Source: Stenomitos rutilans HA7619-LM2 (GTDB lineage Bacteria > Cyanobacteriota > Cyanobacteriia > Leptolyngbyales > Leptolyngbyaceae). Taken from it: a stretch of 64,000 bases of DNA. The stretch is taken from the NCBI GenBank assembly GCA_019358945.1, contig JAHHIE010000024.1, positions 1-64,000 of the forward strand. The letters are read 5' to 3'. Position 1 is the first letter of the stretch. Every line of letters starts with the position of its first letter. Below are positions 1-64,000 of the stretch, in pieces. Made by a program: the position numbers and the translations under genes. The notes under the pieces were generated by a model, which was not told the origin of the DNA, did not search any database, and worked only from the letters and a program-made list of their open reading frames with translations.

Positions 1-53
1 TCCAGATACTGCCGTTCGGATTCGCTGAGCCTCACGATGTATTTCTTGACCAC
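1..53 (-). CDS. IS630-family transposase, N-terminal fragment cut by window edge
   Basis: Only the first 17 codons are inside the window. Reading leftwards from a GTG at 53, the protein begins VKKYIVRLSESERQYL. This resembles the start of IS630/Tc1-type transposases, just before their helix-turn-helix region, which binds the element's ends. An in-frame TTG lies five codons upstream and could be the true start; a TGA precedes it. The rest, including the DDE catalytic domain, lies outside the window. The call rests on a short stretch, so it is tentative. Together with the tRNA remnant at 573-628 it suggests the left edge of the window is accessory DNA. Confidence 0.5.
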   Translation of the reverse strand, partial: MVKKYIVRLSESERQYL

Positions 54-121
54 GCCTTTATCATCCAATCAACTGCTTCTAGATTGCCCAGAAGACTCGT
101 CAGACTTTTATTGACTGACCA

Positions 122-376
122 CTAGGCAGAAAGCACGGATTCACCGATAAAGGTTTGGCGAAGGTAGTACCGCCGTTGTCTGCCTTCGTGTTGCGATTTG
201 ATTAAGCGCTCAAAGATAAGATTTTCGGTCTGTCGCCGTACCTGCTCGTAGGTCAGGGTTCCATTCGATGCTGTAACAATTTCGTTGCGAGTGAGACCGT
301 CTCGTTGCCTCAGTACCGCTAATACGTGCGATCGGGTCTGTACGCCCTGGTTGGTGGTTTGATAAATGCTGAACAT
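122..376 (-). CDS. Small winged-helix-like hypothetical protein
   Basis: This 84-aa protein has the composition of a winged-helix DNA-binding domain: helical segments around SHVLAVLRQRDGLTRNEIV, a second helix YEQVRRQTENLIFERLI, then a basic wing RQRRYYLRQ. No family is recognised. It starts at an ATG without a clear ribosome-binding site. A perfect 9-bp inverted repeat lies just upstream of the start (381-405) and could be an operator. It sits between a transposase fragment and a tRNA-Pro remnant, so it may belong to an integrated element. It could act as a repressor or excision regulator, but that is inferred only from shape and context. Confidence 0.45.
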   Translation of the reverse strand: MFSIYQTTNQGVQTRSHVLAVLRQRDGLTRNEIVTASNGTLTYEQVRRQTENLIFERLIKSQHEGRQRRYYLRQTFIGESVLSA

Positions 377-380
377 AGCA

Positions 381-405
381 AAGGGTGAAACACTACTTCA
401 CCCTT
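381..405. promoter_or_regulatory. Perfect 9-bp inverted repeat upstream of winged-helix-like gene
   Basis: The arms AAGGGTGAA and TTCACCCTT flank a 7-base spacer and end five bases before the ATG of the gene at 122-376. There is no T-run, so a terminator is unlikely. The position fits an operator for autoregulation or a hairpin masking the ribosome-binding site. Function is inferred. Confidence 0.3.
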
Positions 406-572
406 ACTGCCAGGTAGCGGGAAGGTGGGTCAATCGTGAAAATGCCGATTTAAAAGGGGTTTTATACCCTGTGGTTAGGCGTGAAATGGAGATTGTGCGA
501 AAGATTGAGATGGTTTTGATATACGTATCTATTGAGAATTCCTGCAAACGTTGTATACGAGGCGTTCGGACG

Positions 573-628
573 GGTAGGTTCCTACTTTGGGGTAGTAGGG
601 GTCGTGAGTTCGAATCTCGCCGCTCCGA
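573..628 (+). pseudogene. tRNA-Pro(GGG) 3' fragment, probable integration (att) remnant
   Basis: The sequence has a well-formed anticodon arm (stem CTACT/AGTAG at 582-586 and 594-598, loop TTGGGGT with GGG at 589-591) and T arm (stem GTGAG/CTCGC around TTCGAAT). It ends with the acceptor strand CGCTCCG plus A73 at 628. The expected 5' acceptor strand CGGAGCG is absent upstream and the D stem does not pair. Only a GGTAG-like D-loop stretch (573-577) precedes the anticodon stem. A functional tRNA is therefore unlikely. A 3' tRNA half of this kind is the usual scar left at one end of an element integrated by a tyrosine recombinase. Confidence 0.6.
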
Positions 629-632
629 TCGC

Positions 633-704
633 ATGTCCAACTTAAAGAACAGTCCACTGAGCCATTGGTTGTGGTAAGCGGGTGAGTTTCTTCAGGTTGG
701 ACAT
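633..704. repeat. Long inverted repeat just after the tRNA-Pro remnant
   Basis: Arms ATGTCCAAC (633-641) and GTTGGACAT (696-704) are perfect; the next bases (TTAAAGAA versus TTCTTCAG) pair imperfectly. The spacer is about 50 bases. A short T-run follows on the plus strand, so this may be the old tRNA terminator or the end of a mobile element. The rest of the gap up to 1030 has no convincing gene; it holds a small GGGGGC-ATT-GCCCCC hairpin near 824-838 and HIP1 palindromes. Confidence 0.35.
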
Positions 705-1030
705 TTTTCGTTTAAAGCCCAAAACGTGATCAGTTGGGACAGCCTATCTTCTTACTGAGCGGCGATAGCTTCTTTGCGATCTAGTAATGGTCAGGTTGCT
801 AAGAATGGGGTGTAACCTCTGGCTGGGGGCATTGCCCCCACGCACTCTTTCATCCCAATGTCTTAACCTTTGTGGCGATCGCGAGAACGTCTGAAATGCC
901 AAAAACTGGCCCGAACTAGCGCTCAGGGCACAGCAGTGCTTAACGATAGCGCTTTCTGTCCTTGAGCATCCGCTTCGTCTGCCTCGACTTACAGCTTAAG
1001 GGCCGCGATCGCGCTTAGTAGAATCAGCGC

Positions 1031-2110
1031 TTAAGAGCGTTGACTGCCTGCATTTTGGCGGACAGTAGCATGGTCACTCACGGGCTGATGTATGTGCCCG
1101 TTTAAGGGAACTAGCCCCAAGGCTTTCAAGTCAGCTTCGACCATCAAGTAAACGAGTTGCTCGAAGGTGACAGATGGCTCCCAACCCAGCTTTTGTTTCG
1201 CTTTGGTAGGGTCGCCAATGAGCAGTTCTACCTCAGCGGGACGGAGGTAACGTTCGTCAAACTCCACGTAGTCCTGCCAGTTTAAGTTGACATAGCCAAA
1301 GGCAATCTCCAGAAACTCATGAATGGCATGGGTTTCGCCTGTAGCAACCACGTAATCATCTGGTTCGTCCTGCTGGAGCATCAGCCACATGGCTTTGACG
1401 TAGTCTTTGGCATAGCCCCAGTCGCGTTTGGCATCCAGGTTGCCCAGGTAAAGTTTTTTCTGCTGACCAGCAATAATGCGGGCGATCGCGCGGGTAATTT
1501 TGCGGGTCACAAACGTCTCCCCTCGGCGGGGCGATTCGTGGTTGAACAGAATGCCATTCGTCGCAAACAGCCCATAGGATTCGCGGTAGTTCACCGTTTG
1601 CCAGTGGGCATACACTTTGGCACAGGCGTATGGGCTACGGGGATAAAAAGGAGTTGTTTCGCTTTGAGGAATCTCCTGCACCTTGCCGTACATCTCAGAA
1701 GACCCTGCCTGGTAGAAGCGCACTTGGATGTCTGTGCGGTGCTGGTAGTCCCGAATGGCTTCCAGAAGGCGAAGGGTACCCGTACCGACCGTATCTACTG
1801 TGTATTCGGGAGAATCAAAGCTGACACGAACGTGTGACTGCGCGCCAAGATTATAGATTTCGGTCGGCTTTACGTCTTCTAAAATGCGTCGTAGTGTCGT
1901 GCCATCGGTCAGGTCGCCATAATGCAGAAAAAGACGTGCTTCTTGATTATGGGGATCTTCATAAATGTGATCGATGCGATCGGTATTAAATGTGGATGTC
2001 CGCCGGATAATGCCGTGGACTTCATAATCTTTCTCTAATAACAATTCACTTAAGTAAGAGCCATCTTGACCTGTGATGCCGGTGATGAGTGCCCGTTTGC
2101 GTTGTGTCAT
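1031..2110 (-). CDS. gmd: GDP-mannose 4,6-dehydratase
   Basis: This short-chain dehydrogenase converts GDP-D-mannose to GDP-4-keto-6-deoxymannose, the first step towards GDP-fucose and related sugars for surface polysaccharides. At 359 aa it is full length for the family. The NADP-binding glycine motif [10 protein letters not shown] is at residues 10-19, followed by the family signature [13 protein letters not shown]. The catalytic region includes GSSEMYG and the YxxxK motif [21 protein letters not shown] and [12 protein letters not shown] are also typical. The start is an ATG; the ribosome-binding site is weak. It is a stand-alone gene here; the fucose synthase (wcaG) that often accompanies it is not in the window. 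Confidence 0.95.
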
Positions 2111-2514
2111 GTGTCAAAGCTTATGGAATGTGCAGGATGGACGGTGTGTCATGAAGCGTGGCAACAATAGCATTTGCGTGCCTAAATTACCCCACCGTGC
2201 TCCTTCCTAACATATCTCTGATGAAGAAATAGTGATCCGTGGTGAAGAAATGGTAAATGCATAGCCTTTAACGCACTTTAATCAAGGCAAGTTATTGAGC
2301 AGTCTCCTAGAGAGTGCCCTTTTGGAATGGGGCAACTGCGTGCGGAATGCTGTCGCGATCGTGTAAACGACATTTGGCTAGCCTAGCGCCCTTCGGGTTA
2401 GCGGTAACGGTCTAGCTGCTTCATGTATTCCTTCTCTCCGTTCTTTTTCAACTAAAGCCCTGCTAACCTTACAATAGAGACACAAGCATCCGGAACAAAG
2501 GGTTGTTGACAACG
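2111..2514. other. Intergenic region between divergent gmd and cpcS
   Basis: About 400 bases with no convincing open reading frame. It must hold the promoters of both neighbours. I see one partial HIP1 palindrome (GCGATCG) and no clear hairpin terminator or RNA gene. Confidence 0.4.
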
Positions 2515-3084
2515 ATGGATATTGTGGAGTTTTTCCAACTCAGCAGCGGTAAGTGGTTTTTGCAGCGCACGAGCCACCATTCGGCGTTCAAACAAACCAA
2601 CGACGGTCAATCAGAGCTTCAGATTGAACTGCTACCCAAGACTGATCTTGACGTTATCAAGCTGTGTGAACAGCACGAAACGGATCCGGAGCTAGCACTG
2701 TGCGGTGCGCGGGTTATTTGGGATGGCGCGATGGAGCGGGACAAAAAAAAGCATACAGGGAGTACGGTGCTCGTGCTGATCGCCGATTCTGACAAGCCGA
2801 ATGAAGGCAAACTGCTCAGAGAAATGGGCTATGCCGAGAAAGCCCCTGGTGCGGGTCGCTACGTCATGGGTAGTGATAACGCGCTGACATTAATCACCGA
2901 AGACGCAACGATGTATTCAGAGGAGCGGCTGTGGTTTGCTAGCCCCAACCTGCGCCTACGTACTAGCATCTTGAAGCAATTCGGTGGTCTTAGTATGACA
3001 TCGTTCTGCTCTGAAATTCGTAAGGGTGTGGTCACTCCACCCGCTGACCCAGGTGCTCAGCCGTCTGTTGAGCAAACCGCGTAA
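2515..3084 (+). CDS. cpcS: CpcS/CpeS-family phycobiliprotein chromophore lyase
   Basis: This lipocalin-like lyase attaches phycocyanobilin through a thioether to a conserved cysteine (beta-84 or its equivalents) of phycobiliproteins. Family features visible are the start [20 protein letters not shown], the central [11 protein letters not shown] segment, [14 protein letters not shown], and the C-terminal [15 protein letters not shown]. Length is 189 aa, normal for the family. I chose the ATG at 2515; a TTG four codons upstream is less likely, because family members begin at MDI-EFF. The chromophore may be phycocyanobilin or phycoerythrobilin; the sequence alone does not decide it. The gene is monocistronic and not beside phycobiliprotein genes. 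Confidence 0.85.
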
Positions 3085-3346
3085 AGCGAGTCTAAAAGCA
3101 GCTTTCAGCGCTTAATAAGGTGCCTTCACGCTTAAAGACGGCAAGCGCTTGCTAGAATAGTGCAGCTTGTGCGTCCGAAACGAGTTATCTGACTGGATAA
3201 TTTTTCTTGAAAAAACAGTCAAGTGGCAAACGGTTAGGGAACTGGTAACCAATAAAATCTCAGGCTGAAGGGGTGAATGAATGGATGAGCAGTGGGATCT
3301 TATTTCCTAGCGAGTCCGTTAGAATGACAGCTAACTAACCGTCAGG

Positions 3347-4501
3347 TTAGCTCACGTCTTCTTGCGGCTCTTCTAGCGGTTGGGCGACGGTTTTGAGCTT
3401 GCTGTAGAAATCGGATGGCTCTGAGTTTGGAGTGAACTGATGAATGGGCTGCTTTCGGGAAGGATCAGTCAGCCAAGACGGCTGGTAGGGCGTTGTGAGA
3501 TGCGACTGTAATTTTGGTTTGAGTGTAGCAGTGATCAATCCCAGGGCTGGCAAATTGACTTTAGCTTGTAGTTCCTGGTGCTCTAGCTGCTGCAAAATTT
3601 TAGCGATCGTGCCAACGGGTGGAAGTTGCAGCGCTTGAACTTCACTGAGAGGTGGTGATGTAGACACAGAATTTTCCGTAAGCTGATGGTGATCTGGCTC
3701 ATTGTCTGATTGAGCATTGAGGGCGGCAAAAGGCTCCTCTGGCGACGCGGCACTGCTTACTGGAGACTCATTAACATCAGCGTCTTGACCCGTTTCTCCC
3801 TGTTGATTCTCCTTGGTTGTTTGCGTGTCTTCCATCAGGCGAGGCGGCTCGCGTTCCTCCTGCTCTGTGGCGGCATCTTGCTCTTGGGCAACGGATGGAG
3901 ACGATGGTTCGCTCGATCGCAGGCTATAGGAGTAAGTCTGCGCCGATGAATGATCGTCTGTTTGGGTTGCTGGTAGCGCTTCTGTCTGCGCAACTTCTGC
4001 GATCGCCGCTTCTTGGAGTGCTGCCATTTCTTGACTGTGAAGGGTTCTCAGCGCTAGCATGACATCGGCTTCAGGTAACGGCGAACGTTCAAAGTGAGGG
4101 AGCTGTAGAGCTGCACGATATTGTGGCGCTTGAGTGCTTAGCGGTGTCGATCGCGAAGAAGGTGATTCACGCTGAGTAGAAGCGGTGCTGACAGCTTGAT
4201 GATCGGGCAAGTGATCACACACCAAACGCTCAAACTCATGGTTAAAGTGAGGGAGCGGCTGGCTCCGTCGTTGCCACATGGCTAAAATTTGCTCAACCGA
4301 AATGGCTTTATACCGTCCCTGATAGAGCGCTTCGATCGTTGCTAGGCGTATCCATGCGGTTGGGTAATGCTGCTGCCAATCGATCAGCAGCTGCGACAGC
4401 AGTTGCCCCCCCAGATCAAAGCCATAGTGATGCAGCAACTTAATGGCACAAGCTGCTGCATCATTCGATCGTTCTGTGGAATGGTTGACCAGTTCTGTCA
4501 T
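3347..4501 (-). CDS. Conserved-looking hypothetical protein, low-complexity middle
   Basis: A 384-aa protein with no recognised domain. Residues 1-100 look folded and helical (HYGFDLGGQLLSQLLIDW, ISVEQILAMWQRR). The middle (about 110-270) is rich in Ser, Gln, Glu and Pro and probably disordered. The last 100 residues are again more ordered (VGTIAKILQQLEHQELQ, followed by LGLITATLKPKLQSH). The ATG at 4501 is preferred to an upstream TTG, because GAGG lies seven bases before it. No signal peptide or membrane segment is seen. It lies between cpcS and the DUF3769 gene without tight spacing. Function is unknown. Confidence 0.7.
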   Translation of the reverse strand: MTELVNHSTERSNDAAACAIKLLHHYGFDLGGQLLSQLLIDWQQHYPTAWIRLATIEALYQGRYKAISVEQILAMWQRRSQPLPHFNHEFERLVCDHLPDHQAVSTASTQRESPSSRSTPLSTQAPQYRAALQLPHFERSPLPEADVMLALRTLHSQEMAALQEAAIAEVAQTEALPATQTDDHSSAQTYSYSLRSSEPSSPSVAQEQDAATEQEEREPPRLMEDTQTTKENQQGETGQDADVNESPVSSAASPEEPFAALNAQSDNEPDHHQLTENSVSTSPPLSEVQALQLPPVGTIAKILQQLEHQELQAKVNLPALGLITATLKPKLQSHLTTPYQPSWLTDPSRKQPIHQFTPNSEPSDFYSKLKTVAQPLEEPQEDVS

Positions 4502-4666
4502 AGATCCTCGCTGTATCAGCAAGGCGCTTGGTGAGTGCAGACAAGCGCAGCTTATCCCAAGTGTATATTTGGACTTTAGTCCTGAAGCGCAATCGTGAAA
4601 TCACCATACAGGCTTTGGGGCAGTTTGATGTAAAAGCCATGCCTGCTCAACTGTTATTATCCGGTA

Positions 4667-7417
4667 CTATTCATCACGACGCAAAATGACGCCCCCTTCT
4701 ACAGGCGTAATGTCAGAACCTTCAAAGGTATCAGTGCCACCTGTCCAGTTAAAGTCACTGATGCGTAGCCCGATCGCGCCAATTGCCAGTACCGGGTTGT
4801 AGCGCAACACGATCGCATAGGTACGGCGGCTATATTCCAGAATGTAATCGGTACTGAACTGATTACTAGAATCCAGGTTAATCGACGTTTGAAACCCAAT
4901 CCGGAAAGGGCCATAGATTTGCTGGGTGACGCCAATGCTGAGAATGCGGGTATCTACGGTGCGATCAAACAGAAAGGGGGATTGCCCGCTCCCGATGAAT
5001 TGGGCATAGCCAATGCTGAAGGCCGTGTAGTCAAAGAAGTCGCGAGAAAAATGCCCAAACTGTCCGCTGATCCCAACGCTGGCAATTAGATTCTGCTGCG
5101 TGTCGCCATTCGTATAAGCATTGACAACCCCCCTCAGCGACACACCTAAGTTAATGTAGGGTGTGAGCGGTACCGGGCTGTAGCGCAACCCTTCGGCTTG
5201 TGTAGGTGGCAGTGCGGTTCCCCGCCAAAGTGTAAAGCCACGCGCAAGTTGGGCAGTGGCACCAAATCGTCCCAGGCTAATCCGATTATTGGTGCGGTTC
5301 GCTGCCAACAAATTGAGGCGATCGGTATCTGCCGTAACGTACTGAAAACCTGCCTGGTAGGTGAGTTCGATCCCAGAGTTCCCTAAAAGAATCTTGGGCG
5401 ATAGCACGATAGCACCCAGACTACTCTGCACCGTCTGAAAGCCTAACGAGCCGTTAAACAAGCGCTCGCGGTAGCTATAATCCAGCGCCAAAATATGGTT
5501 GCCGATGATTTGCCGTGCCCGTAAGCTGGCTCGTACATTGTTTTCCAGATCATTAACATCCAGAGTCGTGAAGGAGGCTTTCCCGCGAATACTGGTAAAT
5601 GGCCCTGGATCGGCATCGATCCCCACTTTGAAGCCAAAATTTTCTGCTTTAAAGGGATTGCCGCCATTGCTTAGCGCCCGCTGTAAGAAGAACTGAGGCG
5701 TGAAGGTCACTCGCAATGGGTCTGCTAACAACACGTCAAAACTACGTTCGATGAACAGGCCACCCCGATCTTCATCATCGTAGCCAAAGCGGAAAAGCGC
5801 TGGCGATCGCTGCCGACGGTCTAGCGCAATCACAGGCACAAAAAACGGCAGCGTCAAGCGTTGATCAAACACCAACCGTGGCCGTCTGGTACGGATTTCA
5901 TCACGCAAAGGCGACACGCGGGTAAGGGTGGCCTGTTCCGCTTTCAAGACCAGTTCTGGTGGTGAGAAGGGGTCGTTGGTGATCTGAATATTTTTGGCAA
6001 CCCAGCCATCGGGCGTAAAGTCAATCTGATCAGCCTCAAAGCGCAACCGCCGAATTTGCCCTCCTTGGGGAACGCCGCCGGGTACCCGACTAATATCCCG
6101 TCCAAAGCCAATGCCAAACCCAAAACTGCCAGAGCTATTTACGTTCTGTGTGGGTTGGGCAGCCGTCACGCGATCGCTTACAGGACGGGCGATCGTCACG
6201 CCTTCGTTGTCACCTCTGGTGCCGATCGCCAGATCGGTACCCGCTTGCGGCAGGAAAATTTCACCCCTGGCATTCAGGATGCTACCCGTACCCTGTACGA
6301 AGCTGTATTCCAACCGTTGCCCACGTAAGACCTGATTGCCCCGCGTCAACGCAACGTTGCCCTCAGCCACCGCCAGTCGATTATCGAGGTTGACCTGCAC
6401 GCGATCGGCATCCAGAAGTGCTCCACGAAACCGCATCAAAACCTTTCCTTCGGCGGTAAACGTTTTATGCTGTTCATCATATTCTTGTCGATCTGCCGTC
6501 AGCTCAATCACCGATCCTGCGCCTGGTGTTTCTCCAGTGGTGGGGGGAGAACTGCTTGAGGGGGGAGTCTGTGGTGTGGGTGGTTGAGTTTGGGTGCCAG
6601 GAGGCGTTGAGAGTTGCCCCGGAAGGGGGGTTGGCGCAGGAAGTGGATTGCCTGGGGGTTGATCGAGCGTAGGGAGGGGCAACAGCAACGGGGTTTGATC
6701 AGTCGCTTGAGCACGAATCTCTAAACCAGATTTGCCGGGTGTACCCGCTTCTTCCTGAGCCAGCGTTTCTTGAGCAAATTCATCCAACACGATCGCGTCA
6801 CTTAACCCTGACATGACCGCCGCCTCAGTTGCCTTTTGAGCTTGCTGCGTTGCCCCTGACAGGGAGTACATCACCGCTTTGGCAGGCTCTAACAACGCGG
6901 CTGCGCCAGTTTGCGGCTGCTCTGCGACTCTAAACGGCGCTATCGAGTTGGGTGGGGCTGCTGGAGTTGTTGCTGGTGGGGCTGCGATCGATCGCTGGAA
7001 GGGCAACAACCTGACCTTTGCTGGCAGCAAGCTGTCGTCAGGCGTGGTTGCTTGTTGCTCGCTGTTGCGATTTGCTTTGTCGTTGAGCTTCTGCTTGGAG
7101 GCAACAGATTCTACCAGAGGCTTGAAGACTCCTGGCTGCAAATTTTGCTGTAAGAGGTAACCCGTTGTCGTTGTCGTTCCCAGCAGTGAGGCTTGTGATG
7201 CGCCCGTCTGCTGTCTGAACGTCGCCACAGTGGGCAAACTTTCCATCGCCGATACAGGCGAACCAGCTATACCCGTATGGGGCTGCGCCTGATGGTTTGT
7301 GGCGGATGGTGAGCCTACGGCTGAGGCAACAGGGGGTGCTTGGGTTGAATGATGAACCTCCTGAGAAGGGGTTGTAATCAAAGCTGGGGGAACAGGGGGC
7401 GAAGCCGGATAAGGCAT
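4667..7417 (-). CDS. DUF3769 outer-membrane protein, LptD/OstA-like
   Basis: A 916-aa cyanobacterial protein. Residues about 1-290 are proline/threonine-rich and probably disordered. Residues about 295-390 form an LptA/OstA-like repeat (IELTADRQEYDEQHKTFTAEG, then LDNRLAVAEGNVALTRGNQVLRG). The remainder is DUF3769, a beta-barrel with alternating aromatic strands and few charged stretches, ending in RISDFNWTGGTD. In cyanobacteria this family is regarded as the LptD equivalent that inserts lipopolysaccharide into the outer membrane. No N-terminal signal peptide is obvious from the ATG at 7417, which is odd for such a protein. The true start might lie further in, or export may use an internal signal. 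Confidence 0.8.
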   Translation of the reverse strand: MPYPASPPVPPALITTPSQEVHHSTQAPPVASAVGSPSATNHQAQPHTGIAGSPVSAMESLPTVATFRQQTGASQASLLGTTTTTGYLLQQNLQPGVFKPLVESVASKQKLNDKANRNSEQQATTPDDSLLPAKVRLLPFQRSIAAPPATTPAAPPNSIAPFRVAEQPQTGAAALLEPAKAVMYSLSGATQQAQKATEAAVMSGLSDAIVLDEFAQETLAQEEAGTPGKSGLEIRAQATDQTPLLLPLPTLDQPPGNPLPAPTPLPGQLSTPPGTQTQPPTPQTPPSSSSPPTTGETPGAGSVIELTADRQEYDEQHKTFTAEGKVLMRFRGALLDADRVQVNLDNRLAVAEGNVALTRGNQVLRGQRLEYSFVQGTGSILNARGEIFLPQAGTDLAIGTRGDNEGVTIARPVSDRVTAAQPTQNVNSSGSFGFGIGFGRDISRVPGGVPQGGQIRRLRFEADQIDFTPDGWVAKNIQITNDPFSPPELVLKAEQATLTRVSPLRDEIRTRRPRLVFDQRLTLPFFVPVIALDRRQRSPALFRFGYDDEDRGGLFIERSFDVLLADPLRVTFTPQFFLQRALSNGGNPFKAENFGFKVGIDADPGPFTSIRGKASFTTLDVNDLENNVRASLRARQIIGNHILALDYSYRERLFNGSLGFQTVQSSLGAIVLSPKILLGNSGIELTYQAGFQYVTADTDRLNLLAANRTNNRISLGRFGATAQLARGFTLWRGTALPPTQAEGLRYSPVPLTPYINLGVSLRGVVNAYTNGDTQQNLIASVGISGQFGHFSRDFFDYTAFSIGYAQFIGSGQSPFLFDRTVDTRILSIGVTQQIYGPFRIGFQTSINLDSSNQFSTDYILEYSRRTYAIVLRYNPVLAIGAIGLRISDFNWTGGTDTFEGSDITPVEGGVILRRDE

Positions 7418-7471
7418 ATTGCAGCAGTCTCAAACGAATAAGCAACCCCTAAGGGTTGCCCCACTTACAAA

Positions 7472-7497
7472 GTAGGGGCAGCCCAAGCTACCCCTAC
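7472..7497 (-). terminator. Hairpin downstream of psbI
   Basis: Arms GTAGGGGCAGC and GCTACCCCTAC with one mismatch and a CCAA loop lie 25 bases beyond the psbI stop. On the minus strand the hairpin is followed by TTTGTAA. A second small hairpin (GCAACCC-GGGTTGC, 7442-7459) follows. Probably ends the psbI transcript before the DUF3769 gene. Confidence 0.5.
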
Positions 7498-7521
7498 CTC
7501 CATGCTGTACTGAAGCGATGG

Positions 7522-7638
7522 TTACTCTAAATCCCGCTGCTTAGGGTTACGGGCAGGATCGTTAGACAAAAAGCCAAAGATGAACAGCGCAACAAAGAAG
7601 GCAACAACAATATAAACGGCAATTTTGAGAGTGACCAT
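7522..7638 (-). CDS. psbI: Photosystem II reaction centre protein I (PsbI)
   Basis: A 38-codon gene too short for ordinary gene finding. The protein starts [19 protein letters not shown] and continues [19 protein letters not shown]. This is the typical PsbI layout: one transmembrane helix followed by the conserved DPARNPxRRDLE tail. PsbI is a 4-kDa subunit next to D1 and CP43 that stabilises photosystem II in the thylakoid membrane. Start is the ATG at 7638; the stop is TAA at 7522-7524. A terminator-like hairpin follows at 7472-7497. It is transcribed in the same direction as the DUF3769 gene but appears separately terminated. Confidence 0.95.
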
Positions 7639-8035
7639 ACCAATAGCTCCAGAAGTATCAAAAACAGCAATCCACCCACAGCGCTAGATCGCTCTCCCTA
7701 TCATACAGAAAGGAGGTTCCCTTTTCGATGTGTGCTTGCTTCTGCCGCCAAACTGGCACAATAGATCCCTGATGCAAGATATAAAGCGGCTGTAAGCGCC
7801 GTGGCAAAGATTTCATAAACGCCATTAATTCCTTTTCAGTGTTTTTGAAGAAAAAGTAGAATCAATGACAATCGTTTTTCGGGATGGCTAGAGTGGAGCG
7901 ATCGCGTCCTCTTAGCGCTCCCTTGAAAGATCGTTTAGTGACTATCTTTGACTTGTACCGTCTTTACTCTGATGAGCTTTAGCCAAACGATCACACTCGT
8001 TGAGCGGCTCTCAGCCTGAACTTTAAGGTAAGCCT
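7639..8035. other. Intergenic region upstream of psbI and the glycosyltransferase
   Basis: About 400 bases without a gene. On the minus strand a TATGAT-like -10 element lies near 7700, a plausible psbI promoter. No RNA gene or strong hairpin is recognised. Confidence 0.3.
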
Positions 8036-9202
8036 GTGATACAACGCCCCTTTCGTGAACAGTCCGCTTTTAGCCGTCACGCTGACAAGCGGTACCGTTT
8101 TGGGATTGTGCTAAGCGTCGGCATGGGCAACATGACCCGCTACCTCAATTTTCGCAAGTATGCAGAGCGCGATCCGGATGTCGAGCTTTTTTGGGCACCC
8201 GTAAAGCATTTTATTGCCCCAGATGAGCCAAATCCATTCAAATACTTGCCAAAGCCACTGTATACAAGGGCCGTGATTCTGTACCAATCCGCCCCGGTGT
8301 TGAAGCAAATGCAGCAGTTGGATGTGGTGTTATTTCACCTGTTTGAAGCATACGTCTTTGCCTGCTGCCGCAGCCTGGTTTCTAAGCAGCCGCTGATCAT
8401 TTGGAACAATGACGATCCGCCTATTGTAGACCCTTATACCTATCCGATTTACCCCAAAGATTTTAACAAATCCCTCCGGCGACATCGGTTTCGGTTAGGG
8501 CTTGACTTGTGGTGCGCCAAACGCACGGCAGCGTTTGTTCCCTGGTCTACCTGGGGTGACAGCATTCTCGTCAATGAGTGCGGCATTGCGCGTGAGAAGG
8601 TGCAGCCCATTCACCCAGGCTTAGACCTTGAACACTGGTCAGCCATCGATCGCCCACCCCTTGCTCCCGATGCAAAACCCAAGATTCTGTTTGTGGGCGG
8701 AGACTTTGAACGCAAAGGGGGCGATCGGTTGCTCAACGTTTTTAGCAACCAGTTTGCCGATCGTGCCGAGTTGCATCTCGTCACCAAGGAGCCACCCGCA
8801 ACGAAGCCGCCAAATGTTTATCTGTATACGGACATTGGCCCGAATGACGATCGTCTGGCCCAGTTGTATGCCAAAGCCGATCTGTTCGTCTTACCAACGA
8901 CGGCTGACCTTTCACCGTGGGCGTATCTAGAAGCGATGGCATCGGGTTGTGCGGTGATTAGTACAGGCGTTGGGGGCGTGATCGACATGGTGCGTCACGG
9001 CGAAACAGGGCTGATTGTACCTGTGGGAGACGAAGTTGCTTTGGCAACCGCTATCCGATCGCTGTTGGATAATCCAACCCTCTGCCGTCAAATGGGGGCA
9101 CAGGGACGTAAGGACGTAGAGTGTGATTTTAATGCTGCAATTAATGTGCCACGTATGTTGGATGTGATGAAAAAAGTGGCCGATCGCAAACCCATCACCT
9201 AA
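8036..9202 (+). CDS. Glycosyltransferase, GT4-like family
   Basis: A 388-aa GT-B-fold glycosyltransferase. The C-terminal half carries the hallmarks of the group 1 family: KILFVGGDFERKGGDRLL (about residue 216), the region TDIGPNDDRLAQLYAKADLFVLPTT, and the nucleotide-sugar binding EAMASGCAVISTGVGGV with a following GLIVPVGD. The N-terminal half is less conserved and binds the acceptor. No membrane segment is seen, so it is cytoplasmic or peripheral. GTG start. It converges on an HpsE-like glycosyltransferase at 9435, and a role in exopolysaccharide synthesis is likely. Donor and acceptor cannot be read from the sequence. Confidence 0.85.
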   Translation: MIQRPFREQSAFSRHADKRYRFGIVLSVGMGNMTRYLNFRKYAERDPDVELFWAPVKHFIAPDEPNPFKYLPKPLYTRAVILYQSAPVLKQMQQLDVVLFHLFEAYVFACCRSLVSKQPLIIWNNDDPPIVDPYTYPIYPKDFNKSLRRHRFRLGLDLWCAKRTAAFVPWSTWGDSILVNECGIAREKVQPIHPGLDLEHWSAIDRPPLAPDAKPKILFVGGDFERKGGDRLLNVFSNQFADRAELHLVTKEPPATKPPNVYLYTDIGPNDDRLAQLYAKADLFVLPTTADLSPWAYLEAMASGCAVISTGVGGVIDMVRHGETGLIVPVGDEVALATAIRSLLDNPTLCRQMGAQGRKDVECDFNAAINVPRMLDVMKKVADRKPIT

Positions 9203-9244
9203 CTCAACGCTGAATCCAGTCACCGTTTCAGAAGAAACCACTAA

Positions 9245-9384
9245 GAGGATGTCTGAGAAGTATGATTAGCAGCGGATTCATACCGGATGAAACGGATGGC
9301 TAACGGCTCTTGCTCGAAATTTGCCATCCAATGCATCCGTTCCCTAGCCATTGCTCGCTGATTTGTCGCTTTTGAGACATCCTC
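9245..9384. mobile_element. MITE-like element with 10-bp terminal inverted repeats
   Basis: Perfect terminal repeats GAGGATGTCT (9245-9254) and AGACATCCTC (9375-9384) enclose 120 bases between the two convergent glycosyltransferase genes. No functional ORF lies inside. The terminal sequence is of a type found at the ends of cyanobacterial IS elements, so a non-autonomous derivative or internally deleted IS is the likely origin. No target-site duplication is obvious. Confidence 0.5.
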
Positions 9385-9434
9385 CAAGGCGTTGAGGCAC
9401 GATCGCTCTGCCAAACACTTCAACCAAACGTAGC

Positions 9435-10403
9435 TCAGTCCTTGGACGGCACACTGGGCGTTTGAAACGAGCTAAGCAAGACGTGCAGCTTGTACTGGAA
9501 GAGACAATCTTTCGCCAAATCAGTCGGAAATTGGTGTCTGTACTGCACATAGTACGTCCCCGCTCGCCACGCGCTTAAAAGCACATAAAACGGTGTGAAG
9601 AATGGCATCAGGGGGCGCTGCCAGGGGAGCAGTTTTGCGTAGCGGCAGGAGTGTGCGGCTAACCCACCACTTTGAGCCAGCCGCCGCAGATACTCACGCT
9701 CAAACCGTCGGGGGGGAAGATGATGCCACACTTCCATTTTGGGGTTGTGCCAAAGCTCCCAATGGCTACTTTGGATGTAGAGCATCACCTCAATATCTTC
9801 CGCATTTGCAATCATCGTTTTCCAGGTTTCATCGCGTCCCTTGAGCCGACGCTGCTGCGGTACCGCTTCTTGCCATGCCTGCTTGCGAATGACACAGCCG
9901 GGACCATTGGGTGCCATCCCTCGCGCGGTGTAGCGAAAGGGAACCGTTCCACGTTCTTCCACCGCCAGCAGAAATTTGATCTGGTGAAATTCGGGTGGGG
10001 GTGGCGCATCAAGCTTGGCAAAGATATTACCACCATAGGCCCCCGCCTCCGGATGTGCTTGCCCAAAGTGGTATGCTTCTGCCACCCAGCTTGCAGCAGG
10101 ATAGTTGTCATCATCCAGAAACCCAACCAGGCTTTCACTTTCAGCCGCTTGCATGGCACGATCACGGGCAAACGCACTACCCTGTCTTGGCTCTGAAACC
10201 CAGCGCAGTTGGCTATCCGATCGCCATCGTTGAGCATAGTCTTCCACTACAGCCGTTGTGCGATCGGTGCTGTTGTTATCCACCACCAGAATTTCCCAGC
10301 GGATTCCGTCTGTATCCGTTTGGGTCAGCAGGCGATCGAGCACCTCTGGCAAACGCTGCTCAGCGTTATACGTGCGAATGGCAACAGTAAAATCGATTGG
10401 CAT
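9435..10403 (-). CDS. hpsE: Family 2 glycosyltransferase, HpsE-like
   Basis: A 322-aa GT-A glycosyltransferase. The N-terminus has the usual family 2 motifs: FTVAIRTYNAEQRLPEVL, ILVVDNNSTDRT (first Asp motif) and VGFLDDDNYP (metal-binding DDD). Further on come NGPGCVIRKQAW and NAEDIEVMLYIQ (ED acceptor motif). Residues about 262-287 hold a short hydrophobic stretch that may associate with the membrane. The overall pattern resembles HpsE of the hormogonium polysaccharide locus in filamentous cyanobacteria; other hps genes are not in the window, so the symbol is tentative. Start is ATG. It is convergent with the glycosyltransferase at 8036. Confidence 0.75.
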   Translation of the reverse strand: MPIDFTVAIRTYNAEQRLPEVLDRLLTQTDTDGIRWEILVVDNNSTDRTTAVVEDYAQRWRSDSQLRWVSEPRQGSAFARDRAMQAAESESLVGFLDDDNYPAASWVAEAYHFGQAHPEAGAYGGNIFAKLDAPPPPEFHQIKFLLAVEERGTVPFRYTARGMAPNGPGCVIRKQAWQEAVPQQRRLKGRDETWKTMIANAEDIEVMLYIQSSHWELWHNPKMEVWHHLPPRRFEREYLRRLAQSGGLAAHSCRYAKLLPWQRPLMPFFTPFYVLLSAWRAGTYYVQYRHQFPTDLAKDCLFQYKLHVLLSSFQTPSVPSKD

Positions 10404-10539
10404 GGCAGGCGAATGGGCGAATGGCAGAAACCTCTATCATTATGAATACTCAGATGGAGAACATCTTACCCTTGTAGTTTCTTTATCAAAGCGCAGTTTC
10501 TGATAAAGCTTACTTAAAGGGAGGACTAACAGCGGTCAG

Positions 10540-10740
10540 CTATTAGCATAGAAGCTTTGAGTTTTGAGTTAAAGAGCTATCAGTGGTCAGCGTAGAAGCT
10601 TTGAGTTTTGAGTTTTAAGTTAAAGAGCTATCAGTGGTCAGCCATTAGCGCTCAGTAGACCTTTACCTTCTTTATCCTTTTGCCTTTCCCCTCTTCCTAC
10701 TGCCAACAACCAACAACCAACAACTAATCACTCCCCCGCA
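10540..10740. repeat. Heptameric and short tandem repeats (STRR type)
   Basis: A stretch of about 50 bases is present twice in imperfect tandem (GAAGCTTTGAGTTTTGAG, then AAAGAGCTATCAGTGGTCAG). It is followed by a pyrimidine-rich CCTTT/CCTCTT stretch and by CCAACAA units. This mosaic is the same as in other gaps of the window and inside rimI and lysA. The 392-base gap 10404-10795 holds no gene otherwise. Confidence 0.75.
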
Positions 10741-10795
10741 AACCTACGTAGCCTCTAGACCTCACGTCTCCGCAAAACAACGGAGCTATCATCAA

Positions 10796-13528
10796 GTGTC
10801 TGTGGCTATAGTTGAGCGGTACTGCTACCGATCCCCAGCTATGAATGCCGAAGCGTTCTTGAATCAAGGGTTAGCGAAGGCTCAAAAAGGCGACTACAAG
10901 GGAGCCATTGCCGACCTGACCGAAGCCATTCAACTTTACCCTAAGTATGCGGGGGCGTTTCTGCATCGGGGGAATGCGCGGCTGGCACTACACGATCACA
11001 AGGGCGCGATCGCCGACTTTAACGACGTGTTGCAAATCAACCCCAACATTGCTGAGGCATACATGGGGCGCGGCACAGCTCTGGCTCATGCGGGAAATAA
11101 ACAAGGTGCCGTTACAGACTTTAATCAGGCGCTTCAGTTAAAACCCAAGGCTCCGGCTGTGTATGTTCAACGCGGGATGGTGCGGGCTGATCTCAACGAT
11201 CCTGCTGGTGCGTTAGAGGACTTCAACCAGGCATTGCAGCTTGCACCCAATGCAGTTTCTGCCTACATTCAACGGGGCATTGTCCGATCGGCCACAAAAG
11301 ACGTTTCTGGGGCGTTGGAAGATTTCAACCAGGCGTTAGAACTTGCGCCGAATGCGATCGCGGCGTATCTGCAGCGCGGCATCGCGTATGCAGAAATGGG
11401 CAAACCGGAGCAGGCGATCGCGGACTTCGATCAGGCGCTTCAAATCAATCCAAATGCTGCGAATGTGTACGTTCACCGTGGCATTGTACGGGCAAAACAG
11501 AAAGATCAGTTGAGCGCGATCGCCGACTTTAACCATGCCCTGAAGCTTAACTCTAATTTGCTAGCAGCATACGTGCAGCGAGGCTTGGTGCGATCAACGC
11601 TGGGCGATTCTCAAGGTGCTCTGGATGACTTCAATCGAGGACTCAAACTCAATCCTCATGCGATTTCGGCGTATCTGCAACGCGGCATTGCGTGTGCGGC
11701 GCTGGGCAATAAGCCCAAGGCACTGGAAGATTTCAATCGGGCGCTGGAGCTAGACCCTGGCTCTGTTGAGGCACTGGTAAACCGAGGCAAAATCCAGGCT
11801 GAACTGGGCGATCGGGAAGCCGCGATCGCTGACTTTACGCAAGCCCTAAAATTGAACGCCAACACCCCCAACGCGCATCTCTACCGCAGCGTGATGCAGC
11901 TTGAACTGGACGATCGCCAGAAAGCCTCTGAAGACTTTAACCTTGCGGTACAAATGTTGCCAAATGCCGCCGATGCTTACATTGAGCGTGGGCTGTTTCG
12001 TGCCCTCATTGGCAACCACCATGCGGCTCTTGAGGACTTTAATCGCTGCTTGCGGATGCACTCGGATTCGGCTGCTGGCTATTTGCAACGAGGAATGCTG
12101 AGAACAGCGCTGGGTGAAATGGATAGCGCGATCGCGGATTTTGACCAGGCCATTCACCTTGACCCCAGTTCTGATAGCGCTTATCTGCATCGAGGGCTGC
12201 TCAAGGCACGGCTGGCAGACTTTGAAGGCGCACTAGCCGATTTGAACCATGCCATTCAGCATGACCCCAATCTGGTTGAAGCCTACATCAATCGGGGTGC
12301 CATTCACCTCAAGCTGGGCAATACGGCTGCGGCTGCGGCTGACCTGCAAACGTTGCTTACCATTAGCCCAAATCCTGCTACGGCTGCACTCAACCGGGGT
12401 CTGGTGCTGGTCAAGCTGGGCAATGAAGAGGGCGCGATCGCCGACTTCAATCAGGCGCTACAGGCAAATCCAATCACCATCGGCGCACATCTTAATCGAG
12501 GCGTACTCCTGACTGCTCTTGGCGACCAGCAAACCGCCCTCGCTGACTTTAACCAGGAACTCACGATCAATCCGTCGTCTGCGGAAGCACTGGTACAACG
12601 AGGCATTTTGCTAGCAGAACTCGGTGAAATGGCTCTTGCCTTGCAGGACTTTGATCAGGCGCTAAAACTCAATCCCCGCTTGCATGTTGCTCGGTTTCAT
12701 CGCGGTAAATTGCATAGCGATGTGGGGACTCCTCAAGCCGCGATCGCCGACTTTCACCCAATTCTCATCGGCAAAGCGGCTTCCATTCCTGCTTACGTGC
12801 AGCGTGGACTGGCACACCTGGAACTGGGCAAGCGCAAGCCCGCAATGGACGACTTTGGTGAAGCCCTACGCCTCCAGCCCAAGTTGCCTGAAGATTACCT
12901 GTATCTGGGCATGGCTCACACGCAACAGGGCGAAAATCGTGCCACAGAAGACGATTTCAATCAAGCAGTTGAAAACAGTCTTTATCCTGTAAAAACTTGC
13001 CTTCAGCGAGGCATTTTGCAAGCCAAACTTGGCAATAAAGTCGGCGCACTATCGGATTTTGACTACGTGGTGCAGGTCAATCCTCATCTAGCATCAGCCT
13101 ATCTGCATCGCGGCCTTATCCGGGCAATGAATGCCGATACAGAAGGCGCGATCGCCGATTTCACCCAGGTCGCCCACCTCTACCCCACCTCCACCGCTGC
13201 CGCCATTCATCACAGCGCCATCCAAATTATCCTGGGCGATCCCGCCACTGCCGCTCAGGTGTTGGAGCAAGCCATGCAAAACGGAGCCAATCCCGCTGAT
13301 GCCCTCTACCAACGAGGCTTAGTACGCGCAACTCTGACAGACAATAAGGGAGCCGTTACCGATTTCGATGCCGCGATCGCCGCCAACCCTGACTTCGCCG
13401 CCGCCTACTTCAAACGCAGCAAACTACGATCGGCACTGGGCGATCGAGAAGGAGCCGAAGCCGATTCGCAACGAGTTGCAGAACTGACAGCCCATCTGGT
13501 AATTGTGACCAAAGAAGCCGATCGATGA
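10796..13528 (+). CDS. Giant tetratricopeptide-repeat protein
   Basis: A 910-aa protein made almost entirely of about 26 consecutive 34-residue TPR units from about residue 16 to the end. Most units follow the pattern AYxQRGxxxxxLGxxxxALxDFNQALxLNP. TPR solenoids are protein-interaction scaffolds; the partner here is unknown. No catalytic domain, signal peptide or membrane segment is visible. The GTG at 10796 has GGAG 11 bases upstream; an internal ATG at 10841 (MNAEAFLNQG, exactly at the first repeat) is an alternative start. Many repeats contain the codons GCGATCGCC (Ala-Ile-Ala), so HIP1 palindromes recur at the same place in successive units. It is probably monocistronic. Confidence 0.85.
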   Translation: MSVAIVERYCYRSPAMNAEAFLNQGLAKAQKGDYKGAIADLTEAIQLYPKYAGAFLHRGNARLALHDHKGAIADFNDVLQINPNIAEAYMGRGTALAHAGNKQGAVTDFNQALQLKPKAPAVYVQRGMVRADLNDPAGALEDFNQALQLAPNAVSAYIQRGIVRSATKDVSGALEDFNQALELAPNAIAAYLQRGIAYAEMGKPEQAIADFDQALQINPNAANVYVHRGIVRAKQKDQLSAIADFNHALKLNSNLLAAYVQRGLVRSTLGDSQGALDDFNRGLKLNPHAISAYLQRGIACAALGNKPKALEDFNRALELDPGSVEALVNRGKIQAELGDREAAIADFTQALKLNANTPNAHLYRSVMQLELDDRQKASEDFNLAVQMLPNAADAYIERGLFRALIGNHHAALEDFNRCLRMHSDSAAGYLQRGMLRTALGEMDSAIADFDQAIHLDPSSDSAYLHRGLLKARLADFEGALADLNHAIQHDPNLVEAYINRGAIHLKLGNTAAAAADLQTLLTISPNPATAALNRGLVLVKLGNEEGAIADFNQALQANPITIGAHLNRGVLLTALGDQQTALADFNQELTINPSSAEALVQRGILLAELGEMALALQDFDQALKLNPRLHVARFHRGKLHSDVGTPQAAIADFHPILIGKAASIPAYVQRGLAHLELGKRKPAMDDFGEALRLQPKLPEDYLYLGMAHTQQGENRATEDDFNQAVENSLYPVKTCLQRGILQAKLGNKVGALSDFDYVVQVNPHLASAYLHRGLIRAMNADTEGAIADFTQVAHLYPTSTAAAIHHSAIQIILGDPATAAQVLEQAMQNGANPADALYQRGLVRATLTDNKGAVTDFDAAIAANPDFAAAYFKRSKLRSALGDREGAEADSQRVAELTAHLVIVTKEADR

Positions 13529-13544
13529 GTGTAGTTGTTAATTG

Positions 13545-13625
13545 TTGGTTGTGAGAAGAAGCCCAACCGCTGTGTGCCTTCTACCTTTAATCCACTCCCT
13601 ACTCCCCACTCCCCACTCCCTAACC
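13545..13625. repeat. Short tandem repeats between TPR gene and sucrose-phosphatase
   Basis: A run of CTCCCTA/CTCCCCA heptamers and a GTTGTTAATTGTTGGTTG stretch. Same composition as repeats elsewhere in the window. Confidence 0.6.
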
Positions 13626-13704
13626 GCTGCTGTTCACAACACGTCACGCTGAACGATACACTCTGAGGGGATGACTTGCACACCTCCTCGCACTGACCTG
13701 TACC

Positions 13705-14451
13705 GTGAAGCCATTTCTTTTTGTGACTGACCTGGATCATACGCTGGTGGGGGACGATCGCGCCATGCACGTTCTCAACCAGCAGCTAGAACAGCACCGC
13801 CAGCAATACGGCACTAAGTTGGTCTATTCCACCGGGCGATCGCTCACCAGCTACCGACACCTCACCACCGAAAAGTCTCTCTTGCCGCCCGATATCCTTA
13901 TTTGTGCGGTCGGCACTGAAATTTATCATCAGGATAGTGAAGAACCTGACTCTATCTGGTTCCAAAAGCTCTCGATCGGTTGGCAGCGAGATGTGGTGGC
14001 GAACAGTGCCGCTCGCTTTGTTGACCTCACGCCTCAGCCCGATTCGGAGCAACGTCCCTTTAAAGTCAGCTACTTCTTGAGCGAACAAGCTGCTGTAGAA
14101 GTCATTCCTGACTTAGAGGCATTGCTTGAAGAACAGGGTGTAGATGCTCAGGTCATTTTCAGCGGTGGCAAAGACCTAGACATTCTTCCACGACAGGCGA
14201 ATAAAGGTATGGCAATGACCTTTGTCCGACAATTTCTGGAGTTTGAACCTGCCCGTACCGTTGCCTGCGGTGATTCTGGCAATGATATCGCGCTGTTTTG
14301 CGATCGCTCCGAACGCGGCATCATCGTCGGCAACGCCCGCCCCGAATTGCTCCAATGGCACCGCGCCCATCCCAATCCCAATCGTTACCTTGCACTTGCC
14401 GAATGTGCTGGTGGCATTCTAGAAGGACTACAGCACTTTGGGTTTCTTTGA
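13705..14451 (+). CDS. spp: Sucrose-6F-phosphate phosphohydrolase
   Basis: A HAD-superfamily phosphatase that removes phosphate from sucrose-6F-phosphate, the final step of sucrose synthesis, used by cyanobacteria as a compatible solute. Residues 8-13 carry the nucleophile motif DLDHTLVGDD. YSTGRSLTSY contains the motif II region. RQANKGMAMTFV holds the conserved lysine, and the C-terminal GDSGNDIALF is motif IV. Length (248 aa) matches the stand-alone bacterial and plant catalytic domain. GTG start. No sucrose-phosphate synthase is adjacent. A related HAD sugar phosphatase is the main alternative, but the overall layout fits the SPP family well. Confidence 0.88.
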   Translation: MKPFLFVTDLDHTLVGDDRAMHVLNQQLEQHRQQYGTKLVYSTGRSLTSYRHLTTEKSLLPPDILICAVGTEIYHQDSEEPDSIWFQKLSIGWQRDVVANSAARFVDLTPQPDSEQRPFKVSYFLSEQAAVEVIPDLEALLEEQGVDAQVIFSGGKDLDILPRQANKGMAMTFVRQFLEFEPARTVACGDSGNDIALFCDRSERGIIVGNARPELLQWHRAHPNPNRYLALAECAGGILEGLQHFGFL

Positions 14452-14539
14452 TTGAAAGCCACAAGACACGAGCTTATATGCAGATGCAATTTCTTGCCAT
14501 AATATCGCTAAGGACTTGATCGTTAAGCAAATAAGACGT

Positions 14540-14803
14540 ATGGCTCAAGCAGCACTTCAAGAGATTCTTAATCAACTTCGAGAGCTTGAAATCGAAGAAT
14601 TAAAAGAAGTGGATCAAGCCGTTCAACAATATCTCGTTGCAAAAGCTCTAACATCTGAAAGAACAGCATTCGATCAAGCATTGCTCGATTCTGGCCTAGT
14701 TGAGCAAATCAACCAACCTCGCTATCGGCAGGAAACCGATCGACAACTTCTTCAGGTGCGGGGAAAACCACTATCTGAAACGATTATTGAGGAACGGCGC
14801 TAA
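14540..14803 (+). CDS. Small antitoxin-like hypothetical protein
   Basis: An 87-aa highly charged helical protein (MAQAALQEILNQLRELEIEE at the start; heptad-like Leu/Glu spacing through residue 40). The C-terminal tail TDRQLLQVRGKPLSETIIEE resembles tails of antitoxins paired with PIN or RelE toxins. No toxin gene is adjacent: ruvA follows 55 bases later. It could be an orphan antitoxin or a small regulatory protein. The ATG at 14540 fits better than an upstream codon at 14516, because the coiled segment begins there. Function is not established. Confidence 0.6.
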   Translation: MAQAALQEILNQLRELEIEELKEVDQAVQQYLVAKALTSERTAFDQALLDSGLVEQINQPRYRQETDRQLLQVRGKPLSETIIEERR

Positions 14804-14858
14804 ATGGCTGTTTATTTCAATCTAGCGCCTTGCCCATTTACTCTTGCTACTTACCTGC

Positions 14859-15479
14859 ATGATCGGTTATCTCAAGGGCACAGTTGCCTACGTTCAAAAA
14901 GCCAATAACCGGGTGACGCTGACGCTGGAGGTGAGTCAGATTGGATATGACATTCAGATTGTGCCTCGGATTTTGCAATTGGTGGGCATTGGTGAGACGG
15001 TACAAATTTTTACCCATCTCCATGTGCGCGAAGATCAGGTGGTGCTGTTTGGGTTTGACTCTTCTGCCGAGCGAGATTTGTTTCGGCAACTGGTCAGTGT
15101 AAGTGGCATTGGCCCCCAACTGGCGCTGGCGTTGTTGGATACGATGGGCTTGCAAGATCTGGTGCAGGCGATCGTCGTTGGCAATACCCGCGCGCTCTCT
15201 CGCACTCCAGGCGTGGGCACCAAAACTGCCGAACGGATCGCACTGGAACTTAAAACCAAGCTGGCAGAATGGCGACAGCAGGCAGGCATGATCACCACAC
15301 CGTCTGCGGGGCCTGTCCTCTCCATTCAAGAAGATGTGGAAATGACGCTGCTAGCGCTCGGTTATACCAACAGCGAAATCTCCCAAGCATTGCAAACGAT
15401 TGGGCAAAGCAGTACCCTGTCCAAAACCGCCGATGCTGAAGAGTGGATCCGGAGCGCGATCGCGTGGTTAAGTCGGTAA
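14859..15479 (+). CDS. ruvA: Holliday junction branch migration protein RuvA
   Basis: RuvA binds four-way DNA junctions as a tetramer and loads the RuvB motor in recombination and repair. At 206 aa it is standard length. Domain I (OB fold) starts MIGYLKGTVAYVQKANNRVT. Domain II has the helix-hairpin-helix motifs VSGIGPQLALALL and TPGVGTKTAERIALELK. Domain III is the C-terminal stretch EMTLLALGYTNSEISQAL that contacts RuvB. The ATG at 14859 matches the family start; an upstream in-frame TTG is less likely. ruvB is not in the window, as is normal in cyanobacteria. Confidence 0.95.
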   Translation: MIGYLKGTVAYVQKANNRVTLTLEVSQIGYDIQIVPRILQLVGIGETVQIFTHLHVREDQVVLFGFDSSAERDLFRQLVSVSGIGPQLALALLDTMGLQDLVQAIVVGNTRALSRTPGVGTKTAERIALELKTKLAEWRQQAGMITTPSAGPVLSIQEDVEMTLLALGYTNSEISQALQTIGQSSTLSKTADAEEWIRSAIAWLSR

Positions 15480-15544
15480 AACGAGGGCTGATTCGGCAAG
15501 AATGTCTTCAGGTCAGTCATGCTTCACTATAATCAGCAAAGTCC

Positions 15545-16060
15545 ATGCCTAAACCAACCAAGTCAGAAAACGTCCCTGAACCCATGCGGGCAAAGTTTGA
15601 GGAACTGACTCAACTGACCGATCGCTTCTGCAAAGAGCATCTGAACGATGAATATGCCCAGCTTTGCCGCTATCTGACGGCTGCTCTTTGCCGCAAACGC
15701 CCTTCACCATTAACAAGTGGCAAAGCCAATACCTGGGCTTGCGGGTTTGTTCACGCGATCGGCACAGTCAACTTCTTATTTGACTCATCTCAAACGCCCC
15801 ACATGAAGGCAACCGAAATCTACCAGTTGTTTGGTGTGGGCCAAAGTACAGGACAGGGAAAATCGAAGCAGATTCGGGATGTCATGAAGATGCATCAGAT
15901 GGACCCAAACTGGTCGCTGGCTAGCATGATCGATCGCAACCCACTGGTTTGGATGATTTCTGTGAATGGATACATCATAGATGCCCGCCAAGCACCACGA
16001 GCAATTCAGGAAGAAGCGTTTCAGAAGGGGATCATTCCTTACCTACCAGAAGAAGGATAG
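15545..16060 (+). CDS. DUF6398 domain protein
   Basis: A 171-aa protein that matches the DUF6398 pattern: helical N-terminus FEELTQLTDRFCKEHLNDEY, then ALCRKRPSPLTSGKANTWACG, GTVNFLFDSSQTPHMKATEI, and a helix-turn-helix-like segment FGVGQSTGQGKSKQIRDVMK. The last part resembles a nucleic-acid binding unit, but no function is known for the family. ATG start. It converges on the gene at 16066 with only five bases between the stop codons, so the transcripts must overlap unless they are separately terminated. Confidence 0.8.
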   Translation: MPKPTKSENVPEPMRAKFEELTQLTDRFCKEHLNDEYAQLCRYLTAALCRKRPSPLTSGKANTWACGFVHAIGTVNFLFDSSQTPHMKATEIYQLFGVGQSTGQGKSKQIRDVMKMHQMDPNWSLASMIDRNPLVWMISVNGYIIDARQAPRAIQEEAFQKGIIPYLPEEG

Positions 16061-16065
16061 CAGCC

Positions 16066-16503
16066 TTATTCCTTCATCCACCCATAGCGCTGTAGCTCAA
16101 AGTCCAATACTTTCTTGAAGTCGTGGACGATCGCCCGTAGCTCATCCATATGTTGAACGTGTTTCCCCTCCTTCCAATCAGCGCGATCGACGGTGCCAAT
16201 CACAAAGTAATCGTTGCCGATCATAGCTGGCTGCCGAGATTGAGTGAACATCGCGGTCAGTAGATCATCAAGTTGATTTTTGTGGGCAATGAGCAGGTCA
16301 CAGGCGGGACAGTAACGGCAGGTTTTGTTAAGGGCGATCGGAATAGCAGGCGCAACAAAAATAAACAGAGGAAGCTTCCGCTGCTTCGTTTTGGCATCGC
16401 ATTTAGGACACCTGGTAAAGCGTGCATCTGTATAAGGATTCAGGAAAAAGTTGTGGCGAGGTGGCTGCTTACCAAAGCGCTCTTCTTTTTTGTTTTTAGG
16501 CAT
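16066..16503 (-). CDS. Zinc-ribbon-like hypothetical protein
   Basis: A 145-aa protein with two CxxC pairs, CPKCDAKTKQRKLPL (about residue 32) and CRYCPACDLLIAHKNQ (about residue 62), consistent with one zinc ribbon interrupted by a hydrophobic strand (FIFVAPAIPIAL). The C-terminal half (MFTQSRQPAMIGNDYFVIG to the end) is helical and unrecognised. ATG start. It lies downstream of clpC in the same direction but behind a strong hairpin (16532-16564), so it is probably transcribed separately. Function unknown. Confidence 0.7.
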   Translation of the reverse strand: MPKNKKEERFGKQPPRHNFFLNPYTDARFTRCPKCDAKTKQRKLPLFIFVAPAIPIALNKTCRYCPACDLLIAHKNQLDDLLTAMFTQSRQPAMIGNDYFVIGTVDRADWKEGKHVQHMDELRAIVHDFKKVLDFELQRYGWMKE

Positions 16504-16531
16504 AGGCTTTTTTGAAAGCGGTTTAAAGACG

Positions 16532-16564
16532 AAAGCGGTAGAGAGAATGCCTCTCTACCGCTTT
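16532..16564 (-). terminator. Strong hairpin downstream of clpC
   Basis: Perfect 14-bp arms AAAGCGGTAGAGAG and CTCTCTACCGCTTT with a 5-base loop lie 24 bases past the clpC stop. The minus-strand continuation is CGTCTTTAAA, a modest U-run. It should end the clpC transcript. Confidence 0.7.
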
Positions 16565-16587
16565 GAAAGTTATAGGAGTTGTCAGGA

Positions 16588-19062
16588 CTACTCGGCGGCT
16601 TGTTGCAAAAGCTCTCGCTTTTCACCCTGGAGCACCTTGACCTGTCCATCACTATCCACATCCACCACAGCAGTGTCGCCGTCTTTGATACGGCTAGAGA
16701 GGATTTCCTCCGCTAGCGAATCTTCGAGCAAGCGCATAATGGCTCGACGCAGCGGACGGGCACCGTAACTGGGGTTGTAGCCTTCTTCAACCAAGCGATC
16801 TTTGAATCGTTCCGTGACCTCTAGAGTAATACCCTGGTCGCGCAGACGTCCGAAGACCTCGTTGAGCATGATGACCGCAATCTCTTTCACCTCGTCCTTC
16901 GACAGTTGGCGGAAGACGATGATTTCATCTAGACGGTTGAGGAACTCAGGGCGGAAGTATTGCTTCAGTTCTTCGTTAACGAGAGAACGAATGCGGTTGT
17001 ACTGAGATTCAGCTGCATCGCCCGCAGCAGAGAACTCAAAGCCCAGACCGCCGCCCCCTTTCTCAATCACCTTAGAACCGATGTTGGAGGTCATAATCAG
17101 CAGGGTATTCTTAAAGTCCACCGTGCGACCTTTCGCATCGGTCAAGCGACCGTCTTCCAGGATTTGCAGCAGCATGTTGAAGACATCGGGGTGTGCCTTC
17201 TCAATCTCGTCAAACAGGACAACGGTATAGGGACGACGACGAACGGCTTCCGTAAGCTGACCACCTTCGTTGTACCCAACGTAGCCTGGAGGTGAACCGA
17301 TGAGCTTAGACACCGTATGGCGTTCCATGTATTCCGACATATCCAGCCGGATCATGGCTTCTTCAGAACCGAAGAAGTAGGTTGCCAGTGCCTTCGTGAG
17401 TTCTGTCTTACCAACCCCAGTTGGACCAGAGAAGATAAAGCTGGCGATCGGTCGGTTCGGGTTTTTCAACCCAACACGAGCGCGACGAATGGCGCGAGAA
17501 ACCGCTTTCACGGCTTCTTCTTGACCAATTAAGCGCTGGTGCAGGGTGTCTTCCATGTGGAGCAGCTTCTCGGATTCGGATTCCGTTAGCTTATTCACAG
17601 GAACGCCCGTCCAGGAAGCCACGATTTGAGCAATGTCCTCTTCATCCACAATGGGAGAAGCATCTTCGCCTGTCGATTCGTTCTTCTTGGTTTGAGCAAT
17701 CGCCCGAATTTCGGCCTTGATTTCCATTTCGCGATCGCGCAGTTCCCCAGCCCGATCAAAGTTTTGGGAGCGAACCGCATCATCTTTGTCTTTCAGGACT
17801 TGACGCAATTCCTTATCCAATTCCTTGGCAGCGGGTGGCAACTGAGAATTAATCAGACGAACACGGGAACCCGCTTCATCAATCAAGTCGATCGCTTTGT
17901 CGGGCAAGAAGCGGTCTGAAATGTAGCGGTCTGAAAGTTTGGCAGCGGCTTCCAGGGCCAGATCAGAGATTTTCAGCTTGTGGTGCTGCTCATAGCGTTC
18001 ACGCAGACCGCGAAGGATTTCGATGGTTTCGTCAACGCTGGGTTCACCTACCATTACAGGCTGGAAGCGGCGCTCAAGGGCAGCATCACGCTCAATGTGC
18101 TTGCGGTACTCATCCAGGGTGGTGGCACCAATGCACTGAAGCTCACCCCGTGCCAGCGCTGGTTTAAGAATGTTGGCTGCGTCGATCGCACCTTCAGCCG
18201 CACCCGCACCGATCAGCGTGTGAACCTCATCAATCACCAGGATGACGTTTCCGGCAGAGCGGATTTCATCCATGATTTTCTTCAGGCGCTCTTCAAACTC
18301 ACCGCGATATTTGGTGCCTGCAACCAGGAGGCCAATATCTAACGTGACAACGCGCTTATCTTCGAGAATATCTGGGATGTCGTCATTGGCGATGCGTTGA
18401 GCCAGACCTTCTGCGATCGCGGTCTTACCCACACCCGGTTCCCCAATCAACACCGGGTTATTTTTTGTACGGCGACCCAGGATTTGGATCACCCGTTCGA
18501 TTTCCTTTTGGCGACCCACAACTGGGTCTAACTTCCCTTCGGCTGCCATTTGGGTCAGGTTTGAGCCAAATTCATCCAACGTTGGGGTTTTGGTGCGACC
18601 CTGACCACCGCCAGATGTCACTTCTGCGGTTTCGCCCAGCATCCGAATGACCTGCGTGCGTACCTTAGAAAGGTCAACACCCAGATTTTCCAGAACTCTG
18701 GCTGCAACGCCTTCGCCCTCGCGGATTAAGCCGAGAAGCAAATGTTCAGTCCCAATATAGTTGTGTCCAAGCTGACGGGCTTCTTCCAGAGAAAGCTCCA
18801 GAACCCGCTTGGCACGTGGTGTAAATGGAATCTCAACGGCAACGAAGCCAGAGCCTCGACCGATGATTTTCTCTACTTCAATCCGAGCGTCTTTGAGGTT
18901 GACGCCCATTGATTTCAGCACTTTGGCGGCGACGCCGGTCCCTTCTCCAATCAGACCCAGGAGGATCTGTTCAGTACCCACAAAGTTGTGTCCTAGGCGG
19001 CGTGCTTCCTCCTGGGCAAGCATGATCACCTTAATGGCTTTTTCTGTGAAGCGTTCAAACAT
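16588..19062 (-). CDS. clpC: ATP-dependent Clp protease ATPase subunit ClpC
   Basis: An 824-aa Hsp100 unfoldase that feeds proteins to ClpP; in cyanobacteria it is essential and constitutive. The two N-terminal Clp repeats are at about 1-145 ([33 protein letters not shown] and [13 protein letters not shown]). The first AAA+ module has [13 protein letters not shown] and [12 protein letters not shown]. The middle holds a UVR motif ([20 protein letters not shown]), diagnostic for ClpC rather than ClpB or ClpA. The second module has [14 protein letters not shown] and [13 protein letters not shown]. It has a single gene with a 200-base leader shared with rimI, and is followed by a hairpin. The adaptor gene clpS is at 49690. 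Confidence 0.97.
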
Positions 19063-19262
19063 GGCGTATTTCTGTCACCTACTGCTTGCTCGGTAGAGTT
19101 GATTCTATCATAGTCGAATTCTGCTGAAGGCTTAAAGACACGCCCCAGTCGAACCGTGATTACCGTACCTGCACCAGTGACTTGCTGTAGTGTAATGAAC
19201 TGCCACGGAGGAAAATTGTCCTCGGAAAGTGTCTCGTAAGTCAAGTAAGATTTCTTAATCTC

Positions 19263-20015
19263 TTAAGCATCGAACTTAAGCTGTTGAAAGATGGGGTGAT
19301 CACTCTCAACGCCCACCTGCGAGCCTGTTTGACGTAAGCGATCGTTCACTTGCTGATGCCAGTCCGTTAAGCACGTAGAAAACTCAGGCTTCTGCAACCC
19401 TCCATGCCATAGCACTAACGCATCCTCGCCATTGTCTGGGTAGTAGCACCGCCTGCGACCCGCTTCACGAAAGCCAAACTTGTGATAAAGCGACACTGCT
19501 GCCTGGTTGGAAACCCTGACTTCCAACGTTGCTCGCTCCAAACCACGATCATGAGCAGACACCATTAAGGCAATCAGCAATGCTTGCCCTAACCCCTGAT
19601 GCTGATAGAGGGGATCGATCGCCAGCATGGTAATGTGAGCCTCTTCGAGAATGGCCCAGTAGCAGCCGAGGCCAATTAGGGGAGTGCGGAGTGGGGAGTA
19701 GGGCGTGGGGGGTGGGGGCGAGAGTTTTGAGTTTTGAGTAGCGCTTTGCGCCGCGACGCTAGAGAGTTTTGAGCTGTAAGTTTCAAATGCTAAATCGAGC
19801 GGTTCTTGTGCCCTCGATCCCTCTGCCTCCCCTACCTCCTCTGCTTCCCCTACCTCCTCTGCCTTCTCTACAAAAACCAACAACTCGCTGTTAGGACTCT
19901 CAAGCTCTCGTCGATAGCTGTCCAGCGTCCAAAGTCCGCCAAAGCAGCGTTGATCAAGCGCTAGGGCGGCAGGAAGTAGATCCGCAGAGAGAGGCTGAAG
20001 TACGAGGAAGGTCAC
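19263..20015 (-). CDS. rimI: Ribosomal-protein-alanine N-acetyltransferase, RimI-like, with repeat-derived insertion
   Basis: A GNAT acetyltransferase that transfers acetyl from acetyl-CoA to an N-terminal amine, in the family of RimI. Residues 1-50 (LALDQRCFGGLWTLDSYRREL) and 112-250 (ITMLAIDPLYQHQGLGQALL; ATLEVRVSNQAAVSLYHKFGF) form a normal GNAT domain. Between them, residues about 51-111 are not part of the fold: EEVGEAEEVGEAEG, then EPLDLAFETYSSKLSSVAAQ, then a proline-rich run. This peptide is encoded by heptameric and other repeats (19679-19870) and recurs in lysA next door. GTG start. The clpC-rimI-lysA order is one commonly seen in cyanobacteria. Confidence 0.85.
   Translation of the reverse strand: MTFLVLQPLSADLLPAALALDQRCFGGLWTLDSYRRELESPNSELLVFVEKAEEVGEAEEVGEAEGSRAQEPLDLAFETYSSKLSSVAAQSATQNSKLSPPPPTPYSPLRTPLIGLGCYWAILEEAHITMLAIDPLYQHQGLGQALLIALMVSAHDRGLERATLEVRVSNQAAVSLYHKFGFREAGRRRCYYPDNGEDALVLWHGGLQKPEFSTCLTDWHQQVNDRLRQTGSQVGVESDHPIFQQLKFDA
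19679..19870 (-). repeat. Repeat mosaic inside rimI
   Basis: Read on the minus strand it has the same block order as the lysA insert: GAGGTAGGGGAAGCAG-type units, the block encoding EPLDLAFETYSSKLSSVAAQ, CTCAAAA heptamers, then a CCCCTACTCCCCACTCC tail. In-frame with rimI. Confidence 0.85.
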
Positions 20016-20132
20016 GAAAAGTACGTTATTTGCTCAGAATCAAGCAGGATTTGCTCAGGATTGCTAAGGCTCGATTGTAAACTAGAGATCACAAATGCAC
20101 GTATGCTACTTAACGAAGGCAGGAATGATGTC

Positions 20133-21743
20133 ATGGGATCGACTCACGCGACAGCGGTTCAGGCAACGGGACATCGCTATTTGAGCGAGGCAGACGGCAC
20201 GTTAGCACAGCGATCGCCCAACCAGCAATTGCTACCCCTGACGGCAACGGTGAACCAGAAAGAGCAGCTTGAAATTGGCGGCTGCGATGTCGTTGATCTA
20301 GTACAGCAGTTTGGCTCCCCTCTCTATATATTGGACGAAACCACCCTGCGATCGGCGTGTCGTCAATATCGAGATGCCTTTGCCCGCTATTATCCTGGTG
20401 AATCGCAAGTGCTGTATGCCTCCAAAGCCTGGAACTGTCTGGCAGTTTGCGCGATCATAGCAAGTGAAGGTCTAGGCATTGATATCGTTTCGGGTGGGGA
20501 GCTGTATACGGCTTTGCAAGCAGGGGTAAGTCCGACCAAGCTCTACCTCCACGGCAATAATAAGTCGCGTGAAGAACTTCAATTCGCTGTAGAGGCTGGC
20601 TGCACGATCGTGGTGGATAACTGGCATGAACTGAAGACCCTGGTGGCGATCGCGGAGGAGTCAGGAGTCAGAAGACAGGAGCCAGAGAGGGCAGAGGGGG
20701 CAGGGGAGGCAGGGAGAGCGAATGAACAAGAACCGCTCGATTTAGCATTTGAAACTTACAGCTCAAAACTCTCTAGCGTCGCGGCGCAAAGCACTACTCA
20801 AAACTCAAAACTCTCTAGCATCACGGCGCAAAGCGCTACTCAAAACTCAATCCCCCCCTACTCCCCACACTCCATCCGCATCCTCCTCCGCCTCACCCCC
20901 GGCATTGAATGCCATACCCATGACTACATTCGGACGGGCAGCATCGATAGCAAATTTGGGTTTGGGCTTGATCAGTTGGATGATGTCTTTCAATTGATTA
21001 GTCGGGAGCCGAGTCTGGCGTGTGTTGGTCTGCATGCACACATTGGCTCTCAAATCTTTGAGTTAGAGCCGCATCACGATTTGGGCGCTGTGATGGTGCA
21101 ATGGTTGAGTAAAGCGGCTCAGTACGGGTTGCCAATCCAAGAGTTGGATATCGGCGGTGGTTTGGGCATTCGTTATACCGAAGCGGACGATCCACCAAGT
21201 ATTGATGCGTGGGTAAAGGTCGTGAGCGAATCGATCGCCGCTGCTTGCCAAGCCCAAAACCTTCCCTTACCAAGACTTTTGAGTGAACCGGGGCGATCGC
21301 TCATCGGCTCGGCGTGCGTCACAGCGTATACTATGGGCGGACAGAAAGTGATCCCTGGTCTCCGCACTTACGTTACAGTCGATGGCGGCATGTCAGACAA
21401 TCCGCGACCCATCACCTATCAATCAGTCTATCGAGCAGTGGTGGCAAACCGGATGTCGGCTCCATTAACAGAAACGGTAACGATCGCGGGCAAACACTGT
21501 GAATCTGGTGACATTGTGATCCAGGAAGCCTTGTTGCCAGCGTCGCAACCGGGGGATTTGCTCGTAGTAATGGCAACGGGCGCTTACAATTACAGCATGG
21601 GTTCCAACTACAATCGCATTCCTCGACCCGCCGCCGTTTTAGTGCATGACGGAGAAGCAAACATTATTTTGCAGCGGGAAACCTATCAGGATTTGATTCG
21701 TCAAGATCGGTTGCCGGAGCGATTGCAGACATTGCAAGCATGA
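20133..21743 (+). CDS. lysA: Diaminopimelate decarboxylase with repeat-derived insertion
   Basis: A PLP enzyme that makes L-lysine from meso-diaminopimelate. Numbered from the ATG at 20133 the protein has 536 aa. The PLP lysine lies in YASKAW (about 98). LHGNNKS, ILLRLTPG, GLHAHIGSQIFE, LDIGGGLGIRY, LLSEPGRSLIG and the CESGD motif are all present. About 70 residues (177-247), from SGVRRQEPERAEG to IPPYSPH, do not belong to the fold; they are encoded by repeats at 20656-20874 and include a peptide shared with RimI. I chose this start because cyanobacterial homologues begin here and AGGCAGGA precedes it. Followed by cdaA and uppS. Confidence 0.93.
   Translation: MGSTHATAVQATGHRYLSEADGTLAQRSPNQQLLPLTATVNQKEQLEIGGCDVVDLVQQFGSPLYILDETTLRSACRQYRDAFARYYPGESQVLYASKAWNCLAVCAIIASEGLGIDIVSGGELYTALQAGVSPTKLYLHGNNKSREELQFAVEAGCTIVVDNWHELKTLVAIAEESGVRRQEPERAEGAGEAGRANEQEPLDLAFETYSSKLSSVAAQSTTQNSKLSSITAQSATQNSIPPYSPHSIRILLRLTPGIECHTHDYIRTGSIDSKFGFGLDQLDDVFQLISREPSLACVGLHAHIGSQIFELEPHHDLGAVMVQWLSKAAQYGLPIQELDIGGGLGIRYTEADDPPSIDAWVKVVSESIAAACQAQNLPLPRLLSEPGRSLIGSACVTAYTMGGQKVIPGLRTYVTVDGGMSDNPRPITYQSVYRAVVANRMSAPLTETVTIAGKHCESGDIVIQEALLPASQPGDLLVVMATGAYNYSMGSNYNRIPRPAAVLVHDGEANIILQRETYQDLIRQDRLPERLQTLQA
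20656..20874 (+). repeat. Repeat mosaic inside lysA
   Basis: Order along the plus strand: CAGGAGTCAGAAGACAGGAG-type units; GGCAGGGGAGGCAGG-type units; a unique-looking 50-base block; two near-identical units of about 40 bases beginning CTCAAAACTCTCTAGC (20762 and 20804) joined by CTCAAAA heptamers; then a CTCCCCACACTCC tail. The length stays in frame with lysA. The same mosaic, in inverted orientation, lies in rimI. Confidence 0.85.
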
Positions 21744-21816
21744 GCGGCGATCGCATTCGCTGCCTCTCAGAGTTTAGAGACTAGGACGTGTAGAAGCGTA
21801 GGGTTAATCCAGATCA

Positions 21817-22755
21817 ATGGGATATCTATGGAGGCAATGGCTGCTGACGACGACTCCTAGCTGGATGCAGTCCCTACCGCTTCTGACCGTTCAAAATCTG
21901 AGATTTTTTCTTGATGTGGGGCTTGTCCTTGCCCTCACCTACATGATGCTGGTCATTATCGGTGAACGGCGCACTCTGTGGATGGTGCGTGGTTTCATCG
22001 TGCTGATGCTGGCTGCCGCCCTCAGCAGGCGTTTAGAGTTGACGCTGTTGAGTTTTGTCCTGGGCAATTTGGTCATTGGGTCGGCTGTGGCAATGGCGTT
22101 TATTTTGCAATCAGAGTTTCGTCGTTTTTTGGAGCAACTGGGTCGAGGTGAACTCTTGCAATTGTTCCAATCTTCACGAAGAACCACATTGAAATCTGGT
22201 AGTGTCACGGATGAAATTGTCGATGCGGTTAAAGAGCTATCGCAGAACCGGATTGGTGCGCTACTGATTTTAGAGACGAGTAGCCCGATCGATGAACGTG
22301 ATTTTTCGGTGCCCGGTGTCCGATTGAATGCTGAAGTTTCAAAGGAGCTGATTCAAACCATTTTTCAAACCACGACGCTGCTGCATGATGGTGCCGTCCT
22401 AATTCGTGACAATCGTCTGATTGCAGCAGGGGTGATTTTGCCGCTCTCGGAACGAACCGCTTCCCGCCAGTTAGGCACCCGTCATCGTGCGGCGATGGGC
22501 ATCACTGAGCGCGTTGAAAACTGTGTTTGCGTAGTGGTTTCTGAGGAAACTGGATCAATTTCGCTGGCAGAACGGGGAACCCTAAACCGTCCACTGACCA
22601 GCAGTAAACTCAAGGAATTGCTGGAAGCGCGCTTCTCACAAACGGCCGATCGTGACACAGTTGCGCCTAATCTCCGGAGTCTGGTGCGTCAGATGGGTAG
22701 TCAAGGACTATCGCTGGTTTCCCGGTTTCTAAATCGTCTTAAGGGTAAAAGTTAA
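21817..22755 (+). CDS. cdaA: Diadenylate cyclase CdaA (c-di-AMP synthase)
   Basis: A membrane-bound enzyme that joins two ATP into c-di-AMP, a messenger controlling potassium and osmotic balance. Residues about 26-100 hold three hydrophobic segments ([47 protein letters not shown]). The DAC domain follows, with the catalytic DGAVLI and the [10 protein letters not shown] motif, both intact. Length is 312 aa, a little longer than the Firmicute enzyme. ATG start. It lies between lysA and uppS on the same strand with gaps of about 70 bases, so cotranscription is plausible. Confidence 0.92.
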
Positions 22756-22825
22756 GGGCGACAATCTACAGACACACGCTTTTTGTTCACGCTATACATG
22801 CACTTGTCTGCTGCTGGGAGAGACC

Positions 22826-23575
22826 ATGACCGTAACACCAACTGGTTTGAAGGAGTTGCCTGCTGATCTGACGAGCGATCGCCTGCCGAGACATGTGGCT
22901 GTCATTATGGACGGCAACGGACGATGGGCAAAGCGACGCGGTATGCCAAGAATTATGGGACATCGCCGTGGGGTAGATGTGCTGAAGGATCTCCTCCGCT
23001 GCTGTCGTGATTGGGGCATTCAGGCACTCACAGCCTATGCCTTTTCAACCGAGAACTGGGGGCGACCGTCAGAGGAAGTGGAGTTTTTGATGACGCTCTT
23101 TGAGCGGGTGCTGCGGCAAGAACTGCGGGAAATGGTGCAGGAAAACGTACAAATCCGTTTTGTGGGGAATTTGCAGGCGTTGCCAGGATCGCTCCAGGAC
23201 GAAATCGCACGATCGGTCGAGCTAACGCAGCACAACCAGAGCATCCGCTTTACGGTTGCCACAAACTACGGGGGACGACAAGAAATTCTGCAAGCCTGCC
23301 GTACGATTGCCACTCAGGTGCAGCAGGGGCTTTTGCAACCCGATCAAATTGACGAAGCGGTGTTTGAACGGCATCTTTATACGTCAGGCATTTGTGATCC
23401 AGATTTGCTGATTCGCACAAGCGGGGAAATGCGGCTGAGTAATTTCTTGCTCTGGCAGATGGCCTATGCTGAACTTTATGTCACAGATACGCTGTGGCCT
23501 GATTTCGATCGCAGTGCCTTTCACCAGGCGTTATCAGCCTATCAGCAACGCGATCGTCGCTTTGGTAAGCTATAA
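22826..23575 (+). CDS. uppS: Isoprenyl transferase (undecaprenyl diphosphate synthase)
   Basis: A cis-prenyltransferase that extends farnesyl diphosphate with isopentenyl diphosphate to the C55 lipid carrier used in peptidoglycan and O-antigen assembly. The catalytic aspartate and phosphate-binding motif are in [14 protein letters not shown] (about 28-41). Other family blocks are [11 protein letters not shown] and the C-terminal [29 protein letters not shown]. Length of 249 aa is normal. The ATG at 22826 has GGGAGAG just upstream. It follows cdaA by 70 bases. Confidence 0.96.
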
Positions 23576-23684
23576 CCCAGTGGTCGATCGGTGATGTGTT
23601 CGCATCGTCGCCCTTGACCATTTTGGCCTCATTGAGCAAACTGGTTCAGCAGCCAAAATGCTCCCGTTTGGAGAACTCTTCCGT

Positions 23685-25064
23685 ATGCTTCAGATTACTC
23701 AAGCCCCCCAAAGTCCAGTGCTGGTGCAACAGCGCTTTTCCATTTTAGGGGTTGCCTCCCCTTTTTATGCGGGTAATAACCTATTGTTGACGATCGATGG
23801 ACAATTTCGCGCCACTGGGCCAGACATCAACCTGGATGGCACCTGGCAGATCGATTTTTTGTTTCAACAAGCGGGGAATCGCCGTCTCAAAATTGAGGTC
23901 GGTACAGAAAGCACCGAACTCACGATTCCGGTAGTTGCCACAGCACCCCAGGCAAAACAACTTCAGTTTACCCAGGTACCAACTCGGCTCCCTGTGCTGC
24001 AAGCGGCGACGATCGGTGGCACAGCCGCCAATTTTCCCGATGGCAGTGCGCTCATTTTACGAGCTGATCAGCAGTTTGATCTAGCAAAACCATTTGTGAA
24101 CGCTGGCAAATGGCAAACAACCATCGGGTTCAACCAGCCGGGTAAGCGTGTGCTGGAGATTATCAGTTCTGATGGCCGCGATCGTGCCCAAACGACGATC
24201 GATGTCGTTGCGGCCCAACCGCGCCCCCCTCGTGTCAGCTTTACCAACCCGCCCAAACAGGTGAAGGTAGAAACGACCCTGACCCTTGCAGGTGATGCCA
24301 CTAACTATAACAACGGCGACCAACTGATCTTACGGGCCGATCAAACCTTAGAGCTGGCTCGCCCTAGAGTGCAGGATGGCAAGTGGCAGGCTCAAACTGT
24401 GCTGCGCCAAACCGGGCAGCGTCTTATTGAAATCATTGGTTCTGAGCAAGACAAAGCCCAGACCATTATTGAGGTAATCGGCGCTCAGGCTGGAACCTTT
24501 CAGGCACAACCCCGCACCACGTGGACGAGCACGCCCACACCGTCTGACCTACCTGCCCTGCAACCCAAAGGCATCACGCTGCACCATACCTTTCTCACTA
24601 ATCCGCCTGCTACCAATGCCTCGATCGCGGATGAAGCGGCCCGCATGCGCGTCATCTACAACGGTCATGTGAACGGCAACGGTTGGGCTGATATTGGCTA
24701 CCATTTCATCGTGATGCCGAGCGGACGAGTTTACTCTGCGCGAAACGAAACAAAACGAGGTGCCCATGATGTGGTGAATGATGGCCTGGGAGTTGCGTTT
24801 GATGGCGTTTATACCAGTGCTACAATCAATCAGGCCATGTACAACTCCGCTATAGCGCTATGTACAACACTCTGTAAGCGCTACGGCATTACCAATACAG
24901 TGACACCTATTCCTACACCAACGGCTGATTTTGGCACCCGCAATTTACCCCGTATGATGGGACACCGCGATCGCGTCGCCACAGAGTGTCCCGGCACTGA
25001 AGGTGGCAGAACCGTCCGATTACCAGACATTCGGCAAGCCGTGAACGGAAATTTAGCGACTTAG
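23685..25064 (+). CDS. N-acetylmuramoyl-L-alanine amidase (PGRP/Amidase_2) with three beta-rich repeats
   Basis: Numbered from the ATG at 23685, residues about 1-265 form three related modules of about 85 residues (each with a GxxxxFxxGxxLxLxxD-type core and a GxWQxxxxFxQxGxRxLEI strand), probably Ig-like and wall- or surface-binding. The C-terminal domain has ITLHHTFLTNPP, DIGYHFIVMPSGRVYSARNE, GVAFDGVYTS and MGHRDRVATECPGTE, matching zinc-dependent Amidase_2/PGRP enzymes that cleave the amide between MurNAc and the peptide. Zinc ligands are the two His and the Cys of ECPG. No signal peptide is obvious. The upstream ATG at 23658 is an alternative; GGAG precedes 23685. Confidence 0.8.
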   Translation: MLQITQAPQSPVLVQQRFSILGVASPFYAGNNLLLTIDGQFRATGPDINLDGTWQIDFLFQQAGNRRLKIEVGTESTELTIPVVATAPQAKQLQFTQVPTRLPVLQAATIGGTAANFPDGSALILRADQQFDLAKPFVNAGKWQTTIGFNQPGKRVLEIISSDGRDRAQTTIDVVAAQPRPPRVSFTNPPKQVKVETTLTLAGDATNYNNGDQLILRADQTLELARPRVQDGKWQAQTVLRQTGQRLIEIIGSEQDKAQTIIEVIGAQAGTFQAQPRTTWTSTPTPSDLPALQPKGITLHHTFLTNPPATNASIADEAARMRVIYNGHVNGNGWADIGYHFIVMPSGRVYSARNETKRGAHDVVNDGLGVAFDGVYTSATINQAMYNSAIALCTTLCKRYGITNTVTPIPTPTADFGTRNLPRMMGHRDRVATECPGTEGGRTVRLPDIRQAVNGNLAT

Positions 25065-25131
25065 CAATCGCACTCCCCGCTTACTCGTGATGGCTAACAA
25101 GACACTCTAGATGCGAGTGTTATTTAGACAA

Positions 25132-25253
25132 TAGACCTCCTGCGCGAATACTTAAAAGCCCCCTCCCGTCCCCCAAGTTTGGGGGAAGCTAAAACTGATG
25201 CCCCCCAAATTTGGGGGGCTGGGGGGCAAAATCTGATTCATGCAGGAAGTCTA
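25132..25253. mobile_element. MITE-like element with GC-rich hairpin core
   Basis: Imperfect 18-bp terminal inverted repeats (15 of 18 matching) at 25132-25149 and 25236-25253. The centre carries CCCCCAAGTTTGGGGG and CCCCCCAAATTTGGGGGG palindromes. Such elements are common between genes in cyanobacteria. No coding capacity. Confidence 0.55.
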
Positions 25254-25351
25254 ATCTACTGATTACTGCTTAAACGTAAAATGTTGGCGATCGCTGCAAT
25301 CTGAGGCTGGAGCTAATTGAGTTTGAAATATATCAAAAGGTAGAAGCCAGA

Positions 25352-25443
25352 GCACAGTCACTAGAGCATGATTAATGCATTGAGAAGCTCATCATCATTC
25401 TGATAAAGCAGTTTGCCACCGGGTAGGCAGACTGCTTTTTTTT
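25352..25443 (+). ncRNA. Candidate small RNA ending in a strong terminator
   Basis: No protein gene on the plus strand lies immediately upstream, but a textbook terminator sits at 25405-25443. A weak promoter-like pair (TTGAGT at 25317, TAGAAG at 25341, spacing 18) would start a transcript near 25350. The alternative is that the terminator serves the amidase gene 340 bases upstream, now separated from it by the MITE. Family is not recognised. Confidence 0.25.
25405..25443 (+). terminator. Rho-independent terminator
   Basis: Arms AAAGCAGTTTGCC and GGCAGACTGCTTT with one non-Watson-Crick pair, an 8-base loop and eight consecutive T. One of the strongest terminators in the window. See the candidate small RNA and the amidase for what it may end. 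Confidence 0.8.
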
Positions 25444-25496
25444 ACAATTTCTCACGCGAGTCATGGCTACGCCAATAAGTTACTGAAATTAATTGA

Positions 25497-25536
25497 TAAA
25501 AAAGCGAAAGAGAGTAAAGCTTTTACCCTCTTTCGC
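25497..25536 (-). terminator. Rho-independent terminator of the 77-aa gene
   Basis: Arms around GCGAAAGAG/CTCTTTCGC extend to 14 bp with one mismatch and a 4-base loop. On the minus strand a run of T follows. It lies about 50 bases beyond the stop of the gene at 25586. Confidence 0.75.
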
Positions 25537-25585
25537 TTAATTTGATTTACCTAAAAATGAATTGGAAGTAGGCAAAAGCCACTAC

Positions 25586-25819
25586 TCACATTCTTCCGTT
25601 TTGCATCACTTCCTGCAAATGACGTCGAATTTCTTGAATTTGTTCTGCATCTGACTGCTGGAGCTTTTGAAAAAGCTGAACACAGGGTTGAGAATCGCTT
25701 GCTTGAGCATCTTGAATGTACGTCTCGTATACTTTTGACGCTTCCGCTTTGCTTTGCAGTACTGTCAGCAGATCATACTCTAAATTACTCAACGTCTTGG
25801 AATTAACGTTTGCTACCAT
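25586..25819 (-). CDS. Small helical protein, unknown function
   Basis: A 77-aa protein: MVANVNSKTLSNLEYDLLTV, then LQSKAEASKVYETYIQDA, then helix LFQKLQQSDAEQIQEIRRHL. Two long amphipathic helices are expected, resembling short ferritin-like or stress-induced cyanobacterial proteins, but no family is certain. The ATG at 25819 has AACGGAG about ten bases upstream. It ends at a clear terminator and is monocistronic. Well-expressed small genes often have this arrangement; the conditions are unknown. Confidence 0.65.
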   Translation of the reverse strand: MVANVNSKTLSNLEYDLLTVLQSKAEASKVYETYIQDAQASDSQPCVQLFQKLQQSDAEQIQEIRRHLQEVMQNGRM

Positions 25820-26220
25820 GATGTGAATCTCCGTTAAAGCTTGCGACTATGGGGTTACAACCTAACGTTGGCGTATGTTGATAGCGTCGTTCATCTACCT
25901 AAATAGGGAGGGCAATACGAAGTAAGAAGGTATGATGCATGACTGATTAGTTTAAGTAAACCCAAAACATAGCTGCGTTTAATGCAATAGAGCAAGAAAG
26001 TGCTGGTGCATTGTCATCTCTCATTAGATATAAAATTTGATTTTTTCAACTAAAACTTCTTGGTGATTTGGTGGCAATGACAAGAAAGCTATGGTGAGAA
26101 GAATACTTGTGTAGCACAGAAGCGAAAAACCAAGTTGAAGCGAAAGACAAGCTTAAGTAACGCGAGAGCTGAATGCGATCGGATCATACTAGTACGGTTA
26201 CCAACCAAAGGAGACGTAGC
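25820..26220. other. Intergenic region between divergent 77-aa gene and FKBP gene
   Basis: About 400 AT-rich bases with no convincing ORF. It must carry both promoters. I see no clear RNA gene. Confidence 0.35.
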
Positions 26221-26649
26221 ATGGCACAAGCAAAATCCGGTGATACAGTTAAGGTTCACTACACCGGCAAACTGGACGACGGTACCGTGTTCGATTCATC
26301 CGCAAATCGCGAACCGCTGGAATTTACGCTTGGTTCAGGCAGCATCATTCCTGGCTTTGAGCGAGCCGTCTTAGGGATGGGTCTGGGTGAGTCGAAAACA
26401 GAAATTATTCCTACAGATGATGCTTATGGCCCTCATATGGATGAAATGGTGGTGGTCGTCGATCGCCAGCAGATGCCACCCGAAATTGAGCCTCAGGTCG
26501 GTCAACAGCTTCAACTGCAACAGCAAGATGGGCAGGTTTTACCTGTTGTCATTACTGACGTGTCAGGTGCCTCTGTGACCTTAGACGCTAATCATCCTCT
26601 TGCAGGCGAAGAGTTGACCTTTGATATTGAACTCGTTGAAATTGTTTAG
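26221..26649 (+). CDS. FKBP-type peptidyl-prolyl isomerase, SlyD-like
   Basis: A 142-aa prolyl isomerase and folding helper. The FKBP halves are VKVHYTGKLDDGTVFDSS (10-27) and ITDVSGASVTLDANHPLAGE with LTFDIELVEIV at the end. Between them lies an insert-in-flap domain (about 65-115), which is the hallmark of SlyD and FkpB and gives chaperone activity. The metal-binding histidine tail of E. coli SlyD is missing. The ATG at 26221 has an excellent AAAGGAG site seven bases upstream, which decides the start against an upstream ATG at 26173. A 12-bp hairpin follows at 26678-26709. Confidence 0.93.
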   Translation: MAQAKSGDTVKVHYTGKLDDGTVFDSSANREPLEFTLGSGSIIPGFERAVLGMGLGESKTEIIPTDDAYGPHMDEMVVVVDRQQMPPEIEPQVGQQLQLQQQDGQVLPVVITDVSGASVTLDANHPLAGEELTFDIELVEIV

Positions 26650-26677
26650 GGTTGAGCCTAGAAACACGTATCACCCT

Positions 26678-26709
26678 GTGTCGGAAGGTTAGATTTGACC
26701 TTTCGACAC
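26678..26709 (+). terminator. Hairpin after the FKBP gene
   Basis: Arms GTGTCGGAAGGT and GACCTTTCGACAC pair over about 12 bases around a 7-base loop, 28 bases past the stop. No strong T-run follows, so it may protect the 3' end rather than terminate by itself. Confidence 0.45.
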
Positions 26710-26790
26710 GAAGTATCTTCTTCAATTGAAGCTTTTTTGACTTGCGGCTGTGCTTTGTTGTTGACAGTGGAGTGGGTTTAGCGTTGGCCT

Positions 26791-28389
26791 CTAGACCTTC
26801 TCACTGCTTGCGGCAAACCATTGCGCGATCGCCTGTATCAGTCCTTCTAAGGTATATTCCTTGGCCTCAGCATCAACTCGACCCAGTAAGCTAGCACAAG
26901 CTTTTGTCGTCTGAGGGCCGATCGACGCAATACAAACCCCTTCTAGCCAGGCCTGCCAGGTTGTGTCAGGCTGAGATTGTTCTAGAAGCTGGCAAAAGTG
27001 CTTGACAGTTTTGGCACTAGCAAAGGTAACCACGTCTACTGTACGCCCTTGCAGTGCGGCTAGAGCGGCTGGAGCGATCGCGGCTGGGCAAAGCGACTGA
27101 TAAGTAGGCACCTCGGTAACATTTGCACCACGGTTCGTAAAATCCTTGACCAGTAGATCCCGACCGCCGCTTTCAACTCTAGGAAAGAGAATGCGGGTGC
27201 CACTTAATGGTGCTGGGAAATGGGTGGCCAGTGAATCAGCTACGAACTCTGGTGGTACAAAATCGGGTTTTAAGCCTCGCTGCTCTAGCTTTTGCGCCGT
27301 TTTATCGCCCACCACGGCGATCTTAATTCCTGCCAGAGCACGAAGATCACGGATTTGAGTTGCTAAGCGCTCAAAAAAGTATTCGACGCTGTTGGCAGAG
27401 GTCAAAAGCAGCCAATCGAAGTCTTCCAGACGTGTGAGAGCCTCATCTAACGCTTGCCAGCTTGAAGGCGGCCCAATTTCTAAGGCAGGCATTTCTACAA
27501 CTGTAGCCCCTTCGTGGTTAAGACGATCGATGAATGGACTTGATTGGTTGACCGATCGCGTGACAAGAATGGTTTTACCCGCAAACGGTCGTGTATCTGG
27601 GGCTGCGGTTGGATCTGGGGTGGAATCTGAGGTGGTAAGCACAGTCGAAACCAGTGGAGAGGAAGGTGGTTGAAGATAAGAACGTAGCCTGACAACTTCG
27701 CCGATGACCATCACACAAGGAGAGAGCGCTTCTGTTGCTGTTTCTTGCAAGATTGTAGAGAGCGTTCCTTCCCAAATTTGCTGATTGGCGCGGCTTGCCC
27801 AACGAATGATGGCGATCGGCGTTTGAGGCGATCGGCCATGCTCTTGCAGCCGACGCAAAAGCTTGGCTAAGTGCTGTCCACCCATCAAGATGACTAGCGT
27901 ATCCATTTGCGTCAGTGTTTGCCAGTTTAACCCATCAGGATCATGACCACTGACAACCGTAAAGCATCGACTTAAAACAGGATCGGTTAAAGGGATGCCA
28001 GCCAGTAATGGTGCTGCCAGCGCTGAAGAGATTCCAGGCACCACTTCAAAGGCACAATTTGCGGCAGTTAAGGCTTCAATTTCAGACTGACATCGACCAA
28101 AGATAAATGGATCACCACTCTTGAGCCTAACCACATGCTGCCCTTGCAAACAATGATGCACTAGTAGTGTATTAATCTCTACCTGGGGCATACTAGGTTC
28201 GCCACCTCGCTTACCCACGTTAAGTCGCAGGCAGGTTTCTGGTACGAGTTGTAGCAGGTCACTATCTACCAGTGCGTCGTATACCAGGACTTCTGCTTCG
28301 ACCAGCAGTTGGTGTGCCCGCATCGTCAGATACACTGCATCTCCAGGGCCTGATCCGACTAGATAAACGGTTCCAATTGAATTAGCCAT
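26791..28389 (-). CDS. cobA-hemD: Fused uroporphyrinogen-III C-methyltransferase and uroporphyrinogen-III synthase
   Basis: A 532-aa two-domain enzyme. Residues 1-245 are a SUMT/CobA methyltransferase: VYLVGSGPGDAVYLT, VVRLKSGDPFIFGR, ELDxxx-like core FEVVPGISSALAAPLLAGIPLT, VILMGGQHL. It makes precorrin-2 for sirohaem and cobalamin. Residues about 270-525 are HemD (FAGKTILVTRSVNQSSPFID; DWLLLTSANSVEYFFERL; VDVVTFASAKTVKHF), which closes hydroxymethylbilane to uroporphyrinogen III. A serine/proline linker (245-268) joins them. The fusion places both steps at the branch point of haem, chlorophyll, sirohaem and B12. ATG start; divergent from the SH3 gene. Confidence 0.93.
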   Translation of the reverse strand: MANSIGTVYLVGSGPGDAVYLTMRAHQLLVEAEVLVYDALVDSDLLQLVPETCLRLNVGKRGGEPSMPQVEINTLLVHHCLQGQHVVRLKSGDPFIFGRCQSEIEALTAANCAFEVVPGISSALAAPLLAGIPLTDPVLSRCFTVVSGHDPDGLNWQTLTQMDTLVILMGGQHLAKLLRRLQEHGRSPQTPIAIIRWASRANQQIWEGTLSTILQETATEALSPCVMVIGEVVRLRSYLQPPSSPLVSTVLTTSDSTPDPTAAPDTRPFAGKTILVTRSVNQSSPFIDRLNHEGATVVEMPALEIGPPSSWQALDEALTRLEDFDWLLLTSANSVEYFFERLATQIRDLRALAGIKIAVVGDKTAQKLEQRGLKPDFVPPEFVADSLATHFPAPLSGTRILFPRVESGGRDLLVKDFTNRGANVTEVPTYQSLCPAAIAPAALAALQGRTVDVVTFASAKTVKHFCQLLEQSQPDTTWQAWLEGVCIASIGPQTTKACASLLGRVDAEAKEYTLEGLIQAIAQWFAASSEKV

Positions 28390-28555
28390 GTGTCATGACC
28401 ATAACAGCCAGCAATAAATAAACTTTTGTCCCCAAAAAAAGCGAAAAACTACCTAAGCAAACTGGCGGCTGGTCAGTTAGTGTGGATGACATCCTGCACG
28501 ATCCTACGTTACGTTGCTTGATCGGTCGCATCTTTCAAAATTGACGGATCTTAGA

Positions 28556-29254
28556 ATGACTACAGCTCATAAGCCTGCTCTAAATCTGGGTCTTGGCGCA
28601 GCAATTTTTATAACGGCAGCAGCGATTAGTGCTGTGACACTGCATTTTAAACCATCTTTGGTCAGTGGCTTGCAGGCACTACGTACATCCAAGGTACCTT
28701 CTAGCGTTTGCAACACCATTGCTACCGATCCATCGCCACCGCTGAATGTTCGCTCTAGCCCCGTTGTTGCACCTGATAACGTTGTGGGAACGGTGCGAAA
28801 TGGTACCCACTTAGCGGTGGTCGATCGCAACGAAGGCTGGTTACGGATTAATCAACCGCTAGAAGGCTGGGTCTATCAAGATCTGACGGTGACAAGCTGT
28901 ATTCCAGCAGCACAAGCAAATGCCAGTACACCCGCCGTTCATGATGACGGTATGAGCCTTTTGGCAGAAGCTACAGAACAGTATCAAGCAGGTGATCTTA
29001 ACGCCGCGATCGCCCTCGCACAAACGATCCCCGCTAGCAGCAATGCCTCTCAAGCCGCTAAAGGGGCCATCAACCAGTGGCAGCGCGACTGGAAAACCGC
29101 AGAGGCCACATTTACAGAGATGCAAGCGGCGATCGGTGAGCGTCGCTGGCAAGATGTACTGCTCAAAGTGCAAGCCTTTCCAGACAATCGGTTTTGGCGG
29201 GCGAAGTTAACGCCGATCGTGAAGGTAGCGATTCAACAGCAAAATGGTCATTGA
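28556..29254 (+). CDS. Membrane-anchored SH3-domain protein
   Basis: A 232-aa protein from the ATG at 28556. Residues about 7-35 are one hydrophobic segment (LNLGLGAAIFITAAAISAVTL), an anchor or uncleaved signal. Residues about 55-115 form a bacterial SH3 domain (PPLNVRSSPVVAPDNVVGTV; NEGWLRINQPLEGWVYQDLT). The C-terminal part (about 130-232) is helical with a TPR-like flavour (LAEATEQYQAGDLNAAIALA). Bacterial SH3 domains bind peptidoglycan peptides, so a periplasmic role is likely. An in-frame TTG at 28514 is less convincing as a start. It is divergent from cobA-hemD. Confidence 0.75.
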   Translation: MTTAHKPALNLGLGAAIFITAAAISAVTLHFKPSLVSGLQALRTSKVPSSVCNTIATDPSPPLNVRSSPVVAPDNVVGTVRNGTHLAVVDRNEGWLRINQPLEGWVYQDLTVTSCIPAAQANASTPAVHDDGMSLLAEATEQYQAGDLNAAIALAQTIPASSNASQAAKGAINQWQRDWKTAEATFTEMQAAIGERRWQDVLLKVQAFPDNRFWRAKLTPIVKVAIQQQNGH

Positions 29255-29255
29255 G

Positions 29256-29385
29256 AGAAAGGCAGAAGGCAAAAGGCAGGAGGTAGAAGGTAAAAGAGGA
29301 CAAAGGGCAGGGGAGGCAGAGGAAGCAGGGGGCAATTCGCAACTCAAAACTCAAAACTTCTCCGCTGACCGCTGATAGCTAACCG
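29256..29385. repeat. Repeat mosaic between SH3 gene and acetyltransferase
   Basis: GGCAGAAGGCAAAAGGCAGG-type purine units, GGGGAGGCAGAGGAAGCAGG, then two CTCAAAA heptamers and CCGCTGACCGCTGATAGCT. Same block order as in lysA. Confidence 0.75.
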
Positions 29386-29386
29386 T

Positions 29387-29971
29387 CTAACTGGATGCTG
29401 AAGCATCCGCAGCCCGAAGCACACGACAGGGATTGCCCACTGCTACAACATTGGCGGGAATATCGTTAGTGACGACGCTGCCAGCACCGATCGTGGTGTT
29501 GTCGCCGATCGTCACGCCAGGGCAAATGATGGCACCTCCGCCAATCCAGACGTTGTTACCGATACGAATGGGTGCGGCGAGTTCACGCCCTGTCAGTCGC
29601 ACAGTGGGATCGGTGGGATGATACGCGGCGTAGATTTGAACATAGGGAGCGCAAAGGACATCGTTGCCAATGTGAACAGTGTTGCAGTCGAGAATGACGC
29701 CGCCATAGTTCATGTAGAAGCGATCGCCCACCGTAATATGGCTGCCATAGTCGCAGTGAAAGGGCGGTACGATTTGGGGTTTCTCACCAACAGAGCCAAA
29801 CAGCGCTTGCAGGGTTTGAGTCCGCTTGTCTGGTTCCATTTCGGTTGTTTGGTTGTAAAGCCGCAAGAGACGCAATGCTCGTTGGCTCTCCGCTGTTAAC
29901 TCGGCATCAGTGGCAAGGTAAAGTTCCCCTGCCAGCATTTTTTGCTTTTCGGTTTTGGGCGTGTTGCTCAT
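29387..29971 (-). CDS. maa: Maltose/galactoside O-acetyltransferase family protein
   Basis: A 194-aa left-handed beta-helix acetyltransferase. The N-terminal helical part (KMLAGELYLATDAELTAESQ) is the Mac domain typical of maltose and nodulation acetyltransferases. The hexapeptide coils follow: GSHITVGDRFYMNYGGVILD, IRIGNNVWIGGGAIICPGVT, and IGDNTTIGAGSVVTNDIP. The catalytic His lies in YAAYHPTD. It transfers acetyl from acetyl-CoA to a sugar hydroxyl; the true acceptor is unknown. ATG start. It stands alone between repeat-rich gaps. Confidence 0.88.
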   Translation of the reverse strand: MSNTPKTEKQKMLAGELYLATDAELTAESQRALRLLRLYNQTTEMEPDKRTQTLQALFGSVGEKPQIVPPFHCDYGSHITVGDRFYMNYGGVILDCNTVHIGNDVLCAPYVQIYAAYHPTDPTVRLTGRELAAPIRIGNNVWIGGGAIICPGVTIGDNTTIGAGSVVTNDIPANVVAVGNPCRVLRAADASASS

Positions 29972-30076
29972 AAGGACTGATTGTAGCTATCAATGCTTTA
30001 CACGAAAGCTTACAGCCGTTAGCTTAGGCTCATCTGAGGATTGCGGATTAAATAACTTCGACAAGTGAGATGTTCT

Positions 30077-30105
30077 GTAGGGGACGCACGGCTGTGCGCC
30101 CGTAC
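30077..30105. repeat. GC-rich palindromic repeat
   Basis: GTAGGGGACGCACGG and its imperfect complement around CGGCTGTG form a hairpin of a type frequent between cyanobacterial genes. No T-run. Confidence 0.45.
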
Positions 30106-30153
30106 CTCAAGACCACACTTTGATTAAGTCTCGTTCCTCAGTGGCAAGATGTG

Positions 30154-30444
30154 TCACTGAGGTTCTTGTACAAGGACATACGGTTGCACAATGAGCGTAT
30201 TAAAGCGCTTGGATTGGTTCAGGTTCCAGTCTGACAGTTCTGCCGAAGAGGGCTTGTGAATCAAGTTTTCTTCGATCCAATGCTGGACTCGCGCTGTATC
30301 GTCATTGGCGATCGCCACAGCTACATCCACTACATCCAGACCCGACTCCACCACAATAAGAGAATCCCGACGTGCATGAGGGGCAAGCCAGTCCCATTCT
30401 GCTTCGGCCAGCGCTTCAGCCAGTTCTGTTCTTAAGTCGCTCAT
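30154..30444 (-). CDS. DUF2288 protein
   Basis: A 96-aa protein matching DUF2288: RTELAEALAEAEWDWLAPHA, then a central strand SLIVVESGLDVVDVAVAIA, and WIEENLIHKPSSAELSDWN near the end. The family is widespread in cyanobacteria and proteobacteria without a known function. ATG at 30444; no partner gene is adjacent. Repeat-like TATCAGC units lie just upstream (30478-30515). Confidence 0.85.
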   Translation of the reverse strand: MSDLRTELAEALAEAEWDWLAPHARRDSLIVVESGLDVVDVAVAIANDDTARVQHWIEENLIHKPSSAELSDWNLNQSKRFNTLIVQPYVLVQEPQ

Positions 30445-30542
30445 GCGGCAGTCCTTTTTGCTGTGTAAATGGTTTTTAGTTATCAGCTACCAGCTATCAG
30501 CTATCAGCGTAGAGTTTACGCCTGACCCCTAAACCTAAAGCC

Positions 30543-31181
30543 CTAGCGTCCCAAAGCATGCAGAGCGTTGATCACATCTGCACATTGCTGCGTTAGAGCT
30601 TCTAATGTTTCGCGATCGCTCGTTTGCGGCGGTGCAATGACTTGACCAATTCTAATGGTGAGCGGCACTGAGCGGGGCAGAGCAGACCCTTTACGATAAA
30701 TGTTTTGAGTGCCCCATAGGCTGACTGGCAGCAAGGGAGCTTGGGTCTTAGCAGCAAGCCAAGCGGCACCCAGTTTTGGGTCAGTCACTCGTCCATCGGG
30801 GGTGCGTGTCCCTGTGAGAAAGACGCCTGCTGCCCAGTTTTGCTCTAAAAAGCTTGTTGCAGCGCGAAGGGCGCTGCGATCGGGCGCACCTCGCTTTACA
30901 GGATACGCACCGTAGAGCGCGATCGCCTGCTTCAACACAGGGATCTGAAACAGCTCCTCTTTTGCCATGTATGCCACCGGACGACCTACACAGCTAGACA
31001 GCAATGGTGGATCAAAATCGCTGGCGTGATTACTCACGACAACGAGAGGTCCTTCGCGCGGCACCTGCTCTGCCCCATAAATGCGTCCCCGAAAGTAAAA
31101 ATGCAGCCCTGGACTTACTACCGACCATTTAAATAGGTGATAAAGCAGCAGACTGGCGAACGGTTCACGAGTTCTCGGCAT
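30543..31181 (-). CDS. plsC: 1-acyl-sn-glycerol-3-phosphate acyltransferase
   Basis: A 212-aa PlsC-family enzyme that adds the second acyl chain to lysophosphatidic acid at the membrane. The catalytic HX4D motif is VVSNHASDFDPPLL (about 47-60). FYFRGRIYGAEQVP precedes it, and FLTGTRTPDGRVTDPKLGAA takes the place of the usual EGTR motif, reading TGTR, a known variation. PLLPVSLWGTQ completes the fold. ATG start. Paralogues exist in cyanobacteria and may use other acceptors. Confidence 0.88.
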   Translation of the reverse strand: MPRTREPFASLLLYHLFKWSVVSPGLHFYFRGRIYGAEQVPREGPLVVVSNHASDFDPPLLSSCVGRPVAYMAKEELFQIPVLKQAIALYGAYPVKRGAPDRSALRAATSFLEQNWAAGVFLTGTRTPDGRVTDPKLGAAWLAAKTQAPLLPVSLWGTQNIYRKGSALPRSVPLTIRIGQVIAPPQTSDRETLEALTQQCADVINALHALGR

Positions 31182-31595
31182 AGTAACGGGTAGTTCATTA
31201 ATTAGCTTTAATGTGTTGTTCCAGCAGTATTTGTAAGCAACAGTATCAGATTATGAGCGTTCAGCTATTCCCTGTTTTGAAGGGGCATAAAAGCGACAAC
31301 GTTCCAATCCACTGTTCAGGATTTCGCGGCAGAGGTTGTATTCAGTCGTCGCACCCCATCGTATGAAAGCGACGCGTTCTAATCCACTGCTCAGGAGATT
31401 GAATAGCGGTGAGGCCAGATCCGACAGGGGGAGCTTCAAGCGAGATTAGCGAGAATAAAAGAGTAGACAAGAAAGGTGCACCTAATAGGAAGCACCGCAA
31501 AACATAAAGGCAACAGTGAAGACGCATCAATCGCATCTTCAATCGATACTCCGTGCCCCTCCCTCTCTGACCAAATCTGCTGCACCACCGCTGAG
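31182..31595. other. Intergenic region between plsC and purF
   Basis: About 410 bases with no convincing gene. It contains the two-copy direct repeat described at 31290-31402 and little else. Confidence 0.35.
31290..31402. repeat. Two degenerate direct repeats with 76-base period, possible CRISPR relic
   Basis: Copy 1 begins AAAGCGACAACGTTCCAATC at 31290; copy 2 begins AAAGCGACGCGTTCTAATCC at 31366. They share about 31 positions with five or six differences and one indel. Copy 2 ends GATTGAATAG, reminiscent of the ATTGAAAC ends of cyanobacterial CRISPR repeats. The period fits a 36-38 base repeat and a 38-40 base spacer. With only two divergent copies and no cas gene nearby, this is weak. 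Confidence 0.3.
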
Positions 31596-33185
31596 TTAAA
31601 CCGTAGTTACCGTCTCTAAAGCTGCAACTGTCTCTAACTTCAGCTTCGATCGCTTCACAGGTTCGGGTACGGGTACAGGATAATCACCCGTAAAGCAGGC
31701 AGAGCAGAAGCTTTGAGGGTCGTGGCGTGTTTCTTCTAGCATCCCCTCCCAGGTCAGGTAGCTGAGGGAGTCTACCCCAATCTGGTCAGCAATCTCAGCA
31801 ACGGATTTGGTGGCCGCAATGAGCTGATCTTGACTGTCAGTGTCGATGCCGTAGAAGCAGGGATGGGTGACAGGTGGTGAAGAGACGCGCATGTGGACTT
31901 CAGTGGCTCCGGCATCGCGCAGCGCTTTAACGATTTTGCGGCTGGTGGTTCCTCGCACGATCGAATCATCCACAATAATTACGCGCTTACCAGCCAATAC
32001 GTCCTTGAGCGGATTGAGCTTCATTTTGATGCCCGATTCGCGCATGATTTGAGTGGGCTGAATGAAGGTACGACCCACATAGCGATTTTTGATCAGCCCT
32101 TCAGCGTAGGGGATGCCCGATGCCTGGGAGTAGCCGATCGCCGCTGGAATGCCTGAATCTGGCACCGCAATCACAATATCGGCATCGGTGGGAGATTCGA
32201 CTGCCAGACGACGACCGATCCGCATCCGGTAGCTATAAAGGCTTTCTGCCTGCATGACGCTGTCGGGACGGGCAAAATAAATCATCTCGAAGATGCAGAG
32301 TCTGGGAGTCGCCGCCTTTGTCCAGTGGAAGGAGGCCAGCCCTTCTTCGGTAATCCACACCAACTCACCAGGTTCGACATCGCGCACATAGTCCGCCCCA
32401 ATGATATCTAAGCCGCAGGTTTCCGATGCCAGGACGTAACGCAGTGGTTCAGTTGGGGTGGATTGAGGAAGTGTGCCGATGACGAGTGGACGAATGCCGT
32501 TGGGATCACGAACGCCCATCATGCCTGTGGGGGTGCCGATCGCCAGACTAAACGCCCCCTGGCAGCGGTGAAGCGCACTGATTGCCCCTTCTAGCCATCC
32601 TTTGCCGTTGTTGACTTCTTCAGCGATCGCCAGCGCAATCATTTCCGAGTCGGTCGTGGTGACAAGGGTGAAGTTGCTTTGTAGCAGATCGTCACGCAGA
32701 TCAGGAGCATTCACAAGGTTGCCGTTGTGAGCAAGTGCCAGATAGCCTAAGCGGGTTTCGACCACCGCAGGCTGGGCGTTCACCACGCGACTGGAGCCTG
32801 TCGTGGAGTAACGGGTATGTCCGATCGCCATTGTTCCCGTCAGCTTGCCTAGAATGATTTCGCTAAAGACCTGGGACACCAGCCCCATTTCTTTATGCAA
32901 GTGAACGCGATCGCCGTCAAACGTTGCAATGCCCGCAGACTCCTGACCGCGATGCTGAAGCGCATACAGCCCAAAATAGGCCAGCTTGGCAACGTCTTGG
33001 TCTGGCGCGTAAACACCAAAAACGCCACAGGCTTCTTCTGGTTTGTCTGCCTCCAACAGGTCTGCCTTAGAGGAGTCTGCCTTAGATAGGTCTGCATCGA
33101 GCCTCTCTAAAGGGGTTGACGCAGCCAGGAGCGACGCAGACTGAGCAAAGGACGGGTCAACAGGAAAGAGTTGGTCAGATGTCAT
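31596..33185 (-). CDS. purF: Amidophosphoribosyltransferase
   Basis: The first committed enzyme of purine synthesis: glutamine plus PRPP gives phosphoribosylamine. From the ATG at 33185 the protein has 529 aa. The catalytic N-terminal cysteine, exposed after propeptide removal, is in CGVFGVYAP (about 53); the propeptide (SLLAASTPLERLDADLSKAD) is long and contains a small SKAD repeat. ALQHRGQESAG, TRYSTTG and the PRPP motif VIIVDDSIVRGTTS are present. CxxCFTGDYPV at the end fits the [4Fe-4S] type of enzyme. An upstream TTG/ATG extension to 33254 is less likely. purL follows 180 bases upstream on the same strand. Confidence 0.95.
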   Translation of the reverse strand: MTSDQLFPVDPSFAQSASLLAASTPLERLDADLSKADSSKADLLEADKPEEACGVFGVYAPDQDVAKLAYFGLYALQHRGQESAGIATFDGDRVHLHKEMGLVSQVFSEIILGKLTGTMAIGHTRYSTTGSSRVVNAQPAVVETRLGYLALAHNGNLVNAPDLRDDLLQSNFTLVTTTDSEMIALAIAEEVNNGKGWLEGAISALHRCQGAFSLAIGTPTGMMGVRDPNGIRPLVIGTLPQSTPTEPLRYVLASETCGLDIIGADYVRDVEPGELVWITEEGLASFHWTKAATPRLCIFEMIYFARPDSVMQAESLYSYRMRIGRRLAVESPTDADIVIAVPDSGIPAAIGYSQASGIPYAEGLIKNRYVGRTFIQPTQIMRESGIKMKLNPLKDVLAGKRVIIVDDSIVRGTTSRKIVKALRDAGATEVHMRVSSPPVTHPCFYGIDTDSQDQLIAATKSVAEIADQIGVDSLSYLTWEGMLEETRHDPQSFCSACFTGDYPVPVPEPVKRSKLKLETVAALETVTTV

Positions 33186-33363
33186 GCCGCAGTTTAGCTC
33201 CTGGCTGTGGATGGATTGACGAAAAAAGTCGGGTAATGAATAGACAAGCAACAATTGCTTAATATTTGTTTAATCTTCTCATTAACTGACGATTACATCG
33301 TAACAATTATGAAGCTGGCTCTAAAACCTTCAAAAGTATCTAAGGTTACAGCCGCTTTGGGAG

Positions 33364-35736
33364 CTACTGGGCTAACTGACGCTCGATCGCGTGGTGCCAG
33401 CGATCGCCCATGTCTGTTAAGCTCACATCGATTGAAGGACGATGATCCGCGATCGCGATCTGCAAAGGCGCATGCTCATCATTCACTTGACCGATTCTTC
33501 CCCAATGTGATCCTAGATGCTCTGCTAGATACGATTCGCAACTTGCAGCGTGATCAGGCGATACAGAGATGACAATCCGCGCGCCGCCTTCAGCAAACAG
33601 CAGATGATCCCAACGGGTTGAAGCGGTTTGACGAAAGGGTTGTATGGGCGTAAGCGCGATCGTGGCTCCCCGCTGACCACTCAAGCAAGACTCTGCCAGC
33701 GCTACGGCTAAGCCACCTTCCGCACAATCATGAGCAGACCGAATCCAGCCTTGTCGAATACCATCACGACAAGCTGCCTGTACGCAACGTTCTAAGTCGA
33801 AGTCGATGATCGGTGGCATGCCCGCGATCGTGCCATGTACCACTGCAAGATATTCGGAGCCGCCGAGGGTGGGGTGTGTGGGGTGGGGTGGTTCGGCGCT
33901 TTCTACCAATGCTCCAAGTAGATAAATTAGGTCACCTTCAGTTTGCCAACCTTGACCACAGATTTTTGTTAGATCGGGAATGAGTCCGACCATGCCAACA
34001 ACGGGTGTGGGGTAGATGGGTTGAGGTTTGCCATCTGCGTCCAGCGTTTCGTTGTAGAGCGAGACGTTGCCGCCTGTAACGGGTGTACTGAATGCCTGAC
34101 AAGCTTCGGCGATGCCACGACAGGCTTCGGCAAGCTGCCAGTAACCGATTGGCTTTTCGGGACTGCCAAAGTTTAGATTGTCTGTTACAGCCAACGGTTC
34201 GGCACTCACACAGCTTAAGTTACGCGCTGCCTCTGCCACAGCCGCTTTTGCACCTTCATAGGGATGGAGGTAAACGTAACGAGGATTGCAGTCAACGGTG
34301 GCGGCTACGCCCGGAAGGGTGCGGGGTGTGGGGTGTAGGGTGTGAGGTCGGACACGGATGATCGCGGCATCAGCACCACCAGGCAACATCACAGTATTAT
34401 TCTGTACCTGATGATCATACTGACGATACACCCAGCGCTTAGAGGCGATCGTAGTACTTGCCAGCAATTGCAGCAGAATGTCATTCCAGGTTTGACGCTT
34501 GCCTTGAATGTTAATACCTTTGGGTGTGCAGGGAGGCAAGCGATCGGGAGTCCATGCCCAGGCTTCTTGTGCGTAGTCGGGCGGTTCTGCCAACAGTTCA
34601 CGATGATAGATCGGTGTGTTGTCAGAAAGTGCCGTGGCAAGGACTTCAGCCGCGATTTCACCTTTGAACAGAATGCGAACGATCGGCTCCTCAATCACTG
34701 TCCCTGCAACAACCGCGTGCAGTCCCCAACGCTCAAAGATGTCGATCAGCTCTTGTTCACGTCCTTTGTGCGCTACAAACAGCATTCGCTCTTGCGATTC
34801 TGACAGCAGATATTCGTAGGGCACCATGCCACTTTCGCGCACAGGAATCTTATCGAGATCGAATGCAATACCCACTCCGCCCTTAGCCGCCATTTCGGAG
34901 GTGGAGCAAGTAATACCCGCTGCGCCCATATCTTGCGCTGCAACGACAGCACCCGTTTTGAAGGCTTCCAGGCAAGCTTCGATGAGAGATTTTTCGAGAA
35001 AGGGATCGCCAACTTGTACGGCGGGTCGATCGTCTATTGATGCGTCGCTCAACTCGGCGCTGGCAAAACTGGCTCCTCCCATACCATCTCGTCCTGTTGT
35101 AGAGCCAACGTAGAGCACCGGATTACCGATGCCTTTTGCGCCTGATACGACAATTTCGGGGGTTTCCATTAAGCCCAACGCCATCACGTTGACCAGCGGA
35201 TTACCGGAGTAAGCGCGATCGAAGTAAATTTCGCCGCCAACGGTCGGCACGCCCACACAGTTGCCATAGTGGGCAATGCCAGACACCACACCACTAAAGA
35301 GACGACGAGTCCGGGCATCCTCTAAAGACCCGAAGCGGAGAGAGTTGAGCAGGGCGATCGGGCGTGCCCCCATTGTAAAAATGTCACGCAAAATGCCGCC
35401 AACCCCCGTAGCCGCTCCTTGAAACGGTTCCACAGCAGAAGGGTGGTTATGCGATTCAATCTTGAAGGCCAGATGCAAGCCGTGCCCCAAATCCACCACT
35501 CCTGCATTCTCACCAGGGCCAACCAGGATGCGATCGCCCTCCGTGGGAAACTGCTTGAGCAACGGACGCGAGTTTTTATAGCAGCAGTGTTCCGACCACA
35601 TCACCCCAAACATGCCTAGCTCAGCTTTATTGGGATGGCGACCCAGACGACGCACAATTTCTTCGTACTCCTCTGGCTTAATGCCTTCTGCGGCAATGTC
35701 TTCAGGCGAGAACGGGGACGCGATCGAAGCAGACAT
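33364..35736 (-). CDS. purL: Phosphoribosylformylglycinamidine synthase subunit PurL
   Basis: ATP-dependent synthetase of the fourth purine step; works with PurQ and PurS. It has 790 aa, slightly long. [41 protein letters not shown] and [20 protein letters not shown] near the N-terminus, then [15 protein letters not shown] and [12 protein letters not shown] further on, are the expected synthase blocks. Two short insertions break conserved regions: [12 protein letters not shown] (about residues 463-475, DNA 34310-34350) and PPHPTHPT (about 611-619, DNA 33870-33905). Both are encoded by GGGTGTG-type tandem repeats. ATG start. Confidence 0.96.
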
Positions 35737-35769
35737 AAAGCAAGTGCGCCAAGGGAACAGGCTTTATTG

Positions 35770-35945
35770 TATCGGTATTTCAGCTATCAGCGGTTGGCTA
35801 TCAGCTATCAGCGGTCAGCGGTCAGCGTAGAGGTTTTGAGTTGCGAATTGCTCCCCCTGCCCCCCTGCCTCCTCTGCTTCCCCTGCCTCCTCTGCCTTCT
35901 TCTCCCTTCTGCCCTCTGCCCTCTACCTTTTACCTTCTGCCTTTC
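35770..35945. repeat. Repeat mosaic upstream of purL
   Basis: TATCAGC and GGTCAGC units (35779-35828), GGTTTTGAG, then CCCCTGCCTCCTCTGCTTCC-type pyrimidine units. It is the inverse of the block order seen at 29256-29385. No gene in this gap. Confidence 0.75.
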
Positions 35946-35951
35946 CCCAAC

Positions 35952-36341
35952 TCAATCCGTCCGATCGCGCCGACCATTAGCTGGAGGGGCTTCGGCAAAG
36001 GTAAGACAATTGCCATTGAGATCCAGAACGGCAAACTCACGCAAGCCCCAATGTTTTGTGGCGAGCGCACCATTGGGATGAATTAAGTTCTGCGTTTGGT
36101 ATTCGTCGTAAAGTGCGTCGATGCCGCTGACGTTAATACGACAGCTTGTGTTTTCTGCTAACTGGCGATCGCTAGATAACCACAGGTGAATTTGCACACT
36201 ACCCCGATGCAGACCAGCATAGTCATCAGACTGAAAATCAGTCGTAAAGCCGAGCTTCTGTTGGTAAAAATCGATCGTCGCGGCAATGTCTACGGCTGGT
36301 AGCATAGGCACCGTGCTCAAGAACTTGGTTGCAGCATTCAT
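35952..36341 (-). CDS. VOC-family (glyoxalase/bleomycin-resistance fold) protein
   Basis: A 129-aa protein with the paired beta-alpha-beta-beta-beta units of the vicinal oxygen chelate fold: VPMLPAVDIAATIDFYQQKL (start of unit 1), QIHLWLSS with metal-ligand-like His, and FAVLDLNGNCLTFAE near the end. The resemblance is to bleomycin-binding-type proteins. No substrate can be assigned. ATG start, with GGTGAACAC in the ribosome-binding region. It precedes the Uma2 gene's far end without overlap. Confidence 0.82.
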   Translation of the reverse strand: MNAATKFLSTVPMLPAVDIAATIDFYQQKLGFTTDFQSDDYAGLHRGSVQIHLWLSSDRQLAENTSCRINVSGIDALYDEYQTQNLIHPNGALATKHWGLREFAVLDLNGNCLTFAEAPPANGRRDRTD

Positions 36342-36370
36342 GTGTTCACCTTTTATAGCCGATCGCTAGT

Positions 36371-37027
36371 TCAAATGCTGATCTCTTGCAGCCATGCACG
36401 CAACGATCGTAGTGCTGTCATCAACCCTAGCGCATCGCTTTCATCAATAAACTGGAGAATTCTACCCGCAGGCAAAAACGGAAACGCCAGACCATGAGTG
36501 ACGTGACTATAGTGTTGCTGGTCTAGCCTATAAATGTGTAGCTGCCCCTTCAAAAAATCATCTCCTGGTTGGCTGACATAGCGCCACACTTCAGGAACGT
36601 CTAACCTTGCGTAGAGCGAGAGTCTATCTAAGGTGCTCTGGCTGAGGGAAACGTCTAGAACCAAGTCTGGTGGTGGATCGAGAGCGAGGTCGATCGCCAC
36701 CTTTCCGTGAATCTGCTGTTCGTGCTGGATGTAATAGCCTGTATCGGGTTCTACAGCGATGCCCAAGTCTGGTCGCTTGAGTGTCAGTGCCTTGTAGCCT
36801 TCTACGGGCAACTTCATCACCTCTGCAAGCACGAGAATGAGCGACTCGATCAGCCTGTGGCAGCGATCGTGTTCCTCAAGTGGAGTCATCAGTTCTAGCC
36901 GACCCCGATCAAAGGTGAAGCGAGCCGTGCGATCGGTTCCCATTTCCATAAGCAGTGCTTCAAGCTGCTGCCAGCTTATTTTCTCCAGTACAAGGCGCTG
37001 TTCGCTGAGCTTTGGTTTCTTTGCCAT
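36371..37027 (-). CDS. Uma2-family (DUF820) putative endonuclease
   Basis: A 218-aa protein of a family greatly expanded in filamentous cyanobacteria. It has the PD-(D/E)XK-like core: FTFDRGRLELMTPLEEHDRC (about 37-56), LKRPDLGIAVEPDTGYYIQ, DPPPDLVLDVSLSQST (acidic catalytic position) and VPEVWRYVSQ. Members are often linked to mobile DNA, but no activity has been shown for most. ATG start; transcribed towards the VOC gene. Confidence 0.88.
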   Translation of the reverse strand: MAKKPKLSEQRLVLEKISWQQLEALLMEMGTDRTARFTFDRGRLELMTPLEEHDRCHRLIESLILVLAEVMKLPVEGYKALTLKRPDLGIAVEPDTGYYIQHEQQIHGKVAIDLALDPPPDLVLDVSLSQSTLDRLSLYARLDVPEVWRYVSQPGDDFLKGQLHIYRLDQQHYSHVTHGLAFPFLPAGRILQFIDESDALGLMTALRSLRAWLQEISI

Positions 37028-37111
37028 GTCCGTCTCTGGGCCACACGTTTCTTGATTCTATTAACGCATTGGAATGGCAAGGCGCGAAAGGCGGCAACTT
37101 TAAAGAGTCCC

Positions 37112-38116
37112 TTACTCAAGAGCGATCGTCTGCCCAGTCTCTGTTGATCGTCGCGCCGCATCTGCCACCTTCAACGTATACAGGCTTGCTTCAGGCGTGA
37201 CATACAGCGGTGTGCCGTTGATGAGATGATCCAACACCATTGCCGTATCTTTTGCAAAAAGACCCTGACGGGTAGCCAGCGCGATCGGTTGACTCCCTTC
37301 TGCCTTTAAGAGCAGGCCCTGATCCCCGTCAAAAATCAGCGCGCCCGTTTCTCCGTGCACTTCCATCTTGCGCTCCGGTAGCCACATGGCTTCCCCTTTG
37401 GCATAGACCACTTCTGCCAACAAGCCCGACTGAAAGCGCAACTGAGCCGCGCAGTAACAGGTCGTGTTGTGGGGCTCACTCCGGTCAGCGCGATCGCTAA
37501 ACTGAGCTTGACAGTTAACCGTTGCCACAGACCCAAACAGATCAATCAACCGATGCAGCCGCGACAGCGCACCAATTAGCGGGAAGCCAAACAATTCTGG
37601 TTGATACGTCCAGCGTTTTGGAGCGGGCCGTTCGGGCTTGATGGTGGCATAACGGGCATAAAACGGAGTGCCGATCGCGGACAACGACGCTTTCAGCGTT
37701 TGATGCATGCTGCCTAATAGCTCAATATGTTCGACGTGCAGTAGCCTCTTCTGAGCCTTGGCAAAGGCGATCAACTCCATTGCTTCGGCCACTTCTAGCG
37801 CCAATGGATATTCCACGATTACATGCTTCCCTGCGCCTAAGGCAGCTTGGACGATCGCGCCATGATCCCGATTTACCGTGGCGATGATGATGAGATCGAG
37901 AGACGATCGCTGCACGAGTTCCTGCCAGGTTGGGATCGCCTCTGCACCGTAGGTTTGGCTAAAAGCCTGAGTGGTTTCTAGCGTGTGTCCAGCCACAGCC
38001 GCTAGAGTCGCGCGTGGTTCTGCCTGGAATGCTTGCGATCGCAGCTTTGCCGCGTAGCCTGTACCTACTAAACCGACCTGTAGTGGCAGCGAATGAAGAG
38101 CCATAGATTCGAGCAT
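37112..38116 (-). CDS. bvdR: Gfo/Idh/MocA oxidoreductase, probable biliverdin reductase BvdR
   Basis: A 334-aa NAD(P)-dependent oxidoreductase. The Rossmann motif is VGLVGTGYAAKLR (about 14-26); IIIATVNRDHGAIVQAAL and HVIVEYPLAL contain the family's cofactor and substrate blocks. Features specific to cyanobacterial biliverdin reductases follow: LLHVEHIELLGSMHQ, FYARYATIKPERPAPKRWTY, FGFPLIGALSRLHRLIDLFG, and TRQGLFAKDTAMVLDHLING with PLYVTPEASLYTL. BvdR reduces biliverdin IXalpha to bilirubin and is tied to phycobilisome biosynthesis. ATG at 38116 or, equally, at 38104. A long hairpin (38149-38190) lies in its leader. A generic sugar dehydrogenase is the alternative. Confidence 0.78.
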   Translation of the reverse strand: MLESMALHSLPLQVGLVGTGYAAKLRSQAFQAEPRATLAAVAGHTLETTQAFSQTYGAEAIPTWQELVQRSSLDLIIIATVNRDHGAIVQAALGAGKHVIVEYPLALEVAEAMELIAFAKAQKRLLHVEHIELLGSMHQTLKASLSAIGTPFYARYATIKPERPAPKRWTYQPELFGFPLIGALSRLHRLIDLFGSVATVNCQAQFSDRADRSEPHNTTCYCAAQLRFQSGLLAEVVYAKGEAMWLPERKMEVHGETGALIFDGDQGLLLKAEGSQPIALATRQGLFAKDTAMVLDHLINGTPLYVTPEASLYTLKVADAARRSTETGQTIALE

Positions 38117-38148
38117 GAGTCACGTCTTGAATAGTCCTGCTATCAAAC

Positions 38149-38190
38149 GTAAACGGTAGAGGACAACTCAAGCCGTCTTCTACCGTTTAC
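38149..38190. promoter_or_regulatory. Perfect 12-bp inverted repeat in the bvdR leader
   Basis: Arms GTAAACGGTAGA and TCTACCGTTTAC with an 18-base spacer lie 33 bases upstream of the bvdR ATG. On the plus strand TTGTTTT follows, on the minus strand no T-run. It may be an operator or a leader hairpin; its role is open. Confidence 0.35.
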
Positions 38191-38267
38191 TTGTTTTAAT
38201 ACAGAGGTTTGCAGCGAAATGAAGTAGCGATCGAAGACTGGAAGCCTTATTTGTAGCTATTTTCGCG

Positions 38268-38320
38268 TCTGACTCCTGACTTCTGACTCCTGACTTCTGA
38301 CTCCTGAATCCCGCTAGAGA
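38268..38320. repeat. CTCCTGA/TTCTGA tandem repeats
   Basis: Four to five units of GACTCCTGACTTCT in the gap between bvdR and the CHRD gene. Same family as the insert in the HTH gene at 42250-42328. Confidence 0.8.
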
Positions 38321-38370
38321 TTGCCAACAGGACTGACACCGTTTCTCTGCATTATGGCTAGCGACAATGC

Positions 38371-39039
38371 TCAGTAAGCTTTGAAGATGCCACGCAATTC
38401 TCCAGCGCGGTTTTGCTTGGTGTGGAGATCTACGTAGAGTGTGCCGCTCGTAAGCGCTTGCAGTTGCTCGTCTGTGAGGGTGTATTCGCCCATAAACCGA
38501 CCGCTGAGTGAATCTGCCCCACCTTGGACTATGAGCGCGTATTGAAACGGGCCATTTTTTGAAGGTTCGCCTTTGTGAACATGGATGCCTGACGTGATGT
38601 TGGGGTTGGGTGGGTTCAGGGGATCAGTTGCGTAGTCGCGCAGGGGACTGGTTAAGCCACTGAAATCACCCCGAATGACGAGGCGATTGCCGATAAGAGC
38701 CGCTCCTGCTGTGCCAAAGGCAGTGGTCGAAGCTACGCTGGGCACAACGCTATTTCCTGACATTACAGCGACGTATCTCGTGATACTGGTGGTGGGCAAT
38801 GGAGCCATATCTGTTGTCGGCGGTGCTGCCTCTGCTTGAGCCAGAAGTACCGTTTCGGCTTCTTGCAACTGCGCTTCTAGGTGATTGGTGACATTGATCG
38901 ATCGCGGACTAACGGATGCTGGGGCTGTGAGCCAACGTGCTACCCCCTGGCTCATAGACGGTGATGAAATGCCGACCAGGAGCAAGCAAGTCATGACTCC
39001 CAGCATTAGATTGACAAAACCCTTTCTGCGTTTACTCAT
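38371..39039 (-). CDS. Secreted CHRD-domain protein
   Basis: A 222-aa protein from the ATG at 39039 (MSKRRKGFVNLMLGVMTCLL), which starts with a signal peptide: basic N-region, then a hydrophobic stretch (LMLGVMTCLLLVGISS). A linker to about residue 80 contains an Ala/Glu-rich helix. The CHRD domain covers about 90-222: VAVMSGNSVVPSVAS, SGIHVHKGEPSKNGP, and the terminal SGTLYVDLHTKQNRAGELRG. The domain is found in BMP-antagonist chordin and in secreted bacterial proteins of unknown role. A long N-terminal extension to 39174 has no signal peptide and is disregarded. Confidence 0.8.
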   Translation of the reverse strand: MSKRRKGFVNLMLGVMTCLLLVGISSPSMSQGVARWLTAPASVSPRSINVTNHLEAQLQEAETVLLAQAEAAPPTTDMAPLPTTSITRYVAVMSGNSVVPSVASTTAFGTAGAALIGNRLVIRGDFSGLTSPLRDYATDPLNPPNPNITSGIHVHKGEPSKNGPFQYALIVQGGADSLSGRFMGEYTLTDEQLQALTSGTLYVDLHTKQNRAGELRGIFKAY

Positions 39040-39619
39040 GATTTTTTCTGTGATGGTGAATGATAATTGGCGTGTCTTGAGCCTCTGGGCTCTGGCTTGA
39101 GGCATCAAAACTAAGTGCCTTTGCTGCTGCACGATCGCAAGATCTGCGCAGGTTTCTTCACTTTTGCAAGGCATTCTACAGATTCAATACGGCTTTCCGG
39201 GCCGATTGGATGCACTGCGATGCAAAAAACGACTGAATCTTTGCGTTTCTACAACAAGGTTGAAAGTTTTTGCGGTGGTCGGGTTGGCAACGCACTTTAT
39301 AGAGGGTTCAGGTGCGTCAACAAGCGCATTTCCTAGGTTCCAAGCAAGACTTGAGGGCAGTAAGATACTTAGTCAGCCCATATTGATCCCAACAAAAGCA
39401 GTGTGCAATGGGTTGTCATATAAGCTAACTAGATTAAACCTGGTACTTTTATTACGAATACCATTCATCCCACTGATGGATTGGCGTTTCTAAAGCTGTT
39501 GTTTTCCCGTAGTATCAAGAGTAAAGCTGATTCAGGAAGCAGTCTTTATATACACAGAGCTACAGAGCCAGCTTCCAATGAGCTTAGAGTGCTGTTTCCA
39601 TTATTGAGAGGACCACTGC
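39040..39619. other. Gap between the CHRD gene and petF
   Basis: About 580 bases. I see no convincing gene or RNA. The last 200 bases must contain the ferredoxin promoter and leader. Confidence 0.3.
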
Positions 39620-39919
39620 ATGGCAACTTTTAAGGTCACGTTAGTCAACGAGGCCGAAGGGCTGAATACAACGATTGAGGTTCCTGAAGACGAATACATT
39701 CTTGATGCAGCTGAAGAACAAGGGCTTGACCTTCCTTACTCTTGCAGAGCAGGCGCTTGTTCGACTTGCGCTGGCAAGCTGAAGGACGGCACCGTTGATC
39801 AATCTGACCAATCTTTCCTGGATGATGATCAGATCGAGGCTGGATATGTGCTGACCTGTGTGGCTTACCCCACCTCTGATTGCACGATTATCACGCATCA
39901 AGAAGAAGAGCTGTACTAA
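39620..39919 (+). CDS. petF: [2Fe-2S] ferredoxin, plant type
   Basis: The 99-aa ferredoxin is the main soluble electron acceptor of photosystem I. The cluster ligands are in [13 protein letters not shown] (Cys 41, 46, 49) and [11 protein letters not shown] (Cys 79). The family start [20 protein letters not shown] and the acidic surface ([16 protein letters not shown]) for binding ferredoxin-NADP reductase are present, as is the C-terminal HQEEELY. GAGAGGA lies ten bases before the ATG. It is followed by a clear terminator, so it is monocistronic. Whether it is the principal PetF or a paralogue cannot be decided here. Confidence 0.95.
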
Positions 39920-39952
39920 CTGCACACCTTAGTTAAATCAATCATCGGATGA

Positions 39953-39988
39953 GAGGTGAAGAGCGCCTGATTCTCTTTGCCTCTTTTT
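39953..39988 (+). terminator. Rho-independent terminator of petF
   Basis: Arms GAGGTGAAGAG and CTCTTTGCCTC (11 pairs, two G-U) with a 9-base loop, then TTTTT. It starts 34 bases after the stop codon. Confidence 0.75.
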
Positions 39989-40044
39989 GATGACTTTATT
40001 TCTGAGCTGGCTTGTACCAAACGCTGTTTCGGCAATGGCTTTAT

Positions 40045-41757
40045 CTAGCCACCGTTACCCTTGTCTTGCTCCCCACGCCAAAAGGTGATGGCATCACTGA
40101 TGGTCTGTAGTTTGGTGCCAGGGTAGTAGAAATTGAGAATACGATCGCTCGACCAGCCTAACTTACCCAGGTGATAGGTTCCGGTTTGGCTGAGTCCAAC
40201 ACCATGCCCCAAACCGCCGCCAACAAAGGTATAGCCTTGCAGCGTTCGGTTGGCACCATACAGCGGTTCTAAATAAAAGAGGGTGCTGTTAGGGGCATAG
40301 AGCGCGACCAGAATATCGTCTTTGTCCAGGATGACAGTGCCACGATCGGTCGTTGCGGTCACTTGCAAGACACGCCCAGCAGACGATCGACGGGTCACGG
40401 CAAGGCGCTGAATGGTCTTAAAGTTCGCTAGGGGACTTTTGTTTGCGACAAGGTAGCGCCGCAAGTCCTGACTGAGTGCTTCAAGCGAGTTGTTAATACG
40501 CCAGCGAAACATTTCACCACCCGCCTCATTAAACCCCTTCGTCTGACTAATGAAGCGGCGAAAATTTTGCTCATCTGCCAAGCTCTGGCGGGATAAATCC
40601 CAGAGATTGCCAACCGAGTCGATGATGGCTCGCAGGTAAGGTCGCTCGGCACCCGACCACACATCGTTAAACGGAGCCGTAATTCCGCCTGTAGACGAGG
40701 AATAAACGGCATCCACTAGCTCATTGTTGTAGGTTAAAACCTTGCCACGAGTGGCTGCGATCGCCTGATCAGTCGCGGGATGAACGCCAGAAAGACCGTT
40801 GTAGACCTGGCATTGGGTATCGGCACAAAGCTGGTAGCCATCGATCGCAAAGCGGCGCAAATTGCGAAGGGCGTAGGTGCGTGCCAGGATTGCCTGTACC
40901 TGGAGGACGGGTTGCACGGCCCATGTCCCAATTTCGTAGGGCACCACACCGCGCAGGTAGGCTTCCAGAGGCACCTGGTTGACCAGGGTATAAGTGCCGT
41001 AGGTATTGGGTTGCAACCGCATACTGCCTGCGTAGAGATTCCGGGTTTTGTCACCGCTCTTTTGAATCACTCGAATGATCCCCTGTCCAGCGGTGATGTC
41101 GATGCGATCGCGAGTGTAGCGGTAGCCGTTCACAACTAGCGAGGCACGGGGCTGCTTCGGCAAAAGCTGCGTATCAATGTAAGCCGTTTGCATACCTTGT
41201 GCTTGTAAGCTTTGCAGCAGCAGTCGGCGCAGGAGAGGACTGTTGTACGTCTCTCTTTTTGCCCACACCTGCCAACGTTGCGGCTGGGCCACTTCGACGG
41301 GGATACCTTGAGCAACCCAGCGGTTGGCGCTATCTTCAGCACTCTCAAAACTCCGGTGGGTGCTGAGGACTACCCGCTCCTGTAGCATCGGTTCGGGTAG
41401 GGGCTGTTGCACCACATCCAGGTTGGCACTCGTGGCGCTAACAGTTTGCTCTTTCCCCTGCGTCTCAAAGCGAAACGTGAGCCGATCGCCCGCTGCGGCC
41501 TCTAAGGTCAGTGCATCCGTCGTCTTGCTACCAAAGCGCTGCTCAATGCCAATTTGCAGATCGATATCCTTACGAGTGGCGGCAACTCCCACCTCTGCGG
41601 CTGAGCTTAGCGCACATGCCACCGCCAGCGCTGCCCAGGCCATCCTTTGTGGCGAGAGAACTTGCGGCGAGAAGTCCGAGAAGGCAGACAACCGGAAGGA
41701 AACCTGGAAGTAGTGATCTCGTTGCATCTGACGAAAGCGCTTTAACGGTGACTCCAT
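40045..41757 (-). CDS. SpoIID/LytB-domain protein
   Basis: A 570-aa protein from the ATG at 41757. Residues about 39-58 are a hydrophobic signal/anchor (MAWAALAVACALSSAAEVG). The middle contains an SPOR-like segment (HRSFESAEDSANRWVAQGIP). The SpoIID domain follows: LVNQVPLEAYLRGVVPYEIG, WAVQPVLQVQAILARTYALRN, VDAVYSSSTGGITA and GHGVGLSQTGTYHLGKLG. SpoIID cleaves denuded glycan strands in sporulating Firmicutes; cyanobacterial homologues are thought to act on peptidoglycan. An earlier GTG at 41811 would overlap the upstream gene by 20 bases. Confidence 0.88.
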   Translation of the reverse strand: MESPLKRFRQMQRDHYFQVSFRLSAFSDFSPQVLSPQRMAWAALAVACALSSAAEVGVAATRKDIDLQIGIEQRFGSKTTDALTLEAAAGDRLTFRFETQGKEQTVSATSANLDVVQQPLPEPMLQERVVLSTHRSFESAEDSANRWVAQGIPVEVAQPQRWQVWAKRETYNSPLLRRLLLQSLQAQGMQTAYIDTQLLPKQPRASLVVNGYRYTRDRIDITAGQGIIRVIQKSGDKTRNLYAGSMRLQPNTYGTYTLVNQVPLEAYLRGVVPYEIGTWAVQPVLQVQAILARTYALRNLRRFAIDGYQLCADTQCQVYNGLSGVHPATDQAIAATRGKVLTYNNELVDAVYSSSTGGITAPFNDVWSGAERPYLRAIIDSVGNLWDLSRQSLADEQNFRRFISQTKGFNEAGGEMFRWRINNSLEALSQDLRRYLVANKSPLANFKTIQRLAVTRRSSAGRVLQVTATTDRGTVILDKDDILVALYAPNSTLFYLEPLYGANRTLQGYTFVGGGLGHGVGLSQTGTYHLGKLGWSSDRILNFYYPGTKLQTISDAITFWRGEQDKGNGG

Positions 41758-41791
41758 CCTACGATAGTGTTCCTTAAAGGAAATGGCTTGG

Positions 41792-42541
41792 TTAAGTTGG
41801 CCCGATCGCACTCACCTTTGCCCGGTAAAGCAAGCGATCGCCCTGACGATAGCCTGTATAGCGCACTTTGACACGATCGCCCAGCTGAACATTGTCCGAC
41901 TGAAAACCGCTTAGTTGAGCAGTGTCCCCCATGAGTTGATGCTGCTGGGGGTCATAGGGCACTTCTGCACCTACGGGCGCGATCCGCTCAATCCCCCACC
42001 TTTCCAATAACGTATCCAACGGGCGCAGTAACGGCAGCAGTTTGACCGCAGGCGCTTGCGGATTTTGTTGAGCAGCATAGGCAGCAGTGGGCAACTGAAG
42101 CAACAGAGACTCTAGCGTTTGCACACTTTCTTGCTGAAATTCTTGCCACAAGGTTTGGCGCTGTTGTGCGAGTTGCTGCTGAAGGCGATCGTACTCCTGC
42201 CACAAATCTGATAATTCTTGCAATGATGCATCAGGTTGATTTTCAAGTTCTACCCCCTGACTCCTGACTCCTGGCTCCTGGCTTCTGGCTCCTGCCTCCT
42301 GGCTCCTGGCTCCTGCCTCCTGCCCTTCTTCATCCCACATCTCTAGCAGTTCCACCACCGACACCTGCAACACCCGACTCAGCTTCAGCAGTGACCCAAC
42401 ACGCACCTGAGCGATTTCCCCTCGCCGTAAGCGCAAAAGCTGCTTTTCTGATACGTTAGCAGCCCGACTTAACGCCTTAAAACTGGAAAAACCCACCGAT
42501 CGCATTAATATGCGCAAGCGGTGGGTAACATCTTGAGACAT
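41792..42541 (-). CDS. HTH protein with GrpE-like C-terminal domain and repeat insertion
   Basis: A 249-aa protein. Residues 1-70 are an XRE-type HTH (AANVSEKQLLRLRRGEIAQV; SLLKLSRVLQVSVVELLEMW). Residues about 108-160 form a long coiled coil (WQEYDRLQQQLAQQRQTLWQ). The C-terminal part (LLPLLRPLDTLLERWGIERI; VKVRYTGYRQGDRLLYRAKV) resembles the GrpE-like beta domain found in cyanobacterial HTH proteins. Between HTH and coiled coil, residues about 72-97 (EEGQEAGARSQEAGARSQEP and so on) are encoded by CTCCTGGCTCCTGCC-type repeats (42250-42328). The target is unknown. ATG start; the SpoIID gene follows closely. Confidence 0.75.
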   Translation of the reverse strand: MSQDVTHRLRILMRSVGFSSFKALSRAANVSEKQLLRLRRGEIAQVRVGSLLKLSRVLQVSVVELLEMWDEEGQEAGARSQEAGARSQEPGVRSQGVELENQPDASLQELSDLWQEYDRLQQQLAQQRQTLWQEFQQESVQTLESLLLQLPTAAYAAQQNPQAPAVKLLPLLRPLDTLLERWGIERIAPVGAEVPYDPQQHQLMGDTAQLSGFQSDNVQLGDRVKVRYTGYRQGDRLLYRAKVSAIGPT

Positions 42542-42587
42542 AGACGAAAAGGTTTTAGCTAAGCGTCTTGAATTTTAAATGGCTCAT

Positions 42588-42655
42588 CTAACTCAAAACT
42601 CAAAACTCAAAACTCTTAACTTTCCAGCCCTCTTAACTTTCCAGCTCTCTTAGCC
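42588..42655. repeat. CTCAAAA heptamers and TTAACTTTCCAG repeats
   Basis: Four ACTCAAA heptamers in tandem, then CTCTTAACTTTCCAGCC twice. The repeat runs right up to the dps stop codon. Confidence 0.85.
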
Positions 42656-43141
42656 TTCCAAAAGGCTTCTCAGCATCCAGGCAGTCTTTTCATGTACTTG
42701 CATCCGCTGGGTCAATAGGTCAGCGGTTGGCTCGTCGTTGACCTGCTCAAGGGTGGGGAAGATCGATCGGGCTGTCCGTACCACCGCTTCTTGCCCTTCC
42801 ACCAGTTCACGAATCATATCTTCTGCTTTGGGCACACCCGCTGTTTCGGGGATTGAGCTTAACCGCGCAAACTCCGAATAGGTGCCTGGAGCAGGGAAAC
42901 CAAGCGCTCGAATGCGTTCAGCAATGAGGTCTACTGCGGCAGCTAACTCGGTATACTGCCCTTCAAACATCAGGTGGAGCGTCTGGAACATAGGCCCTGT
43001 CACGTTCCAGTGAAAGTTGTGGGTCTTAAGGTAAAGCGAATAGGTGTCTGCCAGTAGATGAGAAAGCCCTTCTGCGATCGCGCCTCTTGATTTTTCGTCA
43101 ATGCCGATGTCAATTGGCATTACTGTGGTTGGAACTGCCAT
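42650..43141 (-). CDS. dps: Dps-family DNA-binding ferritin
   Basis: A 163-aa mini-ferritin that oxidises Fe(II) with hydrogen peroxide and stores iron in a dodecamer, protecting DNA. The shared-site ferroxidase ligands are in [16 protein letters not shown] (His) and [20 protein letters not shown] (Asp/Glu). ATG at 43141 with GGAG-like GGAGGATC just before it (GAGGATCGT on the minus strand). The sulfiredoxin gene upstream suggests a shared redox-stress neighbourhood, though they are not an operon (320-base gap). Confidence 0.93.
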
Positions 43142-43463
43142 ACGATCCTCCGAATAAGATGAAAACTCGATTGAACTGGAGCTAATGATTGGATTGAGTT
43201 AATGAAACTTGTAGAGGTGCGAAACACGCTCTGTTTCGATACCTGAAGTGCACTCAGCTTTGGGTCGGGTGGTGCTATTACTGAAACGTGTCAAAAATAC
43301 AGTTCAATGACTCGTCTCATTCACAAGGTCTGCGGTTAGTTTATAGCTGTTTTTCCTTCCAAACTACACCCGGACAGACTACATCTTAAAACCACCCTTG
43401 CTACCTTACACCGTGCACCCAACCTCATGGTGTTGTGGCTGACAGTCCGAAAAAGGTACAAGC
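43142..43463. other. Gap between dps and sulfiredoxin
   Basis: About 320 bases upstream of dps. It must contain the dps promoter. I see no gene. Confidence 0.35.
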
Positions 43464-43727
43464 TTAAGCCAAATGACGTTGCAAAACTGCACGGGGTGCA
43501 CGACGCACTCGGCAAAGAATCGTTTCTTGCCCTAAACGGCTACAGGCTTCATACCGATGACACCCAGAGAAACCGTAGTATTCGCCATCAACCTCTAGCA
43601 CGTCGATTGGCTCCTGTAGCCCAATTTCTTGAATCGACTCCATAAGAGCAGCTACTTTGGTTTGATCATTCTGCCGAAACAAGGGGCGGCGAATTTTGCT
43701 GATTGGGATTGCTTCTACTCTGACCAT
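43464..43727 (-). CDS. srx: Sulfiredoxin
   Basis: An 87-aa enzyme that uses ATP to rescue over-oxidised 2-Cys peroxiredoxin (Cys-SO2H). The diagnostic motif is YYGFSGCHRYEA, with the catalytic Cys and the ATP-binding His-Arg. The fold is a ParB-like domain, so automatic annotation often says ParB; the Cys and the short length decide it. ALMESIQEIGLQEPIDVLEV is typical. The ATG at 43727 has AAAGGAT immediately upstream and fits the family start MVRVxxIPxSxIRRPL; an ATG at 43745 would add six residues. Confidence 0.92.
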   Translation of the reverse strand: MVRVEAIPISKIRRPLFRQNDQTKVAALMESIQEIGLQEPIDVLEVDGEYYGFSGCHRYEACSRLGQETILCRVRRAPRAVLQRHLA

Positions 43728-43859
43728 ATCCTTTATCTTTCGCATTCACTCTTAAATCATACTCGTTATGACTACGGATTGCAACAAGGCTGAAGGGGAC
43801 GGGGAGTAGAGCTAAAGGATAAAGGCTAAACGTCGATTTAGATGGGGTTTGTACAGAGA

Positions 43860-43975
43860 TTCTAAAGGCTAAAGGTAGAAGCTGATCGCTGACCGCTGAC
43901 CGCTTAAAAGCTAATCCTTCATTTGTTTATCCTTCGCCCCTCTCCCCTTTCCCCTCGCTTCATTTTTCGCCGTTA
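43860..43975. repeat. Repeat mosaic upstream of the cobalamin riboswitch
   Basis: TGATCGCTGACCGCTGACCGC units, then CCCCTCTCCCCTTTCCCC pyrimidine units. Same families as elsewhere in the window. Confidence 0.65.
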
Positions 43976-44003
43976 ACCAGCCATGAGCTACAATACGCAA
44001 GCC

Positions 44004-44256
44004 ACTTCAGGTTCTCTGGGAAACAGCCCAGACACGGTTAGCAACGTCTAACCGAGGGAAAGTCCGGTGCTTTTGTTAACGCAAAAAAGTCCGGCACTGT
44101 GCCGCAACTGTGAAGAACAAGGTACAAGAGCTAGGGGATGGGGTAGAAGGAGCATTAAACGCTTCCCTAACCCCTGAACCCTAACCCCTTACCCCATTCC
44201 AAGTCAGAATGCCTGCTTGAAGTCACAAACCCCATCACGCCTGCGACACACAGGCG
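44004..44256 (+). promoter_or_regulatory. Cobalamin riboswitch
   Basis: Conserved elements appear in order: a P1 arm (ACTTCA, 44004-44009, pairing with TGAAGT, 44218-44223), GGGAAAGTCCGGTG (44056-44069), the B12-box region CCGGCACTGTGCCGCAACTG (44091-44110) and GTCAGAATGCCTGC (44203-44216). The peripheral arm 44128-44200 is long and contains AACCCCT/AACCCTA repeats. A separate hairpin CGCCTG-CGACACA-CAGGCG (44238-44256) lies ten bases before the ATG; its loop could pair with CTGTG of the B12-box loop and its 3' arm covers the only ribosome-binding-site-like AGG. Translational control is therefore likely; this is inferred from layout. Confidence 0.85.
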
Positions 44257-44266
44257 AAAGTTAACG

Positions 44267-44974
44267 ATGCAAAGTTTAGATGTTTTACGCCGATCGCCGA
44301 CGGCAGACTACGTGGCGACGGTGCTTAGTTCTGTGGCGCTGACACCCACCATCAAAGCGATTCGACTGCGATTGGACCGAGACGAACTCCGGTTTTTACC
44401 AGGACAGTCCGTTTGGCCTAAATTTGAGCGCGATGGTCGCAAATTTAGCAAAATCTACTCGATCGCCTCTTCTCCCTCTGCCTGTCCTGACATTGAACTC
44501 TGCGTCTCGCGTGTGGGCTGGAGTTCGGCTGTCGTACAGGATCTGGCGATCGGGCAATCCTTGCCACTACGAGGGCCGTATGGTCTGATGACGTTAAGCG
44601 AGCTACCCCAGCGTCCACGCCTTTATATTGCTGAAGGGTCAGGGATTGCACCATTGAAAAGCCAAATCGATTGGCTACGCGAGTGCGGCTACAAGCTGCC
44701 CGTCTGGTTGGTGCAGGCAAACCCCGAAACTCCCGACCAGCTACCCTATCAGCCGTACTGGCAACAATTGCAGCAAACCTGGCCTGCCTTTCACTATCGG
44801 GACGCGATCGCTCAATGCCCGGAAAGCGTTTTGGTCAATCTACGGCTTAAGCTGGCAGCGTTTGATGTGGTGATTTGTGCGGTGGGCGATCGCTCAGACC
44901 AGCTTCAAGAAACCGCTTTGGCGTTGGGTGCGAAGCCCGACCAACTGCGATCGGAGAAATTCATTGCGTTCTGA
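44267..44974 (+). CDS. Flavin/ferredoxin reductase-family oxidoreductase under cobalamin control
   Basis: A 235-aa FAD/NAD(P)H reductase of the FNR superfamily, about the size of the E. coli flavin reductase Fre, with no iron-sulphur domain. The FAD motif is SKIYSIASSP (RxYS-type, here KIYS) at about 64-73. GQSLPLRGPYG binds the FAD phosphates. YIAEGSGIAPLKSQIDWL is the nucleotide motif (SGIAP). The C-terminus ends in EKFIAF. It stands directly behind a cobalamin riboswitch, so a role in reducing cob(III)- or cob(II)alamin before adenosylation is the best guess. No other B12 gene is adjacent. Confidence 0.82.
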   Translation: MQSLDVLRRSPTADYVATVLSSVALTPTIKAIRLRLDRDELRFLPGQSVWPKFERDGRKFSKIYSIASSPSACPDIELCVSRVGWSSAVVQDLAIGQSLPLRGPYGLMTLSELPQRPRLYIAEGSGIAPLKSQIDWLRECGYKLPVWLVQANPETPDQLPYQPYWQQLQQTWPAFHYRDAIAQCPESVLVNLRLKLAAFDVVICAVGDRSDQLQETALALGAKPDQLRSEKFIAF

Positions 44975-45056
44975 TGCTGACCTTTGCAAGCACGATGGGC
45001 ATCAAGACATTAGACTAAAGTTCTGACGAGATCTTGACTACAGCTCTTTTGATCAA

Positions 45057-45208
45057 TAGGACTTACGCATTTGCCCCCAACCCCCCTTTCTTGTAGCTTG
45101 CTTCCCAAAAGGTATGCCGAAGGCTATATGCCGGGGGCTTTAATTGGTTCGGTTCCCCCAGCATTGGGGGCTAGGGGGCGAAAGATGACCGCTTTTGCGT
45201 AAGCCCTA
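45057..45208. mobile_element. MITE-like element with 13-bp terminal inverted repeats
   Basis: Terminal repeats TAGGACTTACGCA (45057-45069) and TGCGTAAGCCCTA (45196-45208) match in 12 of 13 positions. The core has CCCCCAACCCCCC and GGGGGCTAGGGGGC blocks able to pair. GACTTACGCA termini are common in cyanobacterial MITEs. No target duplication is clear. Confidence 0.65.
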
Positions 45209-45269
45209 GTCAAAAGGGAGACTGTCAGCTATCTTGTCTTTTTATGTTTGCTGTCTGCGCTGCCTTTCC

Positions 45270-45881
45270 ATGACTTCTGAAAAAACCTCGACCTCTGAGC
45301 CTCCCGCAGAATTACCGCTACCAGTAACGGTCGCACCTGCGCCTCCGCGTTGGCGAGCCTGGTGGGAAAACGTTCAAATCCTCATCATTGCGCTGATCCT
45401 GGCACTCTTGATTCGAGTGTTTGTGGCAGAACCTCGCTACATCCCATCCGATTCGATGCTGCCGACCTTGCAGATTGGCGATCGACTCGTGGTGGAAAAG
45501 CTTTCGTATCGCTTTCATCCGCCTGAGTTTGGCGATATCGTCGTCTTCGATCCGCCTCACCAACTTCAAGTTCAAGGCTATACCAAAGATCAGGCGTTTA
45601 TTAAGCGCATTATTGGTCAACCTGGGCAAACCGTTCAGGTTAAAAACGGCACGGTTTACGTCGATCAACAACCACTCCAGGAACCGTACATTGCCGCTCC
45701 ACCCAACTACACGCTGCCACCTGTCACTGTGCCTAATGGTGAGTTTTTTGTAATGGGCGACAACCGTAACAACAGTAATGACTCCCATGTTTGGGGGTTT
45801 CTACCGCAGCAGAACATTATCGGTCGCGCTTGGTTGCGCTTCTACCCATTTAAGCGTCTTGGGCTAGTAGCAAAGTCGTAA
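45270..45881 (+). CDS. lepB: Signal peptidase I
   Basis: A 203-aa serine/lysine peptidase that removes signal peptides outside the plasma or thylakoid membrane. One transmembrane helix (VQILIIALILALLIRVFVA, about 24-42) is followed by the catalytic serine in IPSDSMLPTLQIGD and the catalytic lysine in FIKRIIGQPGQTV. The C-terminal box FVMGDNRNNSNDSHVWGFL is complete. The ATG at 45270 is preferred over an upstream in-frame codon at 45234, because the tail before the helix then has the usual length. Cyanobacteria usually have two paralogues; this one cannot be assigned. Confidence 0.95.
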   Translation: MTSEKTSTSEPPAELPLPVTVAPAPPRWRAWWENVQILIIALILALLIRVFVAEPRYIPSDSMLPTLQIGDRLVVEKLSYRFHPPEFGDIVVFDPPHQLQVQGYTKDQAFIKRIIGQPGQTVQVKNGTVYVDQQPLQEPYIAAPPNYTLPPVTVPNGEFFVMGDNRNNSNDSHVWGFLPQQNIIGRAWLRFYPFKRLGLVAKS

Positions 45882-45916
45882 GCATCAAGAGCGTTTGGCG
45901 TTCGTGCTGACTCCCT

Positions 45917-46453
45917 CTAAAACTTGAGGTAGTGCATCAACTCGGCAACAAGCTGGCTTGATAGCGACAGTCGTCGTTGAAAATGAATCAGGTTACGGTA
46001 AGGCCCCATCGTCCGATTGGCGACGATCGCTCGTGCCAGATACGTATCCACTGCTGGAATGCGAATGAGCAACTCGATCGATGCTGTATTAGGATTCACA
46101 GGCTTAATCGTCTCAACACTATCTGCATCGTAATAGCAAAATAACATCACTGACTCTAGGGGCTTAAGCCGTGGTACAGGCAGACTCAGGGCCGCAGCAA
46201 TGTCCTCAATGCAGTGCAACTGCACGCCTGCTTGCGTTAATTCAACAAGCGATCGGGCCTGATGAATCGAAAGCCCCGGTAAACGCAGCCAATCATCGAC
46301 GCCAGCCTGATTGACATCGATTTTGACGCCTAAACTGGCTGCCAGCTCAAGCTCCGCCACGTTTTGAAACCGATAGTACGGATCGCTGAGGATTTTCGAT
46401 CGCAGGGGTTGGTGAGCTTGAGTAACCGTCGATAACCAATTGGGAAGCGGCAT
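45917..46453 (-). CDS. Helix-hairpin-helix (ComEA-like) protein
   Basis: A 178-aa protein with two HhH motifs, VDDWLRLPGLSIHQARSLV (about 52-70) and ASIELLIRIPAVDTYLARAI (about 122-141), of the ComEA/nucleic-acid binding type. There is no signal peptide or membrane anchor, unlike ComEA itself. The last part, LIHFQRRLSLSSQLVAELMH, completes the second domain. It may bind DNA non-specifically. ATG start. It converges on lepB with a gap of 35 bases. Confidence 0.8.
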   Translation of the reverse strand: MPLPNWLSTVTQAHQPLRSKILSDPYYRFQNVAELELAASLGVKIDVNQAGVDDWLRLPGLSIHQARSLVELTQAGVQLHCIEDIAAALSLPVPRLKPLESVMLFCYYDADSVETIKPVNPNTASIELLIRIPAVDTYLARAIVANRTMGPYRNLIHFQRRLSLSSQLVAELMHYLKF

Positions 46454-46454
46454 T

Positions 46455-46700
46455 GAGGGAGGAATTGAAAGTAGAGGGAGAAATTGAGAGTAGAGGGATG
46501 AAAGGGAGGCAGAGGAAGCTGAGGGAGAGGGGAAGCGCTTGAGTTTTGAATAGTCGTTAGTATCAGTGAACCATAATCAGTGCAGAGGCATAGCATCGTT
46601 GAACATCGGAAACGCTTGACCGATTACGATCGACCGTCCTGCCTCCTTCGACCCCTACCTCCTTGGCACCCTTTGCTTCCCCTGCCTCCTGCCTTTTCTA
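46455..46700. repeat. Purine- and pyrimidine-rich repeat mosaic
   Basis: GAGGAATTGAAAGTAGAGGG units, GGGAGGCAGAGGAAGC, GAGTTTTGA (46455-46560), then CCTGCCTCCTTCGACCCC and CCCCTGCCTCCTGCC units (46638-46696), which continue right up to the TM2 stop codon. No gene. Confidence 0.65.
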
Positions 46701-47093
46701 CGCAATTCGATCGAGCAACTGACGGCGCTTTTGCTCAAACTCATACTCAGACAGCAGGCCATCGGCACGGAGTTGATCAAGCTGTCTTACGGCTTCAGCA
46801 ACGGCACTGATGTGGTCAGGATTCACGACCTCAGTTTTGGCGATCACTTTGACCGTCGAAACAATCCCATCGTTGAATTTGAGGTCAAACTCGTCAGCAT
46901 CCTGGGTCAAATACCAGATGCCTTCGATCGCGCAGGCGACGCGAGGGATTGGTGTCATCGACAACAGCAAATAGAGGATGCCCCAAAGCGGTTGCCCAAC
47001 ATAGAACTTATGCAAGCCTGCGCCGATCGGTGCTGCCGCTCCAGCAAACGCCAAAGCAGCAGCAACCTTACGGCTTTTGGGCCTATCTAACAT
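46698..47093 (-). CDS. TM2-domain membrane protein
   Basis: A 131-aa protein. Residues about 8-60 form a TM2 unit: helix KVAAALAFAGAAAPIGAGLH, then KFYVGQPLWGILYLLLSMTP. The pattern (glycine, HKFYVG, second helix) is the TM2 hallmark. The C-terminal end (VRQLDQLRADGLLSEYEFEQ, KRRQLLDRIA) is a SHOCT-like short helical domain often attached to such proteins. Function unknown. ATG start. Confidence 0.83.
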   Translation of the reverse strand: MLDRPKSRKVAAALAFAGAAAPIGAGLHKFYVGQPLWGILYLLLSMTPIPRVACAIEGIWYLTQDADEFDLKFNDGIVSTVKVIAKTEVVNPDHISAVAEAVRQLDQLRADGLLSEYEFEQKRRQLLDRIA

Positions 47094-47521
47094 ATCAGCC
47101 TTGCCTCACAGATTTCCTAAAAACTGCCTTCAGAGCCGTCACGAGCGTGCGATCGTCAGTCATCTGCTGATCCATAACTAGGGCAACGATCGTCTTCTGC
47201 CGACAACCATGTCTGCGTCAGCTTCTTCTATCATATTGACTTCACTGAGTTGATGACAGCAAAGTTGGGTGAGTGACTGTATCATGCCGCTTTACTAAAA
47301 CTTTAAGAATCAAGCGCCATAATGTTCTGGGTGAAGCAATCTCATGAGTGAGAAAGCGCTAACGTTCTTCAGATATGTCCGGTTCTCACCCGTGGGGCAC
47401 GGTACAGTAGAGTAATGATCATTACAATTGAGCCTTTACGGAAATTGAAGAGCCAAATTGATCTATGCTCTCAGTTCACTAGGTCTGTTCCTCTAAGGCT
47501 GAATCGTTAATGGTCTAGTTT
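47094..47521. other. Gap between TM2 gene and J-domain gene
   Basis: About 430 bases with one short AT-rich, promoter-like zone near 47400-47470. No gene or RNA recognised. Confidence 0.3.
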
Positions 47522-47716
47522 ATGAGCACCGCGCTAAACAGACGCTTAAAGGGTAAGTTGATTGGCATCAAGGCGCTTGAGAAAGCTCTTAACTTGAGGA
47601 CACTCTTACCTGTAAAACATCTGCTTGCCAAAGACGGCCTGCTTGGATTTGGTTCTAATCCAGATCGTTATGATCCATCCAGTGAAGCGGTCGTTGATGC
47701 TATGGCGTTCAATTGA
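47522..47716 (+). CDS. Possible short ORF upstream of the J-domain gene
   Basis: 64 codons: MSTALNRRLKGKLIGIKALE to the stop, basic and partly helical. No family is recognised and no ribosome-binding site is obvious. It ends just before the next gene's in-frame region. It may be a leader peptide, a small protein or chance. Confidence 0.25.
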   Translation: MSTALNRRLKGKLIGIKALEKALNLRTLLPVKHLLAKDGLLGFGSNPDRYDPSSEAVVDAMAFN

Positions 47717-47773
47717 GTGCAGTTTGCTAAGCACTGTGCCGAATTTAGAGAATCTTCTCAGGTTACTTGGTCA

Positions 47774-48730
47774 ATGTCACAGAGTGCGCTTCCCTCAGAA
47801 TGGCTAACTAACTTTTCTGACCCCTATGCTGTGTTAGGGGTTTCGCTTGCAGCGGACGATCGCCGGGTACTCAAGCGCTACCGCTCCGTTGCCAAACTGC
47901 TGCACCCCGATCACAACATTCCCGAAGAGGATACGACCAAAGATCTGGCAAGCCAACTTTTTGCACGACTGGTAAACCCTGCTTACCAAAAACTCAAGCA
48001 AGAGAAGGGGCGCAAAGAGAATGTTTCGCTGCTACGGCTTCAAGTGCGACGGCTTTACCGTGATGCGCCCTTGGCTCCTAAGGGTGATTTGGCGCGTCAG
48101 TTAACTCAGCAACCCGTGAATGGCGTAGATGTTTTTTACGAGCAAGCGATCGCCCAACTCGCCGAGTCCCAGTATCAACCGCTCGATCAATTTGCCTTAC
48201 TAACAGAGCAACTCGGTGAGCTAAACCTAGTGTATCTACAGCTCAAGATGGGCGATACGCTGATCCGCGAAAAGCGCACAGGGTTGGTCTCTGCACCTGA
48301 AGCGAAACCCATTCAATTTACGCCGAACCCAGCCGATGGCGCAACCGTTTCCGAAAGCTATGCTCAGCGTCATTATCGACGAGCGCAAGAGTACATGAAA
48401 AAAGGCAATTGGAAAGAAGCCGAGCAAGAACTACGAGACGCCATTAAAATCGAAGCGGGAAAAAGCGAGTATCATGCACTGCTAGGGGTTGCCTATCTCC
48501 AGCAGAATCTCCAGAGCATGGCAAAAGTTTACCTTCGTCAAGCGCTTAAGCTGAACCCAAAGGACCCGCTAGCGTGCCGCTTTGCCCCCAAGCTTGGTAT
48601 CGAAGTCGCTGCCTCAGAAAATGGTCAGCAAAACGGTAAGGCTGTAAAGCCCCAATCATCAAAAGCCCAACCATCTGACAAAACATCCAAAAATGGTGGG
48701 CTGTTTGGCCTTTTTCGCTCAAAAAAATAG
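47774..48730 (+). CDS. J-domain and TPR protein
   Basis: A 318-aa protein from the ATG at 47774. Residues about 16-75 are a DnaJ-like domain: DPYAVLGVSLAADDRRVLKR, then LLHPDHNIPEED with the HPD triad that stimulates Hsp70 ATPase. The C-terminal half contains TPR units (HYRRAQEYMKKGNWKEAEQE; YHALLGVAYLQQNLQSMAKV). The tail NGGLFGLFRSKK is polar. It may recruit DnaK to a specific partner, a type seen in cyanobacteria. An upstream GTG at 47717 would add 19 residues before the domain. Confidence 0.85.
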   Translation: MSQSALPSEWLTNFSDPYAVLGVSLAADDRRVLKRYRSVAKLLHPDHNIPEEDTTKDLASQLFARLVNPAYQKLKQEKGRKENVSLLRLQVRRLYRDAPLAPKGDLARQLTQQPVNGVDVFYEQAIAQLAESQYQPLDQFALLTEQLGELNLVYLQLKMGDTLIREKRTGLVSAPEAKPIQFTPNPADGATVSESYAQRHYRRAQEYMKKGNWKEAEQELRDAIKIEAGKSEYHALLGVAYLQQNLQSMAKVYLRQALKLNPKDPLACRFAPKLGIEVAASENGQQNGKAVKPQSSKAQPSDKTSKNGGLFGLFRSKK

Positions 48731-48792
48731 GGTGATGAGGACGTGCTGCAACGACTGAATCGTGATTACCAGCTTAGCCAGTGTTTCCTTTA

Positions 48793-49674
48793 TCAATGGC
48801 TCTCAGAAACACGTTGACTTTTCGCATAGCGCCACATTCCGATGGCTAAAGCGCTCATAAAGAGAACGCCGATCGCCCCTGCGAGAGGATTGTGATCAAC
48901 CCCTGAAAGCCACTCAGGCGCTTGTGGTGAGTACCGGAGCAATTGCCCGACATTAAGGATGTAGTAGCCCCAAACCAAGCCAGCATGTAGCCCCATCGGC
49001 AAGCCTAAACGTCCGCGCAGTAAACCCAACGTTTGGTCTCGCCACTCATGTCTACTCAAGCGTGGTACGTCGCCTGAGTCGGTGCGCGATCGCTTTGCCC
49101 AAATCAACGTAACCGCCAGCAGCGCCAATGCTGGAAACTGCGGCTTGAAGCCGTGTACTAGCGCAAAGATACTGGCATTTACCCAAAGCGAGACCTGGGG
49201 AGCATAATCCCGTTGAAGCTCATCCAACAACCAGCCTCGAAAGAACAACTCCTCTGCGAAACCGATGCCCAGAGCGACCAACAGCCCCTCAATCGCAACT
49301 TGCAGAAGTGCGTTTGAAGGCGATCGCCAGGTGATCCAACCAAAAGCGCTCTGTGTGACAAACAGCGCCAGCACACTCACACATCCGATTGTCAAACCAC
49401 TCAATAACTCTAACCCTATACGCCGTGAGCGTTCCAGCCCGTAGCGCCACAACAGGTTAGGCTGATGGTAAACCTGTCTTCCCCAAACGCGTATAAGAAG
49501 AATAAACTCTGAGTAAAGAATGACTATGGTCAGGATGCTGACCATATTGCTATCCTTCACCAGCCAGTAAATGGGTAAAGCGATCGGTAGCCAAAGCAAC
49601 AGCAACGCCAAAAGAAAGGCTGCAATTCTGACTGGAGCCGGAGACTGTGCAAGCTTAGAGAATGCCAGCTTCAA
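48793..49674 (-). CDS. CPBP-family intramembrane glutamic endopeptidase
   Basis: A 293-aa polytopic protein with about seven hydrophobic segments, such as IAAFLLALLLLWLPIALPIYW and IGLELLSGLTIGCVSVLALF. The active-site motif is GFAEELFFRGWLLDE (EExxxR), with WVNASIFALVHGF carrying the conserved FxxxH. Family members cleave prenylated proteins or act in bacteriocin immunity; in cyanobacteria the role is not known. The start is a TTG, the only in-frame choice after a stop. It lies 15 bases downstream of clpS on the same strand and is probably cotranscribed with it. Confidence 0.87.
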   Translation of the reverse strand: MKLAFSKLAQSPAPVRIAAFLLALLLLWLPIALPIYWLVKDSNMVSILTIVILYSEFILLIRVWGRQVYHQPNLLWRYGLERSRRIGLELLSGLTIGCVSVLALFVTQSAFGWITWRSPSNALLQVAIEGLLVALGIGFAEELFFRGWLLDELQRDYAPQVSLWVNASIFALVHGFKPQFPALALLAVTLIWAKRSRTDSGDVPRLSRHEWRDQTLGLLRGRLGLPMGLHAGLVWGYYILNVGQLLRYSPQAPEWLSGVDHNPLAGAIGVLFMSALAIGMWRYAKSQRVSESH

Positions 49675-49689
49675 GATTTTTTGAGTAGA

Positions 49690-49971
49690 TTATTCATCGG
49701 GTTCGATCGTACTGCTCAACCCATGACTGTTGAGTGTCTCACTATAAAACTCTGCATGTTCTTGAGCGCACGTGATAACTAGAGCCAATCCGTTTGTATG
49801 AGCTTCCATCATGATGTCCACCGCTTGAGGCTGAGTCAAGCTGGGCACGGTAGTAATCAACGTTTGTACGACATACTCCATTGAGTTGTAGTCGTCGTTG
49901 TGAAGTAAAACGCGATAACGGGGCGCGAGCTTGCGAACCGTTGAACGCTGTTCAATGGTTTCGACAGACAC
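49690..49971 (-). CDS. clpS: ATP-dependent Clp protease adaptor ClpS
   Basis: A 93-aa adaptor that hands N-degron substrates to ClpC/ClpP. LAPRYRVLLHNDDYNSMEYV (about 15-34) contains the HNDDYN hallmark; VDIMMEAHTNGLALVITCAQ carries the substrate-pocket residues; EFYSETLNSHGLSSTIEP ends the fold. GTG at 49971 with GAGGA about seven bases upstream, which decides the start. Cyanobacteria have one or two ClpS proteins; this appears to be the ClpS1 type. ClpC, its partner, is at 16588. Followed by the CPBP gene. Confidence 0.94.
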   Translation of the reverse strand: MSVETIEQRSTVRKLAPRYRVLLHNDDYNSMEYVVQTLITTVPSLTQPQAVDIMMEAHTNGLALVITCAQEHAEFYSETLNSHGLSSTIEPDE

Positions 49972-50344
49972 TTCTCTATCCTCTCGTGAACAGTAGACAA
50001 CTTTTTGAAGCGAACCTTTGCAATGCTAACAGATGTTTTGCTTAGATCTGTACCGTGCGTCAGCGCAGACGGTTGCACTGGTTAAAGGGAGCAACAGCTA
50101 AGAATGTGTCGGTCGTATCTCAATGAGAGAAACGATCGCTACAGTTACATTGCTTAACTTCTTTTATAGCATTCGATCAAGCGTTGAAGTATCCGGATTG
50201 AACGCTTACGTGGTTGCTTGCATCAAAGCTACTGATGCCCGTGCGATCGCTCAGCTTCAGTAGCCAATTTCAGTATTATAGCGGCGGCAAGAGAATGGCT
50301 AAACCCTTTAAAGTGAGAGAAAGCCACACGCACGGTCTAGCCCT
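49972..50344. other. Gap between clpS and the next gene
   Basis: About 370 bases. It contains the clpS promoter region. No gene is convincing; there is one weak reading frame that does not look like a protein. Confidence 0.3.
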
Positions 50345-50794
50345 ATGGGTTCTTCTTCAAGCCATGAGTTCACACCTGAAGCAAACCCACGCTTGCAGCC
50401 GTGTCAGATTGTTTGCCTGGAGCATGACACCAGTTATCTCTATGCAGAGGTGATCCAGGTAATTGAGTCGCGTCAGTTATGTTGGGCGCGCCCACTCGTC
50501 TTAATTCAGCAGCCTTCTGATGCCAGCGCCTACAGCCCAGTTGCTTGCAACAGCCCGCTTCAAGAGCAACCAGGCTTTTATGATTTGCGTCAGGATTCTG
50601 ACCTACTGCTCCCACTCACCCTATTTCGAGCAGCGTTGGACACAGAAGTGTTCTCGTGGATGACTAGCCTGTATGCCGCTGATCACGATGCCGCGCCAAA
50701 CAATTCTCCTGATAGAGGGCATCAACCGTTCAGGCAATTTATTCAACAGGTCTGGCAGGCTCATCCAAACGCTTTTCAGAATGTGTCAGCCTGA
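50345..50794 (+). CDS. Hypothetical protein
   Basis: A 149-aa protein with no recognised domain. QIVCLEHDTSYLYAEVIQVI and ESRQLCWARPLVLIQ look like strands of a small beta fold, and DLLLPLTLFRAALDTEVFSW is helical. The C-terminus (DRGHQPFRQFIQQVWQAHPN) is also helical. There is no membrane segment. ATG start without a strong ribosome-binding site. Its neighbours (clpS and an M23 peptidase) do not indicate a function. Confidence 0.6.
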   Translation: MGSSSSHEFTPEANPRLQPCQIVCLEHDTSYLYAEVIQVIESRQLCWARPLVLIQQPSDASAYSPVACNSPLQEQPGFYDLRQDSDLLLPLTLFRAALDTEVFSWMTSLYAADHDAAPNNSPDRGHQPFRQFIQQVWQAHPNAFQNVSA

Positions 50795-50919
50795 GCTTGG
50801 CGCTCCTGCGAGGATTACAGTCGGTTTATGGCATTCACCACTGCCGACACCTTGTACCCATTTGGCTAGACTGTAGCTCATTTGAAGAAACCGTATAACC
50901 TAGCTGGGCCGATCGCGGT

Positions 50920-52257
50920 TTAACCTGACTGCATTGTCTTGACCAAGCGAGCAAGCGCGTATTTCAACTGTACGCCGGGGTCGATCGCGTGCCAGCCGCT
51001 TGAGGTCTTTTGCCGAAGTTCAAAATGCAAGTGAGGGCCTGTGGATAAGCCAGTGCTGCCGACTCGTCCAATCACGGTGCCTTTTTCAACCCATTGACCC
51101 GGTTTAACAAACACTTTTGAAAGGTGGCCGTACAGCGTTTCTTGTGTATCGTCCTGATGAGACAGAATGATGGCGAGACCATAGCCACCTAACCAGTCGG
51201 AGAGGGCAACTTTTCCCGATGCTGCTGCTAGAACGGGTGTACCCATCGGTGCGCCAAGGTCAGTGCCGCTATGAAAACGCCGATCGCCTCTGATGGGGTG
51301 TACTCGCCAGCCAAAAGCAGACGTGATGGGCGCAGGCACCGATAACGGAAAGATCAGGCTCAAGCCATTCCATAATTCAGCATTGAAACGACTGCCTGGT
51401 GCGTAAGCGGTCATCCAGCTTTGCCCGTTGATGTCAGACTGATTGTTGTCTATGACAACTCCCAAACCTTGGATCGTTCGCCCAAACCCGTTGAGTGAAT
51501 AACCAACATACTGTGGGGACGATTGTGAAACATTGCTAGCGGTTGTGCTTTCTCCTTGATTTGAGGATGGCACATAAGGCAATACGGAGGGACGCGATCG
51601 ACCAGGAGCGGCTGTTTTCCAGGGCGCAATCACAGAGGTTGAAGAGGCTGGCTGTGATCGAGGGAGCTGTTGCACAGTCTTTTTGGAAACTTTTGCTCCT
51701 GCGATCGCATCAATTTGGACGAGCAGCGTGGCCTGATCTTCAGACGAAAGCATCTGATCCTGTGCCAAACGGCGCGCTTGCAGAAATTCTCCCGCTTGTG
51801 CGCTGGCGATCGCCCTTGCCTCGAGATTTGCCCGTAATTTTGCCTCTTTCCGAGACTTGTCTTTGGTAACCAGGTCTGCCAGACGCTGCTTCAGCACTAT
51901 TCGCTGTGCGGCTGTAGCTTGCTCATTGAGTTGACTCTTGGTGATATTGGCCGTCTGTCTAGGCATCACCAACGGTTGAGTGCTCTGTTCGCTCTGCTTT
52001 GCCGCCGGAGGATCATTCTCAGGGGCTTTGGTGTTTGTTGAAACGGGTTTTGCTGCTGTTGAAGCGGCACTATCTTCGCGCTTTGACGGAGGCAAAAACG
52101 TTGGCGCAAGCGATTCAGGTGCGCTGATGGTTGGTTTAGGTATGGGAACCACTGTTTGTTGTGCAGCGACCAGTGGAGCGTTCGACGGATGAATCGTGGC
52201 AGGTACAGCAGGCGTGGCGGCTTGTTCTGCTAGCGTCTGGGCGATCGCGTCCAGCAT
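50920..52257 (-). CDS. M23-family metallopeptidase (LytM/lysostaphin-type)
   Basis: A 445-aa protein from the ATG at 52257. The first 260 residues are Ala/Pro/Ser-rich and charged (AAQRIVLKQRLADLVTKDKS; LRANLEARAIASAQAGEFLQ), probably a flexible linker. The C-terminal peptidase has the zinc motifs HSGTDLGAPMGTPV and GPHLHFELRQ, with WRVHPIRGDRR before them. It is an endopeptidase (or regulator) of peptidoglycan. No clear signal peptide is visible from this start. An ATG at 52290 would add 11 residues; GGGGAA lies 11 bases before 52257. Confidence 0.87.
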   Translation of the reverse strand: MLDAIAQTLAEQAATPAVPATIHPSNAPLVAAQQTVVPIPKPTISAPESLAPTFLPPSKREDSAASTAAKPVSTNTKAPENDPPAAKQSEQSTQPLVMPRQTANITKSQLNEQATAAQRIVLKQRLADLVTKDKSRKEAKLRANLEARAIASAQAGEFLQARRLAQDQMLSSEDQATLLVQIDAIAGAKVSKKTVQQLPRSQPASSTSVIAPWKTAAPGRSRPSVLPYVPSSNQGESTTASNVSQSSPQYVGYSLNGFGRTIQGLGVVIDNNQSDINGQSWMTAYAPGSRFNAELWNGLSLIFPLSVPAPITSAFGWRVHPIRGDRRFHSGTDLGAPMGTPVLAAASGKVALSDWLGGYGLAIILSHQDDTQETLYGHLSKVFVKPGQWVEKGTVIGRVGSTGLSTGPHLHFELRQKTSSGWHAIDPGVQLKYALARLVKTMQSG

Positions 52258-52490
52258 GTGAGAAAGTTCCCCAGCGAATGGTCTGCACATTTCTTTCTGG
52301 GCTGTTGTTGGAGAATCAGGAAGGTTCGTTTTCCTCCCACTACACTTTAAGCTCAGCTTTCATACGACTAAAATTGTGTTGTTTTCATGAACTTTTCCGG
52401 GTTTTGTACCTTGGATTCAGTAAAGCAACCGAACTTAAGTTTGGCGAGATTAAGAGTTCCAAGGTATGACACGCTGTGCTGTAATTAGCG
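52258..52490. other. Gap upstream of the M23 gene
   Basis: About 230 bases before the repeat block. Contains the M23 promoter. No gene. Confidence 0.3.
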
Positions 52491-52495
52491 GTCTG

Positions 52496-52740
52496 TAGAA
52501 GTTTTGAGTTTTGAGTTTTGAGTTTTGAGTTGAAGAGCGATCAGCGGTCAGCGATCAGCCGTTGGTTTGCTTCTAACAACGAACAACGAACAACCAACCA
52601 CTGCTTTCAACGCTCCACTGTCCCACTTGCTTTTAGCAACCAACCACTAGCAACCAACCACTGCTTTAGCGGTCAGCTTGGGAATTCAAAGCTGAAGCTG
52701 AGTGCTGACTGCTGAAAGCTGTAGCTTGCTTCGCCAACGG
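52496..52740. repeat. GTTTTGA heptamers and composite repeats
   Basis: Four GTTTTGA heptamers (52501-52530), GATCAGCGGTCAGCGATCAG, then AACGAACAACCAACCACTGC repeated in variants and GCTGAAGCTGAGTGCTGACT. The largest intergenic block of the dispersed repeat mosaic in this window. Confidence 0.85.
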
Positions 52741-52897
52741 CATAAGCTAAGCAGAACCGTTTTCACACATCAAATCGGATCGCTATAGTGAGTGTGCGTA
52801 TAGAAAAAGCTCTTCACGTAGTGCTGCTGTCTCAAAAGGCGAGCAATTTTCAGGAACCGCTTATCATAATCATCTAGTTGCTGGTTGCTCCTTTGCT

Positions 52898-55228
52898 ATG
52901 AGCTACTGCCTCAACCCCGATTGTCAGAGGCCCCAAAATCGAAACAGCGCAGAGCTTTGTCGCTATTGTGCTGCTAAACTTCTGCTGAAAGATCGCTATC
53001 GACCGCTCAAGCCGATCGGGCAGGGTGGTTTTGGCAGAACGTTCCTGGCGATTGATGAAGACAAGCCATCCAGGCCACGCTGCGTCATCAAACAGTTCTT
53101 GCCGACAAACCAGGATGCGCAGCATTTGAAGAAAGCGGCTCAACTGTTTGAACGGGAGGCTATGCGGCTAGAAGAGTTGGGCAATCATCCCCAAATTCCA
53201 GCGCTGCTAGCCTATTTTCGGCAGGAACAGCAGCAGTACTTAGTGCAAGAGTTTGTGGATGGCAAGAATCTGGCGGAACTGCTGCACGAACACGGCGCTT
53301 TTACTGAGAATCAGGTGCAAGCTCTGCTACGAAGTCTTTTGCCTGTTTTGGAGTTTATTCATGTCCACGGTGTCATTCATCGCGACATCAAGCCCTCAAA
53401 CATCATCCGTATGATGGTTCCACAGGTGGCTGAGCCAGCACAGCAGGAGTGGACAGCTTTACTCCACGTCCTTTCGCTGGAAGCCGCACAAGGATACCAA
53501 AACGGTATGAGCGATCGCCGCTTTAGCGATCGCCTCAGCGATCGGTTTGCCCATCCACCAAGAGCATTGTCGATCGCGGCTTATGCTCAGTGGCAGCAAC
53601 TTGCTACACGGTTTGCCACCTATGCCGATCTGTCGTTTACTCAGCGACAATCTCTGGTTGCTACGGCGAGTCGGTTATTGCACGAACAGCGGCAATTGCT
53701 TGAACCGATGGCGCAGCAAGAGCATCTGGCACTGGTCGATTTTGGCGCAGCAAAGGCAGCTTCAGGCACTACCTTGCTGAGAACTGGCACGACGATCGGC
53801 AGTCCTGAATATCTCTCGCCAGAGCAAAGTAGAGGCAAAGCGGTATTTGCCAGCGATTTGTTTAGCCTGGGTGTGACCTGTATTCATCTGTTGACGCATC
53901 GATCGCCCTTCGATCTGTTTGACAGCAGCGACAATACCTGGATTTGGCGTAAATATGTGGCAACTCCCGTGAGTGACAAACTAGGACAGGTGCTCGATCG
54001 GTTGCTGGAGCCTGGGGTCAATCGGCGCTATCAAGCCGCTGCTGATGTCTTGCATGATCTGAATGCGCTATCAGACCACACAGACAGGTCTGGTACAGGT
54101 GAGTTGCTTGAGATGTTACCATCAGCTCAATTTCCATTGCCTGCTAACCTGCCGCCTCCAACTTCAACCCCGCTGCGATCAGCGGCATCTGCTGCTGTGC
54201 AGGCTCTTGCGCAGGCGATCGCGCCGCCTTCTGTAAAGCAGCCTTCGGTACCAGGCAAAGCCAAAAGCCCCACTCCAGCACGTCGAAAAGCGAAGCGACC
54301 ATCTCCATCCTGGCTGTGTGCCCATCAGTTGCAGAGTGCCGGAAAGGTGTATGCAATTTGCTTGGCACCTGGCAGAAACACGCTGAATACGGCAGAGACC
54401 GTGCTAGCCAGCAGCAGCGGGACGACGATTAAACTCTGGGACGTGCAAACTGGACAGGTGATCCGCACACTGACGGGCCATCTTGATATCGTCTCGTGCC
54501 TGGTGATGAGTCTTGATGGACAGATGCTCATTAGCGGCAGTGCTGACAAAAGTATTCGTCTTTGGGATGTTCGGACGGGACAGAGAATTGGCGCGATTGC
54601 CTTGCATACCGATACCGTCCTTAGCCTTGCGCTTAGCCCTGATGGTCGGACGCTTGCCAGTGGCAGTCTCTATGACCCCGTCAAGCTTTGGGACTTGGAC
54701 GCAAACCGTGAACTGACCAGCCTTTCTGGGCAGGCAGGCCGCATCGAAGCGCTGGCTTTTAGTCCTGACGGTCTCTGGCTGGCTAGCGGCAGTAGCGAGG
54801 CGACGATCGCGCTTTGGGATCTAAAACAAAACTATTCAGCGGCTGGACGCGATATTCATCTGCTCAAGGGTCATACTCAAACGGTTTCAGCCCTGGCCTT
54901 TGAGCCAGATGGCAAAACACTCAGCAGCGGTAGTTGGGATGGTACTGTTAAGCTTTGGAGTACGCGCACTCAACGGGAAAAGCGTGCCCTTCAGCCAGAA
55001 TCCGGTCGTGTGACTGCACTGGCTGTCAGTGCCGATGGTAAGCTTCTGTGCACTGGTAGCGATACGCTCAAGCTCTGGCAACCACGCACGGGCAAGGCGA
55101 TCGCCACTCTGGCGGGCCAAACGTCGATGATTTCTGCGATCGCGCTGACCCCTGATAGCAAAACCCTTGTCAGCAGCAGTTGGGACGGTACGATTTGGAT
55201 CTGGAAACGCGAAAGCTCGTCTGCCTGA
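52898..55228 (+). CDS. Serine/threonine kinase with zinc ribbon, large kinase insertion and WD40 propeller
   Basis: A 776-aa protein. Residues 4-24 hold four Cys (CLNPDCQ, CRYC), a short zinc ribbon. The kinase domain has GQGGFGRTFLA (glycine loop, about 41), VIKQF (catalytic Lys 65), HRDIKPSN (161-168) and DFGAAK (281-286), GSPEYLSPEQ after it. Between catalytic loop and DFG lie about 110 residues instead of about 18: about 171-275 is an extra helical region, including SDRRFSDRLSDRF encoded by tandem GCGATCGC. Seven WD40 units (IKLWDVQTG to IWIWKRES, about 445-775) end it. No membrane helix. It probably phosphorylates partners bound by the propeller. Confidence 0.9.
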   Translation: MSYCLNPDCQRPQNRNSAELCRYCAAKLLLKDRYRPLKPIGQGGFGRTFLAIDEDKPSRPRCVIKQFLPTNQDAQHLKKAAQLFEREAMRLEELGNHPQIPALLAYFRQEQQQYLVQEFVDGKNLAELLHEHGAFTENQVQALLRSLLPVLEFIHVHGVIHRDIKPSNIIRMMVPQVAEPAQQEWTALLHVLSLEAAQGYQNGMSDRRFSDRLSDRFAHPPRALSIAAYAQWQQLATRFATYADLSFTQRQSLVATASRLLHEQRQLLEPMAQQEHLALVDFGAAKAASGTTLLRTGTTIGSPEYLSPEQSRGKAVFASDLFSLGVTCIHLLTHRSPFDLFDSSDNTWIWRKYVATPVSDKLGQVLDRLLEPGVNRRYQAAADVLHDLNALSDHTDRSGTGELLEMLPSAQFPLPANLPPPTSTPLRSAASAAVQALAQAIAPPSVKQPSVPGKAKSPTPARRKAKRPSPSWLCAHQLQSAGKVYAICLAPGRNTLNTAETVLASSSGTTIKLWDVQTGQVIRTLTGHLDIVSCLVMSLDGQMLISGSADKSIRLWDVRTGQRIGAIALHTDTVLSLALSPDGRTLASGSLYDPVKLWDLDANRELTSLSGQAGRIEALAFSPDGLWLASGSSEATIALWDLKQNYSAAGRDIHLLKGHTQTVSALAFEPDGKTLSSGSWDGTVKLWSTRTQREKRALQPESGRVTALAVSADGKLLCTGSDTLKLWQPRTGKAIATLAGQTSMISAIALTPDSKTLVSSSWDGTIWIWKRESSSA
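53408..53723 (+). other. Insertion inside the kinase domain
   Basis: DNA encoding the extra segment between HRDIKPSN and DFG. Three closely spaced GCGATCG palindromes at 53511, 53526 and 53538 mark its left-centre part, giving a repeated SDR-FSDR-LSDR peptide. The rest is unlike repeats and looks like ordinary helical protein. No frame disruption. Confidence 0.75.
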
Positions 55229-55277
55229 GGCGGGCGTTTGGGGCTGCTGTGCTCGACGTGATGGTTCGTTCTACGTC

Positions 55278-56999
55278 TCACTGTCTTGCCAAGAGCGGCG
55301 CGGCTTGAAGCAATGTTTGCGTGTAGGGATGCTGAGGACGCGTAAAAACAGCTTGAGTGGAACCGAGTTCGACAATTTTGCCTGCATTCATCACCGCAAT
55401 GCGATCGCAAAAAAAGCGTGCTACCCAAAGGTCATGGGTAATAAACAAGTAGGTCAGGTTAAACTCATGCTTTAAGTCTCGCATGAGCGTCAAAACCTGC
55501 GTTTGCACGGTGGCATCCAGCATGCTGACAGGCTCATCGCAAATGACGAGCTGGGGATGTGTAATCAGGGCACGCGCGATCGCCACCCGCTGCTGCTGCC
55601 CGCCTGAAAGTTGCGCTGGATAGCGATTGTAAAACGCCTCCGCTGGGCTTAATCCCACCCGCTCCAGCATTTCCATCACTTGCTTTTTCGCGGCTTGGGG
55701 TGCTGCTAATTGGTGAACGCGCAACGGATCGGCAATACTCTCCCCGATCGTCATCATAGGATTCAAACATGCGTGGGGATCTTGAAAGACCATCTGCATT
55801 TGTCGTCGTCGCTGCTGCATCGCATGCCGAGGCAACCCGACTAAGTTTTGCCCCAAAAACTCGACTTTGCCTGACGTGGGACGAATAAGCTGCAAAATGG
55901 TTCGCGACAATGTACTTTTGCCACAGCCAGACTCTCCCACTAGACCCAGCGTCTCGCCAGGATAAAGGTCTAAATTAATGCCATCAACAGCTTTAATTGT
56001 CTGATCCGTCTGTGAAAACAAGCGAGCAATGAACGATTGCTCCAATGTGTAGTGCTGCTTGAGGTTGTCGAGATGGAGAAGGGGGGTAAGTTGCAGGGAA
56101 TCGGGTGTGGGGTGTGGGGTGTGGGGTGTGGGATGCACGTTTTCATTCGTATATACTCCTCTCTCCTCTCTCCTCTCTCCTCCCTCCTCACCCCTCTCCA
56201 CACCAACCGCTTGCAAATGGAGTGCCGCTTGAAGGAGCGATCGCGTGTATTCATGCTGAGGCGTTTGCAAAACGTTCCGAGTTGCACCCGTCTCAACAAT
56301 CTTGCCGCCATACATCACTGCGATGCGATCGCAATATTCGCCAATCATCGCCAGATCGTGTGAAATCACCAACAGCGCCATCTGTCGTTCGGTACACAAG
56401 CGGGCCAGTTCACGCAGAATTTGAGCGGCAACGGTCACATCCAGGCTGGTTGTGGGTTCGTCTGCCACGATTAGTTTGGGGTTCAGCAACAGCGCCAGCG
56501 CGATCGCCACCCGCTGCCGCATCCCACCACTAAACTCATGAGGATATTGTGACCAACGGTTTTCAGGGATATTGACTGCTGCCAGCGTAGCGATCGCTTG
56601 CTCTTTTGCCTGCCGTTGGGAAAGCTTTGGTTGGTGCGATCGCAGCGTCTCCAGGCAGTGTTCCCCGATCGTCATCAATGGATCAAGGCGCGTCATTGGA
56701 TCTTGAAAAATCAGAGCTACTGCTTCGCCACGAAACCGACGTAGTGCGGCTGGCGAAAGGTCAAAAACAGCTTGACCTGCAAACGTCACCCGTCCTGTAA
56801 TACGCGTGTCGTCCGGCAATAGCCGCATCACAGCACGCCCCAGCGTACTCTTACCACAGCCAGACTCCCCTACAAGACCAAGCCGCTCACCTGGGTTGAG
56901 GCTAAACGAAACATCATCGACTGCCCACGCGATCGCCCTTGCTCCTGGCTGAGGATACGCCACTCGTAACTGGTCAACCTGGAACAAAGCGTTTGTCAT
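55278..56999 (-). CDS. Peptide/nickel-type ABC transporter, two ATPase domains fused
   Basis: A 573-aa protein with two complete nucleotide-binding domains of the DppD-DppF type. Domain 1: [11 protein letters not shown] (about 44), [24 protein letters not shown]. Domain 2: [11 protein letters not shown] (about 355), [25 protein letters not shown] linker (about 266-303: [20 protein letters not shown], then [12 protein letters not shown]) is encoded by repeats at 56090-56204. No permease or binding-protein gene is adjacent, so the substrate is unknown. ATG start. The order is typical of oligopeptide importers. Confidence 0.9.
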
Positions 57000-57131
57000 A
57001 AGTTCGTCAGCCGCGATCGATGTATAACAGGCCGTTTTTAGCGTTCAAGAGACAACGTTCCGCTACTGTATCAGTTGTTAGCTTTGACATGTTAGCTATG
57101 ACACAACAGGTTTCCAGTTGACCTCTGCCCC

Positions 57132-57692
57132 CTATTTATCAAATCGCCGCATCAGATACGCCACCCCAAAATCCCCATTGGGATGTTTCTCTAAAACCTC
57201 TGCCAGTGCAAAAACTCGCTCTGCTAATTCGGGGCCAAGTTTGTCGATCGTGGCACGCCGCTCCTGCGCCAATTGCTCCCGCTCTCGTGTGCGCGTTTGC
57301 CAATCGTTAGAAAACAACTGGTCAATCACGGTATGCAGTTCTAGTGCTTGCAGCATGTCCCATTCTCCTCGATCGCACCAAATTCCCTTACAGTTTGGGC
57401 AGCGCTCAACATAGAACGGCGTTTTCACGCTCACTTTTGCTCTTGACAGGTAGGCAGTGCATTCAGGACACAGCGCAGCTCGCGTATCGAAAGGCGATCG
57501 GGCACAGTCCGCCTCTAAGGCATGATCAATCAGCATTGATAAGTCCTTTGCGGGGGGTTGGTGCTGTTGCCAGGTTTCGTAGGAGGCTCCCGTTATCCAG
57601 GCTCCACCGCACTCTGGGCAGTGATGCGCTGCCAGTTGCTTGATTAACTGACCGTCCACCAAATCCACCTGTTTATCCTTCGGACATTGCAC
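57132..57692 (-). CDS. TFIIB-type zinc-ribbon protein (zf-TFIIB)
   Basis: A 186-aa protein from the GTG at 57692, with GGAG ten bases upstream; an in-frame TTG at 57716 would add eight residues. Two zinc-finger units are seen: CPKDKQ...HCPECGGAWI (about 3-32) and CPECTAYLS...RCPNCKGIWCDRGE (about 78-108). Each has the CxxC-x(n)-CxxC layout with a GxWxD-like end. The helical C-terminus (LEKHPNGDFGVAYLMRRFDK) is conserved-looking. Function unknown; probably nucleic-acid or protein binding. Confidence 0.83.
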   Translation of the reverse strand: MQCPKDKQVDLVDGQLIKQLAAHHCPECGGAWITGASYETWQQHQPPAKDLSMLIDHALEADCARSPFDTRAALCPECTAYLSRAKVSVKTPFYVERCPNCKGIWCDRGEWDMLQALELHTVIDQLFSNDWQTRTREREQLAQERRATIDKLGPELAERVFALAEVLEKHPNGDFGVAYLMRRFDK

Positions 57693-57784
57693 AAGCGCTT
57701 TCTCCAATACAACCAACCTTTTCTATTTAACCAAGCAAGCGAGTGGTTTTCAGCATTTAAGCCAGGAAAGCGACATACGAGAAC

Positions 57785-57865
57785 ACAGACCTTCTCCTAC
57801 TCCCTACTCCCCAAAGCTATCAGCAGTCAGCGGTCAGCAGGTTTCACAGACCTACTCCCTACTCC
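57785..57865. repeat. Repeat units between the zinc-ribbon and PatD-like genes
   Basis: CCTACTCCCTACTCCCC twice, with GCTATCAGCAGTCAGCGGTC between. The second copy reaches the stop codon region of the PatD-like gene. Confidence 0.7.
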
Positions 57866-58244
57866 CCTCCAGCACTGCAGCACAATACCGTTGCAATGTA
57901 CTGAGCCGATCGCTAACCTGTTGCTGCCGCTGTGCGATCGTTGTAGGCTGGCGTGCTGCACGAAGGCTCATCACGTCAAGGCCCAAAAGCCGCAGTTGCT
58001 TGTCACATTCCACCTGATACGATTGCATCCAATGCTGCATGGATGGCACAAGGATATCGAGAGGCAAGCAGAGAATCTGCTGACGAAAAAACTGCTGTAG
58101 GTCTGCAACCTTAGCCTGCACAACAGTTGAAGGCTCATAAAGCAACGCGCTGTCACCTTGGGCGATCGTCTGGGCCACTTGCCCCAAAAGCTGCTGAAAC
58201 GCCTCGTAACGCTGCTGATGTAACAACGGTAATGCTTGCCTCAT
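57852..58244 (-). CDS. PatD-like small protein
   Basis: A 130-aa helical protein: ALPLLHQQRYEAFQQLLGQV, VQAKVADLQQFFRQQILCLP, and the C-terminal KQLRLLGLDVMSLRAARQPT with QQVSDRLSTLQRYCAAVLEG. The last blocks resemble PatD, a cyanobacterial protein that sets heterocyst frequency through interaction with FtsZ. The match is from memory and not strong enough to assign with confidence; it could be a general division-linked protein. ATG start. No partner gene is adjacent. Confidence 0.55.
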   Translation of the reverse strand: MRQALPLLHQQRYEAFQQLLGQVAQTIAQGDSALLYEPSTVVQAKVADLQQFFRQQILCLPLDILVPSMQHWMQSYQVECDKQLRLLGLDVMSLRAARQPTTIAQRQQQVSDRLSTLQRYCAAVLEGSRE

Positions 58245-58652
58245 GTCTCACCACCGCTTTCCTAAGTTACTGTAAAGAATTTTGTCATTCTTGCTAAGAT
58301 AGACATTAATAGAGGTTAAGAACCTCGAATTAAAAATGCAACTATAGTCTAGCGTTCTAGCTTTAGCTAAGAATCTAGGTAGTAATAGGCTGACAGTGAC
58401 TAATCATTTGGCATTGCGGCATGGCTGGTGAGTTTGATGCTAGTGGATCAATACACTGGCATCAAACTCAGTTAGCCTTAGTTTCAATTGGCATCAGCGG
58501 TGCTCTGTTTGTCCTTTGCCTGGTATGACTTCAACTACCAAAGCGTTGAGATCATCCGTCGCATCGACGGCTCGTATCAAACAGCGCCCTGTGCAGTAGA
58601 ATCAGCCAATACAACAAATCTTTCGAGCCTTCCGATTCCTAAGCTTGACAGC
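58245..58652. other. Leader region upstream of relA
   Basis: About 400 bases. A TAATAGAGGTTAAGAACCTC inverted repeat (58308-58335) lies between the divergent genes and may bind a regulator. An open frame continues from relA up to a TTG at 58488 but it does not resemble the family's N-terminus. Confidence 0.35.
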
Positions 58653-60944
58653 ATGCACCTAACGGCTCCCGCATCTTCCATAGATTTTGAGCTTCCTGCC
58701 TGGTTGCAGGAATGCCTGAATGCGCGGCGAACCTTCGCCGAAACGGCTCCCTCCGAAACGGCTAAACCTGACGCTGATGATCTAATTTGTCGAGCGTTTG
58801 AGTTTGCCTATGAACTGCATAAAGGGCAATACCGAGCATCGGGTGAACCTTACATCATGCACCCTGTTGCAGTTGCAGGTTTGTTGCGTGACTTAGGTGG
58901 CGGCAGCGCAATGATTGCCGCTGGTTTTCTGCATGATGTGGTTGAAGACACTAATGTTACGGCTGAAGAGCTAGGCGCACTCTTTGGGCAAGAAGTCCAG
59001 CTTTTGGTTGAAGGGGTCACGAAGCTCTCAAAGTTCAATTTCTCTAGCAAAACAGAACGACAAGCAGAAAACTTTCGCCGCATGTTTCTGGCAATGGCGC
59101 AGGATATTCGCGTGATTGTTGTCAAGCTTGCCGATCGCCTGCACAATATGCGAACGCTGGAACACTTACCCGATGCCAAACGCCGTCAAATTGCCCTAGA
59201 AACCCGCGAAATCTTTGCTCCTCTTGCCAATCGCTTGGGGATCGGTCGCTTTAAGTGGGAATTAGAAGATCTGACCTTCAAATACCTGGAGCCTGAATCC
59301 TATCGGCAAATTCAAGAGCTGGTGGCTGAAAAGCGGATCGATCGCGAAACAGGATTGGCTCAAATTGTGGACAGCCTTAAACGGCGCTTGAGCCAGATAA
59401 AAATTTCCTACGCCGATATTAGCGGTCGCCCTAAGCATCTGTATGGCATCTACCAGAAGATGAAGCGACAGCAGAAGGACTACAACGAAATCTATGATGT
59501 TGCGGCGATTCGGCTCATTGTTAGCTCTAACGACGAATGCTACCGGGCACTGGCCGTTGTACATGACATGTTTCGCCCCATCCCTGGTCGCTTCAAAGAC
59601 TACATCGGGCTACCCAAACCAAACCGCTATCAGTCGCTTCACACCGTTGTCATTGGCAATACGGGAAGGCCGTTAGAAATCCAAATCCGCACACTGGAAA
59701 TGCACCACATTGCTGAATACGGGATTGCGGCTCACTGGAAATACAAAGAAGCAGGCAGTTCCAGCAATACGCAACTCACAACGGCTGACGAGAAGTTTAC
59801 CTGGCTGCGGCAACTGCTTGACTGGCAGAGCGATCTGAAAGATGCCCAGGAATATCTGGAAAACATCAAAGATGATCTCTTTGATGGGGATGTCTACGTG
59901 TTTACGCCGCAAGGGGATGTGGTGTCTCTCAGTCGTGGGGCAACCCCCGTTGATTTTGCCTACCGTATTCATACCGAGATTGGCAACCACTGTGCTGGGG
60001 TTCGCGTGAATGAACGCATGGCAACCCTTGATACGCCGCTCAAAAATGGTGATATCGTCGAAATTATTACTCAAAAGAACTCCCGACCCAGCCTTGATTG
60101 GCTGAATTTTGTCGTTACGCCTGGTGCCCGAAACCGCATTCGCCAATGGTATAAGCGATCGAACCGGGAAGAAAATGTGGCCCGCGGTCGAGAAATGCTA
60201 GAGCGAGAACTGGGTAAAAATGGCTTTGAAGCGTTGCTGAAGTCCGAACCCATGCAAGCAACCGCCGAGCGATGTAACTACCACAGCGTTGAAGACCTGC
60301 TGGCAGCCCTTGGCTACGGAGAAGTAACCCTCAATCTCACGCTTAACCGTTTACGGGAAGCAGTTAAAGCACAACAACCTCTGGCAAAGCTTTCTGATAG
60401 CTTGGATAGTCTGAGTGTTGCCTCTCAAGAGTTGCCCTTGTTGCCGATCGGCCCTAAGCTTTTGCCGTTGCAGCCATCTAGTAAGGCTCCCATTATTGGC
60501 GTTGAGGGCTTGCTCCATCACATTGCCGGATGCTGTACCCCCGTACCAGGTGAAGCCATTATTGGGGTGGTTACCCGCAGCAGTCGGGGGATTTCGATTC
60601 ATCGCCAGGGGTGTCCGAATGTTGAGCCGATTCCGGGCGATCGCCTGGTGCCCGTCAGTTGGAACACGGCTGACCAGGACCTCGGTCGTCCTCAGACCTA
60701 TCCCGTTGATATTCAAATTCAAGTCATCGATCGCGTCGGCGTTTTAAAAGACATCCTGTCTCGCCTGACCGACAACAACATCAATATTCGCAATGCTCAG
60801 GTCAAAACGTTTCCTGCTCAAACCGCAGTGATTGATCTAGGCATTGACATTCGTGATCACGAGCAGCTTGAACGCACGTTTAGCCAGATCAGAAAGCTGA
60901 GTGATGTGCTAAATCTACGGCGCTTGAGCCAGGTTGACGACTAA
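58653..60944 (+). CDS. spoT: RelA/SpoT bifunctional (p)ppGpp synthetase/hydrolase
   Basis: A 763-aa stringent-response enzyme. The hydrolase has YIMHPVAVAGLL and the HD motif GFLHDVVEDTNVT; both are intact. The synthetase has KRQQKDYNEIYDVAAIRLIV and RFKDYIGLPKPNRYQSLHTV (ppGpp-specific). The TGS domain starts VYVFTPQGDVVSLSRGATPV. A ribosome-binding zinc-finger-like region, ITGCCTPVPGE-like HHIAGCCTPVPGEAII, and a C-terminal ACT domain follow. The ATG at 58653 is chosen because homologues begin near SSIDFELPAWLQ. A terminator follows. Confidence 0.95.
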   Translation: MHLTAPASSIDFELPAWLQECLNARRTFAETAPSETAKPDADDLICRAFEFAYELHKGQYRASGEPYIMHPVAVAGLLRDLGGGSAMIAAGFLHDVVEDTNVTAEELGALFGQEVQLLVEGVTKLSKFNFSSKTERQAENFRRMFLAMAQDIRVIVVKLADRLHNMRTLEHLPDAKRRQIALETREIFAPLANRLGIGRFKWELEDLTFKYLEPESYRQIQELVAEKRIDRETGLAQIVDSLKRRLSQIKISYADISGRPKHLYGIYQKMKRQQKDYNEIYDVAAIRLIVSSNDECYRALAVVHDMFRPIPGRFKDYIGLPKPNRYQSLHTVVIGNTGRPLEIQIRTLEMHHIAEYGIAAHWKYKEAGSSSNTQLTTADEKFTWLRQLLDWQSDLKDAQEYLENIKDDLFDGDVYVFTPQGDVVSLSRGATPVDFAYRIHTEIGNHCAGVRVNERMATLDTPLKNGDIVEIITQKNSRPSLDWLNFVVTPGARNRIRQWYKRSNREENVARGREMLERELGKNGFEALLKSEPMQATAERCNYHSVEDLLAALGYGEVTLNLTLNRLREAVKAQQPLAKLSDSLDSLSVASQELPLLPIGPKLLPLQPSSKAPIIGVEGLLHHIAGCCTPVPGEAIIGVVTRSSRGISIHRQGCPNVEPIPGDRLVPVSWNTADQDLGRPQTYPVDIQIQVIDRVGVLKDILSRLTDNNINIRNAQVKTFPAQTAVIDLGIDIRDHEQLERTFSQIRKLSDVLNLRRLSQVDD

Positions 60945-60992
60945 TGATCGCTCTCGCGTTGTCAATGTTCAGGTTCGTTTTAGATGGCAAGG

Positions 60993-61026
60993 GTTGAAGC
61001 AATAGCTGCTTCAACTCTAATTTTTT
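60993..61026 (+). terminator. Rho-independent terminator of the relA/spoT gene
   Basis: Perfect arms GTTGAAGCA and TGCTTCAAC with a 5-base loop, then TCTAATTTTTTC. It begins 49 bases beyond the stop. Confidence 0.8.
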
Positions 61027-61033
61027 CTTTAGC

Positions 61034-61436
61034 CCTGGTTCAGCTATACGGTTGAGTCTACGTATATTCACAGATCTACTCGTGAGTTAGACTTCGTTTA
61101 GCGTGGCTATTGGCGATCGCGGCTACAGGCTTACCGCAGTGCTTAGGCGTATTTTCAAGTGTTGCGTTTCGTGATTTGAAGCTAAAGCAAGGATTATATT
61201 CTATGATAGGGTTTAGTGATTCAAGTCACAGTCCTTAATACTAGCCTACGGGTACCATGAGAAGCAATGAAGCCTAAGGCTCTAGCCAAATGTGCATGTT
61301 GAATGTATCATGCAAGCCTGCAACAATAGTATTTTCCTTTCGTCTAAAAACGGAGCCTCGTGCGTTAAACAGTCCCTTTAGTGCCTGAGTCAGTGCAATT
61401 TTACCCTCATCCCTGGGCATAGGAATCCTAGCTGCC
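61034..61436. other. Gap between the relA/spoT terminator and the 432-aa gene
   Basis: About 400 bases without a convincing gene. Contains one GGCGATCGCGG palindrome. Confidence 0.3.
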
Positions 61437-62735
61437 GTGAGTACCTGGACACCCAACTTTAACCGTCAAATCGATCAAGAGGAGCAGCAGCTATACGATC
61501 ACTTGCTCCGGCTTGTGCAATCCGAGCTGCCGAGCCAGTTGATCGAGCGCTTTCGCGCCCTCTTTGTTGATGGTGTGGGTTATCCTGACGCAGACATCGT
61601 GGCAGCGATTAACAAGATTGCAAGCTCTAAAGCCGCTGACCAAGAATTTCGATTTGTACTCAACCGCTGTTGCCATATTCTAATCAATCGCTGGCAGACT
61701 CGCCCTCAGCTTCAAACGGCGATTCCAGAGCTTATTTCACTCTTTGAAACTACCCCTGCTCGACCTGTCACCGAGTATTCACGTGCTCGATCGGCGCGGC
61801 GAATGCGTGAGCTAGTCAAGGGTTTTGTAGACAGCGAGCAATATGTGACGTTGCGCCGCCTGTCTCAAGTGATGAACCAGGCAAGTGATTTGCATGCTCC
61901 CCCGGCTCATGAGCCGATTGGTGCACTCATTCGACGCTACCCCTATCTCTATGAACACTGCCTTTTAACGGATGGCAGCACTTACGAGCATCAGCAAACT
62001 ATTCGACAACTTCAGGCAAAGGCTCAGCGTCAGTATGAAGTGGACCTGTCGCAGTATGTGACCTATCAGGTACGACGATCGCAGCTCGATCGTGAGGGGT
62101 CTGCGCAGGTGAGTAGTCGAATTCTTCAGCCAGTCAAGAACCCTACGCTGCTGAGCGATCAAGATTTATGCCGTGCGCTCAAGCAATTTGCTGGCAAATC
62201 TCAAAGTGATGGTACCTATCGAGACTCAGCACAGCGGTTTCTGACGCATACCAATCAAACTCCAACCTTTCAATCGTTTAAGGATGATCTCTACCAGTAC
62301 ATTACAGCTTCAGTAGACCCGGAATACGGTAAGCGGCAGTTCAATCATCAGCTTTATAGTCAACTCAAGAGTACTCTGCCAGAAAGTAACGAGCAAAAGC
62401 TGAATGACTTTTTAATCGTGAGAACCTGTAGCCACCTACTGAATTTTCTTGTGGTAGAAAGCCCACAACGACCCAATCACTTTGTGTTTGTTGATCTCAT
62501 CTCCAATATTGGCTCTACTTTAACAACAGGATTGTTGCTAAAAATTGTGCTGATTTGCCGTAAGGTAAAGCCCTATCTAGAGAAGCGGTTCTCTATTTTG
62601 TTTAACCACTATGAGTTTTGTCGCCGCGATGGTGTGCAGTGGTTGGTAGAAGCAATGGAGACGCTTAATCTGGCGTTAAGCACGAACTTTAGTACGATCG
62701 ATCTCTCCTTTATCAACCAGATTGCTCATCAGTAA
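61437..62735 (+). CDS. Large hypothetical protein upstream of rpsU
   Basis: A 432-aa, mostly helical protein with no recognised domain. LYDHLLRLVQSELPSQLIER and FRFVLNRCCHILINRWQTRP are near the N-terminus; the second half contains YRDSAQRFLTHTNQTPTFQS and RTCSHLLNFLVVESPQRPNH. TGLLLKIVLICRKVKPYLEK near residue 365 is the only hydrophobic segment and may be a membrane-associated helix rather than a full anchor. It looks like a cyanobacterial conserved protein. GTG start without a strong ribosome-binding site. Function unknown. Confidence 0.7.
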   Translation: MSTWTPNFNRQIDQEEQQLYDHLLRLVQSELPSQLIERFRALFVDGVGYPDADIVAAINKIASSKAADQEFRFVLNRCCHILINRWQTRPQLQTAIPELISLFETTPARPVTEYSRARSARRMRELVKGFVDSEQYVTLRRLSQVMNQASDLHAPPAHEPIGALIRRYPYLYEHCLLTDGSTYEHQQTIRQLQAKAQRQYEVDLSQYVTYQVRRSQLDREGSAQVSSRILQPVKNPTLLSDQDLCRALKQFAGKSQSDGTYRDSAQRFLTHTNQTPTFQSFKDDLYQYITASVDPEYGKRQFNHQLYSQLKSTLPESNEQKLNDFLIVRTCSHLLNFLVVESPQRPNHFVFVDLISNIGSTLTTGLLLKIVLICRKVKPYLEKRFSILFNHYEFCRRDGVQWLVEAMETLNLALSTNFSTIDLSFINQIAHQ

Positions 62736-62982
62736 GCTCTAGGGAGACGAGAGCAACTTTTTGTGCTAACGTACCCTTTGAATTGATCTGTCGGTAAACT
62801 GAATTGAGTAGCCTATTGTCAGATGCGCTATGGATGTTCTAAGGAAACCACCTCCAAAGGCTTGACTCGATCTGTAACCAGGAAGGCAACCAACGCTTAA
62901 ATGGGTTTGTCTTGGAGCAAGGTGTTTGCTCGTCGGTGCAGCAGTTCGTTCACACAATTATGTTCTGGAGAGATTAAACGGA

Positions 62983-63162
62983 ATGACTCAGGTAGTTCTT
63001 GGTGAAAACGAAGGCATTGATTCTGCTTTGCGGCGATTCAAACGTCAAGTTTCTAAAGCTGGGATTTTAGCTGATTTGCGCTCCCATCGACACTTTGAAA
63101 CGCCGATTGAGAAGAAGAAGCGGAAAGCGATCGTGGCTCGGCGCAAGCGTCGCTATAGTTAA
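62983..63162 (+). CDS. rpsU: 30S ribosomal protein S21
   Basis: A 59-aa basic protein of the small ribosomal subunit, near the anti-Shine-Dalgarno end. [40 protein letters not shown] and the terminal [17 protein letters not shown] are typical of cyanobacterial S21. The ATG at 62983 has GGAGAG about 14 bases upstream; an upstream ATG at 62926 gives an unlikely extension. In cyanobacteria S21 may have several copies; the one here is not linked to another ribosomal gene. Confidence 0.95.
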
Positions 63163-63358
63163 ACTTACCGCAGTTTCCCATCCAATCAGCCACGGTCTTA
63201 TCAAGACAGACATCGGGTTGAAGGGATTGGGTGTAAGGAATGCAAATGCAACCGATCGTGATGATGACTAGACGGTTTGCTTGATGGTGCAGCGTTGTCA
63301 TCATGTTCTCGATGTTGAGCCCGACCCTTTAAGTAGCCGTATCGTTAAAACTAAGAAA

Positions 63359-63379
63359 GCGGCGAAACCTGCTCGCCGC
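63359..63379 (-). terminator. Hairpin downstream of the 63436 gene
   Basis: Perfect 7-bp arms GCGGCGA and TCGCCGC with a 7-base loop; on the minus strand TTTCTTAGTTTT follows. It lies about 55 bases beyond the stop codon. Confidence 0.55.
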
Positions 63380-63435
63380 CTTCCTGTATCAACCGCTTTG
63401 CTGGTCAGATAATTGATGTCTTACACCAGAATCAA

Positions 63436-63798
63436 CTAACCGCCGATCTTATCCTGAACCTTCTCAAGGACGTTTTTGATGTCTTTCTCAACAGAGGGTG
63501 CACCTCCTGAGTTAGAAGGCCGCTTCATCTCGTTGAGACCAGCTTTACCTTGTACCTCGTTAAGACCACCACCTTTGGTCTTCTGCTGTGTTTCGCCAAG
63601 CGAGGGGGGGTGATCGGTTGCGATCGCATCGCGTGATTCTTGCTCAAACTCTTTTGCTGCTTTGTTGGCCGCTGCGTTGGGTTCGTTCCTCATGGGTGCT
63701 GCAAAAGCAGGGGTAACGTAAGAAAACAGCAAGACGGCACAGAGGCAGATCGTTACAAGGTAACGAAGGGGACGTAAAACCGTTAAAACATCTTTCAT
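63436..63798 (-). CDS. Small secreted protein, low-temperature-induced-protein-like
   Basis: A 120-aa protein from the ATG at 63798, with GGAGGA six bases upstream. MKDVLTVLRPLRYLVTICLC and AVLLFSYVTPAFA form a signal peptide; the cleavage site is AFA-AP. The mature part is charged and flexible: EQESRDAIATDHPPSLGETQ, GGGLNEVQGKAGLNEMKRPS and SVEKDIKNVLEKVQDKIGG. It resembles cyanobacterial proteins annotated as low temperature-induced. Likely periplasmic; role unknown. The final 200 bases of the window (63814-64000) hold no gene. Confidence 0.7.
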   Translation of the reverse strand: MKDVLTVLRPLRYLVTICLCAVLLFSYVTPAFAAPMRNEPNAAANKAAKEFEQESRDAIATDHPPSLGETQQKTKGGGLNEVQGKAGLNEMKRPSNSGGAPSVEKDIKNVLEKVQDKIGG

Positions 63799-64000
63799 AG
63801 CAGGTTCCTCCAAGCTATAGAAGTTAGTGTTGCAAGGCCAGTTGATTAGGACAACTGAGCCTCTTCCATCTACCCAGATCTGTACACTGTCTCACATCTA
63901 CACCTTGAGGGATTTACGGTACTACATAAAGCTAATTTTATCTCTCTCAAGGAAGAGCAAAGAGGTTAGGATGTCGCTCGTGCAACAGTTCGACTCGCTG

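Follow-up and report, generated by a model that had tools for sequence, protein, structure and literature searches.

The window analysed here is a stretch of 64,000 nucleotides from Stenomitos rutilans HA7619-LM2 (contig JAHHIE010000024.1, positions 1 to 64,000, forward strand). It contains a cobalamin riboswitch directly upstream of a gene for a small flavin-type reductase, with a signal peptidase gene further downstream on the same strand. The features of the locus are as follows.

43992-44234, + strand: cobalamin riboswitch aptamer (RF00174, Rfam; model positions 1-189, complete)
44097-44110, + strand: aptamer segment with loop L5 (CTGTGCCGCAACTG); pattern present in 18 of 23 leaders, potentially pairing with the hairpin at 44238-44256
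44202-44213, + strand: 3' conserved box of the aptamer (AGTCAGAATGCC); pattern present in 17 of 23 leaders, and in L003 with one mismatch
44238-44256, + strand: putative expression-platform hairpin (P13/L13-like), with a 6-bp stem and a 7-nt loop, delineated from pairing and covariation in 18 leaders
44267-44974, + strand: FAD/NAD(P)H reductase of predicted FNR fold, 235 aa, no iron-sulphur domain found (ORF, Pfam, predicted structure)
45234-45881, + strand: signal peptidase (lepB; PF10502), downstream syntenic neighbour

The riboswitch leader

The RF00174 match at 43992-44234 scored 35.3 bits in the Rfam search (gathering cut-off 31.5; E=4.2e-6), confirming the cobalamin riboswitch that a sequence-only reading had recognised there, although its start had been placed at 44004, 12 bases too late. 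The element is a new member of the known RF00174 family, with which it shares the complete model match, the conserved boxes and complementarity of the L5-L13 type, and from which it differs in its target gene and, together with its nearest relatives, in a long variable arm. It presumably responds to the ligand and controls the reductase gene, whose ATG start lies 32 bases downstream of the aptamer. The variable arm occupies positions 44111-44201 of the window and is flanked by the L5 segment and the 3' box. From motif start to motif start, it spans 92-108 bases in the window and the six nearest riboswitch-bearing relatives, and 38-95 bases in the other 11 leaders. In the window, it includes purine-rich and pyrimidine-rich stretches that resemble, by eye, the upstream region 43780-43960.

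In the genome of the strain (7.28 Mb), two RF00174 matches were detected at E<=0.001, a count that divergent riboswitches can escape (as with L020, see below). The second lies upstream of cbiM (cobalt uptake) and, with 324 bases (G000:C2:111675-111998; L001), is longer than the other listed matches. A small ORF on the minus strand of the window (43464-43745), divergent from the riboswitch, showed a weak match to a ParB N-terminal domain (22.7 bits, cut-off 26.3).

The hairpin at 44238-44256 ends 10 nt upstream of the reductase ATG, and an equivalent hairpin closes all 18 riboswitch-bearing leaders, across which its six pairs were formed in 95.4% of cells. Five covariation measures were compared with shuffled data, in a test inflated by the kinship of the sequences: three of the six pairs were altered on both sides, with 17 such cells against 5.2 in the shuffles, and the covariation score (0.532 against 0.252) was reached by none of 500 shuffles. 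Two of the five measures were not above the shuffles, namely the number of pairs with two-sided change (reached by 88 of 500) and the number of further pair types (reached by 375 of 500). Sliding the pairing partners, a control that preserves relatedness, abolished the covariation.

The hairpin is able to pair with the aptamer loop L5 (TGTGCCGC or TGTGACGC). The two are complementary at all eight positions in 14 of the 18 leaders and at seven of eight in the other four (window, L003, L020 and L021), counts for which the chance level was not controlled; the hairpin loop contributes five of these positions and its closing stem three. The window contact includes one mismatch (C.A), and that of L007 one change on both sides. 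As L5 is nearly invariant, the match mostly reflects conservation rather than covariation. We take L5-L13 complementarity before a regulated gene to be a feature of cobalamin riboswitches. No terminator-like site was found on the + strand between 43700 and 45300. Since the covarying hairpin just before the ATG can pair with L5, control of the reductase is probably translational.

The reductase and its structural relatives

In Pfam, FAD_binding_6 was the sole domain to reach its cut-off in the window protein (29.9 bits), NAD_binding_1 remained under its own (17.6 bits, cut-off 22), and no iron-sulphur domain was found along the 235 residues. Among 28 family members, FAD_binding_6 was detected in all 28 and NAD_binding_1 in 25 (E<=0.01). 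The window protein matched 19 NCBIfam models, none at cut-off, with BenC and MmoC as the best weak matches, and scored 28.2 bits with the Fre equivalog model NF005963, against a cut-off of 230. A profile built from the 28 members had its best match in the benzoate dioxygenase reductase BenC (1krh, E=1.7e-16).

The AlphaFold model of the reductase (mean pLDDT 91.2, pTM 0.90) gave, on or near the top of its structural matches (VIA-align), GcoB (Z 27.9), NqrF (26.4), BenC (25.4) and Fre (24.7), a close set of scores which, for a predicted model, indicates fold and not function. The BenC/MmoC-type domains, GcoB and NqrF, all of the FNR superfamily, have the same two-domain FAD and NAD(P) fold as that predicted for the window reductase. 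BenC-type reductases differ by a fused [2Fe-2S] ferredoxin domain, which was not found in the window protein.

The alignment of the 28 members, from which L013 was omitted because of its broken frame (as it was from the protein tree), contained 49 invariant columns, including K62-Y64-S65, W85, E123-G124-S125 and C204. Compared with BenC, GcoB and NqrF, a lysine replaces the first arginine of RxYS, which we take to be the usual flavin motif, and CAVGDR stands in the window protein where the matched PDB chains have CGP at the nicotinamide site. The domain PF01613 was absent, both from the window protein (at E<=0.001 or 0.01) and in the tally of the 28 family members; we take it to be the flavin-reductase domain of CobR, whose flavin-reductase fold is presumably other than that of the window reductase.

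The description of the gene product as a small FAD/NAD(P)H reductase without an iron-sulphur domain was thus upheld by the predicted FNR fold and by Pfam, and its designation as Fre-like stands at the level of the fold but not of the family. E. coli Fre, an NAD(P)H:flavin oxidoreductase, has the same fold and a similar size (1qfj; Z 24.7, rmsd 2.3 over 211, 18% identity), whereas the window reductase lies far under the Fre cut-off. Judged by sequence and predicted structure, the window reductase appears at least as near to the reductase domains of BenC, GcoB and NqrF as to Fre. We know of no B12 control of fre.

Orthologues, B12 regulon and possible partner enzymes

A protein search at E<=1e-15 matched the reductase in 32 of 388 genomes of the class, the own genome included; the family is patchy, and most of the sampled cyanobacteria therefore manage without the reductase. 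The close set comprised 23 loci with at least 59% identity and an available upstream region, one per genome (the window, L003-L013, L020, L021, L044, L046, L049-L052, L054, L056 and L057). Six distant homologues (44-47% identity) belonged to family f14, perhaps relatives of Gloeobacter by our guess. Three genomes stayed outside the close-set count: G004 (gene at a contig end), G026 (94-residue match) and G266 (32% identity in a 460-aa frame, a different protein). The match in G026, a same-family genome, covers only the C-terminal 94 residues (L023; G026:C79:22063-22362) and is perhaps a decayed copy.

The sequence-only reading had named a survey of orthologues for B12 riboswitches as a check, and such a riboswitch was found immediately upstream of the start codon in 18 of the 23 assessable close relatives, window included, and upstream of none of the six distant homologues (Rfam and motif scans). 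Fifteen of the 18 reached a family cut-off, two were below it (27.1 bits in L003/L015 and 31.1 bits in L050), and one, L020, was recognised by motifs only, with its conserved boxes intact and no Rfam match, so that riboswitch counts from Rfam are lower bounds. The riboswitch of L052 was matched as RF01482 and also as RF00174. The five close relatives without a riboswitch in the Rfam and motif scans were L006, L011, L051, L056 and L057; at these five and the six distant loci, motif scans across 1200 bases with a tolerance of 3 mismatches returned only 3-mismatch matches. In L006 (2430-2533), the aptamer is absent and a hairpin-like remnant (ATGTCTGCGACGCAGGC) precedes the start codon, in a metagenome assembly where a misjoin is possible.

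Coincidence is not a plausible explanation for a riboswitch that 18 of the 23 assessable close relatives, window included, carry at the same position. When the trait was mapped onto the tree of 28 family proteins, it required 4 changes compared with 9.0 for shuffled labels; 8 of the 25 inner branches of this tree are starred, and its resolution is poor. One gain followed by several losses is the likely history, and only likely, because of the weak resolution of the tree.

The signal peptidase ORF, the next of note on the same strand, begins 259 bases after the reductase, in agreement with the earlier view that no other gene immediately follows the switch, and lepB is probably outside the B12 unit. 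Across 30 reductase loci (2-9 kb each), no B12 gene was found among the ORF clusters common to at least three of them. An ORF of the lepB cluster occurred in 19 of the 30, at loci with and without the riboswitch.

The wider B12 regulon was sampled at 91 other riboswitch loci from 49 related genomes, out of at least about 150 matches listed for 68 genomes; about 40 further listed matches lie outside the sample, and a few sampled pieces end at contig ends. The leading target was taken to be the named cluster that comes first along the locus, cbiM being given preference. A named target was reached at 67 of the 91 loci, consisting of genes for cobalt uptake, corrin synthesis, B12-uptake-type proteins, DUF1636, cobW or metE. 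The leading targets were distributed as follows.

Named targets: cbiM 21, hupE 12, cbiX 9, cbtB 9, cobG 4, TonB-plug protein 4, DUF1636 4, metE 3, cobW 1
Unnamed clusters, 19 loci: K4 12, K18/27 4, K20 3
None named: 5

Pfam was run on ten cluster representatives; eight were matched, with CbtB and YtkA slightly under cut-off, and those of K4 and K20 were not. Representatives of cbiM and metE were also confirmed (one metE locus checked). The sampled regulon agrees with the target classes given in the cited passages of earlier work, namely isozymes and genes for B12 synthesis and for the transport of B12 and of cobalt (PMC3766115), genes by which Anabaena makes or imports B12 (PMC10878165), and metE in Limnospira (PMC8400943). 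The reductase profile found no relative among the 442 ORFs of the 91 loci. ORFs of clusters K4 and K10, without an assigned function, recur behind B12 riboswitches of related genomes (K4 in L067, L083, L101, L111, L135 and others; K10, with a weak YtkA match, behind cbtB in L142).

Possible partner enzymes were surveyed in 68 hand-picked genomes, 29 with the reductase and 39 without, the latter from families f1 and f24; a further 18 or so genomes of these two families, lacking a clear orthologue, were not included. The CobA/BtuR adenosyltransferase family (PF02572) was over its cut-off in all 68 genomes, a presence that is needed for a corrinoid-reductase reading, yet does not discriminate, being universal. 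The strong single-domain CobA form (>200 bits) occurred in 60 genomes, and only CobA-family matches of about 150 bits in the other eight (G274, G289, G268, G010, G299, G086, G119 and G147), four of which are less than 85% complete and seven of which, all but G010, possess the reductase. In the own genome, a 220-aa ORF passed TIGR00708 (254.7 against 167.75) and a two-domain ORF passed NF005647 (758.5 against 426), both models for cob(I)yrinic acid a,c-diamide adenosyltransferase. This two-domain CobA-family protein (L159 94-1365; G000:C39) exists beside the single-domain CobA, and similar matches recur across the 68 genomes. A CobA-type adenosyltransferase of the own genome is located at G000:C4:103293-103811. 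A PduO-type adenosyltransferase was detected in one of the 68 genomes, merely as a fragment with a stop.

Several other candidates were rejected. The small subunit of class I ribonucleotide reductase (RNR; PF00268) was found in none of the 68 genomes, which dismisses class I RNR as a partner; the NrdJ model TIGR02504 was matched only in the six genomes with distant homologues and is therefore uninformative on the remaining ones. BluB was likewise discarded, with no match above the curated cut-off and four weak matches in the 68 genomes. The precorrin-6A reductase CbiJ/CobK was already present in 64 of the 68 genomes, including the own genome, so a replacement of this enzyme by the reductase was not retained; none was found in G274, G289, G086 and G119, all of which possess the reductase and two of which are incomplete assemblies, and the gene was broken in G299 and partial in G186. 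CobG matches exceeded the curated cut-off in 55 genomes, of which 27 with full-length matches of at least 281 bits were counted as true CobG and the remainder taken, by our own judgement, for sulphite/nitrite reductases; weaker or fragmented matches (G005, G006, G010 and G174) were not counted. With this score limit of our own, full-length CobG-type proteins were commoner in genomes without the reductase (19 of 39) than with it (8 of 29), so no tie to the aerobic route was found and a CobG link was rejected.

Proposed role and competing explanations

Adenosylation of a corrinoid requires Co(I). The best reading, to which we give about even chances, is that the reductase is a corrinoid Co(II) reductase or supplies electrons to CobA. 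When adenosyl-corrinoid is scarce, the leader would leave the start codon free and the reductase would be made; when it is plentiful, the ligand would stabilise the contact between L5 and the hairpin and block translation, as the leader anatomy and covariation suggest. The enzyme, by its predicted fold, would transfer hydride from NAD(P)H onto FAD and then donate electrons one by one to a Co(III)/Co(II) corrinoid, which most probably sits on CobA/BtuR; the resulting Co(I) corrinoid would then be adenosylated. We infer the use of FAD and NAD(P)H, the corrinoid as acceptor and the contact with CobA. The reductase would thereby fill the role held elsewhere by CobR, PduS or flavodoxin, and the enzyme would be, on a corrin-reductase reading, an FNR scaffold for a known type of activity. 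According to the cited passage, free flavins act more slowly as reductants when the adenosyltransferase is of the CobA type than when it is of the PduO type, which may explain dedicated reductases (PMC4083273); a B12-repressed enzyme of FNR fold would fit such a need of CobA.

CobR of Brucella shares the proposed role, as an NADH-dependent enzyme that supplies a CobA-type adenosyltransferase with Co(I) by reducing Co(II) (PMC4083273, cited passage). Its mass is 18.7 kDa (PMC2982820, cited passage), compared with 235 aa for the window reductase, and its corrin binding is demonstrated, whereas the window reductase is a candidate known from its sequence and predicted fold. A likeness is also proposed with PduS of the pdu metabolosome, described in the cited passage as an NADH-dependent flavin enzyme that reduces cobalamin (PMC2982820); PduS differs in having two [4Fe-4S] centres and FMN in 48.6 kDa, and no iron-sulphur domain was found in the 235-aa window reductase. 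More tentatively, and with the odds somewhat against it, the reductase may belong to a cyanobacterial family that has not been described before, dedicated to corrinoid reduction for a CobA-type adenosyltransferase and without kinship to CobR, PduS or flavodoxin; its own product would then exert feedback control on it by way of a B12 riboswitch acting on translation.

We favour a corrin-related role on three grounds: at 67 of the 91 regulon loci the switch precedes metE or genes of B12 or cobalt handling, the CobA family is found in every genome tested, and class I RNR, BluB and a missing CobK were excluded. The same evidence favours the preference of the sequence-only reading for a corrinoid role over that of a general flavin reductase, a preference weakened by the restriction of the gene to 32 of 388 genomes and by the lack of recurrent B12 neighbours. 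Two of the outcomes that would have refuted the sequence-only reading were looked for and did not occur: the riboswitch model did not fail, and close orthologues do not generally lack B12 control. Several observations stand against a corrinoid reductase: the patchy family, the five close and six distant loci without the riboswitch, the lack of a recurrent B12 neighbour and of a CobG tie, CAVGDR in place of CGP, the weaker CobA-family matches alone in eight of 68 genomes, seven of them with the reductase, the mismatch in the loop contact of the window, and the two of five covariation measures not above shuffles.

Another cobalt or corrinoid step would predict B12 repression equally well: imported corrinoids might be stripped reductively of their upper ligand, cobalt might be reduced ahead of its uptake or insertion, or the electrons might go to a different B12-regulated redox protein such as DUF1636. 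The regulon of the relatives includes cobalt transporters, CbiX, the TonB-plug protein and DUF1636. We nevertheless consider such a step rather unlikely, as no recurrent neighbour supports any of its variants, and cobalt uptake or chelation usually operates on Co(II) without a dedicated reductase. A general flavin reductase, providing for example FMNH2 for BluB or other two-component enzymes, has a precedent in Fre, of the same fold, but is improbable, with BluB over its cut-off in none of the 68 genomes and the B12 switch of 18 of 23 close relatives left unexplained. Support of a B12-independent isozyme induced at low B12 would recall E. coli Fre, which supports class I RNR, and metE, an isozyme, is indeed a target at 3 of the 91 sampled loci; this is very improbable, since the absence of PF00268 from all 68 genomes largely refutes it for class I RNR and MetE requires no flavin reductase. 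That the switch truly serves lepB or a longer operon, with the reductase as a passenger, can be dismissed almost entirely despite the recurrent order of the two genes, as the switch is kept at four loci where no lepB-cluster ORF was found (L008, L010, L049 and L054, with 4.0, 1.4, 1.1 and 1.5 kb covered downstream), and lepB is present without the switch at four others (L006, L011, L051 and L056).

To our knowledge, the source of Co(I) for adenosylation in cyanobacteria is not settled. Searches of the open-access literature showed no paper on cyanobacteria in which a flavin-type reductase is linked with a B12 riboswitch; an earlier mention is possible. The B12-sensing leader together with the reductase offers one gene for deletion, expression and assay, and a reductase found inactive on corrinoids would still mark an unknown redox step of cobalt or B12 handling. 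Of the 68 genomes, in none of which the class I RNR small subunit was found, any that rely instead on a B12-dependent ribonucleotide reductase need adenosyl-corrinoid for DNA synthesis.
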